Source: Terribacillus halophilus
GTDB taxonomy: Bacteria; Bacillota; Bacilli; Bacillales; Amphibacillaceae
Reading direction: 5' to 3'
Assembly: GCF_900162685.1 (NCBI RefSeq)
Contig: NZ_LT727827.1
Span: 351,971-415,970, forward strand
Length of the DNA stretch: 64,000 nucleotides
Both the position numbers and the translations under genes were made by a program. Under the pieces are notes generated by a model. It was given only the letters and a program-made list of their open reading frames with translations, was not told where the DNA came from and searched no databases. This document shows positions 1 through 64,000 of this stretch, piece after piece (within the stretch, counting starts at the first letter, position 1; the number at the start of each line of letters is the position of its first letter).

Positions 1-281
1 ATGTCGTTTTTCAGGCTGTCTGTCAGCTTTCCCTGCTCTTCAATTAAACGGATTACTTCCGTTTTTCGTTGATGAAGCTGCTGTGCATACTCCCATTTAT
101 CTTGAATGGCTTTAATCTCTACTTCATCAAGTGCACCTGTTTGTTCTTTTCGGTACCGCGCGATAAATGGTACCGTATTTCCCTCTTCCAGCAGATGAAT
201 AACCTGTTTGACGGATGGTTGCTTGATTGCTGTTTCCTTTTCGACCCATTGGATGAGTCTGTCTTGTATGGTAGCTTCCAC
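1..281 (-). CDS. tex: Tex/YdcI transcription accessory protein, N-terminal part
   Basis: Only the first ~93 codons are inside the window; the gene runs off the left edge. A GTG start at 281 follows a strong AGGAGG. The translation begins VEATIQDRLIQWVEK and contains the family signature FIARYRKEQTGALDEV, typical of the Tex N-terminal helical region. Tex proteins are RNA-binding (S1 domain) factors affecting transcription and RNA metabolism. In B. subtilis tex (ydcI) lies a few genes downstream of rsbX; here it follows directly, which supports the call. The S1 domain cannot be seen. Confidence 0.85.
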   Translation of the reverse strand, partial: MEATIQDRLIQWVEKETAIKQPSVKQVIHLLEEGNTVPFIARYRKEQTGALDEVEIKAIQDKWEYAQQLHQRKTEVIRLIEEQGKLTDSLKND

Positions 282-370
282 TTTTGCTCCTCCTGACTTC
301 TGATATGACTATTGTAGCAGAATTGCCGATTAGATAAAAAAAGGATCAGCACCATCAAGGGGTACTGATC

Positions 371-967
371 CTATTCCGTATATTTCATCGCAATTAAAGT
401 GACGTCGTCTTTATGAGGTTTCTGTTTTGAACAAGCGAACATATCACGTATTTTCCTGACATCCTTTTCTTTAAAAAGATGCTGTGTCAGTTCATTATCC
501 GTAACACCATCCGAGAACATGATGAATATCATATCGTCCTGCAACAGTCCGCGAGAAACTTTGTATTTCCGCGGATAACCGGCAAGGAATCCCTGACTGG
601 GAATACACCGTTCCCTTTTACCACCTGTAACGGTCATAATTCCGATATTCCCAATCGATGTAAAGGAGTATGTTTCCGAACGATAGTCCACTTTCAAGAT
701 ACCAAGAACGACTCCTCGTTTTCCTACTAATACTTCATTTGATTTTCTAATTAGTTCATCAATACCGCTATGAACGTGGTCACGAATGACATCGACGACT
801 ACCTGAGAGGACTCTTTAGCAAATTCCCCGCTGCCAAGCCCATCTGCCAGCACACAAATAAATTCGTACTCTGATTCATGGTAGAAGTAACTGTCCCCAC
901 AATAATAGTTGCCTTTCTTAGGCTCTTGAAATGCAGATACATCCATATGCTGATAAGATTCACTCAA
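371..967 (-). CDS. rsbX: RsbX, PP2C-type phosphatase, SigB feedback
   Basis: A PP2C/PPM-family serine phosphatase that dephosphorylates RsbS (and RsbR) to reset the stressosome. The Asp-containing motif VADGLGSG appears as LADGLGSGEFA, and FSDGVTD near the C-terminus is the second metal-binding signature. The frame is open further upstream inside sigB, but a TTG at 967 overlapping the sigB stop (TTGAGTGA), with AAGGTG upstream, gives 198 aa; B. subtilis RsbX is about 199 aa. An ATG at 946 is the alternative. It is the last gene of the rsb-sigB operon and translationally coupled to sigB. Confidence 0.93.
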   Translation of the reverse strand: MSESYQHMDVSAFQEPKKGNYYCGDSYFYHESEYEFICVLADGLGSGEFAKESSQVVVDVIRDHVHSGIDELIRKSNEVLVGKRGVVLGILKVDYRSETYSFTSIGNIGIMTVTGGKRERCIPSQGFLAGYPRKYKVSRGLLQDDMIFIMFSDGVTDNELTQHLFKEKDVRKIRDMFACSKQKPHKDDVTLIAMKYTE

Positions 968-1751
968 AATTGTCAGCACCTTCAGCTTGCAGAGCTTCCC
1001 GCAATTTCCGCAGTGCTCTCCGCTGAAGACGCGACACATGCATCTGAGAAATACCGAGTCTTTCTCCTGTATCTTTTTGGCTCATGTTCTCAAAATAGGT
1101 GCATCGAAGAATTTCCTGTTCCCGTTCACTAAGAATTGGCAGTACTTTTTCCAGCAGCATTCTGCGGTCAATGTCTTCGTAGCCGTTATCCTGAGAGCCT
1201 ACCAAATCAAGAATTGCTACTGTACTTCCGTCCGAGTCGGCTTCAATTTTTCGATCAACAGACAATGCTTTATAGCTTTTCCCCATCTCCATCGTCTCTA
1301 GAATATCTTCTTCAGATACTTCCAGATAGGCAGCAATCTCTGCTACTGTTGGGGAATGTTGGTTAGAAGTTGTCAATTCATCAATTGCTTTGCGAATTTT
1401 CGGACCAAGCTCCTTGATACGTCGAGGAACATGGACACTCCACGTCTTATCTCTGATAAAACGCTTGATTTCCCCAATAATTGTAGGAATAGCAAATGAT
1501 TCAAAGGACTTACCGAATTCCGGGTTATAGCGCCGGATTGCCGCAAGCAAACCGAGCATGCCGACTTGAACCAAATCTTCATGAATAGAACTGTTTTTCG
1601 AATATTTTCGTGCTATGGATACAACAAGATCTTTGTATGTGAGTACGATTTTTTCTTGGATTTCTTCATCTGTGGGATTTTTTTGCAGATGATCTATCCA
1701 TGCATAAACCTCATCCTCACGGTTATTGTGTGGTTGAGATTTGGTCGTCAT
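960..1751 (-). CDS. sigB: General stress sigma factor SigB
   Basis: A 263-aa sigma-70 group 3 factor directing the general stress regulon. Regions 2 to 4 are complete: GLLAAIRRYNPEFGKSFESFA (region 2), the invariant IGEIKRFIRDKTWSVHVPRR segment, and a C-terminal helix-turn-helix around LGISQMHVSRLQRRALRKL (about residues 230-250). The start ATG at 1751 has GAGGTG 8 nt upstream and lies inside rsbW (29-bp overlap), so anti-sigma and sigma are translationally coupled as in other Bacillaceae. Activity is gated by RsbW binding. Confidence 0.97.
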   Translation of the reverse strand: MTTKSQPHNNREDEVYAWIDHLQKNPTDEEIQEKIVLTYKDLVVSIARKYSKNSSIHEDLVQVGMLGLLAAIRRYNPEFGKSFESFAIPTIIGEIKRFIRDKTWSVHVPRRIKELGPKIRKAIDELTTSNQHSPTVAEIAAYLEVSEEDILETMEMGKSYKALSVDRKIEADSDGSTVAILDLVGSQDNGYEDIDRRMLLEKVLPILSEREQEILRCTYFENMSQKDTGERLGISQMHVSRLQRRALRKLREALQAEGADNFE

Positions 1752-2199
1752 CTAGCCCCACCTCATTTTCATGAAGGTATTTCGTCATGAGGACGATCAC
1801 TCCGGAATCACTGTTGATTTCCACTTTGTCCATCAAAGCATCAATCAGGAATAAGCCGAATCCGCCCTCCCTAAGTTGTTCGATGGGTTCTGCAGCTTCA
1901 TATGGGCCAATGTTCTGCTTCACTTGATCCAGATTAAAGCTGCCGCCATGATCTGCAACCATTACTTCAAGCCGATTCTCATAAACACCGAAACCAATCG
2001 TAACTTCGCCATCTTCATCTTTTTCATAAGCATGGTTTACAGTGTTTGTTACGGCTTCAGAAATCGCCACCTTCAAATCCTCAATATCTTCATAAGAAAA
2101 GCCCATCCGGTTTGCGACACCTGAAGAAGTCAGCCGAATCACACCTACGTATTCTGGTTTTGCCGGTACTTTAATCTCGATAAAATCGAAAGATTCCAT
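1723..2199 (-). CDS. rsbW: RsbW anti-sigma-B factor / RsbV kinase
   Basis: A 158-aa GHKL-fold serine kinase that binds SigB in unstressed cells and phosphorylates RsbV. The N box (ISEAVTNTVNHAY) and the glycine-rich ATP-lid segment (REGGFGLFLI) are visible. AAGGTGG precedes the ATG; the rsbV stop is 2 bases away. The 3' end overlaps sigB, consistent with stoichiometric co-synthesis of the partners. Confidence 0.96.
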   Translation of the reverse strand: MESFDFIEIKVPAKPEYVGVIRLTSSGVANRMGFSYEDIEDLKVAISEAVTNTVNHAYEKDEDGEVTIGFGVYENRLEVMVADHGGSFNLDQVKQNIGPYEAAEPIEQLREGGFGLFLIDALMDKVEINSDSGVIVLMTKYLHENEVGLDDDQISTTQ

Positions 2200-2201
2200 A
2201 A

Positions 2202-2531
2202 TTAATAGCCACCTTGTACTGTTTTGTCAACATCGATCACATCAATCAAGCCTGTAATCTCGAACAAACGGTATACACGGTCTTGCAGCTGTACGAGCTT
2301 CAATTCACTGTTGTTCTCTTTTGTCGACTTTAATCCGCTCACGAATACGCCTAATCCAGTACTGTCCATATAATTCACTTGCTCCAAATTCACTTCCACT
2401 TTGTTGCCCTCTTTCTCCGTGAGGGACAACAGTGTTTCTTTTAATTTAGGAGCCGTATATGCATCTATTTCACCAGCTAAAAGAACAATTGATTTGTCTT
2501 TTTGTTCTTGTACGTCAACAGTTAAGTTCAT
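2202..2531 (-). CDS. rsbV: RsbV anti-anti-sigma factor
   Basis: A STAS-domain protein of 109 aa that sequesters RsbW when unphosphorylated, releasing SigB. The phospho-acceptor is Ser57 in NYMDSTGLGVF, the position used in the family. Two tandem ATGs occur; the second (2531) sits 6 nt from AGGAGG and is preferred. It is the first gene downstream of the internal SigB promoter, so rsbV-rsbW-sigB-rsbX form a positively autoregulated unit. Confidence 0.95.
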   Translation of the reverse strand: MNLTVDVQEQKDKSIVLLAGEIDAYTAPKLKETLLSLTEKEGNKVEVNLEQVNYMDSTGLGVFVSGLKSTKENNSELKLVQLQDRVYRLFEITGLIDVIDVDKTVQGGY

Positions 2532-2568
2532 CATGTACCTCCTAATGGCTAGTTACCATTTCTATGTA

Positions 2569-2593
2569 ATACCCGTTTGTTCTTTGTTTAAAC
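2569..2593 (-). promoter_or_regulatory. SigB-dependent autoregulatory promoter of rsbV-rsbW-sigB-rsbX
   Basis: Reading the minus strand, GTTTAA (2593-2588) is followed after 13 nt by GGGTAT (2574-2569), an exact match to the Bacillus SigB consensus with normal spacing. The -35 element overlaps the rsbU stop codon. The position is the same as the known SigB promoter in B. subtilis. Confidence 0.93.
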
Positions 2594-3598
2594 ATCTTTT
2601 TTGATAATAATTAATGTGAAATCATCGCGCAGATGAAAATCCTGGAGTTTCTCGAAATGTCTGTACACGCTCTCCACCAATTCCTGCGCCGGAAGATGGG
2701 AAAAGCTTTTAATTACTTCAAGCACTTCTTCACTTTCTATAAATCGATCCCCTTGACGGCATTCCGTTACACCATCCGTCAAGAGAATAATCATATCTCC
2801 AGCATGAATCTCTCTCTCATACTGACGATATTGTGCTGTATCTGTCACGCCAAGAACGACACCTTTTGCTCGAATTTCTTCAAATGTATCGTCTGCAGCA
2901 TGATAATAAAAACCTGGTTCATGACCGGCCGATGAATAGGAAATCGTGCTGGCAGCCGGATTAAAAAGAGCATAAAACATCGTAATAAACATACTTGGGT
3001 CGACGTTCCGTTCAACTACTCGATTAAGACTTTCTAATATTTCACTTGGATTTTTATGCTCAGAAGGAAAACTCTCCATTGCATATTTGATCATCGACAT
3101 ACATAGCGCAGCAGGGATACCCTTCCCGATTACATCTGCAACTGTTATGCCGACAGTACCATCCGCATGATGAATAAAGTGATGATAGTCACCATTCATC
3201 TGATTGGCTGGAACACTTACAACCCCAATGTCAAAGCCGTCTACATCCGGTTTCACTGTTGAAAGTAATGTGTTTTGCATGCGAGCTGCCACAGAAATCT
3301 CAGATTTGATCTCAAGCTGCGCTTCACGCAAATCCTGAAATTCCTGCAGTGCCAGACCGTATGAAATCATGACCTCCAGCAAAAAGCTCATCGAGTGCTG
3401 TATGTTCTCTGGAAGATCTGGGTAAATTCCTTCCAGTGCATTGATATGTGTGTTGATGATCTCCTCCAGCGATATATTGTGCTGTATGGAGCGTTTACTA
3501 ATTTGCTCTGCCTCGTACAAGGCAGACTCATCTTGTGTATCGATGTATTGCTTTAGCAATTGCCGATAGTGAGACAGATCTAGCTTTAGCGCATCCAC
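2588..3598 (-). CDS. rsbU: RsbU, RsbT-activated RsbV-P phosphatase
   Basis: A 336-aa protein with an N-terminal helical RsbT-binding domain (about residues 1-85), a short linker (REAQLEIKSEISVAARMQ) and a C-terminal PPM/SpoIIE phosphatase domain. Metal-binding motifs are visible as NQMNGDYHH, ITVADVIGKGIPAAL and LLTDGVTE. It dephosphorylates RsbV-P when bound by RsbT, linking environmental stress to SigB release. It is separated by 16 bp from rsbT upstream, and the SigB promoter for the next four genes lies at its end. Confidence 0.96.
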   Translation of the reverse strand: MDALKLDLSHYRQLLKQYIDTQDESALYEAEQISKRSIQHNISLEEIINTHINALEGIYPDLPENIQHSMSFLLEVMISYGLALQEFQDLREAQLEIKSEISVAARMQNTLLSTVKPDVDGFDIGVVSVPANQMNGDYHHFIHHADGTVGITVADVIGKGIPAALCMSMIKYAMESFPSEHKNPSEILESLNRVVERNVDPSMFITMFYALFNPAASTISYSSAGHEPGFYYHAADDTFEEIRAKGVVLGVTDTAQYRQYEREIHAGDMIILLTDGVTECRQGDRFIESEEVLEVIKSFSHLPAQELVESVYRHFEKLQDFHLRDDFTLIIIKKDV

Positions 3599-3614
3599 CT
3601 GACATCATCCTCCT

Positions 3615-4016
3615 CTAGCGAACCCATTTGACGACTCGGATCTCGGTCCCTTCGCCTTCTTTTGATGTGATATCGAATTCATCCATCAGACGTTTTACAC
3701 CTGGAAGACCTGCGCCCAGACCTCCAGACGTGGAGAAACCATCCTCCATTACCTGACTGATATCTTTTATACCGGGACCTGTATCTAGGGAAACAATGCA
3801 GATACCGCGCGAGCCGACATTCTCTACCTCATCAAAGCAGATTTTGCCGCTTCCGGCATATAGGTAGATATTACGGGCAAGCTCCGAGATAGCTGTCGCA
3901 ATCCGAGCTTGGTCAACAATCCCAAAGCCAAGCTTTTTCGAGAAGTCGCGGCCAAACTGTCTTGCACCGACAATGTCCCATTCTTTCTGTATATTTACAC
4001 AGGTTCTGAAGTCCAT
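3615..4016 (-). CDS. rsbT: RsbT switch kinase
   Basis: A GHKL-type serine/threonine kinase of 133 aa, the same length as B. subtilis RsbT. It is held in the stressosome by RsbS/RsbR, phosphorylates them on stress, then leaves to activate RsbU. The N-box region (ATAISELARNIYLYA) and the glycine-rich DTGPGI and GLGAGLPG motifs are present. ATG at 4016 is chosen (GGAGG 7 nt upstream); a GTG six bases earlier overlaps the rsbS stop and is too close to the ribosome-binding site. Confidence 0.95.
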   Translation of the reverse strand: MDFRTCVNIQKEWDIVGARQFGRDFSKKLGFGIVDQARIATAISELARNIYLYAGSGKICFDEVENVGSRGICIVSLDTGPGIKDISQVMEDGFSTSGGLGAGLPGVKRLMDEFDITSKEGEGTEIRVVKWVR

Positions 4017-4018
4017 GA

Positions 4019-4375
4019 TCACTCCTCCAGTTCCTGGCGCAGTTTAATCAATCCTTGTTCTAAATCTAATGCTGTTGTTACCTCATTCAAATGGATTCCC
4101 AAGTCAATAAGTGTAACTGCTACAGCTGGCTGGATGCCTGTCAAAACGACTTTTGCCCCCATTAAATCTGACATCGTCACAACGTCACCCAGTACCTTAG
4201 CGATGAAAGAATCAATAATATCAACTGATGTCAGGTCAATAACAACCCCCGTTGCACCGCTCTGATGAATTTTATTGAGCAAGTCTTCCTGGAATTGGAT
4301 GGCTGTCTGGTCATCCAAATCAATTTGAATGCTGATCAGCAAGTAATTGTGCAGCTTCAATATTGGAATTCTCAA
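4019..4375 (-). CDS. rsbS: RsbS stressosome STAS protein
   Basis: A 118-aa single STAS-domain scaffold of the stressosome and antagonist of RsbT. The phosphorylated serine is Ser56 in [13 protein letters not shown]. Translation appears to begin at TTG (4375), with AGGAG about 9 nt upstream, overlapping the end of rsbR by 4 bp. The downstream rsbT ribosome-binding site lies in its last codons, so the three genes are tightly coupled. Confidence 0.94.
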
Positions 4376-5244
4376 GATTGTTCACTCCTATCAAGCGAAT
4401 CGATCAGCTCTTCTATAGTCTGTTCTTCGCTGTTTGTTTGTACGATCATCTGATTCGTCATTTCTAATGCTGCTGTGAAACCTTTACGCAAAGAACTTTT
4501 CGTCGGGAACTTACTAAGATCTATCCCTAAGTTGACAATTGTCTGCGCAATCTCCGGACGAATACCAACCAAGATACAAGTAGACCCCACTAATCTAACC
4601 GCTTCTGCAGCTTGGATAATATGATGCGCCACCATTGTATCAACGACAGGAACTCCGGTAATATCAATCAACACAACTTCGGCATGATGCTTGATAACAC
4701 CATCTAATAAATTCTCCATAATAAACTTTGCGCGTTCCGTATCAATTGTGCCGATAAGCGGCATAACGGTTATGTTCTCCATGACAGGAATTAACGGAGC
4801 TGACAACTCCTGCAGCGCCACTCGCTGAAGCGATACGGTATTCTCCCAGCTTCCGGAATATTCATTCACTAGCTGATTGATGATTGGATTGACGAGCTCG
4901 TCCACATTCCGCAGTACTTCTGGAACAGATACTTCCAGCTCATCATGCTCAATGAGGAACTCCGTCGCAACCCTTTTAAAGAGCTGCAAACCATCTGTTA
5001 AATAACTAAGCGGCCAACCCAGATTAATTACACGCTCTGTAAAGCTGTCCAAATCAGAAGTCAAGCTTTCCTTTTCTACACTGCCGAATATAATATTAAC
5101 GAATTCACGATTCGTATTTTCGAATAGATCCTGTGAAATAGACGAATTTGTGACATCCTTCTGCTTTTCTGCGACTTCTTCGAGCCACATATGAACTAGG
5201 TTGTTACTATTATCAACCAAGATCTCCTTTAGTTTCTTTGCCAT
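4372..5244 (-). CDS. rsbR: RsbR (RsbRA-type) stressosome sensor
   Basis: A 290-aa co-antagonist with an N-terminal helical, non-heme globin-like sensor domain (about 1-140) and a C-terminal STAS domain. The two threonines phosphorylated in B. subtilis RsbRA (Thr171, Thr205) correspond to Thr169 ([11 protein letters not shown]) and Thr203 ([11 protein letters not shown]). The second of two tandem ATGs is favoured by spacing to GGGGG. It is the first gene of the rsb operon. Longer than B. subtilis RsbRA (274 aa) by a C-terminal tail rich in Glu and Ser. Confidence 0.93.
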
Positions 5245-5332
5245 CATGAAACCCCCGTATTGTAACGTTCACCTTGTCAAAGGCTGTAATAGCCGCAGTC
5301 GTTTGCTCAAGGTCACTTTTATCTACTTATTA

Positions 5333-5361
5333 ATCTAACACCTATAAGGCCGCCTTGCCAA
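5333..5361 (-). promoter_or_regulatory. Candidate SigA promoter of the rsb operon
   Basis: On the minus strand TTGGCA (5361-5356) and TTAGAT (5338-5333) are separated by 17 nt, about 90 bp upstream of rsbR and downstream of the mazF-side terminator hairpin. The -10 match is weak. An upstream housekeeping promoter is expected here from B. subtilis. Confidence 0.35.
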
Positions 5362-5414
5362 CATGGCGTCTTCTTATTTAGTATATACTATTTTCCAATA
5401 TGACTGAAATCATA

Positions 5415-5446
5415 TAAAAAAAGCCCTTACGTTTACCGTAAGGGCT
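5415..5446 (-). terminator. Intrinsic terminator after ndoA
   Basis: Perfect 10-bp stem AGCCCTTACG/CGTAAGGGCT (5422-5431 and 5437-5446) with a 5-nt loop, followed on the minus strand by seven T. It separates the ndoAI-ndoA unit from the rsb operon. Confidence 0.9.
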
Positions 5447-5455
5447 GGTCCGCAC

Positions 5456-5806
5456 CTAGAACTCTGTAAGGCCGAGACTTATTTCGAGAGCTCGATTGAT
5501 ATTCTCCATCATTTGCGTATCAAGCTGTGTAATCTTGTCTGTCAGTCGCTGCTTGTCGATTGTTCGGATCTGTTCCAGAAGAATGACGGAATCCCGTTCA
5601 AAACCATACTTCTTGGCATCAATCTCCACATGTGTCGGCAACTTGGCTTTTTGGATTTGCGCCGTTATCGCCGCTACGATGACTGTCGGGCTGAATCGGT
5701 TGCCGATGTCATTCTGCAGGACCAATACCGGGCGCACTCCCCCCTGTTCTGATCCCACTACCGGGGACAGGTCGGCGAAATATACTTCGCCTCTCTTTAC
5801 GATCAA
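5456..5806 (-). CDS. ndoA: EndoA/MazF-type mRNA interferase toxin
   Basis: A 116-aa MazF/PemK family endoribonuclease cutting single-stranded RNA. It is nearly identical to B. subtilis EndoA over its length: [32 protein letters not shown] and [20 protein letters not shown] are visible. It is encoded 4 bp downstream of its antitoxin gene, and both precede the rsb operon as in B. subtilis. Confidence 0.97.
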
Positions 5807-5810
5807 AGGC

Positions 5811-6080
5811 CTACACCCCGCTTACAAGGCGCTCTAACGTTACTTCTGCCTCCTCTTCAGCTTGGAAAGCTTCTGAAGCGATATTTAAATTAATACGTGC
5901 CATTTCCATATAACCTTTTTGCATGGTTTCACGGATATCTTTTCTTTCTTGCACGTATGATTTCGTTGCTTGATAGAAGAAATGATCGAGACTATTGTTA
6001 TTGTTCTGCATCAAACCATCCACCTCATTTAGGAGTTTCTTAGGCAGCTTTACAACGATTTCTTGTAAGCCTTCGGACAC
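5811..6080 (-). CDS. ndoAI: EndoAI/MazE-type antitoxin
   Basis: Ribbon-helix-helix antitoxin that binds and inhibits NdoA. The DNA-binding strand/helix region ([17 protein letters not shown]) is N-terminal and the toxin-binding part [15 protein letters not shown] is well conserved. A GTG at 6080 lies 9 nt from GGAGG and gives a protein aligning with the family start (89 aa). An ATG at 6086 would be only 3 nt from the ribosome-binding site, so it is less likely. Confidence 0.92.
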
Positions 6081-6243
6081 AACCATACACCTCCACCAAT
6101 TCGCTCGGGTCGTTTCTGTAAAAATCCATTCTCATCATACCATCCGAGCCGGCTATTTGCAAAGGACCCTCCGGTACTTTTTGATAAAAAAAACCTATTT
6201 TAAACAAAAAAGTATGAAGGATAGGCTGACTTCCTGCCGAAAA

Positions 6244-7416
6244 TTAGAATGTTCTGCCAGAATACAGTGTATTTGCCACTTCTACAGTCTGACCGGCATG
6301 TTTGTAGACACGCGGCATTCGGGCACCGATAAGACACGGAACTTCATAATTTATCGTATCAACCCAGTCTGCTGCTTCATCCATGCTGATACATGCATCT
6401 TGCTGCGTTCCGATCAGAACAACTTCCGTACCAACAGGGTACGCTCGATCGAGCTTTACCATACATTGATCCATGCATACTCTTCCAACGATCGGCATCC
6501 GCTTACCATCTACAAGCACCTCAAAACCTTGCATTTTACGAATCCATCCATCTGCATAACCAATAGGCAGTGTACCGATCCATTCTGGTCCGTCTGTTTC
6601 ATAGGTTGCACCATAACTTACCGCTTCATGCGCTTCAAGCTGTTTCACATGCACAAGTCGGCTGTGCAGCGAAAACGCTTGTCGAAGTGAAATTGGATGC
6701 TCTTTCTTAACCGTCTTTGACGGGTAAAGTCCGTACATGCCAATTCCGAATCGGACAAAATCTCCATCCTCGGCGGCAAAGCGCATGCTGGCTGCACTGT
6801 TATCGGTATGAATAGTGACTGGATCATTCCATAATTTCCGCAATGTTTTCAGCAGTTCATCTAACTTGCTTCGCTGCCCTTCAAAGTACGCTAAATCTGC
6901 TTCGTCTGCTGTTGCAAAATGCGTAAAGACCCCTTCCAGATGGATAGAAGGATCTTGCAGTAACGAGACAACTGAACGAATCTCTTCTGAGGTGCGAAAC
7001 CCAATTCTGCCCATTCCTGTATCCAGCTTCATATGGAGACGAAGTGTTTTTGTCAGTTGCAGCGTACGCACTGCTTCCAACCAATCCTTACGGTAAAAGG
7101 TCAGCGTAATATTGTGATCTGCAGCGATTGCAGCATCTTCCGGACGTGTTGCTCCCATTACGAGAATAGCGGCTTGGATTCCAGCTTGGCGCAGGTAAAG
7201 CGCCTCATCCAAAAAAGCGACTGCCAATGCTGATGCACCTGCATTTAACGCTGCCTGTGCGATCTGTACATATCCGTGTCCATATGCATTCGCTTTAACT
7301 ACCGCATAGATTCCTTTATCTTCTCCGATATGTTCTGCCAGTTGCTTTATATTATATTCAACATCATCAAGATTTATTTCAACCCAAGAATCTCGATAAA
7401 AATGGTCAATCTGCAT
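6244..7416 (-). CDS. alr: Alanine racemase
   Basis: A 390-aa PLP-dependent, fold-type III racemase making D-alanine for peptidoglycan. The PLP lysine is Lys41 in AVVKANAYGHG and the catalytic tyrosine is Tyr268 in AVSYGATY; GIGMYGLYP and VGRVCMDQCMV are also family signatures. Length is normal. ATG follows AGGAG by about 10 nt. A TATAAT-like -10 lies near 7460-7466 just below the ydcC terminator, so it probably has its own promoter. An AT-rich imperfect hairpin before a T run near 6185-6225 may terminate it. Confidence 0.96.
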   Translation of the reverse strand: MQIDHFYRDSWVEINLDDVEYNIKQLAEHIGEDKGIYAVVKANAYGHGYVQIAQAALNAGASALAVAFLDEALYLRQAGIQAAILVMGATRPEDAAIAADHNITLTFYRKDWLEAVRTLQLTKTLRLHMKLDTGMGRIGFRTSEEIRSVVSLLQDPSIHLEGVFTHFATADEADLAYFEGQRSKLDELLKTLRKLWNDPVTIHTDNSAASMRFAAEDGDFVRFGIGMYGLYPSKTVKKEHPISLRQAFSLHSRLVHVKQLEAHEAVSYGATYETDGPEWIGTLPIGYADGWIRKMQGFEVLVDGKRMPIVGRVCMDQCMVKLDRAYPVGTEVVLIGTQQDACISMDEAADWVDTINYEVPCLIGARMPRVYKHAGQTVEVANTLYSGRTF

Positions 7417-7473
7417 TACATGTCATCTCCTAAATTATTTACCTCGTCTATTATATGTATTATAACAGGAAAA

Positions 7474-7500
7474 CAAAAAAGCAGACGGATGTCGTCTGCT
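7474..7500 (-). terminator. Intrinsic terminator after the ydcC-like gene
   Basis: 8-bp stem AGCAGACG/CGTCTGCT (7480-7487 and 7493-7500), followed on the minus strand by six T. Confidence 0.85.
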
Positions 7501-7507
7501 TTCTTCG

Positions 7508-8524
7508 TTATTTGATTGCTTGACCGCTTATAGAAGTAGCAATTTCCTGTATCTCTTCTCGTGTCAGTTCTTCACTGGCAAGCATATAATCCACGCCATT
7601 TTGTGTCCATGTCAGACTCGAAGAAGTGATAGCGCCGACAGTAAACCCGAGACTGTAAGGCTCACCAGATGCAGGAATCGCTGCAGCTGATACCGCGCCA
7701 GACACATCTGCTGGTTCTTGAATTAATGTGAAGTTCTTCTCCCCTTCGTAAGTGAGAATCACTCGCTCCTGTCCGTCTGCATTGACTTCCTTCTCTTCTG
7801 CAAGCGTAGCTCCCGCCGTTTCTGTCGGATATAATACAGTCAATCCTTGCTGCTCAGCTGGAGCTGCTGATGCCGGGGTACCTGATACAGAACTCGTCAT
7901 ATTGTTTTCCAGCTCGAAATCTTTCGCTTCAAACTTCGGATCCAGTTTAAATGATGCAAAGCTCACTTCTACCATTGGCTTTTTGTCTTTATCCAAAACT
8001 TTAACCAGTTCGGGTGTGTATGTTTTTTTATTAAAGTAAATTTCCTGATACGGCAGCGTCGTATTATTCTGGTACGTTGTCTTCGTACGGAAAATATAAT
8101 GCTCTTCTGTCATCTCAAACGTCGCATTGCTGTCTTTCAGCACATCTTGTACGAGCGACTGAAACAAGTAAGGCTGACTGCTGTTATAAGGCCATTCGCT
8201 CTGAAACTTAAAGCTTTTTTTCATGGCCGGTGTAAGCACGAATACACCATCTTTGTTTCGCAGAATCACTTGGCTGCCTTGTTCATCTGTCCCATTCTTC
8301 AATAAGACCCGGTAATTGTCATCCTTTTGATACCAGATATCAATTCCGTAAGCTTGCTGTTCTTCTCCTGTGTTCAGCTTCATAGTGGCTTCTGCTTTGT
8401 AGCCTTTCATTTCAGCTGATGTTTCTTCCAGCTTTTTCACTACATCCTCCTGAGAGGCCTCGCCGCATCCGGCCAATAGAAATAAAAAGGCAGCAAAGAC
8501 GATCATACCAGCAAATTTCTTCAT
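7508..8524 (-). CDS. ydcC: YdcC-like outer-membrane-lipoprotein-carrier (LolA/LolB-fold) lipoprotein
   Basis: A 338-aa secreted lipoprotein. The signal peptide MKKFAGMIVFAAFLFLLAGC ends in the lipobox LAGC. The mature part resembles the LolA-fold family containing B. subtilis YdcC: an N-terminal half with MKGYKAEATMKL, WYQKDDNYRVLLKN and LRNKDGVFVLTP, then a Ser/Ala-rich linker near residue 215 and a C-terminal DUF4367-like segment. ATG at 8524 follows AAGGAG; an in-frame GTG two codons earlier touches the ribosome-binding site. The genomic position between acpS/nnr and alr matches ydcC. Molecular role is unclear. Confidence 0.82.
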   Translation of the reverse strand: MKKFAGMIVFAAFLFLLAGCGEASQEDVVKKLEETSAEMKGYKAEATMKLNTGEEQQAYGIDIWYQKDDNYRVLLKNGTDEQGSQVILRNKDGVFVLTPAMKKSFKFQSEWPYNSSQPYLFQSLVQDVLKDSNATFEMTEEHYIFRTKTTYQNNTTLPYQEIYFNKKTYTPELVKVLDKDKKPMVEVSFASFKLDPKFEAKDFELENNMTSSVSGTPASAAPAEQQGLTVLYPTETAGATLAEEKEVNADGQERVILTYEGEKNFTLIQEPADVSGAVSAAAIPASGEPYSLGFTVGAITSSSLTWTQNGVDYMLASEELTREEIQEIATSISGQAIK

Positions 8525-8574
8525 GGTCACACTCCTTTGTCAGCTATAAAGCGAACAAAGAGAACATGCCACCG

Positions 8575-10086
8575 TTATAAGGAAATGTCACGAAAGACTT
8601 TGGCCAGCCCTTTCATCAAGTCTGTTGCCAAAAGATCTTGCTGCGAATGCGTATCTTCTACCAAGACATCCGCTGCTCTTCCATGGACATAGACACCGTT
8701 TGCAATGGCTTCCAGAGGATCTTCATGCTGCATGAGCATGGCTAGCAGGATACCGGAAAGAACATCACCGCTGCCGCCTTTCCCCAAACCAGGGTTGCCC
8801 GTTGTATTGACAAGCTGGGTGCCATCAGGTGCGGTAACGATTGTATACGTTCCCTTCAGCACGAGATAGACCTGATAGACAGTCGCAAATTTCCTAGCCA
8901 GTTCAAATGGCTGTTCAAGAAGCTCTGGCACTTTTATGTCCAGCAGCATTGCCATTTCTCCAGGGTGCGGCGTTAAAATGGTCGGTGCTTGTCTATTACG
9001 CAGGATCTCCAGATCGGATTTGATGTGATACAGGCCGTCTGCATCCAAAAGAACAGGAACTTCAGCTTGTTCCAGCACTCTTTTCGTCAGCGCCGCTGTA
9101 TCTTCTCCTCTGCCCATCCCCATCCCGGCAACTACTGCATCGTATGCGCTCACATCCAAGCTCTCCGTATCCACTATCACACCGTTCTCTCCAGCCAGGC
9201 TAGTAAATGTTGCTTCTGCCAAATGAGACAGAACAGACGGAATGACCTGCGGAAGCGTACCGACAGTAAGCAATCCTGCACCAGCCCGAAGAGCAGCCAT
9301 GCTTGCCATGGTGACCGATCCTGGCATTTCTGTTCCTCCTCCAATGAGGAAACCCTTCCCATGTGTCCCCTTATGAGCGAAAGGCTGCCTAACAGGGAAT
9401 GTCCGCTTCACGTCCTCTTTTGTCCATGTGCGGGCACCAGCTTGTCTGCCTAAGTATGCAGCTGGCAAGCCAATGGATACAGTTTCCCACTTTCCATAAA
9501 ACGGAGCCGTCTTTTGGATAAAAGCAGTAGGTTTTGGCGCTTCTATAATAAAGGTATAATCTGCTCGTATGGCTTCTTGGAAATCCACTGCATCATCTGC
9601 AGGAACACCGGAAGGCAGGTCAACAGCCAAAACAAGCGCATTTGTGCTGTTAACTGCTTGGATCGTCTCTGTATACGGACTTCGTAAAGCCCCCCGTACA
9701 CCTAAACCTAGCATTGCATCAATGATGACATCTGCCGATTTTAGTGACGACTGGAAGGTATCTGCCTCCACGTCCGCCACATGACCGCCAAGCCGGTTAT
9801 ATAACTGCTGATACAGTGCCGCATCTGCCGTTAAATTACGGCCGACTTGAACAGCCGTCACATCATATCCTTCATTTAAGAGCGTCCTAGCTACAACGTA
9901 TCCATCGCCGCCATTATTGCCAGACCCACAGAGGACAAAGATCCGGTCCGTGGTTCCGATCAGCGGTTTCATTTTCTCAGCAATAGCCCGGCCAGCAGAT
10001 TCCATTAAGATGCTGCCGCTAATTCCGATATCCTCCATCGCATAACGATCTACTTCGTACATTTCCTTTGCGGTGACAATATACAC
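8575..10086 (-). CDS. nnr: Bifunctional NAD(P)HX epimerase / ADP-dependent NAD(P)HX dehydratase
   Basis: A ~503-aa metabolite-repair enzyme converting hydrated NADH/NADPH back to the reduced cofactors. The N-terminal YjeF_N epimerase domain (about 1-215) has CGSGNNGGDGYVVAR. The C-terminal ribokinase-like dehydratase domain (about 225-500) shows KGTHGKGFLIGG, LTPHPGEMA and NPGLGKGGSGDVLSG. GTG at 10086 with AGGAGG 7 nt upstream is preferred to an upstream GTG lacking a ribosome-binding site. It is 62 bp downstream of acpS; B. subtilis has separate single-domain proteins, so the fused form is a lineage difference. Confidence 0.93.
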   Translation of the reverse strand: MYIVTAKEMYEVDRYAMEDIGISGSILMESAGRAIAEKMKPLIGTTDRIFVLCGSGNNGGDGYVVARTLLNEGYDVTAVQVGRNLTADAALYQQLYNRLGGHVADVEADTFQSSLKSADVIIDAMLGLGVRGALRSPYTETIQAVNSTNALVLAVDLPSGVPADDAVDFQEAIRADYTFIIEAPKPTAFIQKTAPFYGKWETVSIGLPAAYLGRQAGARTWTKEDVKRTFPVRQPFAHKGTHGKGFLIGGGTEMPGSVTMASMAALRAGAGLLTVGTLPQVIPSVLSHLAEATFTSLAGENGVIVDTESLDVSAYDAVVAGMGMGRGEDTAALTKRVLEQAEVPVLLDADGLYHIKSDLEILRNRQAPTILTPHPGEMAMLLDIKVPELLEQPFELARKFATVYQVYLVLKGTYTIVTAPDGTQLVNTTGNPGLGKGGSGDVLSGILLAMLMQHEDPLEAIANGVYVHGRAADVLVEDTHSQQDLLATDLMKGLAKVFRDISL

Positions 10087-10147
10087 GCTGTTCCCTCCTA
10101 CCCGCACTACAATTTATGAGACATGTCCAAGAAATATGCAGACAAGT

Positions 10148-10513
10148 CTATTCGCCTTGCGTGATGATTACTTGTGCTGCAGCATACGTATCTGAATGTG
10201 TAATAGATAAGAAAAAGTGTTCTCCCGCTTCTGAATCTGCAGCTTTCAGAACCGGCGCTCCAGCTGCGTTCGGCAAAATCTCGATATCTTGCAGACCAAG
10301 ACTTCCTAAACCTGTTCCGCGCGCTTTCGCGTAAGCTTCCTTTGCAGCGAAACGCCCTGCGGCGAATTCTGCTTTTCGTTTTTCAGACGTAAGTGTTTGA
10401 TAGTGCGCTTTTTCTTGATTTGTCAAAATTCTATCCAAAATCCGATTGTTTCGCTGGATTGCTTTTTGGATTCGTGCTAATTCTGTAATATCTAAACCGA
10501 TACCCTTTATCAC
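10148..10513 (-). CDS. acpS: Holo-[acyl-carrier-protein] synthase
   Basis: A 121-aa trimeric phosphopantetheinyl transferase that activates ACP for fatty-acid synthesis. The two Mg-binding signatures GIGLDITELARI and FAAKEAYAKARGTG are present, as is the C-terminal LSITHSDTYAAAQVI. Starts at GTG (10513) after GGGAGG. It heads the acpS-nnr-ydcC group on the minus strand, divergent from the rhomboid gene. Confidence 0.95.
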   Translation of the reverse strand: MIKGIGLDITELARIQKAIQRNNRILDRILTNQEKAHYQTLTSEKRKAEFAAGRFAAKEAYAKARGTGLGSLGLQDIEILPNAAGAPVLKAADSEAGEHFFLSITHSDTYAAAQVIITQGE

Positions 10514-10666
10514 CGTCAGACAACCTCCCTTCGTTCAGATTCTCTACCGTGTATTGTACCCTATATGTATAAAAGCAGGGAGTAAAGATATAAGATGTTA
10601 TGACAAGCATTTTTTATTGTTATACGCTAAGCTGTAACCTAAGAAAGCTATGAAGGAGGAATGGCA

Positions 10667-11437
10667 TTGTTCCGCAGAACCGAGAACTTTAAAGAATATT
10701 TATATGCATACCCTGTTATTAGTTCAATTGTGGGAATCAACTTGCTTCTTTGGATTATCACTGGCTTGTTTTCCAATCCATTAGGAAATAGCATTTACCA
10801 GTGGGGTGCTGGTGTAAACTTACTCATCTCCTACGGGGAATATTGGCGTCTTTTCACCCCGGTTTTTTTGCATGCGCCAGGCAGTATCTCGCATGTTTTA
10901 TTTAACTGTTTTTCGCTTGTTATTTTTGGGCCGGCTTTGGAACAGATGCTCGGCAAACTAAGATTCATCCTAATTTATTTACTAACCGGGATTATTGGTA
11001 ATGCGGTTACCTATGTATTGGATCCGTACAGCTTTGTGAGTCATATCGGGGCGTCTGGTGCTATTTACGGACTATTCGGCATCTACTTGTTTATGGTTCT
11101 TTTCCGCAAGCATTTAATTGATGCAGCTAACGCACAATTAATTGTTATTATTTTTATTGTTGGTATCATCTTGTCGCTGTTCTCTGCCAATATAAACCTT
11201 ACCGCCCATCTAGCAGGCGCGGTAGCAGGATTTGTCCTGGCACCTCTTTTCCTCTTAAAAGCACAGCCATTCTCCATTTACCGAAACAAACGTCCCAAGG
11301 AGCGTGAAGGAGACACAGGCTTTGATCCGAATCGCTGGAAAAAGCGGCCGTACGGGAGACGAACCAATAAAAAACTCATCTTGTGGATTATCATTGCAGT
11401 CTTAGTGCTTATCGGGATTTACGACTATATGACGTAA
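10667..11437 (+). CDS. Rhomboid-family intramembrane serine protease
   Basis: A six-to-seven-helix membrane protein with the rhomboid catalytic dyad: Ser130 in GASGAIYGLFG and His181 in TAHLAGAVAG. The N-terminal part carries the conserved YWRLFTPVFLH segment before the transmembrane region. A hydrophilic basic linker (about residues 205-235) leads to an extra C-terminal helix. TTG at 10667 is 7 nt from AAGGAGG; the ATG at 10661 is only one base away from it. Position matches B. subtilis ydcA, but this protein is longer (256 aa against about 199). Confidence 0.9.
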   Translation: MFRRTENFKEYLYAYPVISSIVGINLLLWIITGLFSNPLGNSIYQWGAGVNLLISYGEYWRLFTPVFLHAPGSISHVLFNCFSLVIFGPALEQMLGKLRFILIYLLTGIIGNAVTYVLDPYSFVSHIGASGAIYGLFGIYLFMVLFRKHLIDAANAQLIVIIFIVGIILSLFSANINLTAHLAGAVAGFVLAPLFLLKAQPFSIYRNKRPKEREGDTGFDPNRWKKRPYGRRTNKKLILWIIIAVLVLIGIYDYMT

Positions 11438-11453
11438 AATGAATGTCAGAAAT

Positions 11454-11490
11454 AAACCGGGAGCCTCCAAGTCTCCCGGTTTATTTTATA
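11454..11490 (+). terminator. Terminator between rhomboid gene and convergent yqeB-like gene
   Basis: 10-bp stem AAACCGGGAG/CTCCCGGTTT (11454-11463 and 11473-11482) with a 9-nt loop, then TATTTTAT. Likely used by the rhomboid transcript and possibly in both directions. Confidence 0.8.
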
Positions 11491-11500
11491 TCTTACCTTT

Positions 11501-12199
11501 TTACCCATTCTGCTCATTCTTGGAGAGCGTATTGTCCATACGGATATACTGACCGCCTTTACGATCCTTTATTGCTATCCCAATTTTCGCTAAATCCCTT
11601 TGTAACTGCCTCGCTTTCGTTTCTTCGTCATCTTCGAGGTATTCTTTTCTAGCACGAAGCAAGCTATGCGCAGCTACTGGTACTTGTAAATCACTCTCTT
11701 CCCATCGGCGATAATCTGCTAAATAGGGATCATCATAAAACCATGGATATCCTAAGGAGAGAAACGCTTGCGCAATTGTCTCTTTATTACCATCATACGC
11801 TTCTTTGTACATCTCATTCTCTTGCCGCCCCACCAGTACGAGTGATTTACCATCCAAATAGACAGATTGAATATCTTCTTTCCGAAAGCTGTCTTGTGCT
11901 TTTCGAATTTTAAGCAAGACAGCTTCTTTATTAATGATGACTGTTAATGTTTCATAAAATATGAACTGAGATAGAGCTATCCCAGCGACTGCACCTATTA
12001 TGCATAAGATGGCAGAAGCTGTCATTCCTGAATAAGAAGCAATCTTTTCAACAAGACCTTCGTAAGGAAGCCAAGGCAGCTTTAATATCCATTTAGCGAT
12101 TACCGGCAAATACCAGCCAATAATCGCCCCTAAAATAGGCGGTATGACATGTATGGCCGCCCTTTCCATTTTCGTTAGTCCTAATTCTGTATCCTGCAA
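11501..12199 (-). CDS. Membrane-anchored protein of unknown function, resembling B. subtilis YqeB
   Basis: A 232-aa protein with two N-terminal membrane segments (about residues 17-40 and 60-85), then a soluble part with VIINKEAVLLKIRKAQ and FRKEDIQSVYLDGKSLVLVG, which looks like a degenerate bacterial PH-like beta fold. The C-terminus is charged and helical. From memory it resembles YqeB; I cannot verify this without a search. It lies 15 bp downstream of ydbT, so it may belong to the SigW-type ydbST transcript. Confidence 0.6.
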   Translation of the reverse strand: MQDTELGLTKMERAAIHVIPPILGAIIGWYLPVIAKWILKLPWLPYEGLVEKIASYSGMTASAILCIIGAVAGIALSQFIFYETLTVIINKEAVLLKIRKAQDSFRKEDIQSVYLDGKSLVLVGRQENEMYKEAYDGNKETIAQAFLSLGYPWFYDDPYLADYRRWEESDLQVPVAAHSLLRARKEYLEDDEETKARQLQRDLAKIGIAIKDRKGGQYIRMDNTLSKNEQNG

Positions 12200-12214
12200 G
12201 GTTCATTTTCCTCC

Positions 12215-13660
12215 TTAGCTGCGGAAGGAGTACCAGTCAGCTGCTGCCTGCGCATCCTGTTCCGCCAAGTGCCTTACTTTAAAACTGCTGCCCGCTGCTC
12301 CGCCTGAGGCAACAGAAATCTTCACTGTCTCTAATTGCTTTTTCGATTGAAAATAATGCTGTGATTCTCGAAATGCCTGCACTTTTTTACGCGGCACATG
12401 CACCGTAACACGTGACAATTCCCGGTAGCGCATGGACAGCATATCTGCTGTCCATGACACGCCTGCATCCTTATAGTCCAATACACAGAACCAGATTGTA
12501 AGTAAGATAAGCAGGATAGCGAAAAGACCATACCAGTTAAAGAAATACATCAGAACCCCAGTTATGAGCACAGAGATTAGTATCGGAATGAAGGCATAAC
12601 GCAGCCGAGCTCGTTTCGGCGGCTTCCGGAATGCCGTTCCCATCACATATCCTGGTATGATTTCTTCTAAGAAACGATGCAGTTCAGACCTTTTCAGCAG
12701 CGGGAAAAGAATTGTCGAGAAGCTATGTTTATCCGATTCCGCCCCTCCCCCTGCAATCTCTGCACTAACCGCCAGTAAGCCGAATGGCTGACGGAAAATA
12801 TTTTCTTCGATTTTCAACGCTTGAATACGATGTAACGGAATGGTGATTTCTCGTTTTTCCAGCAACCCACGTCGGATGAATAACTCTTCCCCTTGCTTGG
12901 TTATCTGGAAGAAACAGTATTTAAAGACAGTCCCGACCATCGCTATCATCCATGTAAGCGCTAAGCTGCCAATAGCAAACAAGATAGATAACACAAGGCT
13001 TTGCTCCAGCAGCCAATCAAATACAATAGAGTAGATATCGAAGTTGGCTATATTATCTAACTGCTGTGAAATAGCAAACAGAAAACCGAAAAATACACCT
13101 GTCCCGCCAGAGGTGGCAGCGGCAGCCAATAGACGCCGGAAACTAAGTTGATAACCCGCCCGCTTGTCAGAAAGAAAATCCTCATTTGATTCAGCAGTTT
13201 CCGTACCTTCCTGTTCCTTTCGCTTTACAAACTGCTGAATTGCGACAGCATCATCTTTGGAAAGGGCACCTATTTCTCCTTCTGCCTTTTTCCCGCCACC
13301 TGCTGTTTGCACTTCCAGTTTAACAATCCCGAATAGGCGATGCAGTATATTGGCACTTGTATTTACAGACTGAATCCTGTGTTTGGAAATGTACCGTTTT
13401 TTCCGAACAAAAACCCCTGATTCAAGGCGCAATTCATCTGCTTCGATACGATACGTAAAACGATACCAATGGAGGAAGGCAGTAAGTCCGCTTACTAACA
13501 ATACTGCTCCAATAAGCGCGAAAGGACTCCACCAAAACATTTCACTAAGATTTTGAAAAAATGCTATAAAGCCTACAACTAATGGTATGATGGCATCTTT
13601 GATCAACTTCAACATCTGGAGTATGATACTGATTGGATGCATGCGTTTTGATTCAGACAT
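12215..13660 (-). CDS. ydbT: YdbT-like membrane protein with repeated bacterial PH (bPH2) domains
   Basis: About 481 aa. Three bPH2/DUF304 units alternate with membrane helices: segment 1 around LRLESGVFVRKKRYISKHRI, segment 2 around EELFIRRGLLEKREITIPLH and segment 3 near TADMLSMRYRELSRVTVHVP. The start is the second of two tandem ATGs (13660), 6 nt from GGAGG and overlapping the ydbS stop. In B. subtilis ydbST belongs to the SigW regulon and contributes to resistance to the bacteriocin amylocyclicin; function here is inferred from that. Confidence 0.88.
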   Translation of the reverse strand: MSESKRMHPISIILQMLKLIKDAIIPLVVGFIAFFQNLSEMFWWSPFALIGAVLLVSGLTAFLHWYRFTYRIEADELRLESGVFVRKKRYISKHRIQSVNTSANILHRLFGIVKLEVQTAGGGKKAEGEIGALSKDDAVAIQQFVKRKEQEGTETAESNEDFLSDKRAGYQLSFRRLLAAAATSGGTGVFFGFLFAISQQLDNIANFDIYSIVFDWLLEQSLVLSILFAIGSLALTWMIAMVGTVFKYCFFQITKQGEELFIRRGLLEKREITIPLHRIQALKIEENIFRQPFGLLAVSAEIAGGGAESDKHSFSTILFPLLKRSELHRFLEEIIPGYVMGTAFRKPPKRARLRYAFIPILISVLITGVLMYFFNWYGLFAILLILLTIWFCVLDYKDAGVSWTADMLSMRYRELSRVTVHVPRKKVQAFRESQHYFQSKKQLETVKISVASGGAAGSSFKVRHLAEQDAQAAADWYSFRS

Positions 13661-14132
13661 CATCTTCCTCCACACGAGCCAGCGTTCCAATGCGATCGCG
13701 CAGCTCTAGTGCTTCCTCCAACAGCAAAGCAGGTATCCGATGTGTTGTTGCTGCTGTCGAAATAGATACGGTTGCCAATTTAAATCCTTTCAATACCGGT
13801 CCTTGCTCCGTATCAACATGCTGTACACGAATCATCGGCACAATCGTTTGTGTGACAATAAAGATGCCGTGCTGTATGTATATTTCCTGTTCAAATACTT
13901 CATAACGCCATCTTCTCCAACGAATACTAGGAAGCAGCCAAATAAAGATACATGAGGCCAATACAATGAGTGCCCATCCAATATAGATAATATATGTCGG
14001 AATAGACCAATCATCCATAAAATAGGTCAGCACACCTGCCGCAATAGCCAGCACCAACATGGAAAGACCCGCATTAATCCGCCATACCTTTTTAACGCTG
14101 GCAGCAATTCTGTTACGTGGTTCTCTTTTCAT
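13653..14132 (-). CDS. ydbS: YdbS-like membrane protein with bPH2 domain
   Basis: A 159-aa partner of YdbT, equal in length to the B. subtilis protein. Two membrane helices (about 25-45 and 50-72) are followed by one bPH2/DUF304 domain (YEVFEQEIYIQHGIFIVTQTIVPMIRVQ, abbreviated here by its ends YEVFEQ and MIRVQ). It overlaps ydbT by 8 bp and is transcribed from a SigW-type promoter directly upstream. Confidence 0.9.
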   Translation of the reverse strand: MKREPRNRIAASVKKVWRINAGLSMLVLAIAAGVLTYFMDDWSIPTYIIYIGWALIVLASCIFIWLLPSIRWRRWRYEVFEQEIYIQHGIFIVTQTIVPMIRVQHVDTEQGPVLKGFKLATVSISTAATTHRIPALLLEEALELRDRIGTLARVEEDDV

Positions 14133-14160
14133 TTTCTTCCCTCATTTCCTCTTTTCATCA

Positions 14161-14186
14161 TACGATTAAAATGGAAATTTGTTTCA
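14161..14186 (-). promoter_or_regulatory. SigW-type extracytoplasmic-function promoter of ydbS-ydbT
   Basis: On the minus strand TGAAAC (14186-14181) is followed after exactly 16 nt by CGTA (14164-14161), matching the SigW consensus TGAAAC-N16-CGTA. It ends about 29 bp before the ydbS start. B. subtilis ydbST is a known SigW target. Confidence 0.88.
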
Positions 14187-14192
14187 AAAACA

Positions 14193-14226
14193 ACAAAAAA
14201 AACAGACACCGAAGCTGGTGTCTGTT
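14193..14226 (-). terminator. Intrinsic terminator of cshA
   Basis: Perfect 10-bp stem AACAGACACC/GGTGTCTGTT (14201-14210 and 14217-14226), 6-nt loop, then eight T on the minus strand. It ends cshA just before the ydbS promoter. Confidence 0.92.
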
Positions 14227-14232
14227 TTTAAA

Positions 14233-15732
14233 TTAATTACTTTCGTTATTACGCTTACCACGGTAGCCGCCGCTCGTGCGTTTGCCTTGTCCTTGGTAGT
14301 TACGGCTTCGTGATTTACCGCCGTTATTGCGTCCGCCGCCAGAATTGCGTCGGTCGCCGCCGCGGGAACCGCCGCCACGATATTTTTTCTTATCTTTGAA
14401 GTTGCCTTTAACACTGATAGGAGCGATAGAAGTAATGCGTACCGGTGCATTACGACGTTCTTTCGTCAGCATTTTCAATGCAGCTGCCACAACTGTCTGT
14501 GCATCAAACTGATTGATCAGCTCGTCTGCTTTTTCGTTGTAAGCTTGCAAATCTTTGCTTTCAATCGTACGCATCATTTTTTCAATAGCAATTTGCTGTT
14601 GACCTTGTGCTGCTTCATCATTAGTTGGTGCAGTTTTACGCGCAATCTTGCTCTTTGTAGTCTTTTCGATCAAGTGCAGATGCGGAACTTCTCTAGGCGT
14701 GATGAAGGAGACAGCTTGTCCGCCTTTACCAGCACGGCCAGTACGTCCAATACGGTGGACATAGCTTTCCGGATCCTGCGGGATATCGAAGTTATATACG
14801 TGCGTTACGCCAGAAATATCAAGACCACGTGCTGCTACATCAGTTGCAACTAATACTTCTACGCGGCCATTTTTAAATTTGTTCAACACGGACATACGCT
14901 TGCCTTGTGTAAGATCGCCATGAATACCTTCTGCGCGGAATCCGCGAGCTTGTAAACCTTCTGTTACTTCATCAACACGCTTTTTCGTTCTGCCGAAAAT
15001 GATTGCCAATTTTGGCTCATCAATATCAAGCAAGTTTGAAAGTGTATCGAATTTTTGTCTTTCTTGTACTTCAATATAAGACTGGTCAATATTTGTTACA
15101 GTCATCTCTTTTGATTTTACTTTGACTTCTGTAGGGTCTTTCATTAATTTTGTACCGATATCACGGATTTCCTTCGGCATTGTTGCACTGAACAGCAATG
15201 TCTGACGCTCTTCTGGAATAGAAGAAAGGATTTCACGGATATCATCAATGAAGCCCATGTTTAGCATCTCATCTGCTTCATCCAATACAGCAGTATGAAC
15301 ACCATTGAAATTAATTGTTTTACGACGGATATGGTCAAGCAGACGTCCAGGTGTCGCAACGACGATGTGCGGACCTTCTCTTAGGGCACGAATCTGACGT
15401 TCCATGTGCTGACCGCCGTAAACTGGAAGTGTTTTGATACCTTTGAATTGGCCAAGACGGTGCAGCTCTTCTCCTACTTGGATAGCAAGCTCACGCGTTG
15501 GTGCAATAACTAAACCTTGAATTTGGCGTTTAGAACGATCGATTTTGCTGATCATCGGAATACCGAAGGCAGCAGTTTTACCAGTACCAGTCTGTGCTTG
15601 ACCTAGTACGTCTTTTCCTTCCAATGCGGAAGGAATTGTTTCGGCTTGAATTGGCGTTGCTTCTTCAAACCCCATTTTATCTAATGCTTTTAAAATTGGT
15701 TCAGAAATACCTAATGAACTAAATGTTGTCAA
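14233..15732 (-). CDS. cshA: DEAD-box ATP-dependent RNA helicase CshA
   Basis: A 499-aa helicase with all core motifs: Q motif (GFEEATPIQ), I (AQTGTGKTA), Ia (PTRELAIQ), II (DEAD), III (SAT) and VI ([10 protein letters not shown]). A basic RGG/GGR-rich C-terminal tail (about residues 445-499) is typical of CshA, which works in the RNA degradosome, ribosome biogenesis and cold adaptation. Starts at TTG (15732) about 10 nt after AAGGAG. Its leader carries a terminator-like hairpin. Confidence 0.95.
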
Positions 15733-15793
15733 TTTCTATTTACTCCTTTATATAAAAAAAGTCTCACTGATGAAGCACGGCAGTTATACACAA

Positions 15794-15826
15794 TAAAAAA
15801 GCCTTCTCCACGCTAAGGAAGAGGCT
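15794..15826 (-). terminator. Terminator-like hairpin in the cshA leader
   Basis: Near-perfect 10-bp stem (AGCCTTCTCC at 15800-15809, GGAAGAGGCT at 15817-15826, with one mismatch and one G-T pair), followed on the minus strand by TTTTTT. It lies about 62 nt before the cshA start and 230 nt after the upstream hydrolase gene, so it either ends that gene or attenuates cshA. The 15733-16056 stretch holds no gene. Confidence 0.65.
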
Positions 15827-15896
15827 TTAAGCAAGCATTCATTGGATTTAATTATAGTAACACACTATTTGTCCGAATTCTACCTATATCTATGAT

Positions 15897-15916
15897 TACA
15901 CGTATATAGACGTGTA
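15897..15916. repeat. Inverted repeat upstream of cshA
   Basis: Perfect 7-bp arms TACACGT/ACGTGTA separated by ATATAG, in the AT-rich gap between the hydrolase gene and cshA. It could be an operator or part of a cshA promoter region. Function unknown. Confidence 0.4.
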
Positions 15917-16056
15917 TATTAATCATAAAGCCCTTCCAAAATAAACATACGTTTTGGAAACTTCTATTCGCTTTTCAAGCAGCAGGTCTACCGGCATTCT
16001 CAGCTTAACTCTTATTTTCTCCCTGGAGAAGGATATTAAACACACTTGCGCAAATT

Positions 16057-16752
16057 TCAAGCTTCCAGTAAGAATTCATCCACTTGGTTGCATATCTGGT
16101 CAATATCCGGCCCCAGACAAATTAAATGCTTTGATTCATCAAACAGTACCAGCTTTTGATTGTCCGAACCTAAGTGCTTATGCAAATACTTGACCGTCCG
16201 GTACGGTACCGTGCTATCTTGAATTCCCTGTACGAGAAAAACCGGACAAGAAACATTCGGAAGTGCTTTTTTTGTGTAATCAATACATTTTTTGAATTCC
16301 AAAAATGCACGGAGCGGCACCTTCCCCCGCTTCTTTTGCCGAAGCATATTCAGGTCATCTAACACTTCACCTGATAATGATTTTTTCATACACTGCAACA
16401 TCTCTAAGGTAAGCAGTTTCCAATTGAGGTATTTACCTGAAGCGGAAAGCAGTACAAGTTTGTCTGCACCATATTTCGCTGCTAAGTGGCTCGCAATCAT
16501 CCCCCCCATTGAAAACCCAATAACATAAACAGTTTTGCAATTTTTGGCCAGTCGCTCATATGCTTCTTCGGCAGCTTGAATCCACTCCTTGTATCCAACA
16601 TCCTTCAGACACAGTTCATCTGTTTCACCGTGCCCTGGCAGTGCAACCATTTCCACCTGCCATTCCGTATGCTGATTGCGGAGATACTGGGTAAGCGGCT
16701 CCACCTCATACGTTCCGCCGGTGAAGCCATGGATACATAATATTCCTGTCAT
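16057..16752 (-). CDS. Alpha/beta hydrolase (carboxylesterase / monoacylglycerol-lipase type)
   Basis: A 231-aa serine hydrolase without signal peptide. The oxyanion-hole motif ILCIHGFTGG is N-terminal, the nucleophile elbow is GFSMGG (about residue 80), and LVQGIQDSTVPY and DESKHLICLGPD provide the Asp and His of the triad. This arrangement matches the small Bacillus/Geobacillus thermostable carboxylesterase family (Est30-like). It is 26 bp downstream of the yppG-like gene, possibly co-transcribed. The ribosome-binding site is weak. Confidence 0.85.
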   Translation of the reverse strand: MTGILCIHGFTGGTYEVEPLTQYLRNQHTEWQVEMVALPGHGETDELCLKDVGYKEWIQAAEEAYERLAKNCKTVYVIGFSMGGMIASHLAAKYGADKLVLLSASGKYLNWKLLTLEMLQCMKKSLSGEVLDDLNMLRQKKRGKVPLRAFLEFKKCIDYTKKALPNVSCPVFLVQGIQDSTVPYRTVKYLHKHLGSDNQKLVLFDESKHLICLGPDIDQICNQVDEFLLEA

Positions 16753-16778
16753 ACGATCATCTTCACTTTCCCTTTGTA

Positions 16779-17285
16779 TTATTTCAATATACTTAAAAAA
16801 GAGCCTAATGATTTTACAATAGGCGAAACTTGCTGGACTGTTGTCGCCATTTGCCCAACTGTAGACATCATTTTGTTAATATCCATCTGTCCGTTCTTAT
16901 CTTGGAAGTACGATGCCAGCCCTTTGGTAAGCTGGGCTTGCTGTTTAGGTTGATACACATTTGTTGGCTGGGCGTACGCATGCCAATACGGCGCAAGCGG
17001 CGGTTTCTTAAAGTATTCATACGGTGTTGTTGCTGTCTGCTGCGGGGGCAGCGTTTGCTGCTCTCCCCATTGGCTGAATTGTTCAGGTGGATAGGGGTTA
17101 AAAAGATACGGGTCGGTTTGTCTCTTAGTATCACCAACACCATCATTTGTTTGCATCTGTTCTTTATTATAATACTGCGGAGCCGGATTTGTCTGGTAAA
17201 CTGGCTCGTAATAATAACGCTGACGGCCATCGCTCATCTGCTGTTCCTGTGGGGAGCGCGGCGCTGCCGAATTGTAATAGTACAT
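16779..17285 (-). CDS. YppG-like protein
   Basis: A 168-aa low-complexity protein: a Tyr/Gln/Pro-rich N-terminal two thirds (MYYYNSAAPRSPQEQQ, repeated PQQ) and a C-terminal conserved block ASYFQDKNGQMDINKMMSTV ending QQVSPIVKSLGSFLSILK. The end block is typical of YppG/YqfQ-like sporulation-associated Bacillus proteins. No membrane segment is evident. The ATG at 17285 is chosen because upstream codons read through an unrelated region; AAAGG lies about 11 nt before it. A spore-coat role is an inference. Confidence 0.72.
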   Translation of the reverse strand: MYYYNSAAPRSPQEQQMSDGRQRYYYEPVYQTNPAPQYYNKEQMQTNDGVGDTKRQTDPYLFNPYPPEQFSQWGEQQTLPPQQTATTPYEYFKKPPLAPYWHAYAQPTNVYQPKQQAQLTKGLASYFQDKNGQMDINKMMSTVGQMATTVQQVSPIVKSLGSFLSILK

Positions 17286-17352
17286 CGTCCACACGCCTTT
17301 CCTGTTTCTCCTACATCGTATGTTGGGCGAAGGCAGGGCGTTAATTATCATA

Positions 17353-17393
17353 AAAAAAGAAAGCAAAAATCACGTTTGTCCGCTGATTTTTGC
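17353..17393 (-). terminator. Intrinsic terminator of the glutaredoxin-like gene
   Basis: 10-bp stem GCAAAAATCA/TGATTTTTGC (17363-17372 and 17384-17393), 11-nt loop, followed on the minus strand by TTTCTTTTTTT. Confidence 0.8.
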
Positions 17394-17394
17394 T

Positions 17395-17670
17395 TCAATA
17401 ACTAATTTGAGTCCGTGTGGACCGCATTCTATTTATAAGCCCAAGCACTTGCTGGAGCCTGTCTCTCTGGAAACCATGCACTTTCTCACCGTTTACAAGG
17501 ACGAGTGGCGTGCTGTATATGGAATATGCCTGCATCTCTTTCAATAAAGCCGGCGAATCGGTAACATTCTTTAAATTGTAGGAGATATTCCACTCATCAA
17601 GCTGCTGTACTACTTCATCGCATTGCTTGCAATGGTCACTGATGTAGACGTCCACTTTGCGATGCTTCAT
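17395..17670 (-). CDS. Glutaredoxin-like thiol-disulfide protein
   Basis: A 91-aa thioredoxin-fold protein with an N-terminal active site CKQC (VDVYISDHCKQCDEVV) and the cis-Pro loop STPLVLVNG, as in glutaredoxin/NrdH-like proteins. No signal peptide, so cytosolic. The ATG at 17670 is 8 nt from AAAGGAG; an ATG two codons earlier is too close to it. It ends in a strong terminator. Confidence 0.85.
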   Translation of the reverse strand: MKHRKVDVYISDHCKQCDEVVQQLDEWNISYNLKNVTDSPALLKEMQAYSIYSTPLVLVNGEKVHGFQRDRLQQVLGLINRMRSTRTQISY

Positions 17671-17798
17671 TATCATTTCTCCTTTAATCTCTTACTAGAT
17701 TCTATTCCATATTTTACCCAGTGAGACGGGTCATTAAAACATCAGATGCTGACATTTCTTTTTTCTTTTTTTGTAAGCCTTTACTTTGCAGAAATACA

Positions 17799-17823
17799 GT
17801 TTGAACTCTTTTCTGTGTGGTAC
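17799..17823 (+). promoter_or_regulatory. Probable SigB promoter of the YdaD-like dehydrogenase gene
   Basis: GTTTGA (17799-17804), 13 nt, then TGGTAC (17818-17823). The -35 differs from GTTTAA at one base and the -10 keeps the central GGTA. B. subtilis ydaD is SigB-dependent, which raises the likelihood. Confidence 0.5.
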
Positions 17824-17862
17824 CAGTAGTATATGCAATTAATCAAAAAGGAGCTGTTTGAC

Positions 17863-18750
17863 ATGCCAAAAGATCCAAAAACACAATATTACCATGATAC
17901 ATTTCCGAAACAATTTCAAGACGCCCCTGGCCTGCAAAAAGAGATGGAACCAAAACCGGATTGCGGCGAAGAAAGCTATAAAGGCTCCGGTAAACTAAAC
18001 GGCAGAAAAGCACTTGTGACAGGAGGAGACTCCGGTATCGGCCGTGCCGCCGCTATCGCTTATGCACGCGAAGGCGCGGATGTTGCCATTAACTACCTTC
18101 CCGAAGAGCAACCAGATGCAGAGGAAGTAAAACAATTAATCGAGGAAGCAGGCAGAAAAGCTGTCTTAATTCCTGGCGACCTAAAAGATGAAGATTTCAA
18201 CTACAAACTAGTCGAAGAAGCGCACGAGCAATTAGGCGGTCTTGATATCCTTGCTCTTGTAGCCGGTAAACAGCAAGCTGTTGAGGATATTGCCGATCTT
18301 CCTACTGAGCAGATAAAAGAAACGTATGAAACAAATGTTTATCCGCTATATTGGCTGTCAAAAGCTGCAATTCCGCATATGCCAGCTGGTTCTTCCATTA
18401 TTACGACGACATCTGTTGAAGGCTTCAACCCTTCTCCGATGCTATTGGATTATGCTGCTACAAAATCAGCGATTATCGGCTTTACAAAAGGACTAGCGAA
18501 GCAAATTGCTGATAAAAGCATTCGCGTAAATTCTGTTGCGCCAGGTCCAATTTGGACACCGCTGCAAATTTCCGGCGGACAGCCGCAAGAGAACATCCCG
18601 GAATTCGGCTCAAATACGCCGCCGACACCTATCGGCCGTGCCGGACAGCCTGCCGAGCTTTCCAGCGTATATGTATTCCTTGCTTCTGAAGAATCCAGCT
18701 ATGTAACTGCTCAAGTGTACAGCATTACTGGCGGCATTCCGACTGCTTAA
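17863..18750 (+). CDS. Short-chain dehydrogenase, general stress protein 39 (YdaD)-like
   Basis: A 295-aa classical SDR with the family's long N-terminal extension ([15 protein letters not shown]). Cofactor motif [12 protein letters not shown], catalytic Tyr/Lys in [10 protein letters not shown] with the preceding Ser in TTTSVEG, and PGPIWTPL after the substrate loop. The canonical NNAG motif reads LALVAGKQ, as in this subfamily. ATG at 17863 follows AAGGAG by 9 nt. Substrate is unknown; a stress-induced role is inferred from the SigB-type promoter and YdaD similarity. Confidence 0.87.
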
Positions 18751-18752
18751 AC

Positions 18753-18786
18753 AAAAAAGCTGTGAGCGTGTGCTCGCAGCTTTTTT
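18753..18786. terminator. Bidirectional terminator between SDR and ABC-F genes
   Basis: 15-bp stem with one G-T position (AAAAAAGCTGTGAGC at 18753-18767, GCTCGCAGCTTTTTT at 18772-18786) and a 4-nt loop. A-run and T-run flank it, so it works for both converging genes. Confidence 0.92.
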
Positions 18787-18792
18787 GTTGTT

Positions 18793-20412
18793 TTATTTTA
18801 CTGCTTTCCAATGGTTCTTCGTTTGTTCATACGTTCCGATATGCCGGTGCAATACACCGTCTTCCAAATAAGCTGTATGAGAAAAGCAAGCATTCAGCAG
18901 ATGCCGATCATGGCTGATTCCGATGACCGTTCCATCAAATCGCTCCAACGCTTCCTCCAGAACTTCTCTTGACTCTAAATCCAGATGATTTGTCGGTTCA
19001 TCCAAAACGAGCAGGTTAATGCCTTCATGCATGAAAATGGCCAGCTTCAGGCGCATCCTCTCTCCCCCGCTCAACCGCCCAATTGGCTGAAATACTGTAT
19101 ACCCATAAAACATAAATGATGCCAGCATATGCCGTGCTTCCGCTTCAGCTACAGAAATGACAGATCGAAAATAATCAATCATGCGCATGCTGGCATCAGC
19201 TTCTTCTAATGGGTGCTGCGGTAAATACCCTGCATGAACTGCACCGCCAAGCTGCACACTTCCACGATCAGCAGTTAAGTCTCCAAGGATAATTTTGATG
19301 AGTGTCGATTTTCCGCTTCCATTATCCCCGACAATTGCTAAACGTTCTTTATAGCGGAGATGAAGCGAAATATCACGTAATATATCTCTTTCTCCGAAAC
19401 GCTTACTGATTGACTCCAAACGAATGACATCTTCTCCGCTGCGATTTTCAGCAGCCAGCTGAAGTTTCATCTTGGCAGGATCGATATTTGGTCTGTCGAG
19501 TTTCTCCATACGGTCCAAAGCACGCTCCATATTTCGCGCTCGCTTATGCAGTCCTTCATTCGGTGGATTAGCTTGGTTGGCCCATAATTTCAGGCGCTTG
19601 ATTGTTTCTTTCATTTTCTTAATTTTCTTCTGCTGTTCTTTGTAGGTTTCAAACTCCTGCAGCAGCTTTGCCTCTTTTTGATTCAGATAGGAGGTGAAAT
19701 TACCGGTATAGATTGTTACCTCTCCGTCTTCTAAATCTGCAATTCGTGATACAGTGGCATCCAGAAAATACTGATCATGCGAGATTACACAAACAGCACC
19801 GTGGTAATTCGCCAGGAAATTTTCCAGCCATTCAATTGCTGCGAGATCAAGATGATTCGTCGGCTCATCCAGCAGCAATAAATCCGGCTGCTGCAAGAGC
19901 ACGTATGCCAATCCTACCTTTGTTACCTCCCCGCCGCTGAGCTTCTCAAAAGGCTCTTCCAGCAAATGGCCAATATGCAAGCCATTGGCCGTCCGTGCTA
20001 TTTGAGCGTCCATTTCATACCCACCTGCTTCTGAGAATATAGTTTGAACTTCTCCGTATACATGAAGGGCTTTTTCCAGTTTCTCCGGGTCCAGCATCTG
20101 TTCTTCCAGCATTTTCATTTTCTCCTGTAAAGCTGCCAATTCACGAAAAGCACCTGCCAAGTATTGCCGAACAGTTCCGTCTCGACCGCCAGGTATTTGC
20201 TCTAAATAGCCTATCTTAGCATGCTTACGTATAAACACTTGCCCATCATCACAAGCTTCCACGCCTGTGAGCAATTTAAAAATAGTCGATTTCCCGCTGC
20301 CATTCCTGCCTACGAGTCCAAGTTTTTCTCCTGGTTTTAATTCAAAGTTAAGGTTGTCAAACAACAGATTTCCGCCCATGATTTTCTTTACGTTCTTTAG
20401 TGTAATTAACAT
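18793..20412 (-). CDS. ABC-F family ATPase (ribosome-associated; possible antibiotic-protection factor)
   Basis: A 539-aa soluble protein with two ABC cassettes and no membrane segments. Walker A motifs GLVGRNGSGKST (about 33-44) and AIVGDNGSGKST, signatures KLSGGEVTKV and RLSGGERMRLK, and two LLLDEPTNHLDL-type Walker B motifs are present. The charged interdomain linker (KEQQKKIKKMKETIKRLK to about ALDRMEKL) is the part that reaches the ribosome in ABC-F proteins. The start follows AAGGAG by 10 nt. A strong terminator sits only 22 nt before the start and a leader ORF lies upstream, the layout seen for drug-inducible ABC-F genes such as vmlR and lmo0919; which drug, if any, is unknown. Confidence 0.88.
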   Translation of the reverse strand: MLITLKNVKKIMGGNLLFDNLNFELKPGEKLGLVGRNGSGKSTIFKLLTGVEACDDGQVFIRKHAKIGYLEQIPGGRDGTVRQYLAGAFRELAALQEKMKMLEEQMLDPEKLEKALHVYGEVQTIFSEAGGYEMDAQIARTANGLHIGHLLEEPFEKLSGGEVTKVGLAYVLLQQPDLLLLDEPTNHLDLAAIEWLENFLANYHGAVCVISHDQYFLDATVSRIADLEDGEVTIYTGNFTSYLNQKEAKLLQEFETYKEQQKKIKKMKETIKRLKLWANQANPPNEGLHKRARNMERALDRMEKLDRPNIDPAKMKLQLAAENRSGEDVIRLESISKRFGERDILRDISLHLRYKERLAIVGDNGSGKSTLIKIILGDLTADRGSVQLGGAVHAGYLPQHPLEEADASMRMIDYFRSVISVAEAEARHMLASFMFYGYTVFQPIGRLSGGERMRLKLAIFMHEGINLLVLDEPTNHLDLESREVLEEALERFDGTVIGISHDRHLLNACFSHTAYLEDGVLHRHIGTYEQTKNHWKAVK

Positions 20413-20433
20413 CGCTTATCCGCTCCTTTTTTA

Positions 20434-20465
20434 TAAAAAAAGTCAGACAGCAAGACTGTCTGACT
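20434..20465 (-). terminator. Attenuator terminator directly upstream of the ABC-F gene
   Basis: Perfect 10-bp stem AGTCAGACAG/CTGTCTGACT (20441-20450 and 20456-20465) with a 5-nt loop, followed on the minus strand by seven T. The T run ends about 22 nt before the ABC-F start, so transcripts must read through it to express the gene. Confidence 0.88.
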
Positions 20466-20489
20466 CTGGCAAATTCGAAAAAAGGGTAC

Positions 20490-20515
20490 AAAAAAACCAC
20501 ACGCAGGGTGTGGTT
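20490..20515 (-). terminator. Upstream terminator in the ABC-F leader
   Basis: 8-bp stem AACCACAC/GTGTGGTT (20495-20502 and 20508-20515), loop GCAGG, then seven T on the minus strand. It is the first of two tandem intrinsic terminators between the leader ORF and the ABC-F gene. Confidence 0.85.
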
Positions 20516-20572
20516 CTCTTCACGCCTATTTTATTTGTCGTAGAGAAATAGATCCTGCACATTATTCAGTAT

Positions 20573-20680
20573 TCAGTTGGTAAAAAAGGGCATACGTATC
20601 CCGTTACCAACAAAACCATGAATAATCGCGCGGCGATGCAATAGATTTTGATCTGCTTCACGCGAAATATTGTGCAACAT
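20573..20680 (-). CDS. Putative 35-aa regulatory leader peptide of the ABC-F gene
   Basis: ATG at 20680 lies 6 nt after the near-perfect AAAAGGAGGGG. The product begins MLHNISREADQNLLHRRAII and ends NGIRMPFFTN. The codons for its last 12 residues form a hairpin (arms GTTGGTAA/TTACCAAC, 20576-20583 and 20604-20611, with an inner GGG/CCC). Position between a clear promoter and two terminators suggests ribosome stalling controls readthrough. No homologue is known to me; that it is translated is inferred from the ribosome-binding site. Confidence 0.6.
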   Translation of the reverse strand: MLHNISREADQNLLHRRAIIHGFVGNGIRMPFFTN

Positions 20681-20713
20681 CTGATTCCCCTCCTTTTCCT
20701 TATAATTATTTCC

Positions 20714-20742
20714 AGTATATGTGTTCAAGAGCAAATTGTCAA
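20714..20742 (-). promoter_or_regulatory. SigA promoter of the ABC-F leader
   Basis: On the minus strand TTGACA (20742-20737), 17 nt, then TATACT (20719-20714): a near-consensus promoter immediately after the upstream lipid-kinase stop codon. Transcription would start roughly 25 nt before the leader ORF. Confidence 0.85.
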
Positions 20743-20743
20743 A

Positions 20744-21637
20744 CTATTCTCCAACAATCATTTCCAGATGACTAGGATGGATGTTAATCTCCCCAGGTGT
20801 TTCTGCATACACTTCTCCGTCCATATCAACCGGCTTACCAGCAGGGGACAAAATACGGACGCTTTCCGCATCCTTCATTTCTACTTCGGTGAGTTCAGCC
20901 AAATCTGTTTTATCTTGCTTTATTTGGAGAAGTTGTTTAAAGCTTGTGAGCGTAGAATTCTTCACGATACAAAGCTGCAATTTGCCATCATCCGGTCTGA
21001 TTGCTGAACCCGCCATTTCTCTTGTCCCAATAAATCGGCCATTCATCACTAAAATCATCACAGCTTCACCAGTAGCTTTCTCTCCATTCACCTCTATTTC
21101 ATACGTAAAGGGCTCGACTTGATTAATTGTCCGCAGTGTACTAATAAAATAGGAGAGCACTCCCCAATTAGACTTTTCATTTTCATTTATATTGTTGGAA
21201 GTGTCAGCAATCAGCCCCATTCCCCAAAAGTTCAAGAAATAGGTGTCCTCATATTTCCCGATATCAATAGCAGCTGTCTGTCCGTCAGCAATCGTCTGTG
21301 CTGCTTTTTTTAAATTCTGCGGAATACGAAGCATACGACTGAAATCATTGCACGTACCACCTGGAATAATAGCCAGTTTCGGACGGACGGAAAGAGGAGC
21401 TATCGCATTAATTACTTGGTGGATAGTCCCATCGCCTCCATGAATAATCAATAAGTCTATCTTCTCTGCCATCTCCTTGCAGTAACTCACTAATTCCTCC
21501 AGATCCTTGGTTTGCATAATTTCAAGTTGTTTTACTGCTGGCGAAATCTTTGGAAGTGTCTGTCCAAGTTCTCGTTCCATTTGATTGTTGTCCATATTTC
21601 CATTTATTACATAAGCAGCATGTCCAAAAGTCTGCAT
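20744..21637 (-). CDS. Diacylglycerol-kinase-family lipid kinase (YegS/DagK/BmrU type)
   Basis: A 297-aa member of the DAGK catalytic family with the nucleotide-binding GGDGT in LLIIHGGDGTIHQVIN (about residue 68) and PGGTCNDFSR. The C-terminal beta sandwich carries DDGKLQLCIVK and DMDGEVYAETPG. The usual N-terminal INPxSG motif is replaced by VINGNMDNNQ. Substrate may be diacylglycerol or an undecaprenol-type lipid; it cannot be decided from sequence. AAAGGAG precedes the ATG by 9 nt. Confidence 0.85.
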   Translation of the reverse strand: MQTFGHAAYVINGNMDNNQMERELGQTLPKISPAVKQLEIMQTKDLEELVSYCKEMAEKIDLLIIHGGDGTIHQVINAIAPLSVRPKLAIIPGGTCNDFSRMLRIPQNLKKAAQTIADGQTAAIDIGKYEDTYFLNFWGMGLIADTSNNINENEKSNWGVLSYFISTLRTINQVEPFTYEIEVNGEKATGEAVMILVMNGRFIGTREMAGSAIRPDDGKLQLCIVKNSTLTSFKQLLQIKQDKTDLAELTEVEMKDAESVRILSPAGKPVDMDGEVYAETPGEINIHPSHLEMIVGE

Positions 21638-21696
21638 CGTTCTTCACTCCTTTCCTCTTATGTTCCCTGCAGCTTTTCCTCTCTAAACTAAAGCAA

Positions 21697-21721
21697 GAAA
21701 AAAGCCGGCTGATAGCCGACT
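21697..21721 (-). terminator. Intrinsic terminator of mntH
   Basis: 8-bp stem AGCCGGCT/AGCCGACT (21703-21710 and 21714-21721, one G-T pair) with a 3-nt loop and six T on the minus strand, directly abutting the mntH stop codon. Confidence 0.8.
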
Positions 21722-23062
21722 TTACAACGCGTGACCTGTCACAATCATATATCCGAGCATGAAGGCATTTAGACAGACAATCAATCCTGTCGCTGTCCAG
21801 GCCAGGATTTTGATATGCAGCTTATTCGCAAATGACCCCATTTTCTTTTTGCTGCTAGTGAACAAGACCAATGGTATAACAGCGAATGAGAGCTGCAGGC
21901 TAAGAATGACCTGACTCCATACGAGCAAATCGCCAGTACTTGACGGACCGTAAATACCAACGAAAATCAAAGCAGGAATAATTGCGATAATTCGCGTGAA
22001 CAAACGTCTTACCCACGGTTTGATCCGAAAACGAATGAAGCCTTCCATGACAATCTGTCCCGTCAATGTTCCTGTAATTGTTGATGACTGACCGGACAAG
22101 AGCAGAGCAAACCCGAACAGGAAGCTGGCAGCGCCAGCACCCATCACCGGGGTAAGCAGCTTATACGCTTCCTCGATACCTCCGACATGCTCTCCAATAG
22201 TATGGAAAGCAGCTGCACCTAAAATAAGAATCGCTGAATTAACGAAGAAAGCGACACCTAGCGAAAAGGTCGAATCAATATAAGCAAAACGAACTGCTTC
22301 TTTCTTCCCTTTCTCTGTATCATTGTAATTTCTTGTCTGCACAATCGAAGAATGCAGATATAGATTATGCGGCATAACTGTTGCTCCAAGTATACCCAGT
22401 GCCAGGAACAATAACGATGGATTCGTAACAATTTCTGCTGATGGAATGTATCCTTTTAGCGCTTCAGATAAGGCAGGGTGAGAGAAAATCATTTCAAATA
22501 AGAAACAGCCAGCTATTGTGACCATCAATACAGTAATAATTGCTTCCATCCAGCGGAATCCTTTTTTCTGCAATAACAAAAGAAGCAAGACATCCAATGC
22601 TGTAATAATAATTCCGATCATAATAGGTATATGGAAAAGTAAATTAAGCGCTATCGCCGATCCGAGTACCTCGGCCAAGTCGGTAGCGATAATCGCAAGC
22701 TCTGTCAGCAGCCACAGCACAACCACTATTTTGGGATGAAATGCGTCTCTAGTTGCCTGTGCTAGATCCCGCCCAGTAGCAATACCCAGCTTAGCCGCAA
22801 GACCTTGCATGAGCATGGCAATTAAATTAGAAAGCAGTACTACAGCAAGCAGTGTATACCCAAAGGATGACCCTGCTGATATAGATGTCTCCCAGTTGCC
22901 GGGGTCAATGAAACCGACAGCTACAAGTACACCAGGCCCCATAAAAGCAAATAGCTTCTTAAAGAAATGCCCATTCTCTGGTATTGCCACACTATGATTG
23001 GACTCTTCCAGACTCTTGTCGCCAGTCTTCGTGAGCCAGCTCTTATCCCTTTCTTTTCCCAT
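21722..23062 (-). CDS. mntH: NRAMP-family proton-coupled Mn(II) transporter
   Basis: About 446 aa with 11 to 12 membrane helices. The NRAMP metal-site signatures are present: VGFIDPGNWETS in helix 1 and GATVMPHNLYLHSS in helix 6. ATG at 23062 (MGKERDKSWL) is preferred: the open frame extends 18 codons upstream but through the predicted promoter/operator. A GTTTCC/GGTAAAC-type palindrome upstream resembles MntR sites, so manganese repression is likely. It ends with a terminator touching the stop codon. Confidence 0.93.
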   Translation of the reverse strand: MGKERDKSWLTKTGDKSLEESNHSVAIPENGHFFKKLFAFMGPGVLVAVGFIDPGNWETSISAGSSFGYTLLAVVLLSNLIAMLMQGLAAKLGIATGRDLAQATRDAFHPKIVVVLWLLTELAIIATDLAEVLGSAIALNLLFHIPIMIGIIITALDVLLLLLLQKKGFRWMEAIITVLMVTIAGCFLFEMIFSHPALSEALKGYIPSAEIVTNPSLLFLALGILGATVMPHNLYLHSSIVQTRNYNDTEKGKKEAVRFAYIDSTFSLGVAFFVNSAILILGAAAFHTIGEHVGGIEEAYKLLTPVMGAGAASFLFGFALLLSGQSSTITGTLTGQIVMEGFIRFRIKPWVRRLFTRIIAIIPALIFVGIYGPSSTGDLLVWSQVILSLQLSFAVIPLVLFTSSKKKMGSFANKLHIKILAWTATGLIVCLNAFMLGYMIVTGHAL

Positions 23063-23086
23063 AAGAAATCGCTTCTTTCTTGTTGT

Positions 23087-23115
23087 ATAATAGCGTAAGT
23101 TTACCAAAGGAAACA
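23087..23115 (-). promoter_or_regulatory. Candidate mntH promoter with MntR-like operator
   Basis: The plus-strand 19-mer AAGTTTACCAAAGGAAACA (23097-23115) resembles the Bacillus MntR site pattern TTTGCC-TTAAGGAAAC. On the minus strand a -10 TATTAT (23092-23087) lies just downstream, so a bound repressor would cover the promoter. The -35 is poor. Confidence 0.5.
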
Positions 23116-23144
23116 TTTTTAATCAAGGAAAACACAACTATACA

Positions 23145-23175
23145 AAAAGAGCTTTCCCGGTTATCCAGGAAAGCT
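23145..23175 (-). terminator. Intrinsic terminator of the ydbP-like gene
   Basis: 11-bp stem AGCTTTCCCGG/CCAGGAAAGCT (23150-23160 and 23165-23175, one non-canonical pair), TTAT loop, then TTTTTG on the minus strand. Confidence 0.8.
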
Positions 23176-23188
23176 TTCTTTCTCCGAC

Positions 23189-23509
23189 TTATCCAAGCTG
23201 CTGCTGAAGAAAAGCAATAACTTCTTCTGGAGATTTTGCATTTGCGCTGTGTAAATGCGCCAGTTTTTCACCGTTTTGGAAGATTAGGATGCTTGGTATC
23301 CCCATTACTTCCTGCTCAGAAGCAACGTCAGGTACTTCATCATTATTCAGCTCAAACCATTTATAATTGCCATATTCCGCAAGAACTAGGTCAATAAACA
23401 TGTCCATACGCTTACAATCCGGGCACCAGTCCGCGAAAAACTTCACGATAACCGGCTCCTCGCTAGCAATAACTTCATTAAATCTTTCTTTTGTGTTGAT
23501 ATGTTCCAT
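23189..23509 (-). CDS. ydbP: Thioredoxin-like protein YdbP
   Basis: A 106-aa thioredoxin-fold protein with the atypical active site WCPDC (VKFFADWCPDCKRMDMFI) and a cis-Pro in MGIPSILIF. The conserved end AHLHSANAKSPEEV matches B. subtilis YdbP in my recollection, as does the length. ATG at 23509 is 9 nt after AAGGGGG. No signal peptide, so cytosolic. Partner and exact redox role are unknown. Confidence 0.85.
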   Translation of the reverse strand: MEHINTKERFNEVIASEEPVIVKFFADWCPDCKRMDMFIDLVLAEYGNYKWFELNNDEVPDVASEQEVMGIPSILIFQNGEKLAHLHSANAKSPEEVIAFLQQQLG

Positions 23510-23574
23510 TCTCGGTTTCCCCCTTTTGCATGTCTTACTAAAGATACGGTACACGACGGAATGAAAGCAAGCAG

Positions 23575-24714
23575 TTAGCTCTCGGGCGCTTCTTCTATAA
23601 ACGTAAGCTCAGGAACTAACTTTGCCATATGTTTTTTCTTCGCCTCATATGCCGTCTTCATTCCTGGTAGTTGATACATAGGTTCAATGCGATAGTCATG
23701 CCAATTCGTAAAGGTTAAATAAGTTAAAAGCATACGTGGATTCGCGGCTGTGACAGTCTGTCCCTCTTTTTCTAAATCAAATTGGAAAGCAGCTCCTATA
23801 CGCCGATCCGTCTCTTCTTGCGCTGCGATAAAGTTACCTAGCGAATAGATGGCAAGCGTCTTATTGCCATCTTTCCCTGTCAGCCATTGTACTGGCTGCA
23901 GCACATGCGGGTGGCTGCCTAATATTGCTGTTGCACCTTCGTCTGCAACCAATTGGACAAGTTGTTTTTGCTCTTCATTTGGATTATCTTGATATTCGGT
24001 ACCAAAATGAAGGCTGACAACAGTTGCATCAGCTGCTTGCTTTGCTCGTTTTATATCGTCTTTGATTTTTTGCTTATCTATCAAATTAACAAGATAATCT
24101 TTTCCCTCTGGCACCGGAATACCATTCGTGCCATACGTATAGCTGAGAAATGCGACAGAAATGCCTTCCGGTGTAGTTTCAATTGTTAGTTTTTCACCAT
24201 CCTGCTTATTTGCATACGCTCCAGTATATGCCAAGCCAATCTTTTCATACTGTGCAGCCGCATGCTTAATACCGGCTTCTCCTTGGTCTAACGTATGGTT
24301 ATTGGCCATCGTAACAACATCTACGCCCGCATCCTTCAAAGTATCGCCAATTTCATCTGGACTGTTAAAGGTTGGATACGTGGACACACCGATCGCTTCT
24401 CCTCCCATGATGGATTCCTGATTTGCTACCGTGAGCGTCGTCTCTTTTAAGTATAGTTTAACTTCTTGAAACATCGGGGCAAAATTATAGCCTGTCTCAT
24501 TTTTCGCTTCTGAATAAATAGAGCTATGCAGCAGTACATCCCCAATAGCTGTAACAGAAATAGCTTTTTGAACCGGCTCCTTCTTCGCCTCCAGCTCTAT
24601 TGTATTCTGCTGTGCGGCTTGGACTGCTTTTGCTTCCTGTTTCGGCGTACCACCGCCGCATGCCGTTAACATAACCAGAATTGCTAATCCAATTGTAATC
24701 GCTGTTTTATTCAT
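23575..24714 (-). CDS. CapA/PgsA-family lipoprotein (metallophosphatase-like)
   Basis: About 379 aa. An N-terminal lipoprotein signal (MNKTAITIGLAILVMLTAC, lipobox LTAC) is followed by a Gln/Ala/Glu-rich linker and a CapA domain (about 55-350). Metal-ligand-like motifs are AIGDVLLH, MANNHTLDQGEAG and ILGSHPHVLQP, with YSLGNFIA. The family includes PgsA/CapA of poly-gamma-glutamate synthesis and B. subtilis YwtB. No capB/capC homologue is adjacent, so a polymer role is not supported by context. The start at 24714 has a GGAG only 2 nt away plus a better-spaced AGGCGG. Confidence 0.85.
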   Translation of the reverse strand: MNKTAITIGLAILVMLTACGGGTPKQEAKAVQAAQQNTIELEAKKEPVQKAISVTAIGDVLLHSSIYSEAKNETGYNFAPMFQEVKLYLKETTLTVANQESIMGGEAIGVSTYPTFNSPDEIGDTLKDAGVDVVTMANNHTLDQGEAGIKHAAAQYEKIGLAYTGAYANKQDGEKLTIETTPEGISVAFLSYTYGTNGIPVPEGKDYLVNLIDKQKIKDDIKRAKQAADATVVSLHFGTEYQDNPNEEQKQLVQLVADEGATAILGSHPHVLQPVQWLTGKDGNKTLAIYSLGNFIAAQEETDRRIGAAFQFDLEKEGQTVTAANPRMLLTYLTFTNWHDYRIEPMYQLPGMKTAYEAKKKHMAKLVPELTFIEEAPES

Positions 24715-24800
24715 TCTCCGCCGCCTGTCTGTGCGTATTTTACTAGTATTATATACGCAGAACAGGATGAAAAACAGCACTTTTTGTAGAAAATGGTATA

Positions 24801-24824
24801 CATTCCCCGTTAACATGGGGAATG
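24801..24824. repeat. Inverted repeat in the cupin gene leader
   Basis: Perfect 8-bp arms CATTCCCC/GGGGAATG around GTTAACAT, ending 8 bp before the AAGGAG of the cupin gene and lying between divergent genes. It could be an operator or an mRNA hairpin next to the ribosome-binding site. Confidence 0.5.
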
Positions 24825-24843
24825 ATTACAAAGGAGATATCGC

Positions 24844-25308
24844 ATGCTAACATTTTATTTTCATGACGACGGCACCTATCCAAACAGCAAACTGCCTGTG
24901 CTGTATCATCCTGACAGCATCCGCGACACCGATACAATGCAAGAAGTGTTCCGCGCGAATAACTGGAAGAACAGCTGGATAAACGGAATCTTTCCTTATC
25001 ATCATTATCATAGTACTGCCCACGAAGTTCTCGGTGTTCTAAGCGGGCATGCTACCGTCCAGCTAGGCGGGCCCGCAGGCGAACAGATGCAACTATCACG
25101 CGGCGATGTGATTGTGCTGCCAGCAGGAACGGCGCATAGACGGCTGCAGCAAACTGAAGATTTTCAAGTAATCGGTGCTTACCCAGACGGCATGTTCTTT
25201 GATACAAAAACAGACAAACAAGGTGAATACCAACAAGCATTACAAGAAATTCATAACGTCCCGCTACCGCAGCAAGATCCTGTTACTGGAGACTCAATTT
25301 GGCGTTAA
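24844..25308 (+). CDS. Cupin-domain protein (YjlB-like)
   Basis: A 154-aa single-domain cupin. Motif 1 HHYHSTAHEVLGVLSG and motif 2 GDVIVLPAGTAHRRL give two-plus-two metal ligands. The N-terminal YFHDDGTYPNSKLPVLYH and the general length match the B. subtilis YjlB family, whose reaction is not known to me. AAGGAGATATCGC precedes the ATG. Its stop abuts convergent argS with no gap. Confidence 0.82.
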   Translation: MLTFYFHDDGTYPNSKLPVLYHPDSIRDTDTMQEVFRANNWKNSWINGIFPYHHYHSTAHEVLGVLSGHATVQLGGPAGEQMQLSRGDVIVLPAGTAHRRLQQTEDFQVIGAYPDGMFFDTKTDKQGEYQQALQEIHNVPLPQQDPVTGDSIWR

Positions 25309-26991
25309 CTACATTTGTTTTGGAGCTCCGATGCCGAGAAGACGTAGCCCTTCTGCTAAAACAGTTTTGACGGCAGTGACGATGGCTAATCGAGCTGCCA
25401 GCTTTTCGTCTTCATTCAAGATACGTACTCTGCCGTAATAGCTGTTAAACACTTGCGCTAGGTCAATCACGTATTTTGCGATACGGGAAGGATCGTAGTT
25501 AACCGCTGCATACGTAACAGCCTCTGGGAACTGAAGCAATTGAGATAGAATTGGCCATGCCTCTGCAGCGGTATCTTTATCAATTTCCGAATTGGCAAGA
25601 TCCATCTCTCTTTTGGCAAGCAGTGTGCAAGCACGGGCATGGGTATATTGTACATATGGACCTGTCTCTCCTTCGACTCGAAGCATATCCTCAAGTGAAA
25701 AATCAATATCATGGATACGTTCCTGCTTCAAGTCGTGAAATAACACCGCACCCACGCCTACTTGTCTTGCCACTTCAGCTTTATTGATTAAGCTTGGGTT
25801 CTTTTTGGAAATATTAGCGTCTGCAAGCTGTATAGCCTGTTCTAATACTTTGTCCAGAAGCACAAGCTTTCCCTTACGAGTCGACATTTTTTTCCCATCC
25901 TGTAGTACCATACCAAATGGAATATGGGTAACACCATCCGACCAATCATATCCCATTTTCGTTAGGACGATTTTCAGTTGCTGGAAATGCAGACTTTGCT
26001 CATGCCCGACAACGTATAAACTTCTCGAGAAGTTATAGCTTTCCTTGCGGTAGATTGCTGCTGCAAGATCGCGCGTTGCGTAAAGTGTTGCTCCATCTTT
26101 CTTTTTGATCAAGCTAGGCGGCAGATTGTATGCATCTAATTGGACTACTTGTGCACCTTCCGACAAACTGAGCAGCCCTTTTTGTTCTAGTTCTTTGACA
26201 ACGCGATCCATTTTATTATTATAAAATGCCTCTCCTGCATCTGAATCAAACTTCACGCCCATCAGCTCATACACACGCCCGAATTCTTCCATTGACACAT
26301 CACGGAACCAGCGCCAAAGCTTATTTGCGTATGCGTCTCCCTGCTCCAATCTGCGGAACCAGTCTCGCCCTTCTTGAACTAGCTGCTCATTTTGTACGGC
26401 TTCTTCATGATAACGAATGTACAGCTTCAGCAGCTCCGGAATCGTGTTCCTGCGAACTTTCGCTTCATCTCCCCATTTCTCATACGCACAAATTAATTTG
26501 CCAAATTGCGTTCCCCAGTCTCCAACATGATTAATTCTTACAACCTGATAGCCCTGTTTTTCCAGCAAAAGACCTATGCTGTTGCCGATCACAGTAGAGC
26601 GAAGATGCCCCATTGAAAACGGCTTGGCGATGTTTGGAGATGACAAATCAATTGTCACCACCTCCCCCTGTCCAACCGTTGTACTTCCATACGCAACTTG
26701 CTGTTGTTGAATCGTTTGCAGCACCTGGCTGGCTGCATGTTCTTTGTTAAGCGTGAAATTCACATAGCCTCCCATTGCCTCGATAACAGAGAATGCTGGG
26801 TTCGATAGATTTGCTGCTAGTTCACTTGCAATATGCTGCGGCGATTTTCTCTTTTCTTTCGCTAATGCAAAACAAGGAAAAGCATAATCTCCATGCTGCA
26901 GCTGCTTCGGTCTTTCAATCAGTTTCGCTGTTTCTTCGGTTGATTTGTGCAGTGCTTCAGCTACTAGTTCAGCTGCAATTGATTTGTACAT
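25309..26991 (-). CDS. argS: Arginyl-tRNA synthetase
   Basis: A 560-aa class I synthetase charging tRNA-Arg. The HIGH-type motif is SSPNIAKPFSMGHLRSTVIG (SMGH) and the KMSKS-type motif is KKMSTRKGKLV. The N-terminal Arg-specific domain (about 1-100) and the C-terminal anticodon-binding DALR domain (about 440-560, ending LRLLGIGAPKQM) are complete. Expression is controlled by a T-box riboswitch directly upstream. Confidence 0.97.
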   Translation of the reverse strand: MYKSIAAELVAEALHKSTEETAKLIERPKQLQHGDYAFPCFALAKEKRKSPQHIASELAANLSNPAFSVIEAMGGYVNFTLNKEHAASQVLQTIQQQQVAYGSTTVGQGEVVTIDLSSPNIAKPFSMGHLRSTVIGNSIGLLLEKQGYQVVRINHVGDWGTQFGKLICAYEKWGDEAKVRRNTIPELLKLYIRYHEEAVQNEQLVQEGRDWFRRLEQGDAYANKLWRWFRDVSMEEFGRVYELMGVKFDSDAGEAFYNNKMDRVVKELEQKGLLSLSEGAQVVQLDAYNLPPSLIKKKDGATLYATRDLAAAIYRKESYNFSRSLYVVGHEQSLHFQQLKIVLTKMGYDWSDGVTHIPFGMVLQDGKKMSTRKGKLVLLDKVLEQAIQLADANISKKNPSLINKAEVARQVGVGAVLFHDLKQERIHDIDFSLEDMLRVEGETGPYVQYTHARACTLLAKREMDLANSEIDKDTAAEAWPILSQLLQFPEAVTYAAVNYDPSRIAKYVIDLAQVFNSYYGRVRILNEDEKLAARLAIVTAVKTVLAEGLRLLGIGAPKQM

Positions 26992-27013
26992 GTCTCATTC
27001 CTCCTAAAATAAA

Positions 27014-27250
27014 AATAACCCGTCTCTTCCATTTGGAAGAGACGGGTTATTCCGCGGTACCACTCTAATTGTCTTTTACAGACCAGCTCAACTTGATAAC
27101 GAGATTGATATCCCGGCAGCCCCTACTTTTCCGTACGTTCAAGGCTGCTGCCAAGAAAGTCCGGTTCCTGCCGCTCTCCACATCCCGCTTTCACCATCCG
27201 GGACTCGCTAACGTTTCCTGCTGCAGTACTCTCTTTCTTATCAGCTTACA
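27014..27250 (-). ncRNA. T-box riboswitch of argS
   Basis: On the minus strand the T-box AGAGTGGTACCGCGG (27066-27052) is followed at once by a terminator with a 17-bp stem (27015-27031 and 27036-27052) ending in TTTTTATTT. The 5' part shows an AGTA bulge, a GGATGGTGAAAGC distal loop and a Stem I base AAGAAAG/CTTTCTT. A probable specifier is CGG (27163-27161) preceded by GGAAC and followed by A, an arginine codon. Uncharged tRNA-Arg would stabilise the antiterminator and switch on argS. Confidence 0.95.
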
Positions 27251-27263
27251 TATATTGTTACTT

Positions 27264-27291
27264 ATTATAACGATTTTAACGTCAGATGCAA
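27264..27291 (-). promoter_or_regulatory. SigA promoter of argS
   Basis: TTGCAT (27291-27286), 16 nt, TATAAT (27269-27264) on the minus strand, just upstream of the T-box leader. Confidence 0.75.
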
Positions 27292-27296
27292 CCCCT

Positions 27297-27322
27297 GTTT
27301 AGAATTTTATGATGTCGGGAAA
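27297..27322 (+). promoter_or_regulatory. SigB promoter of the YfhE-like small gene
   Basis: GTTTAG (27297-27302), 14 nt, GGGAAA (27317-27322), close to the SigB consensus GTTTAA-N13-15-GGGWAW. It is 32 bp upstream of the small ORF and back-to-back with the argS promoter. Confidence 0.78.
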
Positions 27323-27354
27323 ACTAGTTATATCACGATGAAGGAGGAGATCGC

Positions 27355-27492
27355 ATGGCTAAACAATATAATAACTATCAGCCAGTACGTATGAATGGTG
27401 TGAGTCTATCGGATGCACGTGAAGTAAGTTTCCGCAAAGAGTTCAAACAAGCAGATATTGCCGGCGGCTTCCATAAGAAGAATAAAAGATAA
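27355..27492 (+). CDS. Small basic protein, YfhE-like
   Basis: A 45-aa ORF, MAKQYNNYQPVRMNGVSLSD at the start and FKQADIAGGFHKKNKR at the end. An ideal AAGGAGGA lies 7 nt before the ATG. The EVSFRKEFKQADIAGGF core resembles the short Bacillus protein YfhE, a SigB-controlled protein of unknown function. It is preceded by a SigB-type promoter and followed by a strong terminator, so it forms a single-gene stress unit. Function unknown. Confidence 0.75.
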   Translation: MAKQYNNYQPVRMNGVSLSDAREVSFRKEFKQADIAGGFHKKNKR

Positions 27493-27500
27493 TTCGTTCG

Positions 27501-27537
27501 AATCCTGCTGTTTCACAAAACAGCAGGATTTTTTTTG
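27501..27537 (+). terminator. Intrinsic terminator of the YfhE-like gene
   Basis: Perfect 13-bp stem AATCCTGCTGTTT/AAACAGCAGGATT (27501-27513 and 27518-27530) with loop CACA, then a T run. Confidence 0.93.
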
Positions 27538-27548
27538 TATACTTTCCC

Positions 27549-27588
27549 CCTGTTTTGCCGTCGTTATATATATAGCAGGCAAAACAGG
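27549..27588 (+). promoter_or_regulatory. Long inverted repeat over promoter and RBS of the ABC exporter
   Basis: Perfect 11-bp arms CCTGTTTTGCC (27549-27559) and GGCAAAACAGG (27578-27588) flank an 18-nt AT-rich centre with a TATATA -10-like sequence. The right arm contributes part of the AGGAGG ribosome-binding site. It fits either a repressor operator across the promoter or an mRNA hairpin masking the RBS. Confidence 0.65.
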
Positions 27589-27598
27589 AGGAGAAAAC

Positions 27599-28297
27599 AT
27601 GATAACAATAAAGGGTGTATCCCATCGTTATACAATGGGCAAGAAAGCAAAGGAAACAGTCGTCCCAGTGCTCCGCCATATTAATTTCCATGTGCAAAAA
27701 GGAGAAATTGTCAGTCTTGTCGGCAAAAGCGGCTCCGGAAAATCAACACTGCTGCATATCATCGGCGGTTTTATTAAGCCGACTAGCGGCGAAGTGGAGA
27801 TTAACAGGGCAGCGATTACTGCCTGGGATGAAGGCAGACTGGCTGATTTTCGCTTGCAGCACATCGGCTGCATCTTTCAAAACTTCCAGCTGATCCCAAG
27901 CATGACCGCTGCGCAAAATATTGAATTACCACTTATCCTTAATGGCACGTCCAAACAAATTCGCGATCAAAAAGTGGCCGATATGCTCCGTCAAGTGGAA
28001 CTCGAAGCATATCCCCACCATTATCCTTCTGAGTTATCCGGCGGCCAACAGCAACGTGTTGCAATCGCCAGAGCACTCATACTTGATCCGCCTTTAATTT
28101 TAGCGGATGAACCAACCGGTAGTTTAGATAGTGATACGGAGGCAGAACTTCTTGCTCTCATTCGTAAACTAAATAAACAGAACGGGATTACCTTTTTCTT
28201 AATAACACATGATCAAGAAGTTGCGGCTATTGCTGACCGACAGCTGGAAATCAAAGATGGTCAGATGCTCCAAGCGAATGGAGTGATGCCGGTATGA
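27599..28297 (+). CDS. ABC transporter ATP-binding protein (MacB/LolD/YknY type)
   Basis: A 232-aa ATPase with Walker A GKSGSGKST, Q-loop IFQNFQLIPSM, signature LSGGQQQRVAIARAL, Walker B LILADEPTGSLD and switch His in LITHDQEV. This is the subfamily that pairs with FtsX-like permeases. ATG at 27599 lies 7 nt after AGGAGG; upstream open codons belong to the small gene's region. It overlaps the permease start by 4 bp. No response regulator or kinase is adjacent. Confidence 0.92.
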   Translation: MITIKGVSHRYTMGKKAKETVVPVLRHINFHVQKGEIVSLVGKSGSGKSTLLHIIGGFIKPTSGEVEINRAAITAWDEGRLADFRLQHIGCIFQNFQLIPSMTAAQNIELPLILNGTSKQIRDQKVADMLRQVELEAYPHHYPSELSGGQQQRVAIARALILDPPLILADEPTGSLDSDTEAELLALIRKLNKQNGITFFLITHDQEVAAIADRQLEIKDGQMLQANGVMPV

Positions 28298-29610
28298 CAT
28301 TCGTAGATAAATGGCGGTTTGTACGCCAAAATATGAAAAAGAATCGCGTTCGTGTTTTCATGACAATTCTTGCAGCAGCAATGGGAAGCTGTTTTTTAAT
28401 TGTCCTCGCTTCCGTCGGTTTTGGTTTGCACGATTCTATCGTAAAAGATCAGCTGGAAAGCAGTGTGATTACGAAAATTGATATTTACGGAAAAAATGAA
28501 GCAGATCAAATCGGCTTTACAAGTGAAAATATCTCGGAATTGCAGGAGATAGAGGGAGTGAAAACCGTACGAGAAATACAGCACTTAGGTGAAACCTCTT
28601 ACCACATTGACGGATACACAAATGAAATACCCGAAGCGATTGCAGTCAATTTTGAAAAGGAAAAACAAGTTGGTCTAGAGCTGGAGAGCGGCAGATTACC
28701 TGAAGCAGAAAATGAAATTGTCGTCAGCAAAGATTTTGCGAAACGGCTCGCCCAGGATGACGTCGAAGAAAAAGACCTATATACGGATGAGGGCATGGTT
28801 AAAACTGAATATCAATATCAAGAGGATCTTCTTAACAAGGAAGTTGAGCTGCAAGCATCCGCCACTCCAGAAGGTACAAATGAGCCAAGGGCCACGACAG
28901 AAACTGTCAAGATTGTCGGTATTGAAGCAGCATCAGCAAATGAATATGTCTATATAAATACCGTCAAAACGACTCCTGCTTTGAAAAGAAAACTGGATGA
29001 AACATTACAAATGTCAGACAACTACACCAAGCAAGGAGATCCGCTTTACGGTCAAGTGGAAGTGTATGCCTCTAATGCTGAAGCAGTGGACGGTATCTTA
29101 TCTTCCTTAGAGGAAAAAGACTATCAAGCTTATTCTAACTTGGAAGAATTCAAAAACATTAATATCTTATTTAATGTTGCCAAAGCTGGACTGATTATCG
29201 TAGGTACAATTGCTGTATTAATCGCATCCATTGGCATTTACAATACGATGACAATGGCAGTAACGGAACGAGCACCCGATATCGGTATTATGAAAGCCAT
29301 CGGAGCAAATCCAAAGACGATCAAACAAATCTTTCTCATGGAGAGTACATTTATTGGGCTCGCCGGCGCATTGATTGGAACGGCTGTGGCATACCTGATC
29401 AGCTTCTCAGTTAATGCCGGCGTACCAATTATCTTGGAGCAAATATTCTCCGAAGAAATTCCGGAGACACTGCATCTTTCTTCTATCCCATTCTTGCTCG
29501 TGGCTATCAGTGTGTCGATTTGTTTGATTGTAACGATTCTATCTGGCTCAAGACCAGCTAAACAAGCGACAAATGTCGATGTCCTTCGGGCACTGCGCCG
29601 GGAAATCTGA
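28294..29610 (+). CDS. FtsX-like/MacB-type ABC transporter permease
   Basis: A 438-aa permease: TM1 near residues 20-45, a long extracytoplasmic MacB-like periplasmic-core domain (about 50-285, Glu-rich), then three helices (LIIVGTIAVLIASIGIYNTM, IGLAGALIGTAVAYLI and FLLVAISVSICLIVTIL). The conserved ERAPDIGIMKAIGANPKTI is typical of FtsX family permeases such as YknZ. It probably exports a peptide, drug or lipid with the preceding ATPase; substrate unknown. Confidence 0.88.
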   Translation: MTFVDKWRFVRQNMKKNRVRVFMTILAAAMGSCFLIVLASVGFGLHDSIVKDQLESSVITKIDIYGKNEADQIGFTSENISELQEIEGVKTVREIQHLGETSYHIDGYTNEIPEAIAVNFEKEKQVGLELESGRLPEAENEIVVSKDFAKRLAQDDVEEKDLYTDEGMVKTEYQYQEDLLNKEVELQASATPEGTNEPRATTETVKIVGIEAASANEYVYINTVKTTPALKRKLDETLQMSDNYTKQGDPLYGQVEVYASNAEAVDGILSSLEEKDYQAYSNLEEFKNINILFNVAKAGLIIVGTIAVLIASIGIYNTMTMAVTERAPDIGIMKAIGANPKTIKQIFLMESTFIGLAGALIGTAVAYLISFSVNAGVPIILEQIFSEEIPETLHLSSIPFLLVAISVSICLIVTILSGSRPAKQATNVDVLRALRREI

Positions 29611-29615
29611 CACTA

Positions 29616-29644
29616 TGACAATTGCGCAATTCTCATAGTATACT
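29616..29644 (+). promoter_or_regulatory. Candidate promoter of the sucrose repressor gene with inverted repeat
   Basis: TGACAA (29616-29621), 17 nt, TATACT (29639-29644). An inverted repeat TTCTCA-N8-TGAGAA (29630-29635 and 29644-29649) spans the -10. Confidence 0.5.
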
Positions 29645-29678
29645 GAGAACAACATTGCTTTTTGAAAGGATAGAAGAG

Positions 29679-30707
29679 ATGAAGACAATAGCGGATATAG
29701 CAAAAATGGCCGGCGTTTCAAAAAGCACAGTATCTCGCTATTTGAATGGCGGTTCTGTCAGTGATACGACAAAGAAAAAGTTAGAGCGTATTATCTCAGA
29801 GCAAAAGTACGTTCCAAACACATTTGCTCAAAGTCTCAAAGCTAAAAAAACAGCCATGATCGGTACGATTGTTCCCCGTCTCGATTCTTTTGCTGCCTCA
29901 CAAACCATGATTGGTATTGATGAATCTTTGCGGAGCCATGGCTATCAAATGCTCATAGCCAGTGCTAATCAGGAAATAGCACGGGAGATTGAAGCGATTC
30001 ACAATTTTGCCAGACAAAAAGTTGCAGGTATTATTCTTATGCCTGCTCAAATTACAAAAGAGCACATCTCCACTTTTCGGGATGCAGATTTGCCGCTTCT
30101 ATTAGTCGGGCAGCAGCATCCATCTTTCCCAAGCTTAATACATGAGGATTATGAAGCAGGCAGGATGATGGGAGAGTATGTTCTCAATCAAGGTCATCGG
30201 CACATCCTTTTTCTTGGGGTGACGGAGCGCGATATTGCTGTCGGAATGGAGCGAAAACGAGGCTTTCAAGAAGCACTCGCAAGGCACGAATGCCGTGCAG
30301 ATTATGCGGAAACCAGTTTCCGTATGCAGGATGCAATGAAAACAGCATTGCACCTATTACCTCAAACAGAAGCAACAGTAATTGTGGGAGCAACCGATAA
30401 TATTGCTTTAGGCCTTATTAAAGCCGCTCATCAGTTAGGTCTCCGCATTCCTCTGGATCTTTCTATAGCGGGTTTTGGCGGTTATGATACAACGGAAATT
30501 GTGACACCCGCTTTGACAACAGTCACTTATAACTATCTGGACATTGGCAAAAAAGCAGGCGAAGGCATCGTCCAGCTTGTCGAAGAAGCTGATTGGGATC
30601 TGCTAACCACGTCCCCCGTGGAAATATCGGTTCGTGAAAGCGTTGACAAAAAGAAAGACACGGTATATTCTATTACCAAAGAAACCGGTTCCAATGAAGG
30701 AACCTAA
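29679..30707 (+). CDS. LacI-family repressor, probably of sucrose use (ScrR-like)
   Basis: A 342-aa regulator with N-terminal HTH (TIADIAKMAGVSKSTVSRYL) and hinge helix (FAQSLKAKKT), then a periplasmic-binding-protein-like sensor domain. ATG at 29679 follows AAAGGA by 8 nt. It lies directly before genes for sucrose-6-phosphate hydrolase and a sucrose-type PTS EIIBC, and a LacI-type palindrome TGGAACCGGTTCCA sits between. The effector is inferred to be a sucrose derivative. Confidence 0.85.
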   Translation: MKTIADIAKMAGVSKSTVSRYLNGGSVSDTTKKKLERIISEQKYVPNTFAQSLKAKKTAMIGTIVPRLDSFAASQTMIGIDESLRSHGYQMLIASANQEIAREIEAIHNFARQKVAGIILMPAQITKEHISTFRDADLPLLLVGQQHPSFPSLIHEDYEAGRMMGEYVLNQGHRHILFLGVTERDIAVGMERKRGFQEALARHECRADYAETSFRMQDAMKTALHLLPQTEATVIVGATDNIALGLIKAAHQLGLRIPLDLSIAGFGGYDTTEIVTPALTTVTYNYLDIGKKAGEGIVQLVEEADWDLLTTSPVEISVRESVDKKKDTVYSITKETGSNEGT

Positions 30708-30724
30708 GGTCTTTGGTTTTTTTT
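30675..30724 (+). terminator. Terminator overlapping the end of the repressor gene
   Basis: Outer stem ACCAAAGA/TCTTTGGT (30675-30682 and 30710-30717) encloses an inner GGTTCC/GGAACC stem, then eight T. The left arm is inside the coding sequence. It separates repressor from scrB transcription. Confidence 0.8.
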
Positions 30725-30733
30725 ACCGCTTTA

Positions 30734-30747
30734 TGGAACCGGTTCCA
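30734..30747. promoter_or_regulatory. LacI-family operator upstream of the sucrose hydrolase gene
   Basis: Perfect 14-bp palindrome TGGAACCGGTTCCA, 22 bp before the scrB start, with the central CG expected for LacI-family sites. A related half site GAAACCGGTTCCA (30681-30693) occurs in the 3' end of the repressor gene. Confidence 0.8.
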
Positions 30748-30769
30748 AAATAAGAAAAGTGGTGATTTG

Positions 30770-32233
30770 ATGCGAGATGTAAATAAGTATCGCCTCTTGT
30801 CCGATGCAGAACCCAATGAATTGGAACAGCTTGCTATTCGTGTTCATGCCAGTCCATGGCGACAGCATTATCATATTCAGCCAAACACAGGACTGTTAAA
30901 TGATCCAAACGGTTTTGCCTTTTACAATGGCAAGTACCATCTTTTCTACCAATGGCATCCCTTCGGACCCATCCACGGTATGAAGTATTGGTACCATATG
31001 ACATCGGCTGATTTAGTCCATTGGGAGGACAACGGAGTAGGCATTGAACCTGGCGGAAGATATGACTCTCATGGCGCCTATTCTGGAAGCGCTTTATCCG
31101 AGGATGGTAAGCTCTACCTCTTTTATACAGGAAATACTCGTGACAAGGATTGGGAACGGCATCCTTATCAGTGTTTAGCTGTACTAGATGGCCAAGGACA
31201 TATCACCAAGCAGCATTTACCTTTTGTTGATTCACCACCTCCGGGATACACCGCTCATTTTCGCGATCCAAAAGTGTGGAAATCAGCAGACAGCTATTAC
31301 GCCGTCTTCGGAGCACAGCGTATTGACCAAACGGGATGTGTACTGCTTTACAAATCTGAGGATAAACAAAACTGGACCTATATCGGCGAATTAAAAACTT
31401 CCCTTCCTGATTTCGGCTATATGTGGGAATGCCCTGATTATTTCGAACTGGATGATAAAGGCGTACTCCTTTTTTGTCCGCAGGGCCTGCCTGCAGAGCC
31501 GGACCGGTTTGAGAACATTCATCAATCTGGCTATTTACTTGGTGAACCGATGAACCCAGATAAAGCCTGTTTTCATCATGGTAAATTCGAGGAATTAGAT
31601 CGCGGTTTTGATTTCTATGCCCCTCAGACTACTTTTACTCCTGATGGCAGACGAATCTTAATTGGCTGGATGGGCCTTCCTGATATGTTATATCCAACAG
31701 ATCAGCATGGCTGGGCTCACTGTCTCACACTAGCGCGGGAGCTTACGATTCAGGATAGCAAGCTGCTGCAGCGGCCGGTCAAGGAAGTGGAACTGCTTCG
31801 GAAAGAAAAAAGAGAGGCTGTACACAAGATCGCAAACAGTCAAATTCATCTAAAGGATTGGAACAGCTCTTCCTATGAATTGGTATGCGTATTAAGACTA
31901 GATGATGCATCTAAAGCCGGCATTGCCTTCCGAACTGGAGATAAAGAGGAGACCTTACTTTATTATGATGCCAATACGAAACATCTTCTTTTAGATCGTA
32001 CACAAACCGGGGAGAAATTAGCACAGGAGAACGGTCACATACGTCGTTATCCATTAGACAACAAAAAGATGGAGCTGCGATTGTTTGTCGATCAATCATC
32101 TGTAGAAGTGTTTATCAACGATGGAGAGGCTGTCATGACAGCTCGTCTATTTCCTTCCCAAGACAGCAATGGTATTAGTTTCTTTGCCGAAGGAGGAACA
32201 GCTTCATTTGACGCTACGCAGTGGTTGTTTTAA
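30770..32233 (+). CDS. scrB: Sucrose-6-phosphate hydrolase (GH32)
   Basis: A 487-aa GH32 enzyme splitting sucrose-6-phosphate to glucose-6-phosphate and fructose. The nucleophile Asp is in GLLNDPNGF, the transition-state Asp in HFRDPKVW and the acid/base Glu in MWECPDYF. A C-terminal beta-sandwich module (about 350-487) ends with LFVDQSSVEVFINDGE. ATG at 30770 (MRDVNKYRL) has a GTGGTG-type RBS; the longer open frame upstream crosses the operator. It is followed closely by the PTS gene. Confidence 0.93.
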   Translation: MRDVNKYRLLSDAEPNELEQLAIRVHASPWRQHYHIQPNTGLLNDPNGFAFYNGKYHLFYQWHPFGPIHGMKYWYHMTSADLVHWEDNGVGIEPGGRYDSHGAYSGSALSEDGKLYLFYTGNTRDKDWERHPYQCLAVLDGQGHITKQHLPFVDSPPPGYTAHFRDPKVWKSADSYYAVFGAQRIDQTGCVLLYKSEDKQNWTYIGELKTSLPDFGYMWECPDYFELDDKGVLLFCPQGLPAEPDRFENIHQSGYLLGEPMNPDKACFHHGKFEELDRGFDFYAPQTTFTPDGRRILIGWMGLPDMLYPTDQHGWAHCLTLARELTIQDSKLLQRPVKEVELLRKEKREAVHKIANSQIHLKDWNSSSYELVCVLRLDDASKAGIAFRTGDKEETLLYYDANTKHLLLDRTQTGEKLAQENGHIRRYPLDNKKMELRLFVDQSSVEVFINDGEAVMTARLFPSQDSNGISFFAEGGTASFDATQWLF

Positions 32234-32262
32234 CTGATTGAAATACAGAAAGGATGAGATTA

Positions 32263-33678
32263 ATGTCGGAAAACAAGAAAATTGCGCAAGAAGTCATCGA
32301 TGCAATCGGCGGAAAGGAGAACGTCTCTTCAATTGCGCATTGCGCTACTCGCCTTCGGATTGTTGTACACGAAAAAGATAAGATCGATAAGGATAGAGTT
32401 GAAAATATCGATAAAGTAAAAGGAGCATTTTTCAATTCGGGGCAATACCAAATCATCTTTGGTACAGGTACAGTGAACAGAATATACGAAGAAGTAAACG
32501 CGATTGGCATTGACAGTGCTTCTGTCCAAGAAGTAAAGCAAGCCGCCAAGAAAGATGGCTCTCCTTTCCAGCGTGCCATTCGAACATTTGGAGATGTGTT
32601 TGTACCAATCATACCAGTACTTGTTGCAACAGGTTTGTTTATGGGGCTGCGAGGCTTACTTACACAAGATCAAATACTCAGTTTGTTCGGTTTAGCTCCA
32701 GAAGATATATCGGATAACTTCCTCCTATATACAGAAGTACTGACAGATACAGCCTTTGCTTTTCTTCCTGCACTGGTTGCTTGGTCTTCGTTCAAAGTGT
32801 TCGGTGGAAGTCCTGTGTTAGGAATTGTCCTTGGTTTAATGCTTGTTAATCCGGCTTTGCCGAATGCCTATGCAGTTGCGGATGGTTCTGCTGAAGCAAT
32901 CACTTTATTTGGATTCATCCCTGTTGTTGGTTATCAAGGCTCTGTCCTGCCAGCTTTCTTTATTGGTCTTATCGGCGCTAAACTAGAAAAATCTCTGCGC
33001 CGCCGTATACCAGAAGCACTTGATTTGATTCTTACACCTTTTCTTACATTAACAATTATGATTACATTGGGTTTGTTCGCTATCGGTCCATTCTTCCATT
33101 CTCTAGAGGATCTCGTTTTGAATGGTACGCTTTCAGTATTGGATTTACCATTTGGAATAGCTGGCTTGCTAATCGGATTACTCAATCAGCTTATTGTGGT
33201 TACAGGCGTCCATCACATCTTCAATTTCCTTGAAATTCAACTATTAGAAAATCGAGGGTTAAATCCATTTAATGCAATTATTACCTGTGCGATGGCCGCT
33301 CAAGGTGCTGCATGTCTAGCTGTTGGACTTAAAACCAAGGATGCGAAATTGAAAGCGCTAGCACTACCGTCCTCCTTATCAGCTTTCCTTGGCATATCAG
33401 AACCCGCTATCTTCGGTGTTAATTTAAGATACGTCAAGCCATTCATTATGGGCTTAATAGGTGGCGGTGTTGGAGGGTTCCTCGCTTCCTTATTTGACTT
33501 AGCCGGAACAGGCATGAGTGTAACGGTTATACCTGGAACATTGCTTTATCTAAATAGTCAGCTACCGCTGTACATTTTGGTTAACGTAGTTGCCATGGCA
33601 GTAGCATTTTCGCTTACGTGGCTGTTTGGTTTTAAGGATAAGTCATTATCTGGAACTACAGCAACATCTTGCAGCTGA
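32263..33678 (+). CDS. scrA: PTS sucrose-type EIIBC permease
   Basis: A 471-aa glucose-superfamily PTS permease. The IIB domain (about 1-90) has the phospho-Cys in IAHCATRLRIVV; the IIC domain (about 105-460) has roughly ten helices and the conserved GISEPAIFGVNLRY. It phosphorylates sucrose on entry, feeding ScrB. No IIA domain is present, so IIA must come from elsewhere. Located 29 bp after scrB; AAAGGA precedes the ATG at 32263. Confidence 0.92.
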   Translation: MSENKKIAQEVIDAIGGKENVSSIAHCATRLRIVVHEKDKIDKDRVENIDKVKGAFFNSGQYQIIFGTGTVNRIYEEVNAIGIDSASVQEVKQAAKKDGSPFQRAIRTFGDVFVPIIPVLVATGLFMGLRGLLTQDQILSLFGLAPEDISDNFLLYTEVLTDTAFAFLPALVAWSSFKVFGGSPVLGIVLGLMLVNPALPNAYAVADGSAEAITLFGFIPVVGYQGSVLPAFFIGLIGAKLEKSLRRRIPEALDLILTPFLTLTIMITLGLFAIGPFFHSLEDLVLNGTLSVLDLPFGIAGLLIGLLNQLIVVTGVHHIFNFLEIQLLENRGLNPFNAIITCAMAAQGAACLAVGLKTKDAKLKALALPSSLSAFLGISEPAIFGVNLRYVKPFIMGLIGGGVGGFLASLFDLAGTGMSVTVIPGTLLYLNSQLPLYILVNVVAMAVAFSLTWLFGFKDKSLSGTTATSCS

Positions 33679-33682
33679 AAGA

Positions 33683-33711
33683 AAAAGGAGCGCCTGCTTG
33701 GCGCTCCTTTT
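33683..33711. terminator. Bidirectional terminator after the sucrose operon
   Basis: 8-bp GC-rich stem GGAGCGCC/GGCGCTCC (33687-33694 and 33700-33707) flanked by an A run and TTTTA. Confidence 0.9.
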
Positions 33712-34012
33712 ACGTATTTATAATCTTATGATCATGTCGATCAATATCATACTTATCCTTCAAATGTACTGGCGCCATCTTAACGACGAGCTGGAGAATA
33801 AATGTCGCTACAGCTAAATCATCCACTAACCCGATTCCAATGAGGAAATCTGGTATCAAATCGAATGGAAAGACGAAATACAACACAATCAATGCAATGG
33901 CGGTTACCTTCTTTGCTGCTGCCACTTCTTTAGCAGTAAAGAATGCTTTTAGAAATGGAATCGATTTGCGGAAATTGAACAGAAAACGGAGCCTGCTCCA
34001 TAACCTGATCAT
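33710..34012 (-). CDS. YkvA-like DUF1232 membrane protein
   Basis: About 100 aa. Contains the DUF1232 core LIVLYFVFPFDLIPDFLIGI followed by GLVDDLAVATFIL, with one or two hydrophobic helices. DUF1232 proteins are widespread, with unknown biochemical function. ATG at 34012 is 9 nt from AAAGGA; an ATG three codons earlier is only 3 nt away. Convergent to the sucrose operon. Confidence 0.82.
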   Translation of the reverse strand: MIRLWSRLRFLFNFRKSIPFLKAFFTAKEVAAAKKVTAIALIVLYFVFPFDLIPDFLIGIGLVDDLAVATFILQLVVKMAPVHLKDKYDIDRHDHKIINT

Positions 34013-34083
34013 ATCATCCATCCTTTCTGCCCAAGTAGGACTATTACCATTTTAAGGTATATGAACTTTTATCTCAAGAAAAA

Positions 34084-34112
34084 TAAAAAGCCCAGCATAT
34101 GCATGCTGGGCT
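34084..34112 (-). terminator. Intrinsic terminator of typA
   Basis: Perfect 10-bp stem AGCCCAGCAT/ATGCTGGGCT (34089-34098 and 34103-34112), ATGC loop, T run on the minus strand. Confidence 0.92.
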
Positions 34113-34125
34113 TTTCAATAAGCAA

Positions 34126-35952
34126 TTATGCTTTTTTCTTTTTCGTTGCTTTTTCGCGTTCGTTCTTGTTAAGGATTTTCTTACGAAGACGAATGGATTC
34201 TGGTGTTACTTCACAGTATTCATCGTCATTCAAGTATTCAATCGCTTCTTCAAGAGACAAATCACGTGTTTTACGAATCGTAGAAGTTTGATCTTTATTC
34301 GCAGAACGTACGTTAGTCAAATGTTTCTCAACTGCGATGTTAACAGTCAAGTCATTATCACGGCTGTGTTCTCCGACGATCATACCTGCGTATACATCTG
34401 TACCTGGAGCAGTGAAGATGATACCGCGATCTTCTAATTTCATAATACCGTAAGTAGATGCTTTACCTTGCTCAAGTGCAACAAGAACACCTTTAGAACG
34501 GCCGCCTACTTGTCCAGCAACAACTGGCTCATATCCGTCGAATGTATGGTTCAAGATACCAAATCCACGTGTTTGGGACATGAACTCTGTAGAATAACCA
34601 ATCAATCCACGAGAAGGTACACGGAATTCAAGACGAACTTGACCGTTACCTTGGTTGATCATATCAACCATTTCGCCTTTACGGGAACCTAAGGATTCCA
34701 TAACAGCTCCAGTGTAATCTTCCGGAACGTCTGCTTGTACGCGTTCTACCGGTTCACACATTTTGCCATCAATTTCTTTTAGAATTACTTGCGGCTTGGA
34801 AAGCTGCAATTCATAGCCTTCACGACGCATGTTTTCAATCAAGATAGACAAGTGAAGCTCACCGCGGCCGGATACAGTCCAGGCATCAGGAGAATCAGTT
34901 GGATCTACACGAAGACTTACGTCTGTCTCAAGCTGTGTAAGCAAACGCTCTTCGATTTTGCGGGAAGTAATGTATTTCCCTTCTTTACCTGCGAACGGGC
35001 TGTTGTTCACAAGGAAAGTCATTTGCAAAGTAGGTTCGTCGATACGCGGGATTGGAAGTGCTTCCGGCTTATCAACCGAGCAGACAGTTTCCCCTACGTT
35101 AATATCTTCAAGACCCGCAACGGCAACAATGTCACCAGCTTTTGCTTCTGTAATTTCTGTACGTTTCAAACCAATGAAACCGAATAGCTTCGTAATACGG
35201 AAGTTCTTCACAGAGCCATCTTTCTTCATCAATGAAACCTGATCGCCAACTTTAACAGAACCACGGAAGATACGACCAACACCAATACGTCCTAGGAAGT
35301 CGTTGTAATCCAAGATTGTAACCTGGAATTGCAAGCCTTCATCCGCATTGTCAATTGGTGCTGGAATGCTCTCCATGATTGTGTTGAAAATCGGGTCCAT
35401 AGATTCTTCTAGTGCTTCTGGCTCTTCACCAGAAGTTCCGTTCAATGCTGATGCGTACACAACTGGGAATTCAAGCTGATCGTCATCTGCACCAAGTTCG
35501 ATGAATAGATCAAGCACTTCATCAATTACATGCTCAGGACGCGCACTCGGTTTGTCGATTTTGTTTACAACAACAACCGGAGTAAGCTTTTGCTCCAATG
35601 CTTTTTTCAGTACGAATCGAGTCTGCGGCATCGCACCCTCGTATGCATCAACAACAAGCAGAACGCCGTCTACCATCTTCAGTACGCGTTCTACCTCACC
35701 GCCGAAATCGGCGTGTCCTGGTGTATCCAATATGTTAATTCGTGTATCGTTATAGTTAATCGCAGTGTTTTTCGCCAAGATTGTAATACCGCGCTCTTTT
35801 TCCAAGTCATTGGAATCCATTGCGCGCTCATCCACGTGTTCGTTATCACGAAACGTACCAGAATATTTTAGCAACTGGTCAACCAAAGTTGTTTTCCCGT
35901 GGTCAACGTGGGCAATAATCGCGATATTGCGAATATCTTCTCTTAATTGCAT
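34126..35952 (-). CDS. typA: Ribosome-associated translational GTPase TypA/BipA
   Basis: A 608-aa translational GTPase. G1 AHVDHGKTT, switch region [13 protein letters not shown]3 [11 protein letters not shown] and G4 VNKIDKP are present, followed by EF-G-like domains and the BipA C-terminal domain; the tail is very basic ([14 protein letters not shown]). TypA supports ribosome assembly at low temperature. ATG at 35952 (MQLREDIRN) follows AGGAG by about 10 nt; upstream in-frame codons are probably untranslated. Confidence 0.96.
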
Positions 35953-36052
35953 GTATACATGTCTCCTCTTCTTCATGTAATCCTATCCGACTACAACCTG
36001 TTAATTATACCATAGTTCGTGCTTGGTACAATAGGACAGGCAAACATTTACA

Positions 36053-37369
36053 TTATAATATTATGGTAAAGCTTGCGCCGCCCATCTCAGATTTACCAGC
36101 TTTAATGGTACCATTATGTCTTTCCACGATAGCACGAGAAATCGCCAAGCCGAGTCCTGTTTCACCGCCGTCCCCTTTTACAAAACGCTGGAACATATTC
36201 GGCAGTAACTCATCTGAAATGCCTGGGCCATCATCTGAAATAGTGATTTCGACACTTCTTATACTGCTTGGCTGTACCGATAAATGAACTTGACTATTGG
36301 CGTGACGGATGGCATTAGACGTTATATTCATCATTGCCCGAAGCAGCTTCTCTTTATCCCCATTAATTACAATGTCAGAAGGTTTATTGTACGTCAAATT
36401 AACATTTTTGTCGCTTACTAGGGGAAGCGCTCGGTCTATGGTCTGATTGATAAGCTCTTTTATCTCTACTCGTTCCTGTTTATAAATTCCTTCTTCACTG
36501 TCCAGCTTGGCCAGCAAAATCATCTCATTTATCAGCTGTTTTAAACGATTAATCTCTGATACAACAACTTCCAGCCCGTTCTCTTGATCCTTGCCAGTGA
36601 AGACGCCGTCTTTTATTCCCTCTGCATAGCCTTGAATCGTCATGAGCGGTGTCTTTAATTCGTGGCTGGCATTTTGGAAAAATTGACGCTGAGATGTAAT
36701 ATAGCGGTTCAATTCCTTCGCCATCTCAATTGCGCTTTGTTCTACTTCCTTAATTTCTCCACTCGCTTTAACCGTTTCAATCTTATCGAATTCACGGCGC
36801 TGAATCTTTTTCAGCTGATATTTTAATTCGGTTAAAGGCCGCACTAAACGCTGTGTTAAGTACGTACTGATTAAGATTGCTATCATAACACCGATTAAGA
36901 AAACAAGCAGAATGCGCTGGAAGAAACTTTGCTGTACTTCTTCCAGTTCTCTGATAGGACGAAGAATAACCATATGTTGTTCCGGTCCAATCTTAATTGA
37001 TTTGACAACAAAGCTATTTTGCTTATCCTTCCAAATCGTGTTTTCACGAGTGGGAGCCGTATCATGGCTTTCTGCAAGCTTCTTCGCATCTGATTTCACT
37101 AAATTAGTATAGGTTACTTCCTCTGCTTGTTCGTCATAAAGAAACATGCTAAGGTCCAATTTATTAAGCATGGAATCGAGTGCAGGAACAGGGATTTCGT
37201 CTATGCCGCTAATTGTCGTAAGTAAAATCTGTCCGCTTTCTTCCAACTGTCTCGTCTCATTGGTCACGAGTAAACTTTTCAATTGCGAATACAAAGTTAT
37301 CGCTGTGAACCCCATCACAATGATAAGCAAAGTTGTGAAAGCTAGATTCAGCTGTGTTTTCAGTCTCAT
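36053..37369 (-). CDS. cssS: CssS-like secretion-stress sensor histidine kinase
   Basis: A 438-aa kinase with TM1 (about 10-28), an extracytoplasmic domain (about 30-150), TM2 (about 152-172), HAMP (LTQRLVRPLTELKYQL), phospho-His236 in NASHELKTPLMTIQGYAEG and a full HATPase domain (DDGPGIS, GETGLGLAIS). It overlaps cssR by 4 bp (ATGA). Identity as CssS rests mainly on context: the pair is divergent from an HtrA-type protease gene, as cssRS is from htrB in B. subtilis. Confidence 0.85.
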   Translation of the reverse strand: MRLKTQLNLAFTTLLIIVMGFTAITLYSQLKSLLVTNETRQLEESGQILLTTISGIDEIPVPALDSMLNKLDLSMFLYDEQAEEVTYTNLVKSDAKKLAESHDTAPTRENTIWKDKQNSFVVKSIKIGPEQHMVILRPIRELEEVQQSFFQRILLVFLIGVMIAILISTYLTQRLVRPLTELKYQLKKIQRREFDKIETVKASGEIKEVEQSAIEMAKELNRYITSQRQFFQNASHELKTPLMTIQGYAEGIKDGVFTGKDQENGLEVVVSEINRLKQLINEMILLAKLDSEEGIYKQERVEIKELINQTIDRALPLVSDKNVNLTYNKPSDIVINGDKEKLLRAMMNITSNAIRHANSQVHLSVQPSSIRSVEITISDDGPGISDELLPNMFQRFVKGDGGETGLGLAISRAIVERHNGTIKAGKSEMGGASFTIIL

Positions 37370-38061
37370 TCTTCATCCATCCTGAACCGGTAGCCAAAGC
37401 CCCACACCGTTTCAATAGGAATTCCCTCCATCTTTTTGCGAAGCCGTTTTACCAAGTCATCAACAGCACGGTCACTGCCGAAATAATCTTCTCCCCACAC
37501 TTTTGTCAGCAGCTCATCTCGCGAGAAGGCACGATTAGGATTTTGAACAAGAATAACGATCATCTCAAATTCCTTTGCCGTTACTTCCACTTCTTCTTCA
37601 TGCCAGTATACACGGCGTTCTCCTAAATGAAGTTGCAGATCACCTGCTTCTAAGTCCATTTGTTTCACAGCTGCCTGCGTTTCAGGTTGGGTTTGCGGGT
37701 TCCACCTTTTAAAGAGTCGCTTTACACGCGCAACTAATTCCCGCGGGCTGAAAGGTTTGGTCAGGTAATCATCGCCGCCCAGTTCCAAACCAAGAATTCT
37801 GTCAATTTCTTCATCTTTTGCCGAGATGATAATAATTGGCACCTCGCTTGTTTGGCGAATCTTATTGCATAGCGCATACCCGTCCATGCCTGGCAGCATA
37901 ATGTCCATAATCCATAGATCCGGAAATTCCTTTTCTGCCAGCTCCAAAGCAAGTTCAGCTGTCTCAGCCACACTAATCCGGTAACCTTCCTTCTTTAAAT
38001 ATGCTTCTACTATATTCCGTATATTTTGATCGTCTTCCACAACGATAATATGATGTGACAA
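37366..38061 (-). CDS. cssR: CssR-like OmpR-family response regulator
   Basis: A 231-aa regulator. Receiver domain with phospho-Asp53 (LWIMDIMLPGMDGY), and KPFSPRELVARV at its end; C-terminal OmpR/PhoB winged helix with DELLTKVWGEDYFGSDRAVD and VWGFGYRF. The start is TTG (38061) 9 nt after AAAGGAG. With CssS it would sense misfolded secreted protein and induce htrB. Confidence 0.87.
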   Translation of the reverse strand: MSHHIIVVEDDQNIRNIVEAYLKKEGYRISVAETAELALELAEKEFPDLWIMDIMLPGMDGYALCNKIRQTSEVPIIIISAKDEEIDRILGLELGGDDYLTKPFSPRELVARVKRLFKRWNPQTQPETQAAVKQMDLEAGDLQLHLGERRVYWHEEEVEVTAKEFEMIVILVQNPNRAFSRDELLTKVWGEDYFGSDRAVDDLVKRLRKKMEGIPIETVWGFGYRFRMDEE

Positions 38062-38098
38062 ATGCTCGTACTCCTTTCTTCTCTATCGCTATTTTCCC

Positions 38099-38137
38099 AT
38101 AAATCTAAGAAAAGAAAAGCTTTTCTCTTCGATTTAT
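38099..38137. repeat. Large imperfect inverted repeat in the cssR-htrB divergent region
   Basis: Outer arms ATAAATC/GATTTAT (38099-38105 and 38131-38137) with an inner AGAAAAGCTTTTCT palindrome. A further AATAAATCCC copy occurs near 38169. This may be where CssR binds, and the arrangement suits control of both divergent units; untested. Confidence 0.45.
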
Positions 38138-38239
38138 CCATTCCACATATTTTACATAATTGCTCCAAATAAATCCCGAAGCCTGGCAGTAAAATAGGTA
38201 GTATAGAAAAACGCAAACAACACGAAAGAGGTGTCTTAT

Positions 38240-39628
38240 ATGAATAAAGATAACGACAAACAATACGATGAATACCCAGAAGATGAGCGGCATGATTCTG
38301 ATAACGAACAAGAGCCTTCCTATACAGATGAACCATACAGAAGGTCTGAACAAAAAGAAGAAACGCCAACTTACGGACATGCTATTCAAGTAGATGAGCC
38401 GGTGAAACAGCCGCAGCAGCAGAAACAGAAGGGCAAGGGCTGGACAAGTTTTATCAGCGGCATTGCAGGTGGTATTTTAGTACTCGCAATCGTCGCTGTC
38501 CTTGTATTTACTAATGTTATTTCGTTTAAATCTGACGCAGCAAGTCCTTCAACTATGGGAACAGACAATATATCAACCACAACTTCCAGTAACAAAACAT
38601 TAGCAACTGAAACTAGCACAAAAAATTTAACTTCTGCCATTCAAAGTGCTTCTGCAGCTGTCGTAGGCGTGGAGAACTTGCAGCAAGCAGATTTATTCTC
38701 TGAATCAGAGGCAGCAGGTTCTGGTTCAGGTGTTATCTATAAAAAAGAAGACGGAAAAGCATACATCGTAACGAACAACCACGTTGTCGAAGGTGCTTCC
38801 AGCTTGGAAGTGACACTAGCTAGTGGAGAAACAGAGAAAGCTAAATTGCTTGGCAAAGATGAAATTAGTGATTTAGCTGTACTAGAAATTGATGGCACGA
38901 ATGTTGATACAGTTGCTTCATTCGGTACTTCCGATGATTTAACTGTTGGTCAGCAAGCTATCGCAATCGGTAATCCACTTGGATCTGAATTCGCCGGTTC
39001 CGTTACACAAGGAATCATCAGCGGTCTCGATCGTTCTGTTGCCGTTGATTCCAATAATGACGGAACAGAAGATTGGGTTTCCGAAGTACTGCAAACAGAT
39101 GCTGCCATCAACCCTGGTAACAGTGGCGGCGCCTTAATTAATGCCAATGGCGAGGTAATTGGTATTAACTCTATGAAGATTGCACAAGAAGAAGTAGAAG
39201 GTATTGGTTTCGCCATTCCAATTGATGCAGCGAAGCCACTCATTAATCAATTGGAAACATCCGGTAAAGTTGAACGTCCTTATATCGGTATCGGTGCTGT
39301 AAGCTTGGACCAAGTGCCGCAAGCTAGCAAGCAGCGGACATTGAACTTACCAGACGATGTAACAGCAGGTGTTGTGCTTGCCCAAGTAGTAGAAAGTTCA
39401 GCAGCTGCGGACGCAGGACTTGAGCAATATGATGTTATTACGAAAATTGACGACCAAGATATCACTAGCATGGTTGATTTGCGTTCATACCTATATTCTG
39501 ATAAACAAATCGGAGATGAAGTGAACGTGACCTATTATCGAGATGGCAGCAAAGAAACAGCGAAACTTACACTAACAAATGAGCAAGCGACACAAGCTAA
39601 TAATACCGCCGAACAACAACAACAATAA
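38240..39628 (+). CDS. htrB: HtrB/DegP-type membrane-anchored serine protease
   Basis: A 462-aa quality-control protease. A long acidic cytoplasmic N-terminus (about 1-65) precedes one membrane anchor (about 70-97), a Ser/Thr-rich linker, a trypsin-like domain and a C-terminal PDZ domain (about 340-445). The triad is His181 (TNNHVVEGA), Asp211 (SDLAVLEID) and Ser295 (NPGNSGGALIN). ATG at 38240 is preferred to an in-frame GTG three codons earlier. It degrades or refolds misfolded secreted proteins and is divergent from cssRS. Confidence 0.93.
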   Translation: MNKDNDKQYDEYPEDERHDSDNEQEPSYTDEPYRRSEQKEETPTYGHAIQVDEPVKQPQQQKQKGKGWTSFISGIAGGILVLAIVAVLVFTNVISFKSDAASPSTMGTDNISTTTSSNKTLATETSTKNLTSAIQSASAAVVGVENLQQADLFSESEAAGSGSGVIYKKEDGKAYIVTNNHVVEGASSLEVTLASGETEKAKLLGKDEISDLAVLEIDGTNVDTVASFGTSDDLTVGQQAIAIGNPLGSEFAGSVTQGIISGLDRSVAVDSNNDGTEDWVSEVLQTDAAINPGNSGGALINANGEVIGINSMKIAQEEVEGIGFAIPIDAAKPLINQLETSGKVERPYIGIGAVSLDQVPQASKQRTLNLPDDVTAGVVLAQVVESSAAADAGLEQYDVITKIDDQDITSMVDLRSYLYSDKQIGDEVNVTYYRDGSKETAKLTLTNEQATQANNTAEQQQQ

Positions 39629-40011
39629 GCACAGCTTATTGATTAGATAAATTGCGGCCGCATCCTAATAACGTAAAAAACATGATATCCCCATAATGTC
39701 ATACTAGCGGCCTAGGGCTCTGCTCCACCTTTCCAATAAAAAGCGATCATCTGCAACATGGATGATCGCTTTTTTGGATTTGATTGATCGAAAAAAAACA
39801 ACCACTCTTTAAAGATAGAGCGGATATCGAATTTGTATTTTTGTTATAACTAGCGCAAGCTTGATGTTATTGCATTGCTAGCCGTACACAACAAGGTGAG
39901 ACACTTCTGCTTGTCAGAAAGTATTTTAGCTACTATTTTTGTCTAATCCGTCACAAGTCATGCTCACGCCCAATACATTATAAACAGACCTTACATAAAG
40001 GAGCATGATTT
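39629..40011. other. Gene-free stretch after htrB
   Basis: No supported coding region. It holds the htrB terminator (39742-39775) and, from about 39840 to 40010, the probable promoter region of the glycosyltransferase gene; no clear -35/-10 pair stands out. A NotI-type GCGGCCGC palindrome lies near 39655. Confidence 0.5.
39742..39775 (+). terminator. Intrinsic terminator of htrB
   Basis: Perfect 10-bp stem AGCGATCATC/GATGATCGCT (39742-39751 and 39761-39770), 9-nt loop, T run. It lies 113 bp past the stop codon. Confidence 0.85.
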
Positions 40012-41562
40012 ATGACTAATGTATTGATTGGCACCACTGTAAAACAAGATCCTGACATATTGTCTGCCTACCTAGACTCGCTTCGTGATCTTCAAACAAA
40101 CGACGTGTCCATTTCTTATTGTTTTGTTGATGATAATGATAACCCTGAATCCAGCTCTTTGCTTTATAAGTTTGCAAAAGAACAGACGACAGCCATTCTC
40201 CCATCCGAAGGAACCGACCCTTACTTGAAAGATGAACATACGCATTACTGGACTGAATCGCTTATTTGGAAAGTAGCTGCATGGAAAAATCGAATTATCT
40301 CGTTTGCTTTGGAGCAACAGTATGATTATGTATTTTTTGTCGACTCTGATCTTATCTTGCACCCCGCTACTTTGAACCAGCTGCTTGCTAGTGAAAAGGA
40401 TATTGTTTCGTGTGTCTTCTGGACACAATGGCAGCCAGGCACGCAAGCTCTGCCGCAAGTCTGGCTGAAAGATGAGTATGATCAATTTTCCCATTCTCGC
40501 GGAGAATCTCTGTCAGATGAAGAACGCGTAGAAAGACATCAAGCTTTCCTCCGTCAAATGCAAGAACCCGGTTTATATGAAGTGGGCGGCTTAGGGGCTT
40601 GTACACTAATCAGCAGAAATGCTATAGAAAAGGGCGTCCATTTCGGCGAAATCCCTAATCTCTCTTTCTGGGGAGAAGATCGGCATTTTTGTATTCGCGC
40701 TGCTGCACTCGGTCTCTCTCTCTTTGTTGATACCCATTACCCTGCGTTCCACCTTTATCGAAAAACAGATTTAGCAAAGCTTCCTGCTTATAAGTGGGAA
40801 CAAAATTGGCCTGGTTCTGCACAACGTATCTCGAAAGCACGCAGCAATACGCTTACTTTATCCATGATTGTTAAAAATGAAGCAGGACGCTATCTGGAAC
40901 GTGTTTTGCACGGTTGTTTAGCCGCTGTGGATCAAGCAGTCATCATCGATGATCACAGTACAGATAACACGAGAGAAATTTGCCAAGCACTATGCGCAAC
41001 ATACAACGTGCCGCTAAAATTGATTGAAAACACTGCTTCCAGCTTTTCAAATGAGATTGAGCTACGCAAACAGCAATGGCAGGAAACAATTGCTGAAGAG
41101 CCTGACTGGATTTTGAATTTGGATGCTGATGAAGTACTGGAAAATGCCTTTTTAACAGTAAAAGACCGGCTCTTGAACCAAGCCGATCTTGACCTTTATT
41201 CATTACGTTTATTTGATTTCTGGGATGAAAATCATTACCGCGAGGATACTTATTGGCAGGCTCACCTTTTTTATCGTCCGTTTCTGCTGCGCTACCAGCC
41301 TGCCTTTCCATACGAGTGGCTGGAAACACCTGTCCACTGCGGCCGATTTCCAGAGAATATATTCAAACTGCCTAATGGTATTAGCGATATACGAGTAAAA
41401 CATTTTGGCTGGGCGAACGAGATGGACCGAAAACAAAAATATGAACGCTACCAGCAGCAAGACCCGCAAGCTGTGTATGGACAGAAAGCACAGTATGAAA
41501 GTATTTTAGATGCCAATCCCACTTTAATCAGATGGACGGAGGTTTCTTCTTTCGAAAAATAG
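40012..41562 (+). CDS. Tandem two-domain GT-A-fold glycosyltransferase
   Basis: A 516-aa protein with two glycosyltransferase units. The N-terminal unit (about 1-260) has an Anp1/GT2-like DxD motif FFVDSDLILHP and GEDRHFCIRAAALG. The C-terminal GT2 unit (about 280-510) has LSMIVKNEAGRYLERVL, AVIIDDHSTDNT and LNLDADEVLEN. No membrane helices. AAAGGAG precedes the ATG. The 3' end overlaps a convergent methyltransferase gene by 35 bp; the two may decorate a surface or spore polymer. Substrate unknown. Confidence 0.85.
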   Translation: MTNVLIGTTVKQDPDILSAYLDSLRDLQTNDVSISYCFVDDNDNPESSSLLYKFAKEQTTAILPSEGTDPYLKDEHTHYWTESLIWKVAAWKNRIISFALEQQYDYVFFVDSDLILHPATLNQLLASEKDIVSCVFWTQWQPGTQALPQVWLKDEYDQFSHSRGESLSDEERVERHQAFLRQMQEPGLYEVGGLGACTLISRNAIEKGVHFGEIPNLSFWGEDRHFCIRAAALGLSLFVDTHYPAFHLYRKTDLAKLPAYKWEQNWPGSAQRISKARSNTLTLSMIVKNEAGRYLERVLHGCLAAVDQAVIIDDHSTDNTREICQALCATYNVPLKLIENTASSFSNEIELRKQQWQETIAEEPDWILNLDADEVLENAFLTVKDRLLNQADLDLYSLRLFDFWDENHYREDTYWQAHLFYRPFLLRYQPAFPYEWLETPVHCGRFPENIFKLPNGISDIRVKHFGWANEMDRKQKYERYQQQDPQAVYGQKAQYESILDANPTLIRWTEVSSFEK

Positions 41563-42196
41563 CACGAAAACAATATAGTCGTCCCCATTGATCATCAAAC
41601 AGGGCATTTGCCGGCATTTCAGTCTGAACGTCACCAGCAAATTCCAAGCCTGCAAGCTCGGCTAATGTCTTTAAAACGTTTAAATCAACCGTTGGATAAT
41701 CGAACGTTAAGATTACGAGACCGCCTGGCTTTAACGTACGGCTGAACTGCTCCCAAGCACGCTTTTGCACACTTACATCCAAATGTTCTATTACCGAAAT
41801 ACAGAATATCTTATCAAAAAGGGCATCTTCGTATGGTAGCGCGGTCAGATCTGCTTCAGAACGGTAAATTCTTTGGATTAGTTCTGCTGGTAATCGTGCT
41901 GCCTCTTCTTTCCCGAAATCCCTGCTTATGTCTTCAATAATTGCCTGTTCATCCATAATTCTTGCATCTATATCGCATGCATAGACTGCTTGGGCTGTGG
42001 CCGCTAAGTGAAATTTAAATGGATGACTGATTCCCGAGGCAGCATCCAGCACAATATCTCCTGCCTCTACGAACGAAGCTGCCCATTTATATTCATAACC
42101 GCGACTCCACCAAGCATCCGGTAATTTCAGCACAAAATCGCGCGCTGCACGATCCTCACGTGTGAAAAATCTCGAAGTCCATGCTTCTGTCAACAT
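41528..42196 (-). CDS. Class I SAM-dependent methyltransferase
   Basis: A 222-aa Rossmann-fold methyltransferase. Motif I is GDIVLDAASGISHPFKFHL (unusual AASGIS in place of GxGxG), motif II acidic residue in VYACDIDARIM, and the later LFDKIFCISVIEHL and LKPGGLVILTFDYP are typical of the Methyltransf_11/25 group. It is convergent with, and overlaps, the glycosyltransferase gene. Substrate cannot be predicted. Confidence 0.82.
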   Translation of the reverse strand: MLTEAWTSRFFTREDRAARDFVLKLPDAWWSRGYEYKWAASFVEAGDIVLDAASGISHPFKFHLAATAQAVYACDIDARIMDEQAIIEDISRDFGKEEAARLPAELIQRIYRSEADLTALPYEDALFDKIFCISVIEHLDVSVQKRAWEQFSRTLKPGGLVILTFDYPTVDLNVLKTLAELAGLEFAGDVQTEMPANALFDDQWGRLYCFRAIFRKKKPPSI

Positions 42197-42285
42197 GCTT
42201 CAACCCCTTTAAAATTAGAATACAGTACATTTAGTACAACGTATTCCGCTGAATAAGCATGTATGCCCGCTTTCTGATGGACAGC

Positions 42286-42312
42286 AAAAAGCCGGGCAAT
42301 TTCCGCCCGGCT
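42286..42312 (-). terminator. Intrinsic terminator of the yteA-like gene
   Basis: 8-bp stem AGCCGGGC/GCCCGGCT (42290-42297 and 42305-42312), followed by T run on the minus strand, directly after the stop codon. Confidence 0.9.
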
Positions 42313-42316
42313 TCGT

Positions 42317-43030
42317 TTATTCTTCATACAAAATAGATGTCACATCTGCATCATCCAGATAATCTTCATATTTTTCATGATCTTCGTTAACACCATCATA
42401 CTTTCCATGCATATCGGAGATTAGGAAGTTTTCTATATCTTCTGCTCCGCCTATTTCTTCACCGGAATTTACTGCCATATAACCATAATCTTTCTCCGAG
42501 TTAACAAAATCAGAAGGAGTTTCAGATGACCCGTACGCTTGCAATTCCTGCAAAGTATCTTCTCCATCATAAAAATTATGTTCCGAATCTTCTTCGTCAT
42601 CTTTTCCTTCCAAATCCTCCAGGCGCGGATGAATGACTGCTTCTTCTGCCGGCCGATCATGCAGTGTCATTTGCTGCGGCTTGAACTCTACTAGTGTTTC
42701 CGCTGTCGGCATGGCAAGCAGACGTTCATCAGGTATTGGCTTCCCTGACTTTTGACAGATTCCGTAAGTGCCCTTCTTCATTCTTGCCAGCGCCGCTTCA
42801 ATATCCTGCTGTTCTTGCTCCAAGTGGTCATTTAAAGCGATGTCTTTCTCTCTTTCGAATAATTCGGTTGCTGTATCTCCTGGATGGTTATCATAATTGC
42901 TCAGTTCACCTACTGCATCCTTGTTATACGACATTTCGACACCAAAATGATCCTTTAATGTTTGTTTCAATTCTTGCAGCCGATTTTCCAACATCTCTTT
43001 ACAAGCATTTAGCGTCTCTGGTCTGACCAT
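42317..43030 (-). CDS. YteA-like TraR/DksA-family protein
   Basis: A 237-aa protein related to Bacillus YteA. The N-terminal coiled-coil region (about 1-90, rich in Glu/Gln/Leu) carries NYDNHPGDTATELFEREKDI; a degenerate zinc-finger segment KGTYGICQKSGKPIPDERL follows, with only one of the expected cysteines. The C-terminal half is very acidic. GGAGGG lies 8 nt before the ATG. Such proteins may act at RNA polymerase; a sporulation link is assumed from YteA. Confidence 0.82.
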   Translation of the reverse strand: MVRPETLNACKEMLENRLQELKQTLKDHFGVEMSYNKDAVGELSNYDNHPGDTATELFEREKDIALNDHLEQEQQDIEAALARMKKGTYGICQKSGKPIPDERLLAMPTAETLVEFKPQQMTLHDRPAEEAVIHPRLEDLEGKDDEEDSEHNFYDGEDTLQELQAYGSSETPSDFVNSEKDYGYMAVNSGEEIGGAEDIENFLISDMHGKYDGVNEDHEKYEDYLDDADVTSILYEE

Positions 43031-43137
43031 GTGTTTCCCTCCAGTTCATTTCTTAACTGTATGTTAGTATGTGACAGAAAACACATCTCTATTAAATGTG
43101 CACTTATTGTATAATCAGGAAAACGGAGGGATGATGG

Positions 43138-43803
43138 ATGCCGAAGCGAAGATTGTACTTACTTGGAGGAAATACCGCTCAGAGAGAAGCCAATGTACAC
43201 TTTAGCAGAGCAGCTGGCGGAAAAAATGCCAAAATCGCACTGCTGATTGTCTACCGAGAAGGTTGGGAAGCATTTCTGCCGCGTTATACAAAGCACTGGT
43301 TGAATCAAGGTGTCCCGGAAAGAAATATTTCGGTTATTATTCCAAATAATGAAGGCATGTTAGACGCAGATGCAGCAGCACAACAACTAGCCGCAGCTAC
43401 TGGTATTTTTATCGGTGGCGGTCATTCCGAAACATACTATGCACATTATGCAAAACAGCCGTTCAAGCAGCTTTTAAAGGACAAATATGCAACTGGGGTT
43501 CCAGTCGCCGGTAATAGTGCAGGAGCGCTTCTAATGCCGGAAACAGTGCTCCTCTCACCCCGCGATACAGATAACCAACAAGCATGGAGCGGACCTGGAC
43601 TTGGCTTGCTGCATAACCAGCTGATAAGTGTCCACTTCTCTCAATGGCAAGATGAACAACATCTTATAGCTGGCTTAGAACAGCTTCAAGTGCCTTACGG
43701 ATACGGCATTGATGAAGATGCCTGCCTTTATTTCGAAAACGAGCAGCCCACTGCGGTGTTTGGTACAGAACAAGTGAAACGCATAGAAAAAGAGACCCTG
43801 TAG
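43138..43803 (+). CDS. Peptidase S51-like / class I glutamine-amidotransferase-like protein
   Basis: A 221-aa protein of the cyanophycinase/aspartyl-dipeptidase fold. The nucleophile is Ser127 in VAGNSAGALLMP, preceded by IFIGGGHSETY; His166 in ISVHFSQW is a likely triad member. No signal peptide. GGAGGG lies 7 nt before the ATG. Its stop codon TAG is inside the 8-bp duplication created by the adjacent MITE-like insertion, so the coding sequence is intact but its terminator was split. Confidence 0.82.
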   Translation: MPKRRLYLLGGNTAQREANVHFSRAAGGKNAKIALLIVYREGWEAFLPRYTKHWLNQGVPERNISVIIPNNEGMLDADAAAQQLAAATGIFIGGGHSETYYAHYAKQPFKQLLKDKYATGVPVAGNSAGALLMPETVLLSPRDTDNQQAWSGPGLGLLHNQLISVHFSQWQDEQHLIAGLEQLQVPYGYGIDEDACLYFENEQPTAVFGTEQVKRIEKETL

Positions 43804-43806
43804 GAA

Positions 43807-43945
43807 GAGGCCACTGAAAAAGTCATTAAGTCCGAGAAAAGCAGAAAGCAACCTACTTTATGTAGTCGCTTTCTGCTTTTTTAGTTTCTAGATATGGACA
43901 TTTCTAACTGAACACCTTAAAAATTGTTATTTTTTCAGTGGCCTC
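43807..43945. mobile_element. 139-bp MITE-like element with 15-bp terminal inverted repeats
   Basis: Perfect terminal repeats GAGGCCACTGAAAAA (43807-43821) and TTTTTCAGTGGCCTC (43931-43945) enclose a non-coding body with one strong hairpin. Both sides carry the direct repeat TGTAGGAA (43799-43806 and 43946-43953), the mark of an 8-bp target duplication. No transposase is encoded, so a full-length relative would have to move it. The family is not certain from sequence alone. Confidence 0.82.
43837..43885. terminator. Hairpin terminator inside the MITE-like element
   Basis: 13-bp perfect stem AAAAGCAGAAAGC/GCTTTCTGCTTTT (43837-43849 and 43868-43880) with an 18-nt loop, flanked by T run on the plus strand. 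It can replace the terminator the insertion disrupted. Confidence 0.75.
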
Positions 43946-43968
43946 TGTAGGAAAGGGTCCCTTTTGTA

Positions 43969-46185
43969 TTAGTTAGACGTAGAACGCAAGTAATAAGACG
44001 TCTTAATACCAGCATCCCAAACTGCGATATGCAAATCAAGCAGCTCTTTTGCTTTAATAGAGTTCGGTACATACATATTGAACGAAATTGCTTGGTCAAT
44101 ATGCTTTTGGCGTGCTGCATTTTGCTTCACACTCCACTGCTGATCAATCTCATAAGCAGATTTGTAATAACGATCTGTTTCTGCATTCAAGTCCGGAGCT
44201 GTTACTGGAATCTTATAATCCTTCTTCTCTTCAGAATAGAATTTGCTGAAGATCGGGTCTGTCGTAGCTGTACTTCCTGCAATTAAAGCTGTGGAAGAGT
44301 TCGGGGCTACTGCCATCAAATAGGCATTACGCATTCCATTTTCCTTCACTTGTTCTTGCAGACCTTTCCAGTCAAGTTCAGAATCGCCTGTTGTATAGCC
44401 TTTATTGTCAAAGTAGCTGCCATCTGCCCAGTCAGAACCTTCAAAAATCGGGTAAGCACCTTTCTCTTTGGCAATCTGCATGCTGGACTGAATCGTCAAG
44501 TAAGCGATTTTCTCGTACAGTTCATCAGCATAAGCTACTGCTTCATCACTTTCCCAGTCAATGTGCTTCAAAGCAAGCAAGTGATGCCAGCCGAAGGTTC
44601 CAAGACCGATAGCACGGTACTTCTGATTTGTAATTTGCGCTTGCAGCACAGGAATTGTGTTCAAATCAATCACATTATCCAGCATACGAACCTGGATTGG
44701 AACTAAGCGCTCCAAGACATCCTCTGTCACAGCTTTCGCTAAAGAAATCGAAGAAAGGTTACACACAACAAAATCACCAGGTTCTTTTGTGATAATGATT
44801 TTGCCGTCTTGAGTCGTTTGTTCTGTCATCACCGTTGGACTTTGGTTTTGCATAATCTCTGTGCAAAGGTTGCTGGAATAAATCATCCCTGCATGTTTGT
44901 TCGCATTCTGACGGTTCACTTCATCACGATAAAACATGAAAGGACCGCCTGTTTCAAGCTGACTGCGAAGAATACGTTTCATGACATTGATAGCCGGAAC
45001 CTCTTCCTTATGCAAGTCCGGATTTTCGACACATGCCCAGTATTTTTCGCGGAAAGATCCTTCTCCTCTTGTTTCATCGTAGAAATCCTCCAAAGAGAAG
45101 CCCATCACACGGCGAACTTCATGCGGGTCGAATAGATACCAGTTTCCGCGTCCTTGTACTTGTTCCATGAATATATCCGGCAGGCAGACACCCGTGAATA
45201 AGTCATGTGTACGCTGGCGCTCATCCCCATTATTCAGTTTCGCATCAAGGAATGGGAAAATATCTTTATGCCAAATATCAAGATACGTAGCAATCGCACC
45301 TTTACGCTGACCTAATTGATCGACACTTACTGCTGTATTATTAAGCTGCTTCATCCATGGAAGCACACCAGAAGACGCACCTTCAAAGCCTTTGATGGCA
45401 CTGCCGCGGCTGCGGATCTTACCAAGATACACGCCAATACCGCCGCCATTTTTAGACAAGTTGGCAATATCTGTGTTGCTGTCAAAAATACCTTGCAAGC
45501 TGTCATCCACTGTGTCGATGAAGCAGCTGGAAAGCTGTCCGTAGCTCTTACCAGAGTTAGACAAAGTCGGCGTAGCCACTGTCATATAAAGATTGCTCAA
45601 AGCCCAATATGCCTCTGTGACAAGCTCTTTACGCTTCTCTGTAGGTTCCTTGCTCATAATTGTCATGGCAATTATCATGAAGCGTTCCTGCGGAAGCTCA
45701 TAAGTACCGCCTTTGTGATCTGTCGCCAAATAGCGGTCCGCAAGCGTACGCAGACCAATATATGTGAACAATCCGTCTTTCTTGTAATCGATCAAGCTAT
45801 GGAAGTAATTGATATCATTTTCACTGTATGTGTCGAGAAGGGATGTGTTATAGATACCAATCTCAGTCAATTGCTGGATTAAGCTGTAGAATGATCCGTA
45901 CTTTTCTTCGAATTTGTAACCGCGATTATTAGCAGCTTCGAAATAAAGCTGTTCCAAATACAGACTCGCTGCAATATATGTCCATTGCGTCTCTTCTTCA
46001 TCAAGCTGCGCCAACCCTTCCAGAATTAACTGATTCAGCCACTCCTTATCGGATGACCAGGATTTTTGCTGTGACAACCGCTCACCATATTGAATCAGAT
46101 GTTTTGCGTCAGATTCCGCAAAGCGTGATTTGAGCACGGCTGCTACATGCTCTTTCCAATTGACTGTTTGTGTCGTATCTAACAT
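43969..46185 (-). CDS. nrdE: Class I ribonucleotide reductase large (alpha) subunit, lacking C-terminal cysteine tail
   Basis: A 738-aa alpha subunit reducing ribonucleoside diphosphates. Active-site residues are present: Cys221 (SSCFID) and Cys475 (VVCNLSS) as redox pair, Cys441 with Asn439 and Glu443 in SNLCTEI, and a Tyr pair in KTSYYLRS. The protein stops at LRSTSN; the usual following segment with a CxxC pair that re-reduces the active site is absent in all frames. No small-subunit gene is adjacent. Two NrdR-like boxes precede it. AGGAGG lies 10 nt before the ATG. Whether it is called nrdE or nrdA is a matter of class assignment. Confidence 0.88.
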   Translation of the reverse strand: MLDTTQTVNWKEHVAAVLKSRFAESDAKHLIQYGERLSQQKSWSSDKEWLNQLILEGLAQLDEEETQWTYIAASLYLEQLYFEAANNRGYKFEEKYGSFYSLIQQLTEIGIYNTSLLDTYSENDINYFHSLIDYKKDGLFTYIGLRTLADRYLATDHKGGTYELPQERFMIIAMTIMSKEPTEKRKELVTEAYWALSNLYMTVATPTLSNSGKSYGQLSSCFIDTVDDSLQGIFDSNTDIANLSKNGGGIGVYLGKIRSRGSAIKGFEGASSGVLPWMKQLNNTAVSVDQLGQRKGAIATYLDIWHKDIFPFLDAKLNNGDERQRTHDLFTGVCLPDIFMEQVQGRGNWYLFDPHEVRRVMGFSLEDFYDETRGEGSFREKYWACVENPDLHKEEVPAINVMKRILRSQLETGGPFMFYRDEVNRQNANKHAGMIYSSNLCTEIMQNQSPTVMTEQTTQDGKIIITKEPGDFVVCNLSSISLAKAVTEDVLERLVPIQVRMLDNVIDLNTIPVLQAQITNQKYRAIGLGTFGWHHLLALKHIDWESDEAVAYADELYEKIAYLTIQSSMQIAKEKGAYPIFEGSDWADGSYFDNKGYTTGDSELDWKGLQEQVKENGMRNAYLMAVAPNSSTALIAGSTATTDPIFSKFYSEEKKDYKIPVTAPDLNAETDRYYKSAYEIDQQWSVKQNAARQKHIDQAISFNMYVPNSIKAKELLDLHIAVWDAGIKTSYYLRSTSN

Positions 46186-46412
46186 GTTGAAACTTCCTCC
46201 TCTAAGAATACAGGTGTATTAGTAAGTATTTTCTTACCCCTAAACGCACAAAGTGAGCAACTACCAGGAAACTGTCTGCTCTGTCTGTACTACTAGATAC
46301 AGTAGTAACATGAATCAGAAACGACAAATAAAAAGTGTTAAAAAACACTGTCTATCAAGCGAATGAAGCGATTTCTTCATCCTCTTGTCGATACCCGGCT
46401 TGCTCGCCTTCG
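46186..46412 (-). other. Long structured leader of nrdE
   Basis: About 225 nt without a gene. On the minus strand it contains an interrupted hairpin around GATGAAG/CTTCATT with outer CAAG/CTTG pairs (about 46345-46400), an AT-rich terminator-like hairpin AGTGTT/AACACT plus T run (46334-46349), and a TACTACT/AGTAGTA stem (about 46288-46307). It does not match a riboswitch I recognise. Confidence 0.5.
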
Positions 46413-46460
46413 AAACTATATATAGTATTGCTTTATGTTTATACTAACAAGATGTTGTAC
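46413..46460 (-). promoter_or_regulatory. nrdE promoter overlapped by two NrdR-box-like palindromes
   Basis: Box 1 AAACTATATATAGTAT (46413-46428) matches the NrdR consensus acaCwAtATaTwGtgt at 14 of 16 positions; box 2 TAACAAGATGTTGTAC (46445-46460) is weaker. Their centres are 32 bp apart, the normal spacing for NrdR pairs. On the minus strand TTGTTA, 17 nt, TACTAT forms a promoter within them. Confidence 0.75.
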
Positions 46461-46671
46461 AAATGACTTTACCATACATCCTTGTCTCTTTCAATCTCTA
46501 CTTTACCTGCAAGACTCATTTCACAATCTATCCCATGAAGAAAACTGCCGTCTTTCGAGGTTTTTTGCAGGCGAAAAATTGTTTGTGATTTTCAGCCAGA
46601 ATCTCTCTCTTTACTCGACAATCAAACCGCATAGCGGTACGATAAAAATGCATTCGACAGGAGGGAATAAT

Positions 46672-47550
46672 ATGGGAAAAATCAAGCGAGTAGGTTTTAT
46701 CGGTATTGGTGTTATGGGCAAAAGCATGAGCCGTAATTTGATGCAAGCTGGCTTTGAACTGGACGTCTATACAAGAACAAAAGCAAAAGCACAGGAATTA
46801 GTTGATGCTGGCGCTGTCTGGCATGATACACCCGCTAGCCTAGCGCAAGCGACCGATGTCGTAATTACAATGGTCGGCTATCCTAGCGATGTGCAGGAAG
46901 TCTACTTTGGCGACAACGGAATCCTCCAGCACGCTAAATCTGGTACGTATGTAATTGATATGACCACTTCCAAACCAGCATTAGCTGAAGAAATTCATGC
47001 GGAAGCTAAGAACAAAGGTATTTTCGCATTGGACGCTCCAGTTTCAGGAGGCGATGTTGGCGCAAGAAACGGAAAACTCGCCATCATGGTCGGTGGTGAC
47101 GAAGAAGCATTTCAAGCAGTGCTGCCTGTATTTGAAACGATGGGTGAGAATATTATCCGGCAAGGGCCTGCTGGCTTCGGGCAGCATACAAAGCTAATTA
47201 ACCAGGTGACGATCGCCAGTAATATGGTTGGTGTTTGCGAGGCGATTGCGTATGCAGAGCACGCAGGAATGGACCCGACTAAAGTGCTTCAATCTATTAC
47301 AACAGGAGCTGCCGGAAGTTTCAGCTTAAGCAACCTGGCTCCTCGAATGATTAAAGGAGATTATGATCCTGGGTTCTATGTGAAACACTTCATCAAGGAC
47401 ATGAAACTGGCTCTCGAAGCTGCGAAGGAAATGGACATGATGACACCAGGACTAGAACTAAGCCTCTCCCTATACGAACGACTTGCAGCAAACGGTGATG
47501 AAGATCTTGGAACACAAGCATTAATTAAGCTATTTACGAAAAAAGCATAA
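46672..47550 (+). CDS. YkwC-like NAD-binding beta-hydroxyacid dehydrogenase
   Basis: A 292-aa member of the 3-hydroxyisobutyrate / tartronate-semialdehyde reductase family. The N-terminal Rossmann motif is GFIGIGVMGKSMSRNL, the substrate-binding signature APVSGGDVGARNG, and the catalytic Lys174 lies in GFGQHTKLINQV. GGAGG precedes the ATG (46672) by 7 nt; a much longer open frame upstream crosses the nrdE promoter and is not credible. Length and motifs fit B. subtilis YkwC. Physiological substrate unknown. Confidence 0.88.
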   Translation: MGKIKRVGFIGIGVMGKSMSRNLMQAGFELDVYTRTKAKAQELVDAGAVWHDTPASLAQATDVVITMVGYPSDVQEVYFGDNGILQHAKSGTYVIDMTTSKPALAEEIHAEAKNKGIFALDAPVSGGDVGARNGKLAIMVGGDEEAFQAVLPVFETMGENIIRQGPAGFGQHTKLINQVTIASNMVGVCEAIAYAEHAGMDPTKVLQSITTGAAGSFSLSNLAPRMIKGDYDPGFYVKHFIKDMKLALEAAKEMDMMTPGLELSLSLYERLAANGDEDLGTQALIKLFTKKA

Positions 47551-47552
47551 TT

Positions 47553-47580
47553 AAAGAGGCCGAATTAATTCGGCCTCTTT
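47553..47580. terminator. Bidirectional palindromic terminator
   Basis: A 28-bp perfect palindrome with arms AAAGAGGCCGAATT and AATTCGGCCTCTTT, between convergent genes. Confidence 0.9.
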
Positions 47581-48481
47581 ATATAAGTATAAACAATAAT
47601 ATTGGCAGTGTAATAAGACTAAGAACTGTACTAATCATGGTTGTACTTGATACATAAGAAGGCTTGGCCCCAAATTCAAGAGCGTATATGGTCGTGTTAG
47701 CTGCAGTTGGCATTGCGGCTACCAAAACCATAATCTGCTTCACCAAATCGTCAACCGGCAAGATTAAAGTAAACAGGTAAGCAACAACAGGCGAAATGAG
47801 CAGCTTTAGTACAAGTGCATACGAAAGGCGCTCATATTCCAAGGCTTTTAACGAGATATTCGCCAGCTGCATACCGAGAACAATCATGACAGTAGGTATG
47901 GCCGCATCAGCTACGAGCTGCACAGCTTGGGTAATCGGTCCGCTAAGCGGTACCCTCAAGAGCTGGAATACTATTCCGAGCAACGCTCCATAAATGATTG
48001 GTATCTTCATAACAGATACAAAGGTAGCACGCAGGGAAAGATTTGTTCCTCCGCCTTTGGCAGCGATAAAGACACCAATAGTTGCCATCACAAGCTGCTG
48101 TAAGACAAGCAGAATAACTGCATAATGGAACCCGGCTGCACCAAATACGAACAACACGAGCGGCGTACCATAATTGCCATTATTCATAAATGATGCACCC
48201 AGCATTAAGCTATACGTGTCCTGACGATCATACCTTCGTACCCAGCTTATCATATAACAGATCAGTATGAGCGTCAGACAAAGACCGACGACGAAGATGG
48301 CAAGATACATATAATCCTTGCTTAACCGGTTTTCATAAAATGTCTGGAAAGCTAAAACCGGGGAAAGCAAATAAACAGACATCTTCGAAATACTGCGAAT
48401 ATCAAACTTCAATAGCTTCTGACCAATGAAGCCAATTAAAAAAATGCCAAAAATAGGCAATAACGTCAATATGTACCCCAA
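47579..48481 (-). CDS. AEC-family (auxin-efflux-carrier-like) transporter
   Basis: A 300-aa membrane protein with about ten helices in two five-helix repeats. Family features are the N-terminal LPIFGIFLIGFIGQKLLKFD, the GASFMNNGNYGTPLVLFVFG motif and MPTAANTTIYALEFG in the second half. Members export or import organic acids or amino acids; substrate unknown. Start is probably TTG (48481) after AGGA. It is 23 bp downstream of xpt. Confidence 0.85.
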   Translation of the reverse strand: MGYILTLLPIFGIFLIGFIGQKLLKFDIRSISKMSVYLLSPVLAFQTFYENRLSKDYMYLAIFVVGLCLTLILICYMISWVRRYDRQDTYSLMLGASFMNNGNYGTPLVLFVFGAAGFHYAVILLVLQQLVMATIGVFIAAKGGGTNLSLRATFVSVMKIPIIYGALLGIVFQLLRVPLSGPITQAVQLVADAAIPTVMIVLGMQLANISLKALEYERLSYALVLKLLISPVVAYLFTLILPVDDLVKQIMVLVAAMPTAANTTIYALEFGAKPSYVSSTTMISTVLSLITLPILLFILI

Positions 48482-48504
48482 AAAAGATCATCCTATCAAA
48501 AAAA

Positions 48505-49080
48505 TTATGATTGCAAAAATTCGATTTTTCCCTCTCCAATTCGGGCGATACGCGCTAAAGATTCGACTTCTATATCTAATTCTTCTAAGCGAGCTCTTCC
48601 TTTTTGGAAACTTTTCTCGATAACAATTCCAATCCCGGCAACTGATGCACCTGCTTGTTTTATAATATTAATCAATCCCGCAGCCGCTTCTCCATTTGCC
48701 AAAAAATCATCGATAATTAACACATGATCATTCGGTGATAGTCTGTCTTTTGAAATTGTTACATCTGAATAAACCTGTTTCGTGAAGGAATAGACAGATT
48801 CACAATAGACATCACCTTTCATCGTAAGAGACTTTTGCTTCTTTGCATATACGACAGGAACACCGAAAGCAAGACCCGCCATAAGAGCTGGTGCAATTCC
48901 GCCTGCTTCAATCGTGACAATTTTCGTCACGGGTTGGTGCTGGAACTTTTGATAAAACACTTTACCAATTTCATAAAGAAGGGCTGTATCTATTTCGTGG
49001 TTTAAAAAGCTGTCGACTTTTACAATGGTGTCTCCAATAATGGTCCCTCTTTCTCGAATTGCTTGATGTAGTAATTCCAC
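48505..49080 (-). CDS. xpt: Xanthine phosphoribosyltransferase
   Basis: A 191-aa type I phosphoribosyltransferase salvaging xanthine to XMP. The PRPP-binding motif is HVLIIDDFLANGEA; KVDSFLNHEID, AKKQKSLT and GIGIVIEKSFQKGR match Bacillus Xpt. GTG at 49080 is chosen: it lies 1 nt after the stop of the upstream small gene, with an AAAAGGGGGGG-type ribosome-binding site. No purine riboswitch is seen directly upstream; expression seems to rely on the preceding gene's promoter. Confidence 0.94.
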   Translation of the reverse strand: MELLHQAIRERGTIIGDTIVKVDSFLNHEIDTALLYEIGKVFYQKFQHQPVTKIVTIEAGGIAPALMAGLAFGVPVVYAKKQKSLTMKGDVYCESVYSFTKQVYSDVTISKDRLSPNDHVLIIDDFLANGEAAAGLINIIKQAGASVAGIGIVIEKSFQKGRARLEELDIEVESLARIARIGEGKIEFLQS

Positions 49081-49081
49081 G

Positions 49082-49387
49082 TTAGCGGCCCCCCCTTTTT
49101 TCCTCAGCAGCTGAAGCGACAACAAATGCTAACTCATCATTACCAAAGAATTGTAATACCTCCAGCACCATCTCATCCGAAATATCCGATGCCTCGTCTT
49201 TTGGCAGCATCTCTTCCAGCGCTTCTTGCAGTGCGGTATTTTTCCCTTGTTTTGGATAGGCCTGCTCATATAAGGTCACCGCATCTACATCATGATTCGT
49301 ACACCACTGCGCGAAGATTCGAATCATCATTCGCTCATCCTCTTGATATTTCTCAATGATCTTTTTCGAAAGCTCTTCTTGACTCAT
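49082..49387 (-). CDS. Conserved small acidic protein of unknown function
   Basis: A 101-aa acidic, helical, soluble protein, MSQEELSKKIIEKYQEDERM at the start and a basic EEKRGGR end. Features are RIFAQWCTNHDVDA, LYEQAYPKQ and LQFFGNDELAFVVA. I do not recognise a named family with confidence; it may resemble B. subtilis YxiS. It is translationally coupled to xpt. Confidence 0.7.
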   Translation of the reverse strand: MSQEELSKKIIEKYQEDERMMIRIFAQWCTNHDVDAVTLYEQAYPKQGKNTALQEALEEMLPKDEASDISDEMVLEVLQFFGNDELAFVVASAAEEKRGGR

Positions 49388-49411
49388 TACAGCACACCTC
49401 TCCTTAAAATG

Positions 49412-49447
49412 ATAAAAGACGCATCCTGGAATAATCCAGAATGCGCC
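49412..49447 (-). terminator. Intrinsic terminator of the cold-shock gene
   Basis: Near-perfect 13-bp stem (GACGCATCCTGGA at 49418-49430 and TCCAGAATGCGCC at 49435-49447), ATAA loop, T run on the minus strand. Confidence 0.88.
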
Positions 49448-49472
49448 TTTGTCGTCGTTATATAGGGATATA

Positions 49473-49670
49473 TTACAGACGAGTTACGTTAGCAGCTTGT
49501 GGGCCGCGGTTGCCTTCAACGATTTCGAATTCAACTTCTTGACCTTCGTCAAGAGTTTTGAAGCCGTCAGCTTGGATAGCAGAGAAATGTACGAAAACGT
49601 CGTCTCCGTCTTCTCTTTCGATGAAACCAAAACCTTTGTCTGCGTTAAACCATTTTACTTTTCCAGTCAT
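49473..49670 (-). CDS. CspA-family cold-shock protein
   Basis: A 65-aa OB-fold RNA chaperone with RNP1 KGFGFIER and RNP2 VFVHFSAIQ, plus the conserved [10 protein letters not shown] end. AAGGAGG is 8 nt before the ATG. An apparent long 5' leader (no gene between 49671 and about 49900) suits the cold-regulated leaders of cspB/cspD genes. Which Bacillus paralogue it corresponds to cannot be settled. Confidence 0.95.
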
Positions 49671-50048
49671 TTAAATGACCTCCTTACAATAGAAGTACAA
49701 AAGTACAGGTATTGAATCGTTATACCTTTACACCCACACCACTTATTGTGAAAGAGATCGTAAAGATTATTCAACCGTTTCTTTTGCCTCTTAAGAGTAA
49801 CGTTTTTTATATAAGATTGCAAGTGTATTCTAACTTTTTCTTCAAAATATGTTAAGAATGAGACATACGCCCTAATAAAACGCTTTCAATGCTGCAGTAT
49901 ATGACAGAAATCGCTTTCATACCAACGTATTCCGTCCTGTGATAATAGACCTAGTTTTTGATGAGTCCCAACACTCACTTACTAGTTCTATTTACAGTCT
50001 GTTCCTCCTTCCCGCTTTTCATACCTAGCTTCGAAAAGAAATATCTTG
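49671..50048. other. Divergent gene-free region: csp leader and corA upstream
   Basis: No supported ORF. The side near 49671-49860 is the probable csp 5' leader on the minus strand, with TATAAC near 49720 and a TTGAAT near 49776, neither forming an ideal promoter. The remainder up to 50048 is AT-rich with no clear feature. Confidence 0.5.
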
Positions 50049-50077
50049 TTGACAGCCTTTACCCCTTTCCTTATATT
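50049..50077 (+). promoter_or_regulatory. SigA promoter of corA
   Basis: TTGACA (50049-50054), 17 nt, TATATT (50072-50077), ending 45 bp before the corA start. Confidence 0.85.
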
Positions 50078-50122
50078 GACTATAGCTTGTGAAAGAATAA
50101 CCGTAATGAAAGGGGTGGAAGC

Positions 50123-51091
50123 ATGATTAAGACGTATCTGTATCATCACCAAACAGACACCATGCAGACAAATATTACTTTACAGGACAGCAATCTTCAT
50201 TTGGAGGACCCGGATAATCTTCTATGGATTGATGCGTATGATGTGCAATCTCATGAGCTGCATGAACTTGCCAGCATATTCGATTTTCACCCGCTTGCGA
50301 TTGAAGATTGTCTGCATGACAGTCCACGCGCAAAAGTTGATGACTACGATGCATACAAATTTTTCGTCTTTCATGCCCTGCGTTACAACGAAGAAAGTGA
50401 CAATGAGATCACGACGCTTGAATTAAACGTTTTTTTAGGGCCAAACTATGTTGTGACGATTCACAAACATAAGCTGCGCTGGCTCGGTCAGATGCATGCA
50501 ATTTGTTCCCGTTCCTCCCGTTATATGAACCAAGGAGCAGACTTCCTTCTATATGCATTAGCCGACGGTATTACAGATGAATATTTCCCTGTTCTGGACA
50601 GAATTGGCATACGAATTGAAGAAATAGAAGATGAGATATACAGCGAAGGCGTAAAAGAAGTAACCGAGGAATTTCTATCTCTAAAGCGTACGATTATCTT
50701 AATCAGGCGGGTCATTTTGCCGCAGCGTCGCATTTTCCTTAATGTGAATGGTAAATGGAAATTCGACATACGCGAAGAGAATGTACCTTTCTTTACCGAT
50801 TTACTCGATCATTTAGAGCGTATTGTGGATGCTACGGAAACCTTCCGCGATTTGGTGAACAGCGCCTTGGACACGTACTATTCCATTATTAGCGCCAAAT
50901 CCACCGAAAAACTAAACGTGCTCACAATCATCTCAACAGTTATGCTCCCGCTGACATTCGTAACTGGTTTCTTTGGGATGAATCTTCCCATTCCATTCTC
51001 TGACAGCCCGTGGACAACAGCGGGTGTCAGCGTATTCTTGGTACTGGTCACTTTTGGCATGTGGTATTATTTCAAGAACAAGCTATTTTAA
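50123..51091 (+). CDS. corA: CorA-family Mg(II) transporter
   Basis: A 322-aa protein: acidic cytoplasmic N-terminal funnel domain (about 1-250), a long stalk helix, then two C-terminal helices. The selectivity-filter motif GMN is in FVTGFFGMNLPIP, between TM1 and TM2, and the basic C-terminal tail is FKNKLF. Preceded by a near-consensus promoter and AAAGGGGTGG-type RBS. Related proteins also carry Co(II) or Zn(II). Confidence 0.93.
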   Translation: MIKTYLYHHQTDTMQTNITLQDSNLHLEDPDNLLWIDAYDVQSHELHELASIFDFHPLAIEDCLHDSPRAKVDDYDAYKFFVFHALRYNEESDNEITTLELNVFLGPNYVVTIHKHKLRWLGQMHAICSRSSRYMNQGADFLLYALADGITDEYFPVLDRIGIRIEEIEDEIYSEGVKEVTEEFLSLKRTIILIRRVILPQRRIFLNVNGKWKFDIREENVPFFTDLLDHLERIVDATETFRDLVNSALDTYYSIISAKSTEKLNVLTIISTVMLPLTFVTGFFGMNLPIPFSDSPWTTAGVSVFLVLVTFGMWYYFKNKLF

Positions 51092-51206
51092 TTACCAATT
51101 GTACTGAGCAGTCTTTCGTGCTAAAATATTTGATTGCAAGAGTATAAATAACGACATATCGCCTAAATTTGTATCTTGCAAATATAAATGACAGGTGGAA
51201 AATAAC

Positions 51207-52166
51207 ATGAGTGATTATCGCGTATTGTTGTATTATAATTATGTAGATATTGAAGATCCGGAAGCTTTCGCCAGCGAACATTTAAAAGCTTGCAAGGAAC
51301 TCGGATTAAAAGGCCGTATCCTTGTTGCGAAGGAAGGTATGAACGGTACCTGCTCCGGAACAGTAGAACAAACACAAGCATATATGGACATGATGCATGC
51401 GAAACCAGGTTTTGAAGAGATGGTCTTCAAAATTGACGAAGCAGATGAACATGCTTTCAAGAAAATGCATGTACGTGCGCGTCCTGAATTGGTAACGCTG
51501 CGTCTTGAAGATGATATAAACCCTCGTGAGACAACAGGTAACTACCTATCTCCGAAGGAATTTTACGAAGCAATGCAGGATGAGAACACAGTTGTTCTTG
51601 ATGCTCGGAATGATTATGAGTATGATCTCGGTCACTTCCGCGGCGCCATCCGCCCTGAAATTGAAACATTCCGCGACCTGCCAAACTGGGTCCGCGAGAA
51701 CAAAGATATACTAGAAGGAAAACGCGTTCTTACCTATTGCACAGGCGGTATCCGCTGTGAGAAATTCTCCGGCTGGCTTGTTCGTGAAGGTTTTGAGGAT
51801 GTTGGCCAATTGCATGGCGGAATCGCCACATACGGTAAGGATCCAGAAGTACAAGGACAGCTTTGGGATGGCCGCATGTATGTATTTGACAGCCGTATCT
51901 CTGTACCAATCAACCAAAAAGAACATGTCATCGTGGCGAGAGATTACTTTGATAACGAGCCTTGTGAACGATATGTAAATTGCGCAGATCCTTCTTGCAA
52001 CCGTCAGATTATTTGCTCTGAAGAAAACGAGCACAAGTATCTTCGCGGCTGCTCCGACAGCTGCCGCCGCTCCCCGCGTAACATGTACGTTGAAGAACAC
52101 GGCTTAACACCGGAAGAAGTCGAAGAGCGTCTTGCCAAATTGGAAAACGAAACAGTAGCAAACTAA
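51207..52166 (+). CDS. trhO: tRNA uridine(34) hydroxylase TrhO (rhodanese-related)
   Basis: A 319-aa protein that makes 5-hydroxyuridine at tRNA position 34 using oxygen. The N-terminal UPF0176 domain ([19 protein letters not shown]) is followed by a rhodanese domain with Cys178 in [17 protein letters not shown] and a C-terminal Cys-rich segment ([19 protein letters not shown], then GCSDSCRR) that may bind metal. ATG at 51207 is favoured over a GTG four codons earlier that overlaps the RBS. Confidence 0.93.
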
Positions 52167-52192
52167 AAAAGAACCCTCAGGGGTTCTTTTTT
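52165..52192. terminator. Bidirectional terminator after trhO
   Basis: 12-bp perfect stem AAAAAAGAACCC/GGGTTCTTTTTT (52165-52176 and 52181-52192), TCAG loop, between convergent genes. Confidence 0.9.
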
Positions 52193-52559
52193 AATGCCAT
52201 TCTAAAAACTCTAGTCTGTTACCAAAGGGGTCATGCACATAAATCCGGTCTGCACCTGGCAAATCTGCATCATCTGTAAAATCTATACTGTGTTGATCTA
52301 GGTGTTGCCGCAAGGAAGATAATCCTTCTACTTCGAGAGCTGGATGCGCTTTTCGGGCTGGCGAAAAAGGTTCCTCTATTCCCATGTGAACCGTAATGCT
52401 ATTGCAACTGAACCATACACCGCCTCTCGCTCGCAAGTTGGCTGGCTTCTCGATTTCTTCAAAGCCTAGCACATCTACAAAAAAATTCCTCGCCTGCTCT
52501 TCACTGCCTTTTGGACAAGCAAGCTGTACATGATCCAGCTGTTTTAGGAAAAATTCCAT
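52191..52559 (-). CDS. VOC-family (glyoxalase/bleomycin-resistance-like) protein
   Basis: A 122-aa protein with the two-repeat beta-alpha-beta3 fold: LDHVQLACPKGSEEQARNFF at the N-terminus and IYVHDPFGNRLEFLEWH at the C-terminus. His in LDHVQL and HMGIE and Glu in RLEFLE are likely metal ligands. AGGTGG precedes the ATG. Substrate unknown. Confidence 0.85.
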   Translation of the reverse strand: MEFFLKQLDHVQLACPKGSEEQARNFFVDVLGFEEIEKPANLRARGGVWFSCNSITVHMGIEEPFSPARKAHPALEVEGLSSLRQHLDQHSIDFTDDADLPGADRIYVHDPFGNRLEFLEWH

Positions 52560-52664
52560 CTGAACACCACCTTTTTCTATATTCTACCACTTGCCAGTTT
52601 GGATTGTTATCACTTCGTTTCCATATGTGCTACATTGTACGTGTAAACAAGAGGAGGATATAAC

Positions 52665-53144
52665 ATGACAGTATACGATTATGCTGCTGTTACCTTGGAT
52701 GGAAAAGAAGTCAGTCTAAGGGATTATGCCGGAAAGGTTCTTGTGATTGTGAACACGGCAAGTAAATGCGGCTTTGCACCACAGCTTGAACAGCTGCAGG
52801 AGTTATATAAGGACTATCAAGACAAAGGACTTGTTATTCTCGGGTTTCCGAGTAATCAATTCATGAATCAAGAACCAGGAAGCAGTGAAGAAATCGCAGA
52901 GGTATGTCAGCGCAATTACGGTGTTAGTTTTCCAATGTTTGAAAAGGTAAAAGTGAATGGACCAGACGCCCATCCGCTTTATAAACACCTGACAAATGAG
53001 GCTGGCGGTCTATTCTCTAAGAAAGTTAAATGGAATTTCACAAAATTCCTAGTTGATACAGAAGGAAATGTGGTCGAGCGATTCGCGCCGAAAACAAGCC
53101 CAATAGATATGAAACATTCTATTGAAAAGCTGCTCCAACAATAA
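52665..53144 (+). CDS. Glutathione-peroxidase-family thiol peroxidase
   Basis: A 159-aa Cys-type GPx, probably thioredoxin-dependent as in other Bacilli. Peroxidatic Cys35 is in [12 protein letters not shown], resolving Cys81 in [10 protein letters not shown]; Gln and Trp of the active site are seen in FPSNQF and [11 protein letters not shown]. Matches B. subtilis BsaA in length. GAGGAGG precedes the ATG. Confidence 0.92.
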
Positions 53145-53392
53145 TCACAGCAAACGAGATCACAAAAAAGAGAGCGGAACAAAACAAGATTAATTCATCC
53201 TAAAAACGAACGATAACTAGATCCGTACTTTTAATGCAGCTCTCTGACGACTGCTGTTTTCCAACTTTAGCTGTTATCACGGATAAGAATGGCTTTTGAA
53301 GTAGACACCGACAAGAAAATCGCTATCTTTTTCGAGGAGTCTACGTACTCTGCCTACACGAGTGAAGATTTCCTATAACACAAATCAGCGTA

Positions 53393-53500
53393 GGAAATAC
53401 ACGGAGACTCCCGCGGGAGGAAGGCTAGGTTAGACCCCGCAGTTCGCTTTTTGCACGAGGAGACTCACCAGCCGCCCGCAGGAAAGCGGAGTGTATTTCC
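53393..53500. repeat. Bacillaceae-type palindromic repeat element
   Basis: A 108-bp unit with perfect outer arms GGAAATACAC (53393-53402) and GTGTATTTCC (53491-53500). Inside are GGAGACTCCCGCGGGAGG, GACCCCGCAG, GAGGAGACTCACCAGCCG and CCGCAGGAAAGCGGAG, a mosaic I recall from abundant intergenic repeats of Bacillaceae genomes. The 53145-53392 sequence before it has no gene and may hold more repeat-derived sequence (AGAGAGC near 53168 and GCTCTCT near 53240). Confidence 0.75.
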
Positions 53501-53531
53501 GAAGCGATGCTCTCATCTTCGTTTCCCACGC

Positions 53532-53579
53532 AAAAATCCAAACAATGCTGCAGTTGATTGCAGCATTGTTTGGATTTTT
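53532..53579. terminator. Long bidirectional hairpin terminator
   Basis: Perfect 21-bp stem (53532-53552 and 53559-53579, ends AAAAATCC and GGATTTTT) with a 6-nt loop. It lies between the repeat element and the convergent small gene. Confidence 0.88.
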
Positions 53580-53610
53580 ATATAGCTTAAACAGTTATGT
53601 CCCAGCCTCT

Positions 53611-53814
53611 TCATTCTTCAGGATCCGAGTTAGACGCTTGCTTTGTGCGGTGTTTATGCCGATCATCCTCTAAATCTCTCTCCACTTCATCCACCGGCAC
53701 ATCATCTGTCAGCATATCCTGTTTATTTTCCAGTTGTTTCTCTCGGTTCTCACTCTCAGCTTTGGAATAGCTGTGCTTGTTCTTGTCGCCTTTTGCTCCA
53801 TTCTTTTCTACCAT
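53611..53814 (-). CDS. Small hydrophilic protein of unknown function
   Basis: A 67-aa very charged, probably disordered protein (MVEKNGAKGDKNKHSYSKAE at the start, HKHRTKQASNSDPEE at the end). No motif recognised. ATG at 53814 is 7 nt from GAGGAGG, so translation is likely. It lies next to a SigB-like region; a stress role is only a guess. Confidence 0.6.
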   Translation of the reverse strand: MVEKNGAKGDKNKHSYSKAESENREKQLENKQDMLTDDVPVDEVERDLEDDRHKHRTKQASNSDPEE

Positions 53815-53889
53815 ATTCACCCTCCTCGTATCTTTCCTTCATGTAAGCCCTTTCCCTTTTAAAACGATGTAAAAACCTTCCTTAGCAAT

Positions 53890-53956
53890 GGTAACCGGGT
53901 AACGCAACGGGTATACTAAAAGCAGATAGCGTTTTTTACGCCTGGCAACAGGGTAA
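53890..53956 (+). promoter_or_regulatory. Two SigB-like promoter candidates before the SDR gene
   Basis: Candidate A: GGTAAC (53890-53895), 13 nt, GGGTAT (53909-53914), with a perfect -10 but poor -35. Candidate B: GTTTTT (53931-53936), 14 nt, GGGTAA (53951-53956). Both precede the dehydrogenase start at 53993. Confidence 0.45.
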
Positions 53957-53992
53957 TGCTTTACAAGATTGTCAAATGAGGTGAATCACACA

Positions 53993-54763
53993 ATGAAACC
54001 AACTGCTCTAATTACAGGAGCGTCCAGCGGAATTGGCTACCATTTAGCCAAATGGTTCGCCAAGGCAGGCTATGATTTAATTATCGTAGCGAGATCCAAG
54101 GATAAACTCCTATCCCTGCAAACAGAATTGCATGATTCGAATGTAACTGTCATTCCTCATGATTTGTCCGTACCAAACAGTGCTTACAAGCTCTATGAAA
54201 AAATTCGTGATGAAGGAAAAACAGTCGAAGTGCTTGTTAATAATGCCGGCTTTGGACTTAGCGGCAAGTTCGAGGAAACAAGCTTTGAGACACAGCAAAA
54301 ACTGCTGCATTTGAACATGGTCTCGTTATCGAATCTCTCACGATTGTTTATCAATGATATTATCCACTCTCCATTCAAGAGTGTGCCGAATGGCATCTTA
54401 AACATTTCTAGTATGGCTGCTTTCCTGCCAGGTCCGCACATGGCGGCCTACCATGCGTCAAAGGCATACGTTCAGTGGTATTCAGAAGCATTGGCTGAAG
54501 AATTGGCTCCGAGCGGCGTGACAGTTACCGCACTTTGTCCAGGTCCTACGCAGACTGAGTTTTTCAAACGTGCCGGTAATGACAAGATTATGTCTTCTTT
54601 CCGCGATGCCCCAGAGGATGTGGCACGCGAAGGATTCCTCGGATTTATTAAGGGTAAACGCGTTGTATTTCCGTCTATGAACATTCAAGCAGCTGTTTTC
54701 TTCATGAAGCTGCTTCCTAGCAAAACGCTCGCCAGAATAGCGAAAAATATGTATACGAAATAA
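53993..54763 (+). CDS. Short-chain dehydrogenase/reductase
   Basis: A 256-aa classical SDR with cofactor motif TGASSGIGYHLAKWF, NNAGFGLSG, catalytic Ser in LNISSMAAF and Tyr-Lys in YHASKAYVQ. The C-terminal part resembles fatty-acyl-metabolising DltE/YqjQ-like SDRs (LCPGPTQTEFF). Start at 53993 follows GAGGTG by 9 nt. Substrate unknown; SigB control is possible. Confidence 0.87.
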   Translation: MKPTALITGASSGIGYHLAKWFAKAGYDLIIVARSKDKLLSLQTELHDSNVTVIPHDLSVPNSAYKLYEKIRDEGKTVEVLVNNAGFGLSGKFEETSFETQQKLLHLNMVSLSNLSRLFINDIIHSPFKSVPNGILNISSMAAFLPGPHMAAYHASKAYVQWYSEALAEELAPSGVTVTALCPGPTQTEFFKRAGNDKIMSSFRDAPEDVAREGFLGFIKGKRVVFPSMNIQAAVFFMKLLPSKTLARIAKNMYTK

Positions 54764-54800
54764 GCAAAACAGACACCTGATGAGGGTGTCTGTTTTGCTT
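54762..54800. terminator. Bidirectional terminator after the SDR gene
   Basis: Perfect 16-bp stem (AAGCAAAACAGACACC at 54762-54777 and GGTGTCTGTTTTGCTT at 54785-54800) with a 7-nt loop; overlaps the stop codons of both converging genes. Confidence 0.9.
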
Positions 54801-55428
54801 ATCTGACATAACGACGCCGGTAGCTGTAAAAGTAAGCTGCCAATGGCCACCATGCTGCTGCAAAGATTGGATATACTGCCCAGATTACTGATGGCGAATA
54901 TGCAATATTTACAAATAGGAAAAACAAACTAAGGGCACCAAATCCAAGTACGGAAAAGAATAAATTAGAGTTCAGTCGCTTTCCGATAAGAGATAGCGGC
55001 CACCAGCTCATGACAAAGATGATGAACCCATACCAAGGCGTTTCATGACCGAAATATTCGTGCAGAGCAGCATAATATAAGCAAACAGCAAGACTAATGA
55101 ACAGAGCTGTTTTCAGACTACCAAGCGATTTACGGAACATTACCAACGTCGGCCATAATGTCAACGCACCAAATGTGTACAAACACCAAAGTACCTCAGG
55201 TGTGTCAGTCAAATTCTCATGTACAAGTACAGTTCCAACAAATATTGCCGACAGCCAGGAAACGACTGCTTGCTGCTTTGGCAGCAGAATCTGCAGCGCA
55301 AAAAGCACACAGACACCTAAACTATACGTGTACCAAATTTCCTGCGGGGTCGTCTTCAAGTTTATATATACCGTATATCCCCCTAGGCTAACGAGCATAA
55401 AGGCAACAAATAACCGCCACGGTTTCAT
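54799..55428 (-). CDS. Polytopic membrane protein of unknown function
   Basis: A 209-aa very hydrophobic protein with about seven predicted helices. Three repeats of a pattern like P-E-I/V-L-W-Y-x-Y-T/S-x-G (TPQEIWYTYSLGV, TPEVLWCLYTFGA, SPSVIWAVYPIFA) suggest internal duplication. Its ATG overlaps the stop of the upstream HAAS gene (ATGA). Together with PadR it may form a self-regulated membrane system. No function known. Confidence 0.75.
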   Translation of the reverse strand: MKPWRLFVAFMLVSLGGYTVYINLKTTPQEIWYTYSLGVCVLFALQILLPKQQAVVSWLSAIFVGTVLVHENLTDTPEVLWCLYTFGALTLWPTLVMFRKSLGSLKTALFISLAVCLYYAALHEYFGHETPWYGFIIFVMSWWPLSLIGKRLNSNLFFSVLGFGALSLFFLFVNIAYSPSVIWAVYPIFAAAWWPLAAYFYSYRRRYVR

Positions 55429-55874
55429 CTGTGCATCACCTTTCTTCTTCTAGCTTTCATCCAAACAAAAGCCATGCTCACAGGCCACCAAAGAATAGCA
55501 AATGTCGGGAAGACAAACCATATCTCATGAGGTGTATAATACATATTCACAAAAATAAGCAATCCAATAATCAAAACACTGCCGCATATGGAAAAACCAA
55601 GATTAAGCGTACTCATATCCTCTTTCTGCTTTTTCAATTTACCGCCTTTTTGCTTCGGTTCCTGCTGCAGCTGGAATTCCTTTTTGATCTCGGCCAAATT
55701 TCCGAAGTCAACAATCGCTTTATTTATTGCGTCTTCTTCCGCTTTCCCATCCAGCATAAAATCAGCTGCTTTTTCTTCCATGGAATCTATTATTTCTTCT
55801 TTCAGTGTTGCGACTTGTTCCGTTTCTGGTAAGTCTGCAAATTGCTCTTCTACATACGCTCTGATTTTCTGCAT
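55425..55874 (-). CDS. HAAS-domain (DUF1700-like) membrane protein
   Basis: A 149-aa protein: an N-terminal helical HAAS/DUF1700-like domain (AYVEEQFADLPETEQVATLK, AINKAIVDFGNLAEIKKEF), a basic linker and two C-terminal helices (about 95-115 and 122-140; TPHEIWFVFPTFAILWWP). HAAS proteins are commonly encoded next to PadR regulators. The ATG (55874) overlaps the padR stop (TGATG). The TPHEIW motif is shared with the downstream membrane protein. Confidence 0.82.
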   Translation of the reverse strand: MQKIRAYVEEQFADLPETEQVATLKEEIIDSMEEKAADFMLDGKAEEDAINKAIVDFGNLAEIKKEFQLQQEPKQKGGKLKKQKEDMSTLNLGFSICGSVLIIGLLIFVNMYYTPHEIWFVFPTFAILWWPVSMAFVWMKARRRKVMHR

Positions 55875-56197
55875 CAGACACCCTCCATAAAAATATCGAT
55901 TAATTGCTTTGCTTCCTGCCATTCTTTCGCCGCTTCCTGCCAATAAGCCTTTCCAAGCGTAGTAATCGTGTAATACTTCCGCTTGCCGCCGTGTGATTTC
56001 TCACCTTGATAAGATTCAATCAATTCCCGGCGCTCCAGCCGCTGAAATACGGCATATAGTGTTGCTTCTTTAATTTGGAATGCATCGTCTGTCCAAGCTG
56101 CTATGTCTTTCGATATCTGGTATCCATACTTATCGCCGTCCATCAGCAGACGAAGAATAATGGAGTCCAGATGACCTCGAATTGTATCACTCCGAAT
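55874..56197 (-). CDS. PadR-family transcriptional regulator, probable ATT start
   Basis: Winged-helix PadR regulator of about 107 aa. The first ATG (56143) would begin inside the recognition domain (MDGDKYGYQISKDI) and give only 89 aa. Upstream in-frame codons encode IRSDTIRGHLDSIILRLL, which matches the usual PadR N-terminal helix, up to a TAG. No ATG, GTG or TTG occurs there; an ATT at 56197 follows TAGGG. Either a rare ATT start or a frameshift near the start explains this. It heads the operon. Confidence 0.72.
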   Translation of the reverse strand: MRSDTIRGHLDSIILRLLMDGDKYGYQISKDIAAWTDDAFQIKEATLYAVFQRLERRELIESYQGEKSHGGKRKYYTITTLGKAYWQEAAKEWQEAKQLIDIFMEGV

Positions 56198-56214
56198 ATG
56201 GCATCCCTACTTTC

Positions 56215-56274
56215 AAATTACTCTACCTGATAAAGTAATCATAAAACAAATTACTCTGTGTGTCAAAGTAATTT
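56215..56274 (-). promoter_or_regulatory. padR promoter with two identical-type palindromic operators
   Basis: On the minus strand TTGACA (56266-56261), 17 nt, TATGAT (56243-56238). Two copies of AAATTACT-N11-AGTAAT lie at 56215-56239 and 56248-56274 with starts 33 bp apart. One covers the -35 and the other lies just past the -10, a layout expected for PadR autorepression. Confidence 0.8.
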
Positions 56275-56442
56275 ATTGTACTTTTTTTCCAAAATAAAAA
56301 AACAGATGATTAACCTGTTTTTTGAAGGATTTTATAAAGTTTATTTCTCGATGTCTTAAGTAAAAAGAAGCAAACAAGTTTCGTTATCAAGTTTCTGTAA
56401 ATGAAAAAGCTTGGATAGCGGTGTTAAAGCTGCTTTGCATTA

Positions 56443-56637
56443 CTATTTATCTTGTTTCTTTTTATAAAGCCAAATCATTATAAAAAATGCGGCTGATACC
56501 TTGAATACAAAGTTAAGCACTATAGTTACGTTATACATTGCATTTATACGATCCAGTCCAATCACTATATGAACCAGTGAATATACGCCGGTAAGTAAAA
56601 CTGCTATTCTAAGTATGTTGTACCCAAATGTTATCAA
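56443..56637 (-). CDS. Small two-helix membrane protein
   Basis: A 64-aa protein (MITFGYNILRIAVLLTGVYS at the start, WLYKKKQDK at the end) with two hydrophobic helices. The start is TTG (56637). Just before it a tandem 10-bp duplication GATAACATTT/GATAACATTT separates this frame from an overlapping GTG that may have been the original start. No RBS of quality is seen. Function unknown. Confidence 0.5.
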   Translation of the reverse strand: MITFGYNILRIAVLLTGVYSLVHIVIGLDRINAMYNVTIVLNFVFKVSAAFFIMIWLYKKKQDK

Positions 56638-56643
56638 ATGTTA

Positions 56644-56817
56644 TCACTTTGCTTTATTCACTCTCCTGATTGCTATTAAAATGACCACTACCAGCACAAA
56701 AGTAACGATAGTTATCGTGTCTTTTAGTGTCTCATTCTCTGAAAAAAGATTTATCATCGTAGATATAGCTAACAACAACAGGACGAGACGATAACTATTT
56801 TCAGCTATTAACTTCAC
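56644..56817 (-). CDS. Small two-helix membrane protein, upstream partner
   Basis: A 57-aa ORF starting at GTG (56817), 5 nt after AAGGGA. It begins MKLIAENSYRLVLLLLAIST and ends LIAIRRVNKAK, with two hydrophobic helices. Its stop overlaps the start region of the next small gene. Both look like the same kind of product and may be related by duplication. No family recognised; an immunity or stress-membrane role is only a guess. Confidence 0.5.
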   Translation of the reverse strand: MKLIAENSYRLVLLLLAISTMINLFSENETLKDTITIVTFVLVVVILIAIRRVNKAK

Positions 56818-56881
56818 AAAATCCCTTCAAAACTTGTTCTGTTGCAAAGTAATACTTTATCTTTTATTACTGCAATTATAC

Positions 56882-56912
56882 AAAAAAAAGAGCAGAGAAT
56901 CTCCTCTGCTCT
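56882..56912 (-). terminator. Intrinsic terminator of the riboflavin operon
   Basis: Perfect 9-bp stem AGAGCAGAG/CTCTGCTCT (56889-56897 and 56904-56912), 6-nt loop, eight T on the minus strand. Confidence 0.93.
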
Positions 56913-56919
56913 CACTGAC

Positions 56920-57384
56920 TTAAATTTGTTTTAACAAATTAGCCATTTCAATCGCTGAAACTGCTGCTTCTGCACCTTTATTACCCGCTTTTGTGCCAGC
57001 ACGCTCTATTGCTTGCTCAATCGTGTTGGTCGTTAGGACACCGAAGATAATTGGAATGCCCGCTTTATTTGCTGCGCCTGCTACGCCTTTTGCAACTTCA
57101 TTGCTGACATAATCAAAGTGAGGCGTCGAGCCTTTAATAACAGTTCCCAACGTGATAACTGCGTCATATTTTCCAGTGCCAGCAAGTTTATCTGCTACTA
57201 GCGGAATCTCAAATGCCCCTGGCACCCAGGCTACATCTACTTTTGCTTCGTCTACACCGTGACGTTTCAATGTATCAATAGCACCGCTTAGCAGTTTGCT
57301 TGTGATGAATTCATTGAATCTGCCTACAACAATACCAATCTTTAAATCTGATCCTACTACATTTCCTTCGATAACGTTTACCAT
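56920..57384 (-). CDS. ribH: 6,7-dimethyl-8-ribityllumazine synthase
   Basis: A 154-aa lumazine synthase joining the pyrimidine and DHBP in riboflavin synthesis. [38 protein letters not shown] with catalytic His, and [12 protein letters not shown] are diagnostic. AAAGGAG precedes the ATG. Last gene of the ribE-ribB-ribH operon. Confidence 0.97.
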
Positions 57385-57435
57385 GTGAATGCTCCTTTAT
57401 TGTTAGGATAGTGACTATCCTCTATTTATTTTCTG

Positions 57436-58053
57436 TTATAAAGCCTTTGTCTTATTTCCCTGGCGATATGCAATTAAGTCTTCGATTGTAATTAGCGGCA
57501 ACCCATGCACAGCTGCAAGGTTTTCTAAATCAGGCATGCGAGCCATGGAGCCATCTTCCTTCATAATCTCGCAAATATAACCCACTTCAGCTGCTCCTGC
57601 TAGTTTTGCTAAATCAACTGCAGCCTCTGTATGTCCTGGTCGCTCCAGTACGCCGTTTGATTTCGCAATAAGCGGAAAGATATGTCCTGGTCGCTGGAAA
57701 TCCGCTGGTTTACTTGCACTATCAGCAAGCTTTGTAATCGTATGGGCGCGTTCATAGGCACTAATACCAGTTGTGGAATCGATATGATCGACACTTACCG
57801 TGAATGCCGTCCCGTGTGGATCTGTATTTGTATTTACCATCGGGGGCAAATCCAATTTTTCAGCAATTTCCCGGGAAATAGGCGCACAGATCAGACCTTT
57901 TCCGACAGAAGCCATAAAATTAACCGTCTCAGGAGTTGCAAATGCTGCTAAGGCTAGCAAATCTCCCTCATTCTCTCGATCCTCATCATCGGTAACAATG
58001 ATCAGCTTTCCGCTTTTTAAGTATTCCATTGCATGCTCGATAGTCGTTTTCAC
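57436..58053 (-). CDS. ribB: 3,4-dihydroxy-2-butanone-4-phosphate synthase (stand-alone RibB)
   Basis: A 205-aa DHBP synthase converting ribulose-5-phosphate. Metal/substrate motifs [26 protein letters not shown] and [14 protein letters not shown] are present. In B. subtilis this domain is fused to GTP cyclohydrolase II (RibA); here the protein ends after the RibB domain and the next gene is ribH. Starts at GTG (58053) after GAGGAGAG. Confidence 0.95.
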
Positions 58054-58066
58054 GTTGCAACTCTCC

Positions 58067-58714
58067 TCAATCTAAGAATCCATTCTGTTCCAAAGTCTCT
58101 TTCGAAATTCCTGCAGGATCCGCTTTTTTCTGGTGCTCCAGCAGACGCTCCATATATTTGGCAAGCTGATCAAACTCGAGATTCACATAATCGCCAACCT
58201 GCTTATCTCCTAAAATCGTCGCTTGCCTTGTCTCGGGAATTAGAGAAATCGTAAATTTGTCTTCTCCTACCTCAAAAACTGTTAATGACACCCCATCTAC
58301 AGAGATAGACCCTTTTGTCATTAAATATTGGAGACCTTCGCTTACTGAAATGTCGATATAACGTGCATTTGCTTCTTCTCGAATGGATGTAATTGTTCCG
58401 TTTGTATCAACGTGACCACTTACGAAATGACCGCCTAGTCTGCCTGCAGGCTGCAGCGCGGGCTCCAAATTCACTGCATCGGAGCTGCGCAAAGCGGACA
58501 GCGTGCTGGACCGGAATGTTTCGGGCATCACATCCACTTGAAAGCTATGCGGAGTAAACGTTGTAACGGTGAGGCACACACCGCTAACAGAAATACTGTC
58601 TCCTATATGCATATCTTTGGTGAGCTTCTCACTGGCAATCGTAAGCTGCATCGCCTCTTCTTGTTTTTCTACAGCAATTATGCTGCCTACTTCTTGAATA
58701 ATTCCAGTAAACAC
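58067..58714 (-). CDS. ribE: Riboflavin synthase alpha chain
   Basis: A 215-aa enzyme dismutating two lumazines to riboflavin. It has two lumazine-binding barrels: [12 protein letters not shown] and GVCLTVTTF (first), [11 protein letters not shown], then [11 protein letters not shown] (second). Starts at GTG (58714) after GAGGAGG. It is the first gene after the FMN riboswitch, where ribD normally is. Confidence 0.96.
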
Positions 58715-58897
58715 GATTCTCCTCCTCGTTCCTGCTCATCCGACTAGGGACAAACCAATCTATTAGACATTACGAATGGGAATATGACCGTCTCGGGGCA
58801 ATGTGACGGTTTAGTGGGGGTGGTACTGTAAACTATCTCCATAAGTCGGCAGTGAAACACACATCTTTCTTACACCGCTTTACCAAAATAGTTAACA
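58715..58897 (-). other. Spacer between FMN-riboswitch terminator and ribE
   Basis: About 180 nt of gene-free sequence where ribD is usually found. No reading frame resembling RibD was detected. It may be a scar of ribD loss, or simply a long leader. Confidence 0.45.
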
Positions 58898-58930
58898 TAA
58901 AAAGCCCCAGAATAACTGCTTCTGGGGCTT
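58898..58930 (-). terminator. FMN-riboswitch terminator
   Basis: Perfect 11-bp stem AAGCCCCAGAA/TTCTGGGGCTT (58902-58912 and 58920-58930), 7-nt loop, then TTTTTATG on the minus strand. It is the likely expression platform of the riboswitch. Confidence 0.9.
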
Positions 58931-59011
58931 TGGCTTTAAAAGTTATAGCGAAAATAAGCTAGTGTCATATGACAAAGCTCATGTTGGCATGTGGATAGCA
59001 CGCCGTTTCCT

Positions 59012-59140
59012 CTTTCCCATCCAGACTATACTGTCGGCTTTGGAATCTCACCAAATCCACCGTTATGATAACGGGTCACGGACTGAAGACAGCTAAGCTG
59101 CCTATCACCGCCGGTCGGGAATTTCACCCTGCCCCAAGAG
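59012..59140 (-). ncRNA. FMN riboswitch (RFN element)
   Basis: The minus strand shows the RFN consensus blocks TCTTGGGGCAGGGTGAAATT, CCGACCGGCGGTGAT, GTCCGTGACCCG, GGTGGATTTGGTGAGATTCC and GCCGACAGTATAGTCTGGAT. FMN binding should favour the downstream terminator and shut off ribE-ribB-ribH. Confidence 0.97.
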
Positions 59141-59301
59141 AAAACCTATTCGATTGCTTACAACATTAACATATTTTTTATCGTGTTGTACAGAGAGAAA
59201 ATTATCTAAAAATTATATTGACTCCAATTGGAATAATAAGTAAACTAAGACAGTAAAATAATGTTGACCGGTAAAATTTTGTTTACAGAGGAGGAGTACC
59301 G

Positions 59302-59922
59302 ATGAAACAAGTAATGGCGTTGACCACCTATGAGCAGTTAAAAGCAATCAGTGACCCGCTGCGCGCAGAGATTATTATGAAACTAGTAGAAACATCCTAT
59401 ACTGGCCAGCAGCTTGCTGTCATGCTCGAAATCAGCAGGCCGAAAGTCCACTACCATTTAAAAGAATTAGAGAAAAATAGCTTAATTGAGGTGATACGCA
59501 CCGAGGAGAAAAATGGCATTATACAGAAATTCTATCGAGCTACAGCCAGAGGCTTTTATCCATCGGAGGATTTGCTTCCTTACGCAGAAGCATTGAGTGA
59601 ATCTACACGGCAGCTATTTGTACAGATGGCGAATAAAACAAAAACGGCAATTCTAAGTGCCCCGGAATCGACCTTTGCTAAAGCAGCTGGATCTACTGAC
59701 CCGAAAGATTGGGAAGCAATCGGGAGCATTTGGGAAATCAGCGCTACAGAAGCGGATTTTAAAGCGTTCACACAAGGCTTATTTGATTTAATGCAAGAGC
59801 TTCGTCAAAAAAGTGAGGCAGCCGAAAAAGACCCAAATGGGAAGCTCTATTACTTTTCTGCCTTTGGTTTTGAGATGGAGGAACCATCATTTGATCAGAT
59901 TGATTTAAATGAGGAGGACTAA
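59302..59922 (+). CDS. ArsR-like winged-helix transcriptional regulator
   Basis: A 206-aa protein with N-terminal wHTH (about 8-85): LKAISDPLRAEIIMKLVETS, QQLAVMLEISRPKVHYHLKE. The C-terminal half is helical and acidic without an obvious ligand domain. GAGGAGGAG precedes the ATG. It is 5 bp upstream of an MFS efflux gene and likely controls it. A promoter TTGACT-N17-TAAACT with an adjoining CCAATTGG palindrome lies near 59218-59246. Confidence 0.85.
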   Translation: MKQVMALTTYEQLKAISDPLRAEIIMKLVETSYTGQQLAVMLEISRPKVHYHLKELEKNSLIEVIRTEEKNGIIQKFYRATARGFYPSEDLLPYAEALSESTRQLFVQMANKTKTAILSAPESTFAKAAGSTDPKDWEAIGSIWEISATEADFKAFTQGLFDLMQELRQKSEAAEKDPNGKLYYFSAFGFEMEEPSFDQIDLNEED

Positions 59923-59927
59923 GAGGT

Positions 59928-61196
59928 ATGCTTGGTATCTTGAAACAGCGAAACTATGGTTTGCTTTTCTCTGGTCGAATTGTCACGAACATCGGTGACA
60001 GTATTTATTTTATTGCCGCCATGTGGCTTGTTTATGAACTGAGCGGAAGCGCTTTTTACACCGGGCTGGCCGGATTTCTGACACAAATCCCGAATGTGTT
60101 GCAATTTTTAATTGGTCCGCTCGTCGATCGCTGGCCGATACGTGCAACCCTGCTGTGGACCCAGGCGCTCCAAGCTGTCCTTGTACTGCTGATTCCGCTT
60201 GCTGCTTGGCTTGATTTTCTATCTGTCACCCTCGTCCTCATCATCATGCCGATTTTAACTTGCATCGATGCCTTTGCTTACCCGACAGAGGTAAAAGCTT
60301 TGCCGATGATCTTGAAAAAAGAAGAGCTTCCATCAGGAAATGCGTTATTCTCTTTTGCTTATCAAGGCGTAGATTTAATCTTTAATGCTATTGCCGGCTT
60401 AATGACTGCCGTTTTTGGCGCTGCTTTATTATTCATCATTGATTCTTTCACCTTTTGTATCGCTTACCTTCTGTTCAGCTTCCTTAAGATCCCACACCAA
60501 AAAGCGCAATCCGAAACCACCGAAAAAGCGCGTACTGTTTTACACACCTACTTTGCAGAATTAAAAGAAGGCATATCTATTTTATTTAGTACAATCATGG
60601 CTGCAACGCTGCTGGGGGCTATTCTTTGTAACTTAGCAATAGGTGCAGCATTGGCGGTCATGCCAGCTTTTGCAGACGAGCGGGAAGGAGCGGCTGTTTA
60701 TGGTTTTTATCTTGCAGCTATGTCCTGTGGCGCATTAATTGGGGCATTACTCGCTTCTTCCTTTAGTAAGCTCCCAATCGGAAAAGCAACAATCGTAACC
60801 GTCTTATTAGCCTCTGCAAGCTGGGCTGCTGCCTCTTTCGCTCCATGGACGTGGCTGAGTATTACCCTTTACGGTCTGGCTTGGGTGCCAATCGGCTGTA
60901 TTAACGTGACTTTTGCAACGATCATACAGACCTTGCTCCCTGTATCGCTAATCGGACGGGTTACGAGTGCCAGCGCAAGCTTCAGCACCATCGCCATGCC
61001 AATCGGTTCCTTGGCCGGCGGCTATGCTGCTACCTTCATTCCGGTTGTCTGGGTATTTTGCAGTGCGGGTATAGGCGTAGCGCTGCTTTCGGTGACATGG
61101 CTATTACACCCGAAATTACGCAGACTGGGGCCATTAGCATCTCTTTCACCGGAATTACTCGGTTTCAAAGACTATACGGAGAAGGAAACAAGCTGA
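59928..61196 (+). CDS. MFS transporter, probable efflux pump
   Basis: A 422-aa major-facilitator protein with twelve helices, FSGRIVTNIGDSIYFIAAMW in TM1 and GPLVDRWPIRATLLWTQ as the TM2-3 loop signature. It resembles the MFS_3/enterobactin-exporter-like drug efflux group. Co-transcribed with the upstream regulator. Substrate unknown. It ends next to the stop of the convergent VanZ-like gene without a gap. Confidence 0.87.
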   Translation: MLGILKQRNYGLLFSGRIVTNIGDSIYFIAAMWLVYELSGSAFYTGLAGFLTQIPNVLQFLIGPLVDRWPIRATLLWTQALQAVLVLLIPLAAWLDFLSVTLVLIIMPILTCIDAFAYPTEVKALPMILKKEELPSGNALFSFAYQGVDLIFNAIAGLMTAVFGAALLFIIDSFTFCIAYLLFSFLKIPHQKAQSETTEKARTVLHTYFAELKEGISILFSTIMAATLLGAILCNLAIGAALAVMPAFADEREGAAVYGFYLAAMSCGALIGALLASSFSKLPIGKATIVTVLLASASWAAASFAPWTWLSITLYGLAWVPIGCINVTFATIIQTLLPVSLIGRVTSASASFSTIAMPIGSLAGGYAATFIPVVWVFCSAGIGVALLSVTWLLHPKLRRLGPLASLSPELLGFKDYTEKETS

Positions 61197-61769
61197 TTAG
61201 GGCTTGTTTCTCCGAAGTACCGGACGGAGCGCCACCCAATAAAATGCATATCCTAACATCGCGCCTAATACATTCAGAATCACATCATCGATATCTACCG
61301 ACCGATAATTATAGCCGACAAAGTAGTTTAATAAACCTTGAGTGGATTCGATGGCTATACTAAAAAGCAAGCCGCAGAAAACTACTACAAAAAAAGACCT
61401 CGTTTTCCGAATAAGCAGCGGCAAATAAAAGCCGAGCGGAGCAAACAAAAGAATATTTCCTCCGAGATTTTTAAGAGCTAGTCCATAACCGAAGCCGTCG
61501 ATTTGCGTTGTATGCCAGATTTGCATGATAGAAGTAAGCGGTGATGTATTCCATCGATAACTCGTTTCAAGCTGCTGGTTCTCTTGGATAAGATTTTGAT
61601 CGACCGGCAGCGGGAAAAAGGTAAGACAAATGACAGCAATCACATAAATTGCGAACGATGCCATTAATAAATGCTGTTTCTTGGTAATACCAAATGTCTG
61701 GTGAAACGGAATGATAGACAATAAATAGACAAACGCCAGAAATATAGCCGGCGCTACGTAATTTAACAT
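61197..61769 (-). CDS. VanZ-like membrane protein
   Basis: A 190-aa protein with about five helices. The VanZ signatures are GGNILLFAPLGFYLPLL, SIAIESTQGLLNYFVG and RSVDIDDVILNVLGAMLGY. VanZ proteins of glycopeptide clusters contribute to teicoplanin resistance; most, like this one, stand alone and have unknown roles. AGGAGAG precedes the ATG. Confidence 0.88.
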   Translation of the reverse strand: MLNYVAPAIFLAFVYLLSIIPFHQTFGITKKQHLLMASFAIYVIAVICLTFFPLPVDQNLIQENQQLETSYRWNTSPLTSIMQIWHTTQIDGFGYGLALKNLGGNILLFAPLGFYLPLLIRKTRSFFVVVFCGLLFSIAIESTQGLLNYFVGYNYRSVDIDDVILNVLGAMLGYAFYWVALRPVLRRNKP

Positions 61770-61873
61770 AGTAATTATTCTCTCCTGTATCCTAAAAGTC
61801 CCTTACGTGGAGTAAGTGGACATATACTCTTTAGTCTACATGATTTTGTGTATATTGTGAATGAATAGATACA

Positions 61874-61904
61874 GAAAAGAAACCGCCTTTTTCGGGCGGT
61901 TTCT
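61874..61904 (-). terminator. Intrinsic terminator of argF
   Basis: Perfect 10-bp stem AGAAACCGCC/GGCGGTTTCT (61878-61887 and 61895-61904), 7-nt loop, TTTTC on the minus strand. Confidence 0.88.
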
Positions 61905-61915
61905 CATGTTTCAGC

Positions 61916-62866
61916 TTATTTCTTCATCACAGAAAGCATTAACGCTTTCTGAGCATGAAGTCTGTTCTCGGCTTCTTGGAAGACTGCTGATTGCGGGCCA
62001 TCAATAACTTCTGCTGTCACTTCTTCACCTCGGTGCGCCGGAAGGCAATGCAAGAAGATAGCAGAAGAATCAGCAGCTTGCATAAGTGCTTCATTTACTT
62101 GGTAACCTCGGAAGGCATTTAATCTAGCCTGTGTCTCCTGTTCCTGCCCCATACTAGTCCATACATCTGTGTAAATAACATCCGCACCAGCAGCTGCTTC
62201 TACCGGATTTTCTGTAATGAGCAGGGACTCGGGGTCCGCACTGATTGCTTTGGCTTTCTCTGCAATTTCTGGTATCGGCTGATAACCGGCAGGGGACGCA
62301 ATACGAATTTGCATGCCTGTCTTTGCCGCAGCAATCATCAGACTGTTGGCCACATTATTGGCATCTCCAATATAAGCAAGCTTGACACCTTCCAGCGTTC
62401 CCTTATGTTCCGAAATCGTCTGCAAATCTGCTAGTGCCTGACACGGATGATACAAATCTGTCAGACCATTAATGACTGGAATGGTCGCGTGAGCTGCGAG
62501 CTCTTCCACCATTTTATGCGAATTAGCGCGAATCATAATCGCATCCAAATAACCGGAAAGAACCTTTGCAGTATCTGCTACTGGTTCCCCGCGCCCCAAT
62601 TGAAGATCGTTTGCATTCAAATAAAGCCCCGTTCCGCCAAGCTGGTAGATACCCGTTTCAAAGGAAACGCGGGTACGTGTGGATGACTTTTCGAAGATCA
62701 TCCCGAGTGTCTTCCCCGCCAGCGGCTGGCTCAGCTCACCTTTTTGATGCTGACTCTTCAGCTCTGCTGCCAGCTCTAGAATAGATAGAATTTCTTCCTT
62801 CGTTAAATCTTGAAGAGAGAGAAGACTCTTCCCTGCCAATGTGTTTTTATCCGCTAACTGTTTCAT
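61916..62866 (-). CDS. argF: Ornithine carbamoyltransferase
   Basis: A 316-aa enzyme forming citrulline. Carbamoyl-phosphate motif FEKSSTRTRVSFE, ornithine region HPCQALADL and the C-terminal HCLPAHRGEEV are intact. ATG at 62866 overlaps the carB stop (TGATG) with AAGGAG 8 nt upstream; a longer open frame reads into carB and is rejected. It is the last gene of an arginine carAB-argF type cluster, as in B. subtilis. Confidence 0.96.
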   Translation of the reverse strand: MKQLADKNTLAGKSLLSLQDLTKEEILSILELAAELKSQHQKGELSQPLAGKTLGMIFEKSSTRTRVSFETGIYQLGGTGLYLNANDLQLGRGEPVADTAKVLSGYLDAIMIRANSHKMVEELAAHATIPVINGLTDLYHPCQALADLQTISEHKGTLEGVKLAYIGDANNVANSLMIAAAKTGMQIRIASPAGYQPIPEIAEKAKAISADPESLLITENPVEAAAGADVIYTDVWTSMGQEQETQARLNAFRGYQVNEALMQAADSSAIFLHCLPAHRGEEVTAEVIDGPQSAVFQEAENRLHAQKALMLSVMKK

Positions 62867-64000
62867 CAAACACGCTCCTTCTTCGCTTGCTCCAAATAGT
62901 CCGACATCGACCGACATGCAGCCAAATCATCTTGACTTGCCAGCCAATAGCTTTCCATCGTAGCCAGGCTTGTGATACATGGGGTTTCTGTCTTCCAAGC
63001 TGCCTCACGAATACCTTGGAAGCCTTTCCGAGTGCTGCATACTGCTGTTATTTTTTGATCTTCAATCAACGTGATTGCTTCCTCATACGAGACAGCTTCA
63101 TAAGCCGTACTAACTGGCAGAAATGCTGCTGTCTCCAGTGTTAGTACAACATTTGGCAGCTGCTCTAAAAGACTTTCCAGCTGCGGTATATCCGATGAGT
63201 CTAAGTCTAGGAGCACTTGCGTCTCTGCTGTAAGCTTGCGGAGTGTCTTCTCTTTCCAACCGAACGCTTTGTGAAGTGCTTCCGGCACGGTCTCCCCGAT
63301 TCCAATTGCCTCTCCTGTTGATTGCATATCCGGACCGAGAAGCGGATCGACACCTGCTAATTTTGTCGTAGAGAAAACTGGCAGTTTTACCGCATAGAAT
63401 GGCTTTTCCTTTTGTAATCCCAGCGGGTAGCCTAGATTTTGCAGGCTCCCTCCCATTTGGATTTTTGTCGCTAAGTCTACTAACGGAATACCTGTCACCT
63501 TGCTGGAAATCGGAACTGTACGCGAGGCACGCGGATTCACTTCCAGTACATACAGCAGCTCTCGGTTTTCACTAAATACAAATTGAATGTTCATGATGCC
63601 TTTCATATTTAGAGCAGCTGAAATTTTTCTTGCATAGGATACAATCTGTTCCTTTTCTGTTTCATTCAAGCTTGGTGCTGGGAAGACAGCTGTACTATCT
63701 CCGCTATGAATGCCTGCCGGCTCAATATGTTCATAGATTCCTGGAATTAGAATGTCCGCACCATCACACACAACATCCACTTCAACTTCCATACCTGGCA
63801 CGTATTTATCCAAAAGCAGCGGGAATAAGCGTGATGGATGAATTTGCTGCTTTAAATCTTCTAAGTAAGTATTAAGCATATCTTCAGAATACAGAATAAC
63901 CATCCCTTGCCCGCCGATTACATAGGATGGGCGAATTAAAATCGGATAGCCGATCAAGCGAGCTTCTTTGTGCAAAGAAGTGGTATCCATCACGGTTGTA
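62866..64000 (-). CDS. carB: Carbamoyl-phosphate synthase large subunit, C-terminal part (arginine-type)
   Basis: Only about 377 codons are in the window; the gene runs off the right edge. Visible are the second ATP-grasp domain (IGYPILIRPSYVIGGQGMVI, VLEVNPRASRTVPISSKVTG) and the C-terminal MGS-like allosteric domain, which here is short and diverged (ITAVCSTRKGFQGI). Coupling to argF suggests the arginine-specific rather than the pyrimidine CarB. Confidence 0.93.
   Translation of the reverse strand, partial: TTVMDTTSLHKEARLIGYPILIRPSYVIGGQGMVILYSEDMLNTYLEDLKQQIHPSRLFPLLLDKYVPGMEVEVDVVCDGADILIPGIYEHIEPAGIHSGDSTAVFPAPSLNETEKEQIVSYARKISAALNMKGIMNIQFVFSENRELLYVLEVNPRASRTVPISSKVTGIPLVDLATKIQMGGSLQNLGYPLGLQKEKPFYAVKLPVFSTTKLAGVDPLLGPDMQSTGEAIGIGETVPEALHKAFGWKEKTLRKLTAETQVLLDLDSSDIPQLESLLEQLPNVVLTLETAAFLPVSTAYEAVSYEEAITLIEDQKITAVCSTRKGFQGIREAAWKTETPCITSLATMESYWLASQDDLAACRSMSDYLEQAKKERV

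Follow-up and report, generated by a model that had tools for sequence, protein, structure and literature searches.

The window analysed here is a stretch of 64,000 nucleotides of Terribacillus halophilus DNA. Between a YegS-type lipid kinase gene and an ABC-F gene it contains a leader with a short upstream open reading frame (uORF) and two terminators; leader, uORF, terminators and ABC-F gene all lie on the minus strand (Table 1). What the first-pass annotation had described in this interval is indeed there: a near-consensus promoter, whose -35 box begins 2 nt beyond the lipid-kinase end (20744), a 35-codon uORF with an excellent ribosome binding site, a hairpin in the last uORF codons, which our folds place within a longer stem, and two strong intrinsic terminators. 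Promoter-like sites number 4 in the surrounding 1 kb against 2.2 expected, so the promoter match alone is weak evidence.

The ABC-F protein matches NF000355 (ribosomal protection-like ABC-F) with 438 bits at a cutoff of 380, and among the best 25 of the 194 matches listed this is the only NCBIfam model above its cutoff; the named resistance families Msr, Vga, Lsa, Sal, OptrA and CplR each score below theirs. Identity is 91% to the protein of Terribacillus aidingensis, 84-85% to four further Terribacillus records and 86% to a record named Virgibacillus sp. 7505. Judged by sequence, this is a Terribacillus relative, and the product of the gene presumably protects ribosomes. The source genome (3.45 Mb) contains 5 matches to the ABC-F linker domain.

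Table 1. Features of the ABC-F leader and gene, in order of transcription (positions in the window).
Feature	Position	Strand	Remark
sigma-70-type promoter, TTGACA-17-TATACT	20714..20742	-	11/12 consensus matches
Shine-Dalgarno sequence of uORF, AAGGAGGGG	20687..20695	-	read directly
P1 5' strand (uORF Shine-Dalgarno sequence and first codons)	20671..20691	-	pairs with 20542-20561; fold and swap test
uORF, 35 codons, MLHNISREADQNLLHRRAIIHGFVGNGIRMPFFTN	20573..20680	-	ATG at 20680, stop ends at 20573; equivalent uORF in 77/81 loci
P2 hairpin inside uORF	20626..20665	-	fold and swap test
peptide core NLLHRRAIIH	20618..20647	-	amino-acid-level constraint in family
P3, long hairpin over uORF end, element at tip	20562..20625	-	fold and swap test
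conserved element hairpin GGGATACGTATGCCC, translated as GIRMP	20588..20602	-	recurrent in family
T6 tract after element	20582..20587	-	would fit NusG motif TTNTTT if RNA polymerase pauses near 20577
P1 3' strand; part doubles as antiterminator strand	20542..20561	-	fold and swap test
predicted antiterminator, ~20537-20547 with 20514-20526 once a ribosome covers the start codon	20514..20547	-	constrained fold and swap test
terminator 1	20490..20517	-	-20.7 kcal/mol, z -5.4, 0/200 dinucleotide shuffles as good
terminator 2	20439..20467	-	13 pairs then T tract; -18.3 kcal/mol, z -5.1, 0/200 dinucleotide shuffles as good
ABC-F gene, 539 aa	18793..20412	-	ATG at 20412

To see what is conserved we compared 81 loci, the window and the best 80 of 485 relatives. 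In 77 of them a uORF preceded by a Shine-Dalgarno (SD) sequence carries the element; the exceptions are L063, L069, L073 (142 nt of upstream DNA only) and L074. The uORF search was confined to the frame that reads the element the GIRMPFF way, so that an open frame is found there by construction; across the same stretch the other two frames are open in 27 and 0 of the 73 distinct segments. The start codon lies 75-90 nt from the element in 73 of the 77 loci. An intrinsic terminator, called at -8 kcal/mol or lower, stands between uORF and gene in 76 of the 77 (one terminator in 41, two in 35, none in 1). The doubled terminator, which had been taken to be new, is thus a recurrent arrangement, and excerpts of PMC4335068 already describe erm(K) with two adjacent Rho-independent terminators.

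How much of the uORF is held as a peptide? Conservation of the uORF codons among relatives had been named as a check on the attenuator reading, and its outcome is positive for the uORF body and core and negative for the last, hairpin-coding codons. We counted differences in 273 close pairs. In the uORF body they number 1016/843/1507 at codon positions 1, 2 and 3, which is coding-like. The core codons (-14 to -7, ..RA[IK]FH..) give 314/134/493, with 388 synonymous and 313 non-synonymous differences. The seven element codons show 430/164/136, the reverse of coding constraint; only 26 of their differences are synonymous against 544 non-synonymous, and the third bases are near-invariant. Because of these two opposite patterns, we read the upstream core as held as a peptide and the uORF ending as held as nucleotides. 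Within the core, 20 of the 73 distinct leaders have RAKFA or RSKFA, the rest RAI, RAL, RAQ, CAI or RVL; the R-x-K of RAKFA and RSKFA fits the R/K-X-R/K macrolide stalling motif described in part of PMC6851288.

Element positions 4 and 12 covary (CT 28, TC 27, TT 11, GC 4, CC 3), which fits two registers of one hairpin. GIRMPFF is not conserved as a peptide; it is what a hairpin held at the nucleotide level, GGAY-NMGTNT-GYCC(-T6), spells when translated. The amino acids do recur in many genera, with a close form of NGIRMPFF in 24 of the 81 loci, as they should if the ending worked as an Erm-type arrest peptide, a drug stalling the ribosome at the C-terminal GIRMPFF codons and the stall throwing the switch. 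Against such an arrest stand the codon differences just given and the leaders in which the uORF does not read the element in this way. The uORF stops 1 nt before the element in L131 and L132; in L130 the best candidate frame, which has the core, stops 5 nt before it (a TTG-started frame reads through); and in eight R/KLRFP-type leaders (L106, L115, L118, L123, L125, L138, L139, L143) the uORF stop lies 43-45 nt before it. Elsewhere the element is read in other frames, as in L092, L116, L119 (which has a second candidate stopping before the element) and L133, and the uORF of L117, which starts with TTG and has the core FLYIVRAIFA, enters it in another frame. We therefore consider an arrest at GIRMPFF highly improbable, and a role of the GIRMPFFTN ending as the signal proper is not supported. 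More generally, where many genera share the end of a leader peptide, the cause can be an RNA signal, which calls for caution in reading amino-acid logos of uORFs. In the literature collection that we searched, six element or peptide strings were absent, also GIRMPFF, KFLYIVRAIF and RAIFSG, and RAIFH occurred once, in an unrelated paper.

The 318-nt leader folds far better than chance (z -5.7, 0/100 shuffles as good). RNAalifold on a single MAFFT alignment of 77 leaders returned just 3 pairs, we think due to indels that misalign the arms, and for this reason we relied on single folds and on a swap test, in which the arms of a helix are scored with their own partners and with those of other leaders. 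Separate folds of 15 leaders, picked by us for diversity and compared by eye, have a three-way junction in common, in which P1, formed by the uORF SD and start region and the strand just before terminator 1, encloses P2 and P3. The swap test used 40 non-redundant leaders from a k-mer cut; these sequences are related, so the counts per 5000 permutations are not strict probabilities. For P1, own arms score -24.6 kcal/mol against -16.2 kcal/mol for swapped arms, for P2 -12.2 against -10.2 kcal/mol and for P3 -13.9 against -8.2 kcal/mol, each with 0/5000 permutations as good. Pairing of the P1 3' strand with the 5' arm of terminator 1, the putative antiterminator, has more modest support, at -10.7 against -9.1 kcal/mol (0/5000) and 12/5000 in a narrower window. 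Four of five off-model pairings are unremarkable (333 to 1085 of 5000); the fifth, the P2 3' strand with the terminator 1 5' arm, gives 15/5000.

Is this antiterminator exclusive with P1? We modelled a ribosome on the start codon by masking it in 38 of the 40 leaders, having dropped two in which terminator 1 is far away. The probability that the 5' arm of terminator 1 is paired upstream rises from 0.21 to 0.57, going up in 34 of the 38 leaders and down in 1. Together with the swap test, this supports, in silico, a mutually exclusive anti-antiterminator and antiterminator. A single ribosome masked on the RA[IK]FH core changes nothing (0.21 against 0.21), and this bears on another reading of the leader, namely that the nascent peptide is sensed at the core ..Y..RA[IK][FIT][HA], where a drug- or stress-dependent arrest with queued ribosomes behind it would open P1. 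Such sensing would explain the amino-acid-level constraint on the core; the uORFs of L130-L132 end just past the core, L117 keeps the core though its element frame differs, and the consensus uORF of the Listeria RNA rliI, described below, has the same core. On the other hand, a single ribosome on the core frees the antiterminator in 0 of the 38 modelled leaders, and P2 pairing also constrains the core bases. We regard sensing at the core as possible but rather unlikely.

In our preferred reading, the leader senses translation and attenuates transcription of the ABC-F gene accordingly. RNA polymerase would make the uORF and then pause just 3' of the element hairpin, some 16 nt before the P1 3' strand, so that a ribosome gains time to load. 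Without drug the ribosome would leave, and both P1, which covers the SD and start of the uORF, and terminator 1 would form. With a ribosome detained at the start codon or the first few codons, P1 would stay open, and the freed P1 3' strand could then pair with the 5' arm of terminator 1, leading to readthrough. Terminator 2 would act as a second brake, with no switching partner detected. To this full stepwise model we assign a probability of about 0.77. In silico, attenuation of the kind known from vmlR and cplR has good support, in that folding models and sequence comparison support the uORF, P1, P2, P3 and the terminators, and the antiterminator more weakly; the response to drug and stalling at the start codon as the trigger are what we infer beyond this. 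The core, masked in the model without effect, is nevertheless constrained as a peptide; another stall, or ribosomes queuing, may therefore be the trigger. The first-pass proposal of ribosome-mediated leader-peptide attenuation is well supported by the recurrent uORFs with their coding-like bodies, by the terminators and by the switch folds.

An alternative partner for terminator 2 was sought in 19 leaders and not found, which counts against the model, since it does not account for readthrough there. In the 19 two-terminator leaders, we also looked for sequestration of the main-gene SD (translation attenuation) by comparing its region with nine leader segments, and none pairs better than swapped segments do, the best giving 306/3000.

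The same attenuation logic has been established by experiment for vmlR and cplR, according to excerpts of PMC9226507 and PMC10201436. As described there, the leaders of B. subtilis vmlR and C. difficile cplR resemble ours in having an SD-bearing uORF, a premature terminator, alternative structures and an ABC-F target. Their uORFs, however, have three codons (MIN and MR[I/M]), whereas the Terribacillus leader has a uORF of 35 codons, a conserved core, a three-way junction and the element hairpin inside the uORF. The B. subtilis tlrB (yxjB) leader, in the parts of PMC6851288 that describe it, likewise combines a leader peptide, a terminator, a strand sequestering the SD and a pause that leaves time for translation; it differs in its 9-codon peptide, its RYR arrest motif and its methyltransferase target, and the pause has been measured in tlrB whereas we infer one for the ABC-F leader. 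Leaders of the erm(K)/erm(D) macrolide type (..RLRFPTLNQ) are alike through the two terminators of erm(K). The eight R/KLRFP-type leaders that we read carry the same element and differ by another uORF and by the element's place after its stop. We see in this leader a new form of ABC-F attenuator; more surprising is the shared hairpin.

A further relative appears to be the Listeria RNA RliI (Rfam RF01487), which lies upstream of lmo2760. Its model matches the leader co-linearly over its full length, model positions 1-239, from the uORF SD region to terminator 1. The scores are 27.5 and 27.6 bits (E 3.2e-5 and 1.6e-5), whereas the gathering threshold is 45. The consensus encodes MLLSNARTSTAKFLYIVRAIFSGIA.. 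(MLLSNARTSTAKFLYIVRAIFSGIAVTLAK.. after a weak SD-like stretch), with the uORF core ..FLYIVRAIFSGIA, and its three-way layout is alike; it differs in having GGcgAAGUncgCC and then cAAAA where the Terribacillus leader has the element and T tract. Of seven rliI hits elsewhere, the four best sit on the element and the other three do not. The model is an insensitive probe, as it finds no match in the genomes G151, G203, G286 and G353, and an unrelated place in G273, though all carry the ABC-F leader. With the Listeria side represented by the Rfam consensus, rliI and the Terribacillus leader appear to form one family, which would link an RNA filed in Rfam as an sRNA, unlike our reading of it as an ABC-F leader, to a widespread ABC-F attenuator. 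Alternatively, the RliI-like RNA would work mainly in trans, as a terminated sRNA to which the ABC-F gene is incidental, and a review does report binding of Listeria RliI to the lmo1035-lmo1036 transcript (in a passage of PMC8079631). The leader nevertheless stays upstream of ABC-F genes, with a conserved uORF and alternative folds, and the same review, going by Term-seq, classes RliI as a putative conditional terminator of lmo2760. We give a role mainly in trans very little weight against attenuation in cis.

The element itself is not confined to the family. A search with GGAYNMGTNTGYCCYTTTTT in 398 genomes of the class gave 83 sites in 77 genomes, and a reversed control 1 site. When the loop was left free, 200 genomes gave 141 sites, 42 of them with an NMGTNT loop against 1.1 expected; the other 99 are close to the reversed control (about 96, counted by hand), so only the excess of NMGTNT loops is informative. 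Of the 83 sites we read 50, and 36 of these are followed on the same strand by an ABC-F gene, among them Msr (L138, 766 bits at a cutoff of 680) and a Vga-like gene below its cutoff (L104). Among the other 14, elements precede genes of a different kind: FexA in L133 (1043 bits, cutoff 900); RlmA-like (L139), Mef-like (L118) and MphL-like (L123) genes, all three below their cutoffs; ribD after FMN riboswitches (L111, L114); gcvT after a glycine riboswitch (L122), a match that may be partly owed to the aptamer; RidA-like genes (L120 by PF01042, L121 by resemblance); and an SDR gene (L148). Four sites (L100, L102, L141, L142) had no clear reading. In 15 of 23 element-bearing leaders, chosen by us, the uORF SD pairs with a strand 3' of the element so well that 10/200 shuffles or fewer (at most 5%) do as well; FexA and six of the eight R/KLRFP-type leaders are included. 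In the remaining eight it does not. At least one SD, that of L134, was probably misassigned.

Some of these sites deserve separate description. In L111 and L114 the hairpin and T tract are placed 3' of the FMN aptamer. The phenicol exporter leader of FexA (L133, about 1900-2330) has a uORF SD that pairs strongly downstream (z -5.7), and the frame of its element differs from that in the window. Both L082 and L083 have a methyltransferase-domain gene (PF08241 in L083) behind a leader peptide containing NGIRMPFF, and their uORF SD pairs downstream, with 0/200 shuffles as good in both. Ahead of the RidA-like genes of L120 and L121 is a uORF for a MKK[RS]..IRFLSMGIGFSTAVFF-type peptide, which stops 14 nt before the element; in these two leaders no pairing of the uORF SD with a downstream strand was found.

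What might such a hairpin do in leaders that are otherwise so unlike? It looks like a pause signal for RNA polymerase. According to parts of PMC12288461, a NusG-dependent pause in B. subtilis is marked by a hairpin ending 11-12 nt short of the RNA 3' end and by TTNTTT at positions -11 to -6, and in tlrB, as related in part of PMC6851288, such a pause gives time for leader translation ahead of the SD-sequestering structure. In the window, T6 comes immediately after the element hairpin; a NusG-pause layout is possible there and would have its RNA end near 20577. Among the 73 distinct ABC-F leaders, TTNTTT is present at the element in 42 and missing in 31, which keep the hairpin and 17 of which are named Halobacillus. 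The hairpin GGGACACGTATGTCC persists in Halobacillus loci such as L017 and L022, where AAAATGG replaces the T tract; it seems to be held there for a reason beyond the T tract. Loss of the tract through a changed NusG is not supported, as the 13 NusG proteins that we read have RNTPGVTGF (12) or RNTPNVTGF (1), so that all 13 retain the motif-contacting N and T. With 31 of 73 leaders lacking TTNTTT though the NusG contacts are kept, the pause is put forward here as a putative role, and its dependence on NusG more cautiously still.

A hairpin followed by a T tract, as in the 42 leaders, could also serve not for pausing but as an intrinsic terminator of low strength. Six example hairpins, however, reach only -1.5 to -4.5 kcal/mol, against -8 or lower for acceptance as a terminator, and the T6 tract is absent in the other 31 leaders, so that a terminator at this place seems improbable to us.

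Returning to the pause, we propose, at slightly less than even odds, that GGAY-NMGTNT-GYCC(-T6) acts as a portable pause hairpin for RNA polymerase, specific in sequence, in otherwise unlike Gram-positive attenuators (of ABC-F, Msr, FexA, RlmA-, Mph- and Mef-like genes, and in FMN and perhaps glycine riboswitches), placed where the polymerase has to let a ribosome or a ligand arrive. The conservation of its loop would imply recognition by polymerase or a Nus factor beyond the known TTNTTT contact, and in the ABC-F leader family it would have been built into the uORF, forcing GIRMPFF. If true, this would provide a testable candidate for a sequence-specific pause hairpin common to drug-sensing and metabolite-sensing switches.

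Viral contigs and plasmids were scanned with the element as well; a single viral contig and a few plasmid matches, short or unclear, came up. The viral contig, which is GC-rich and seemingly far from the class studied, has CGGGATACGTGTGCCCTTTTTT and then a terminator-like hairpin (L097:11685-11706). On plasmid pRE25 (L098:2501-2524) a sequence close to the element lies beside IS1216, at a place where no gene is annotated, and is possibly what remains of another leader.
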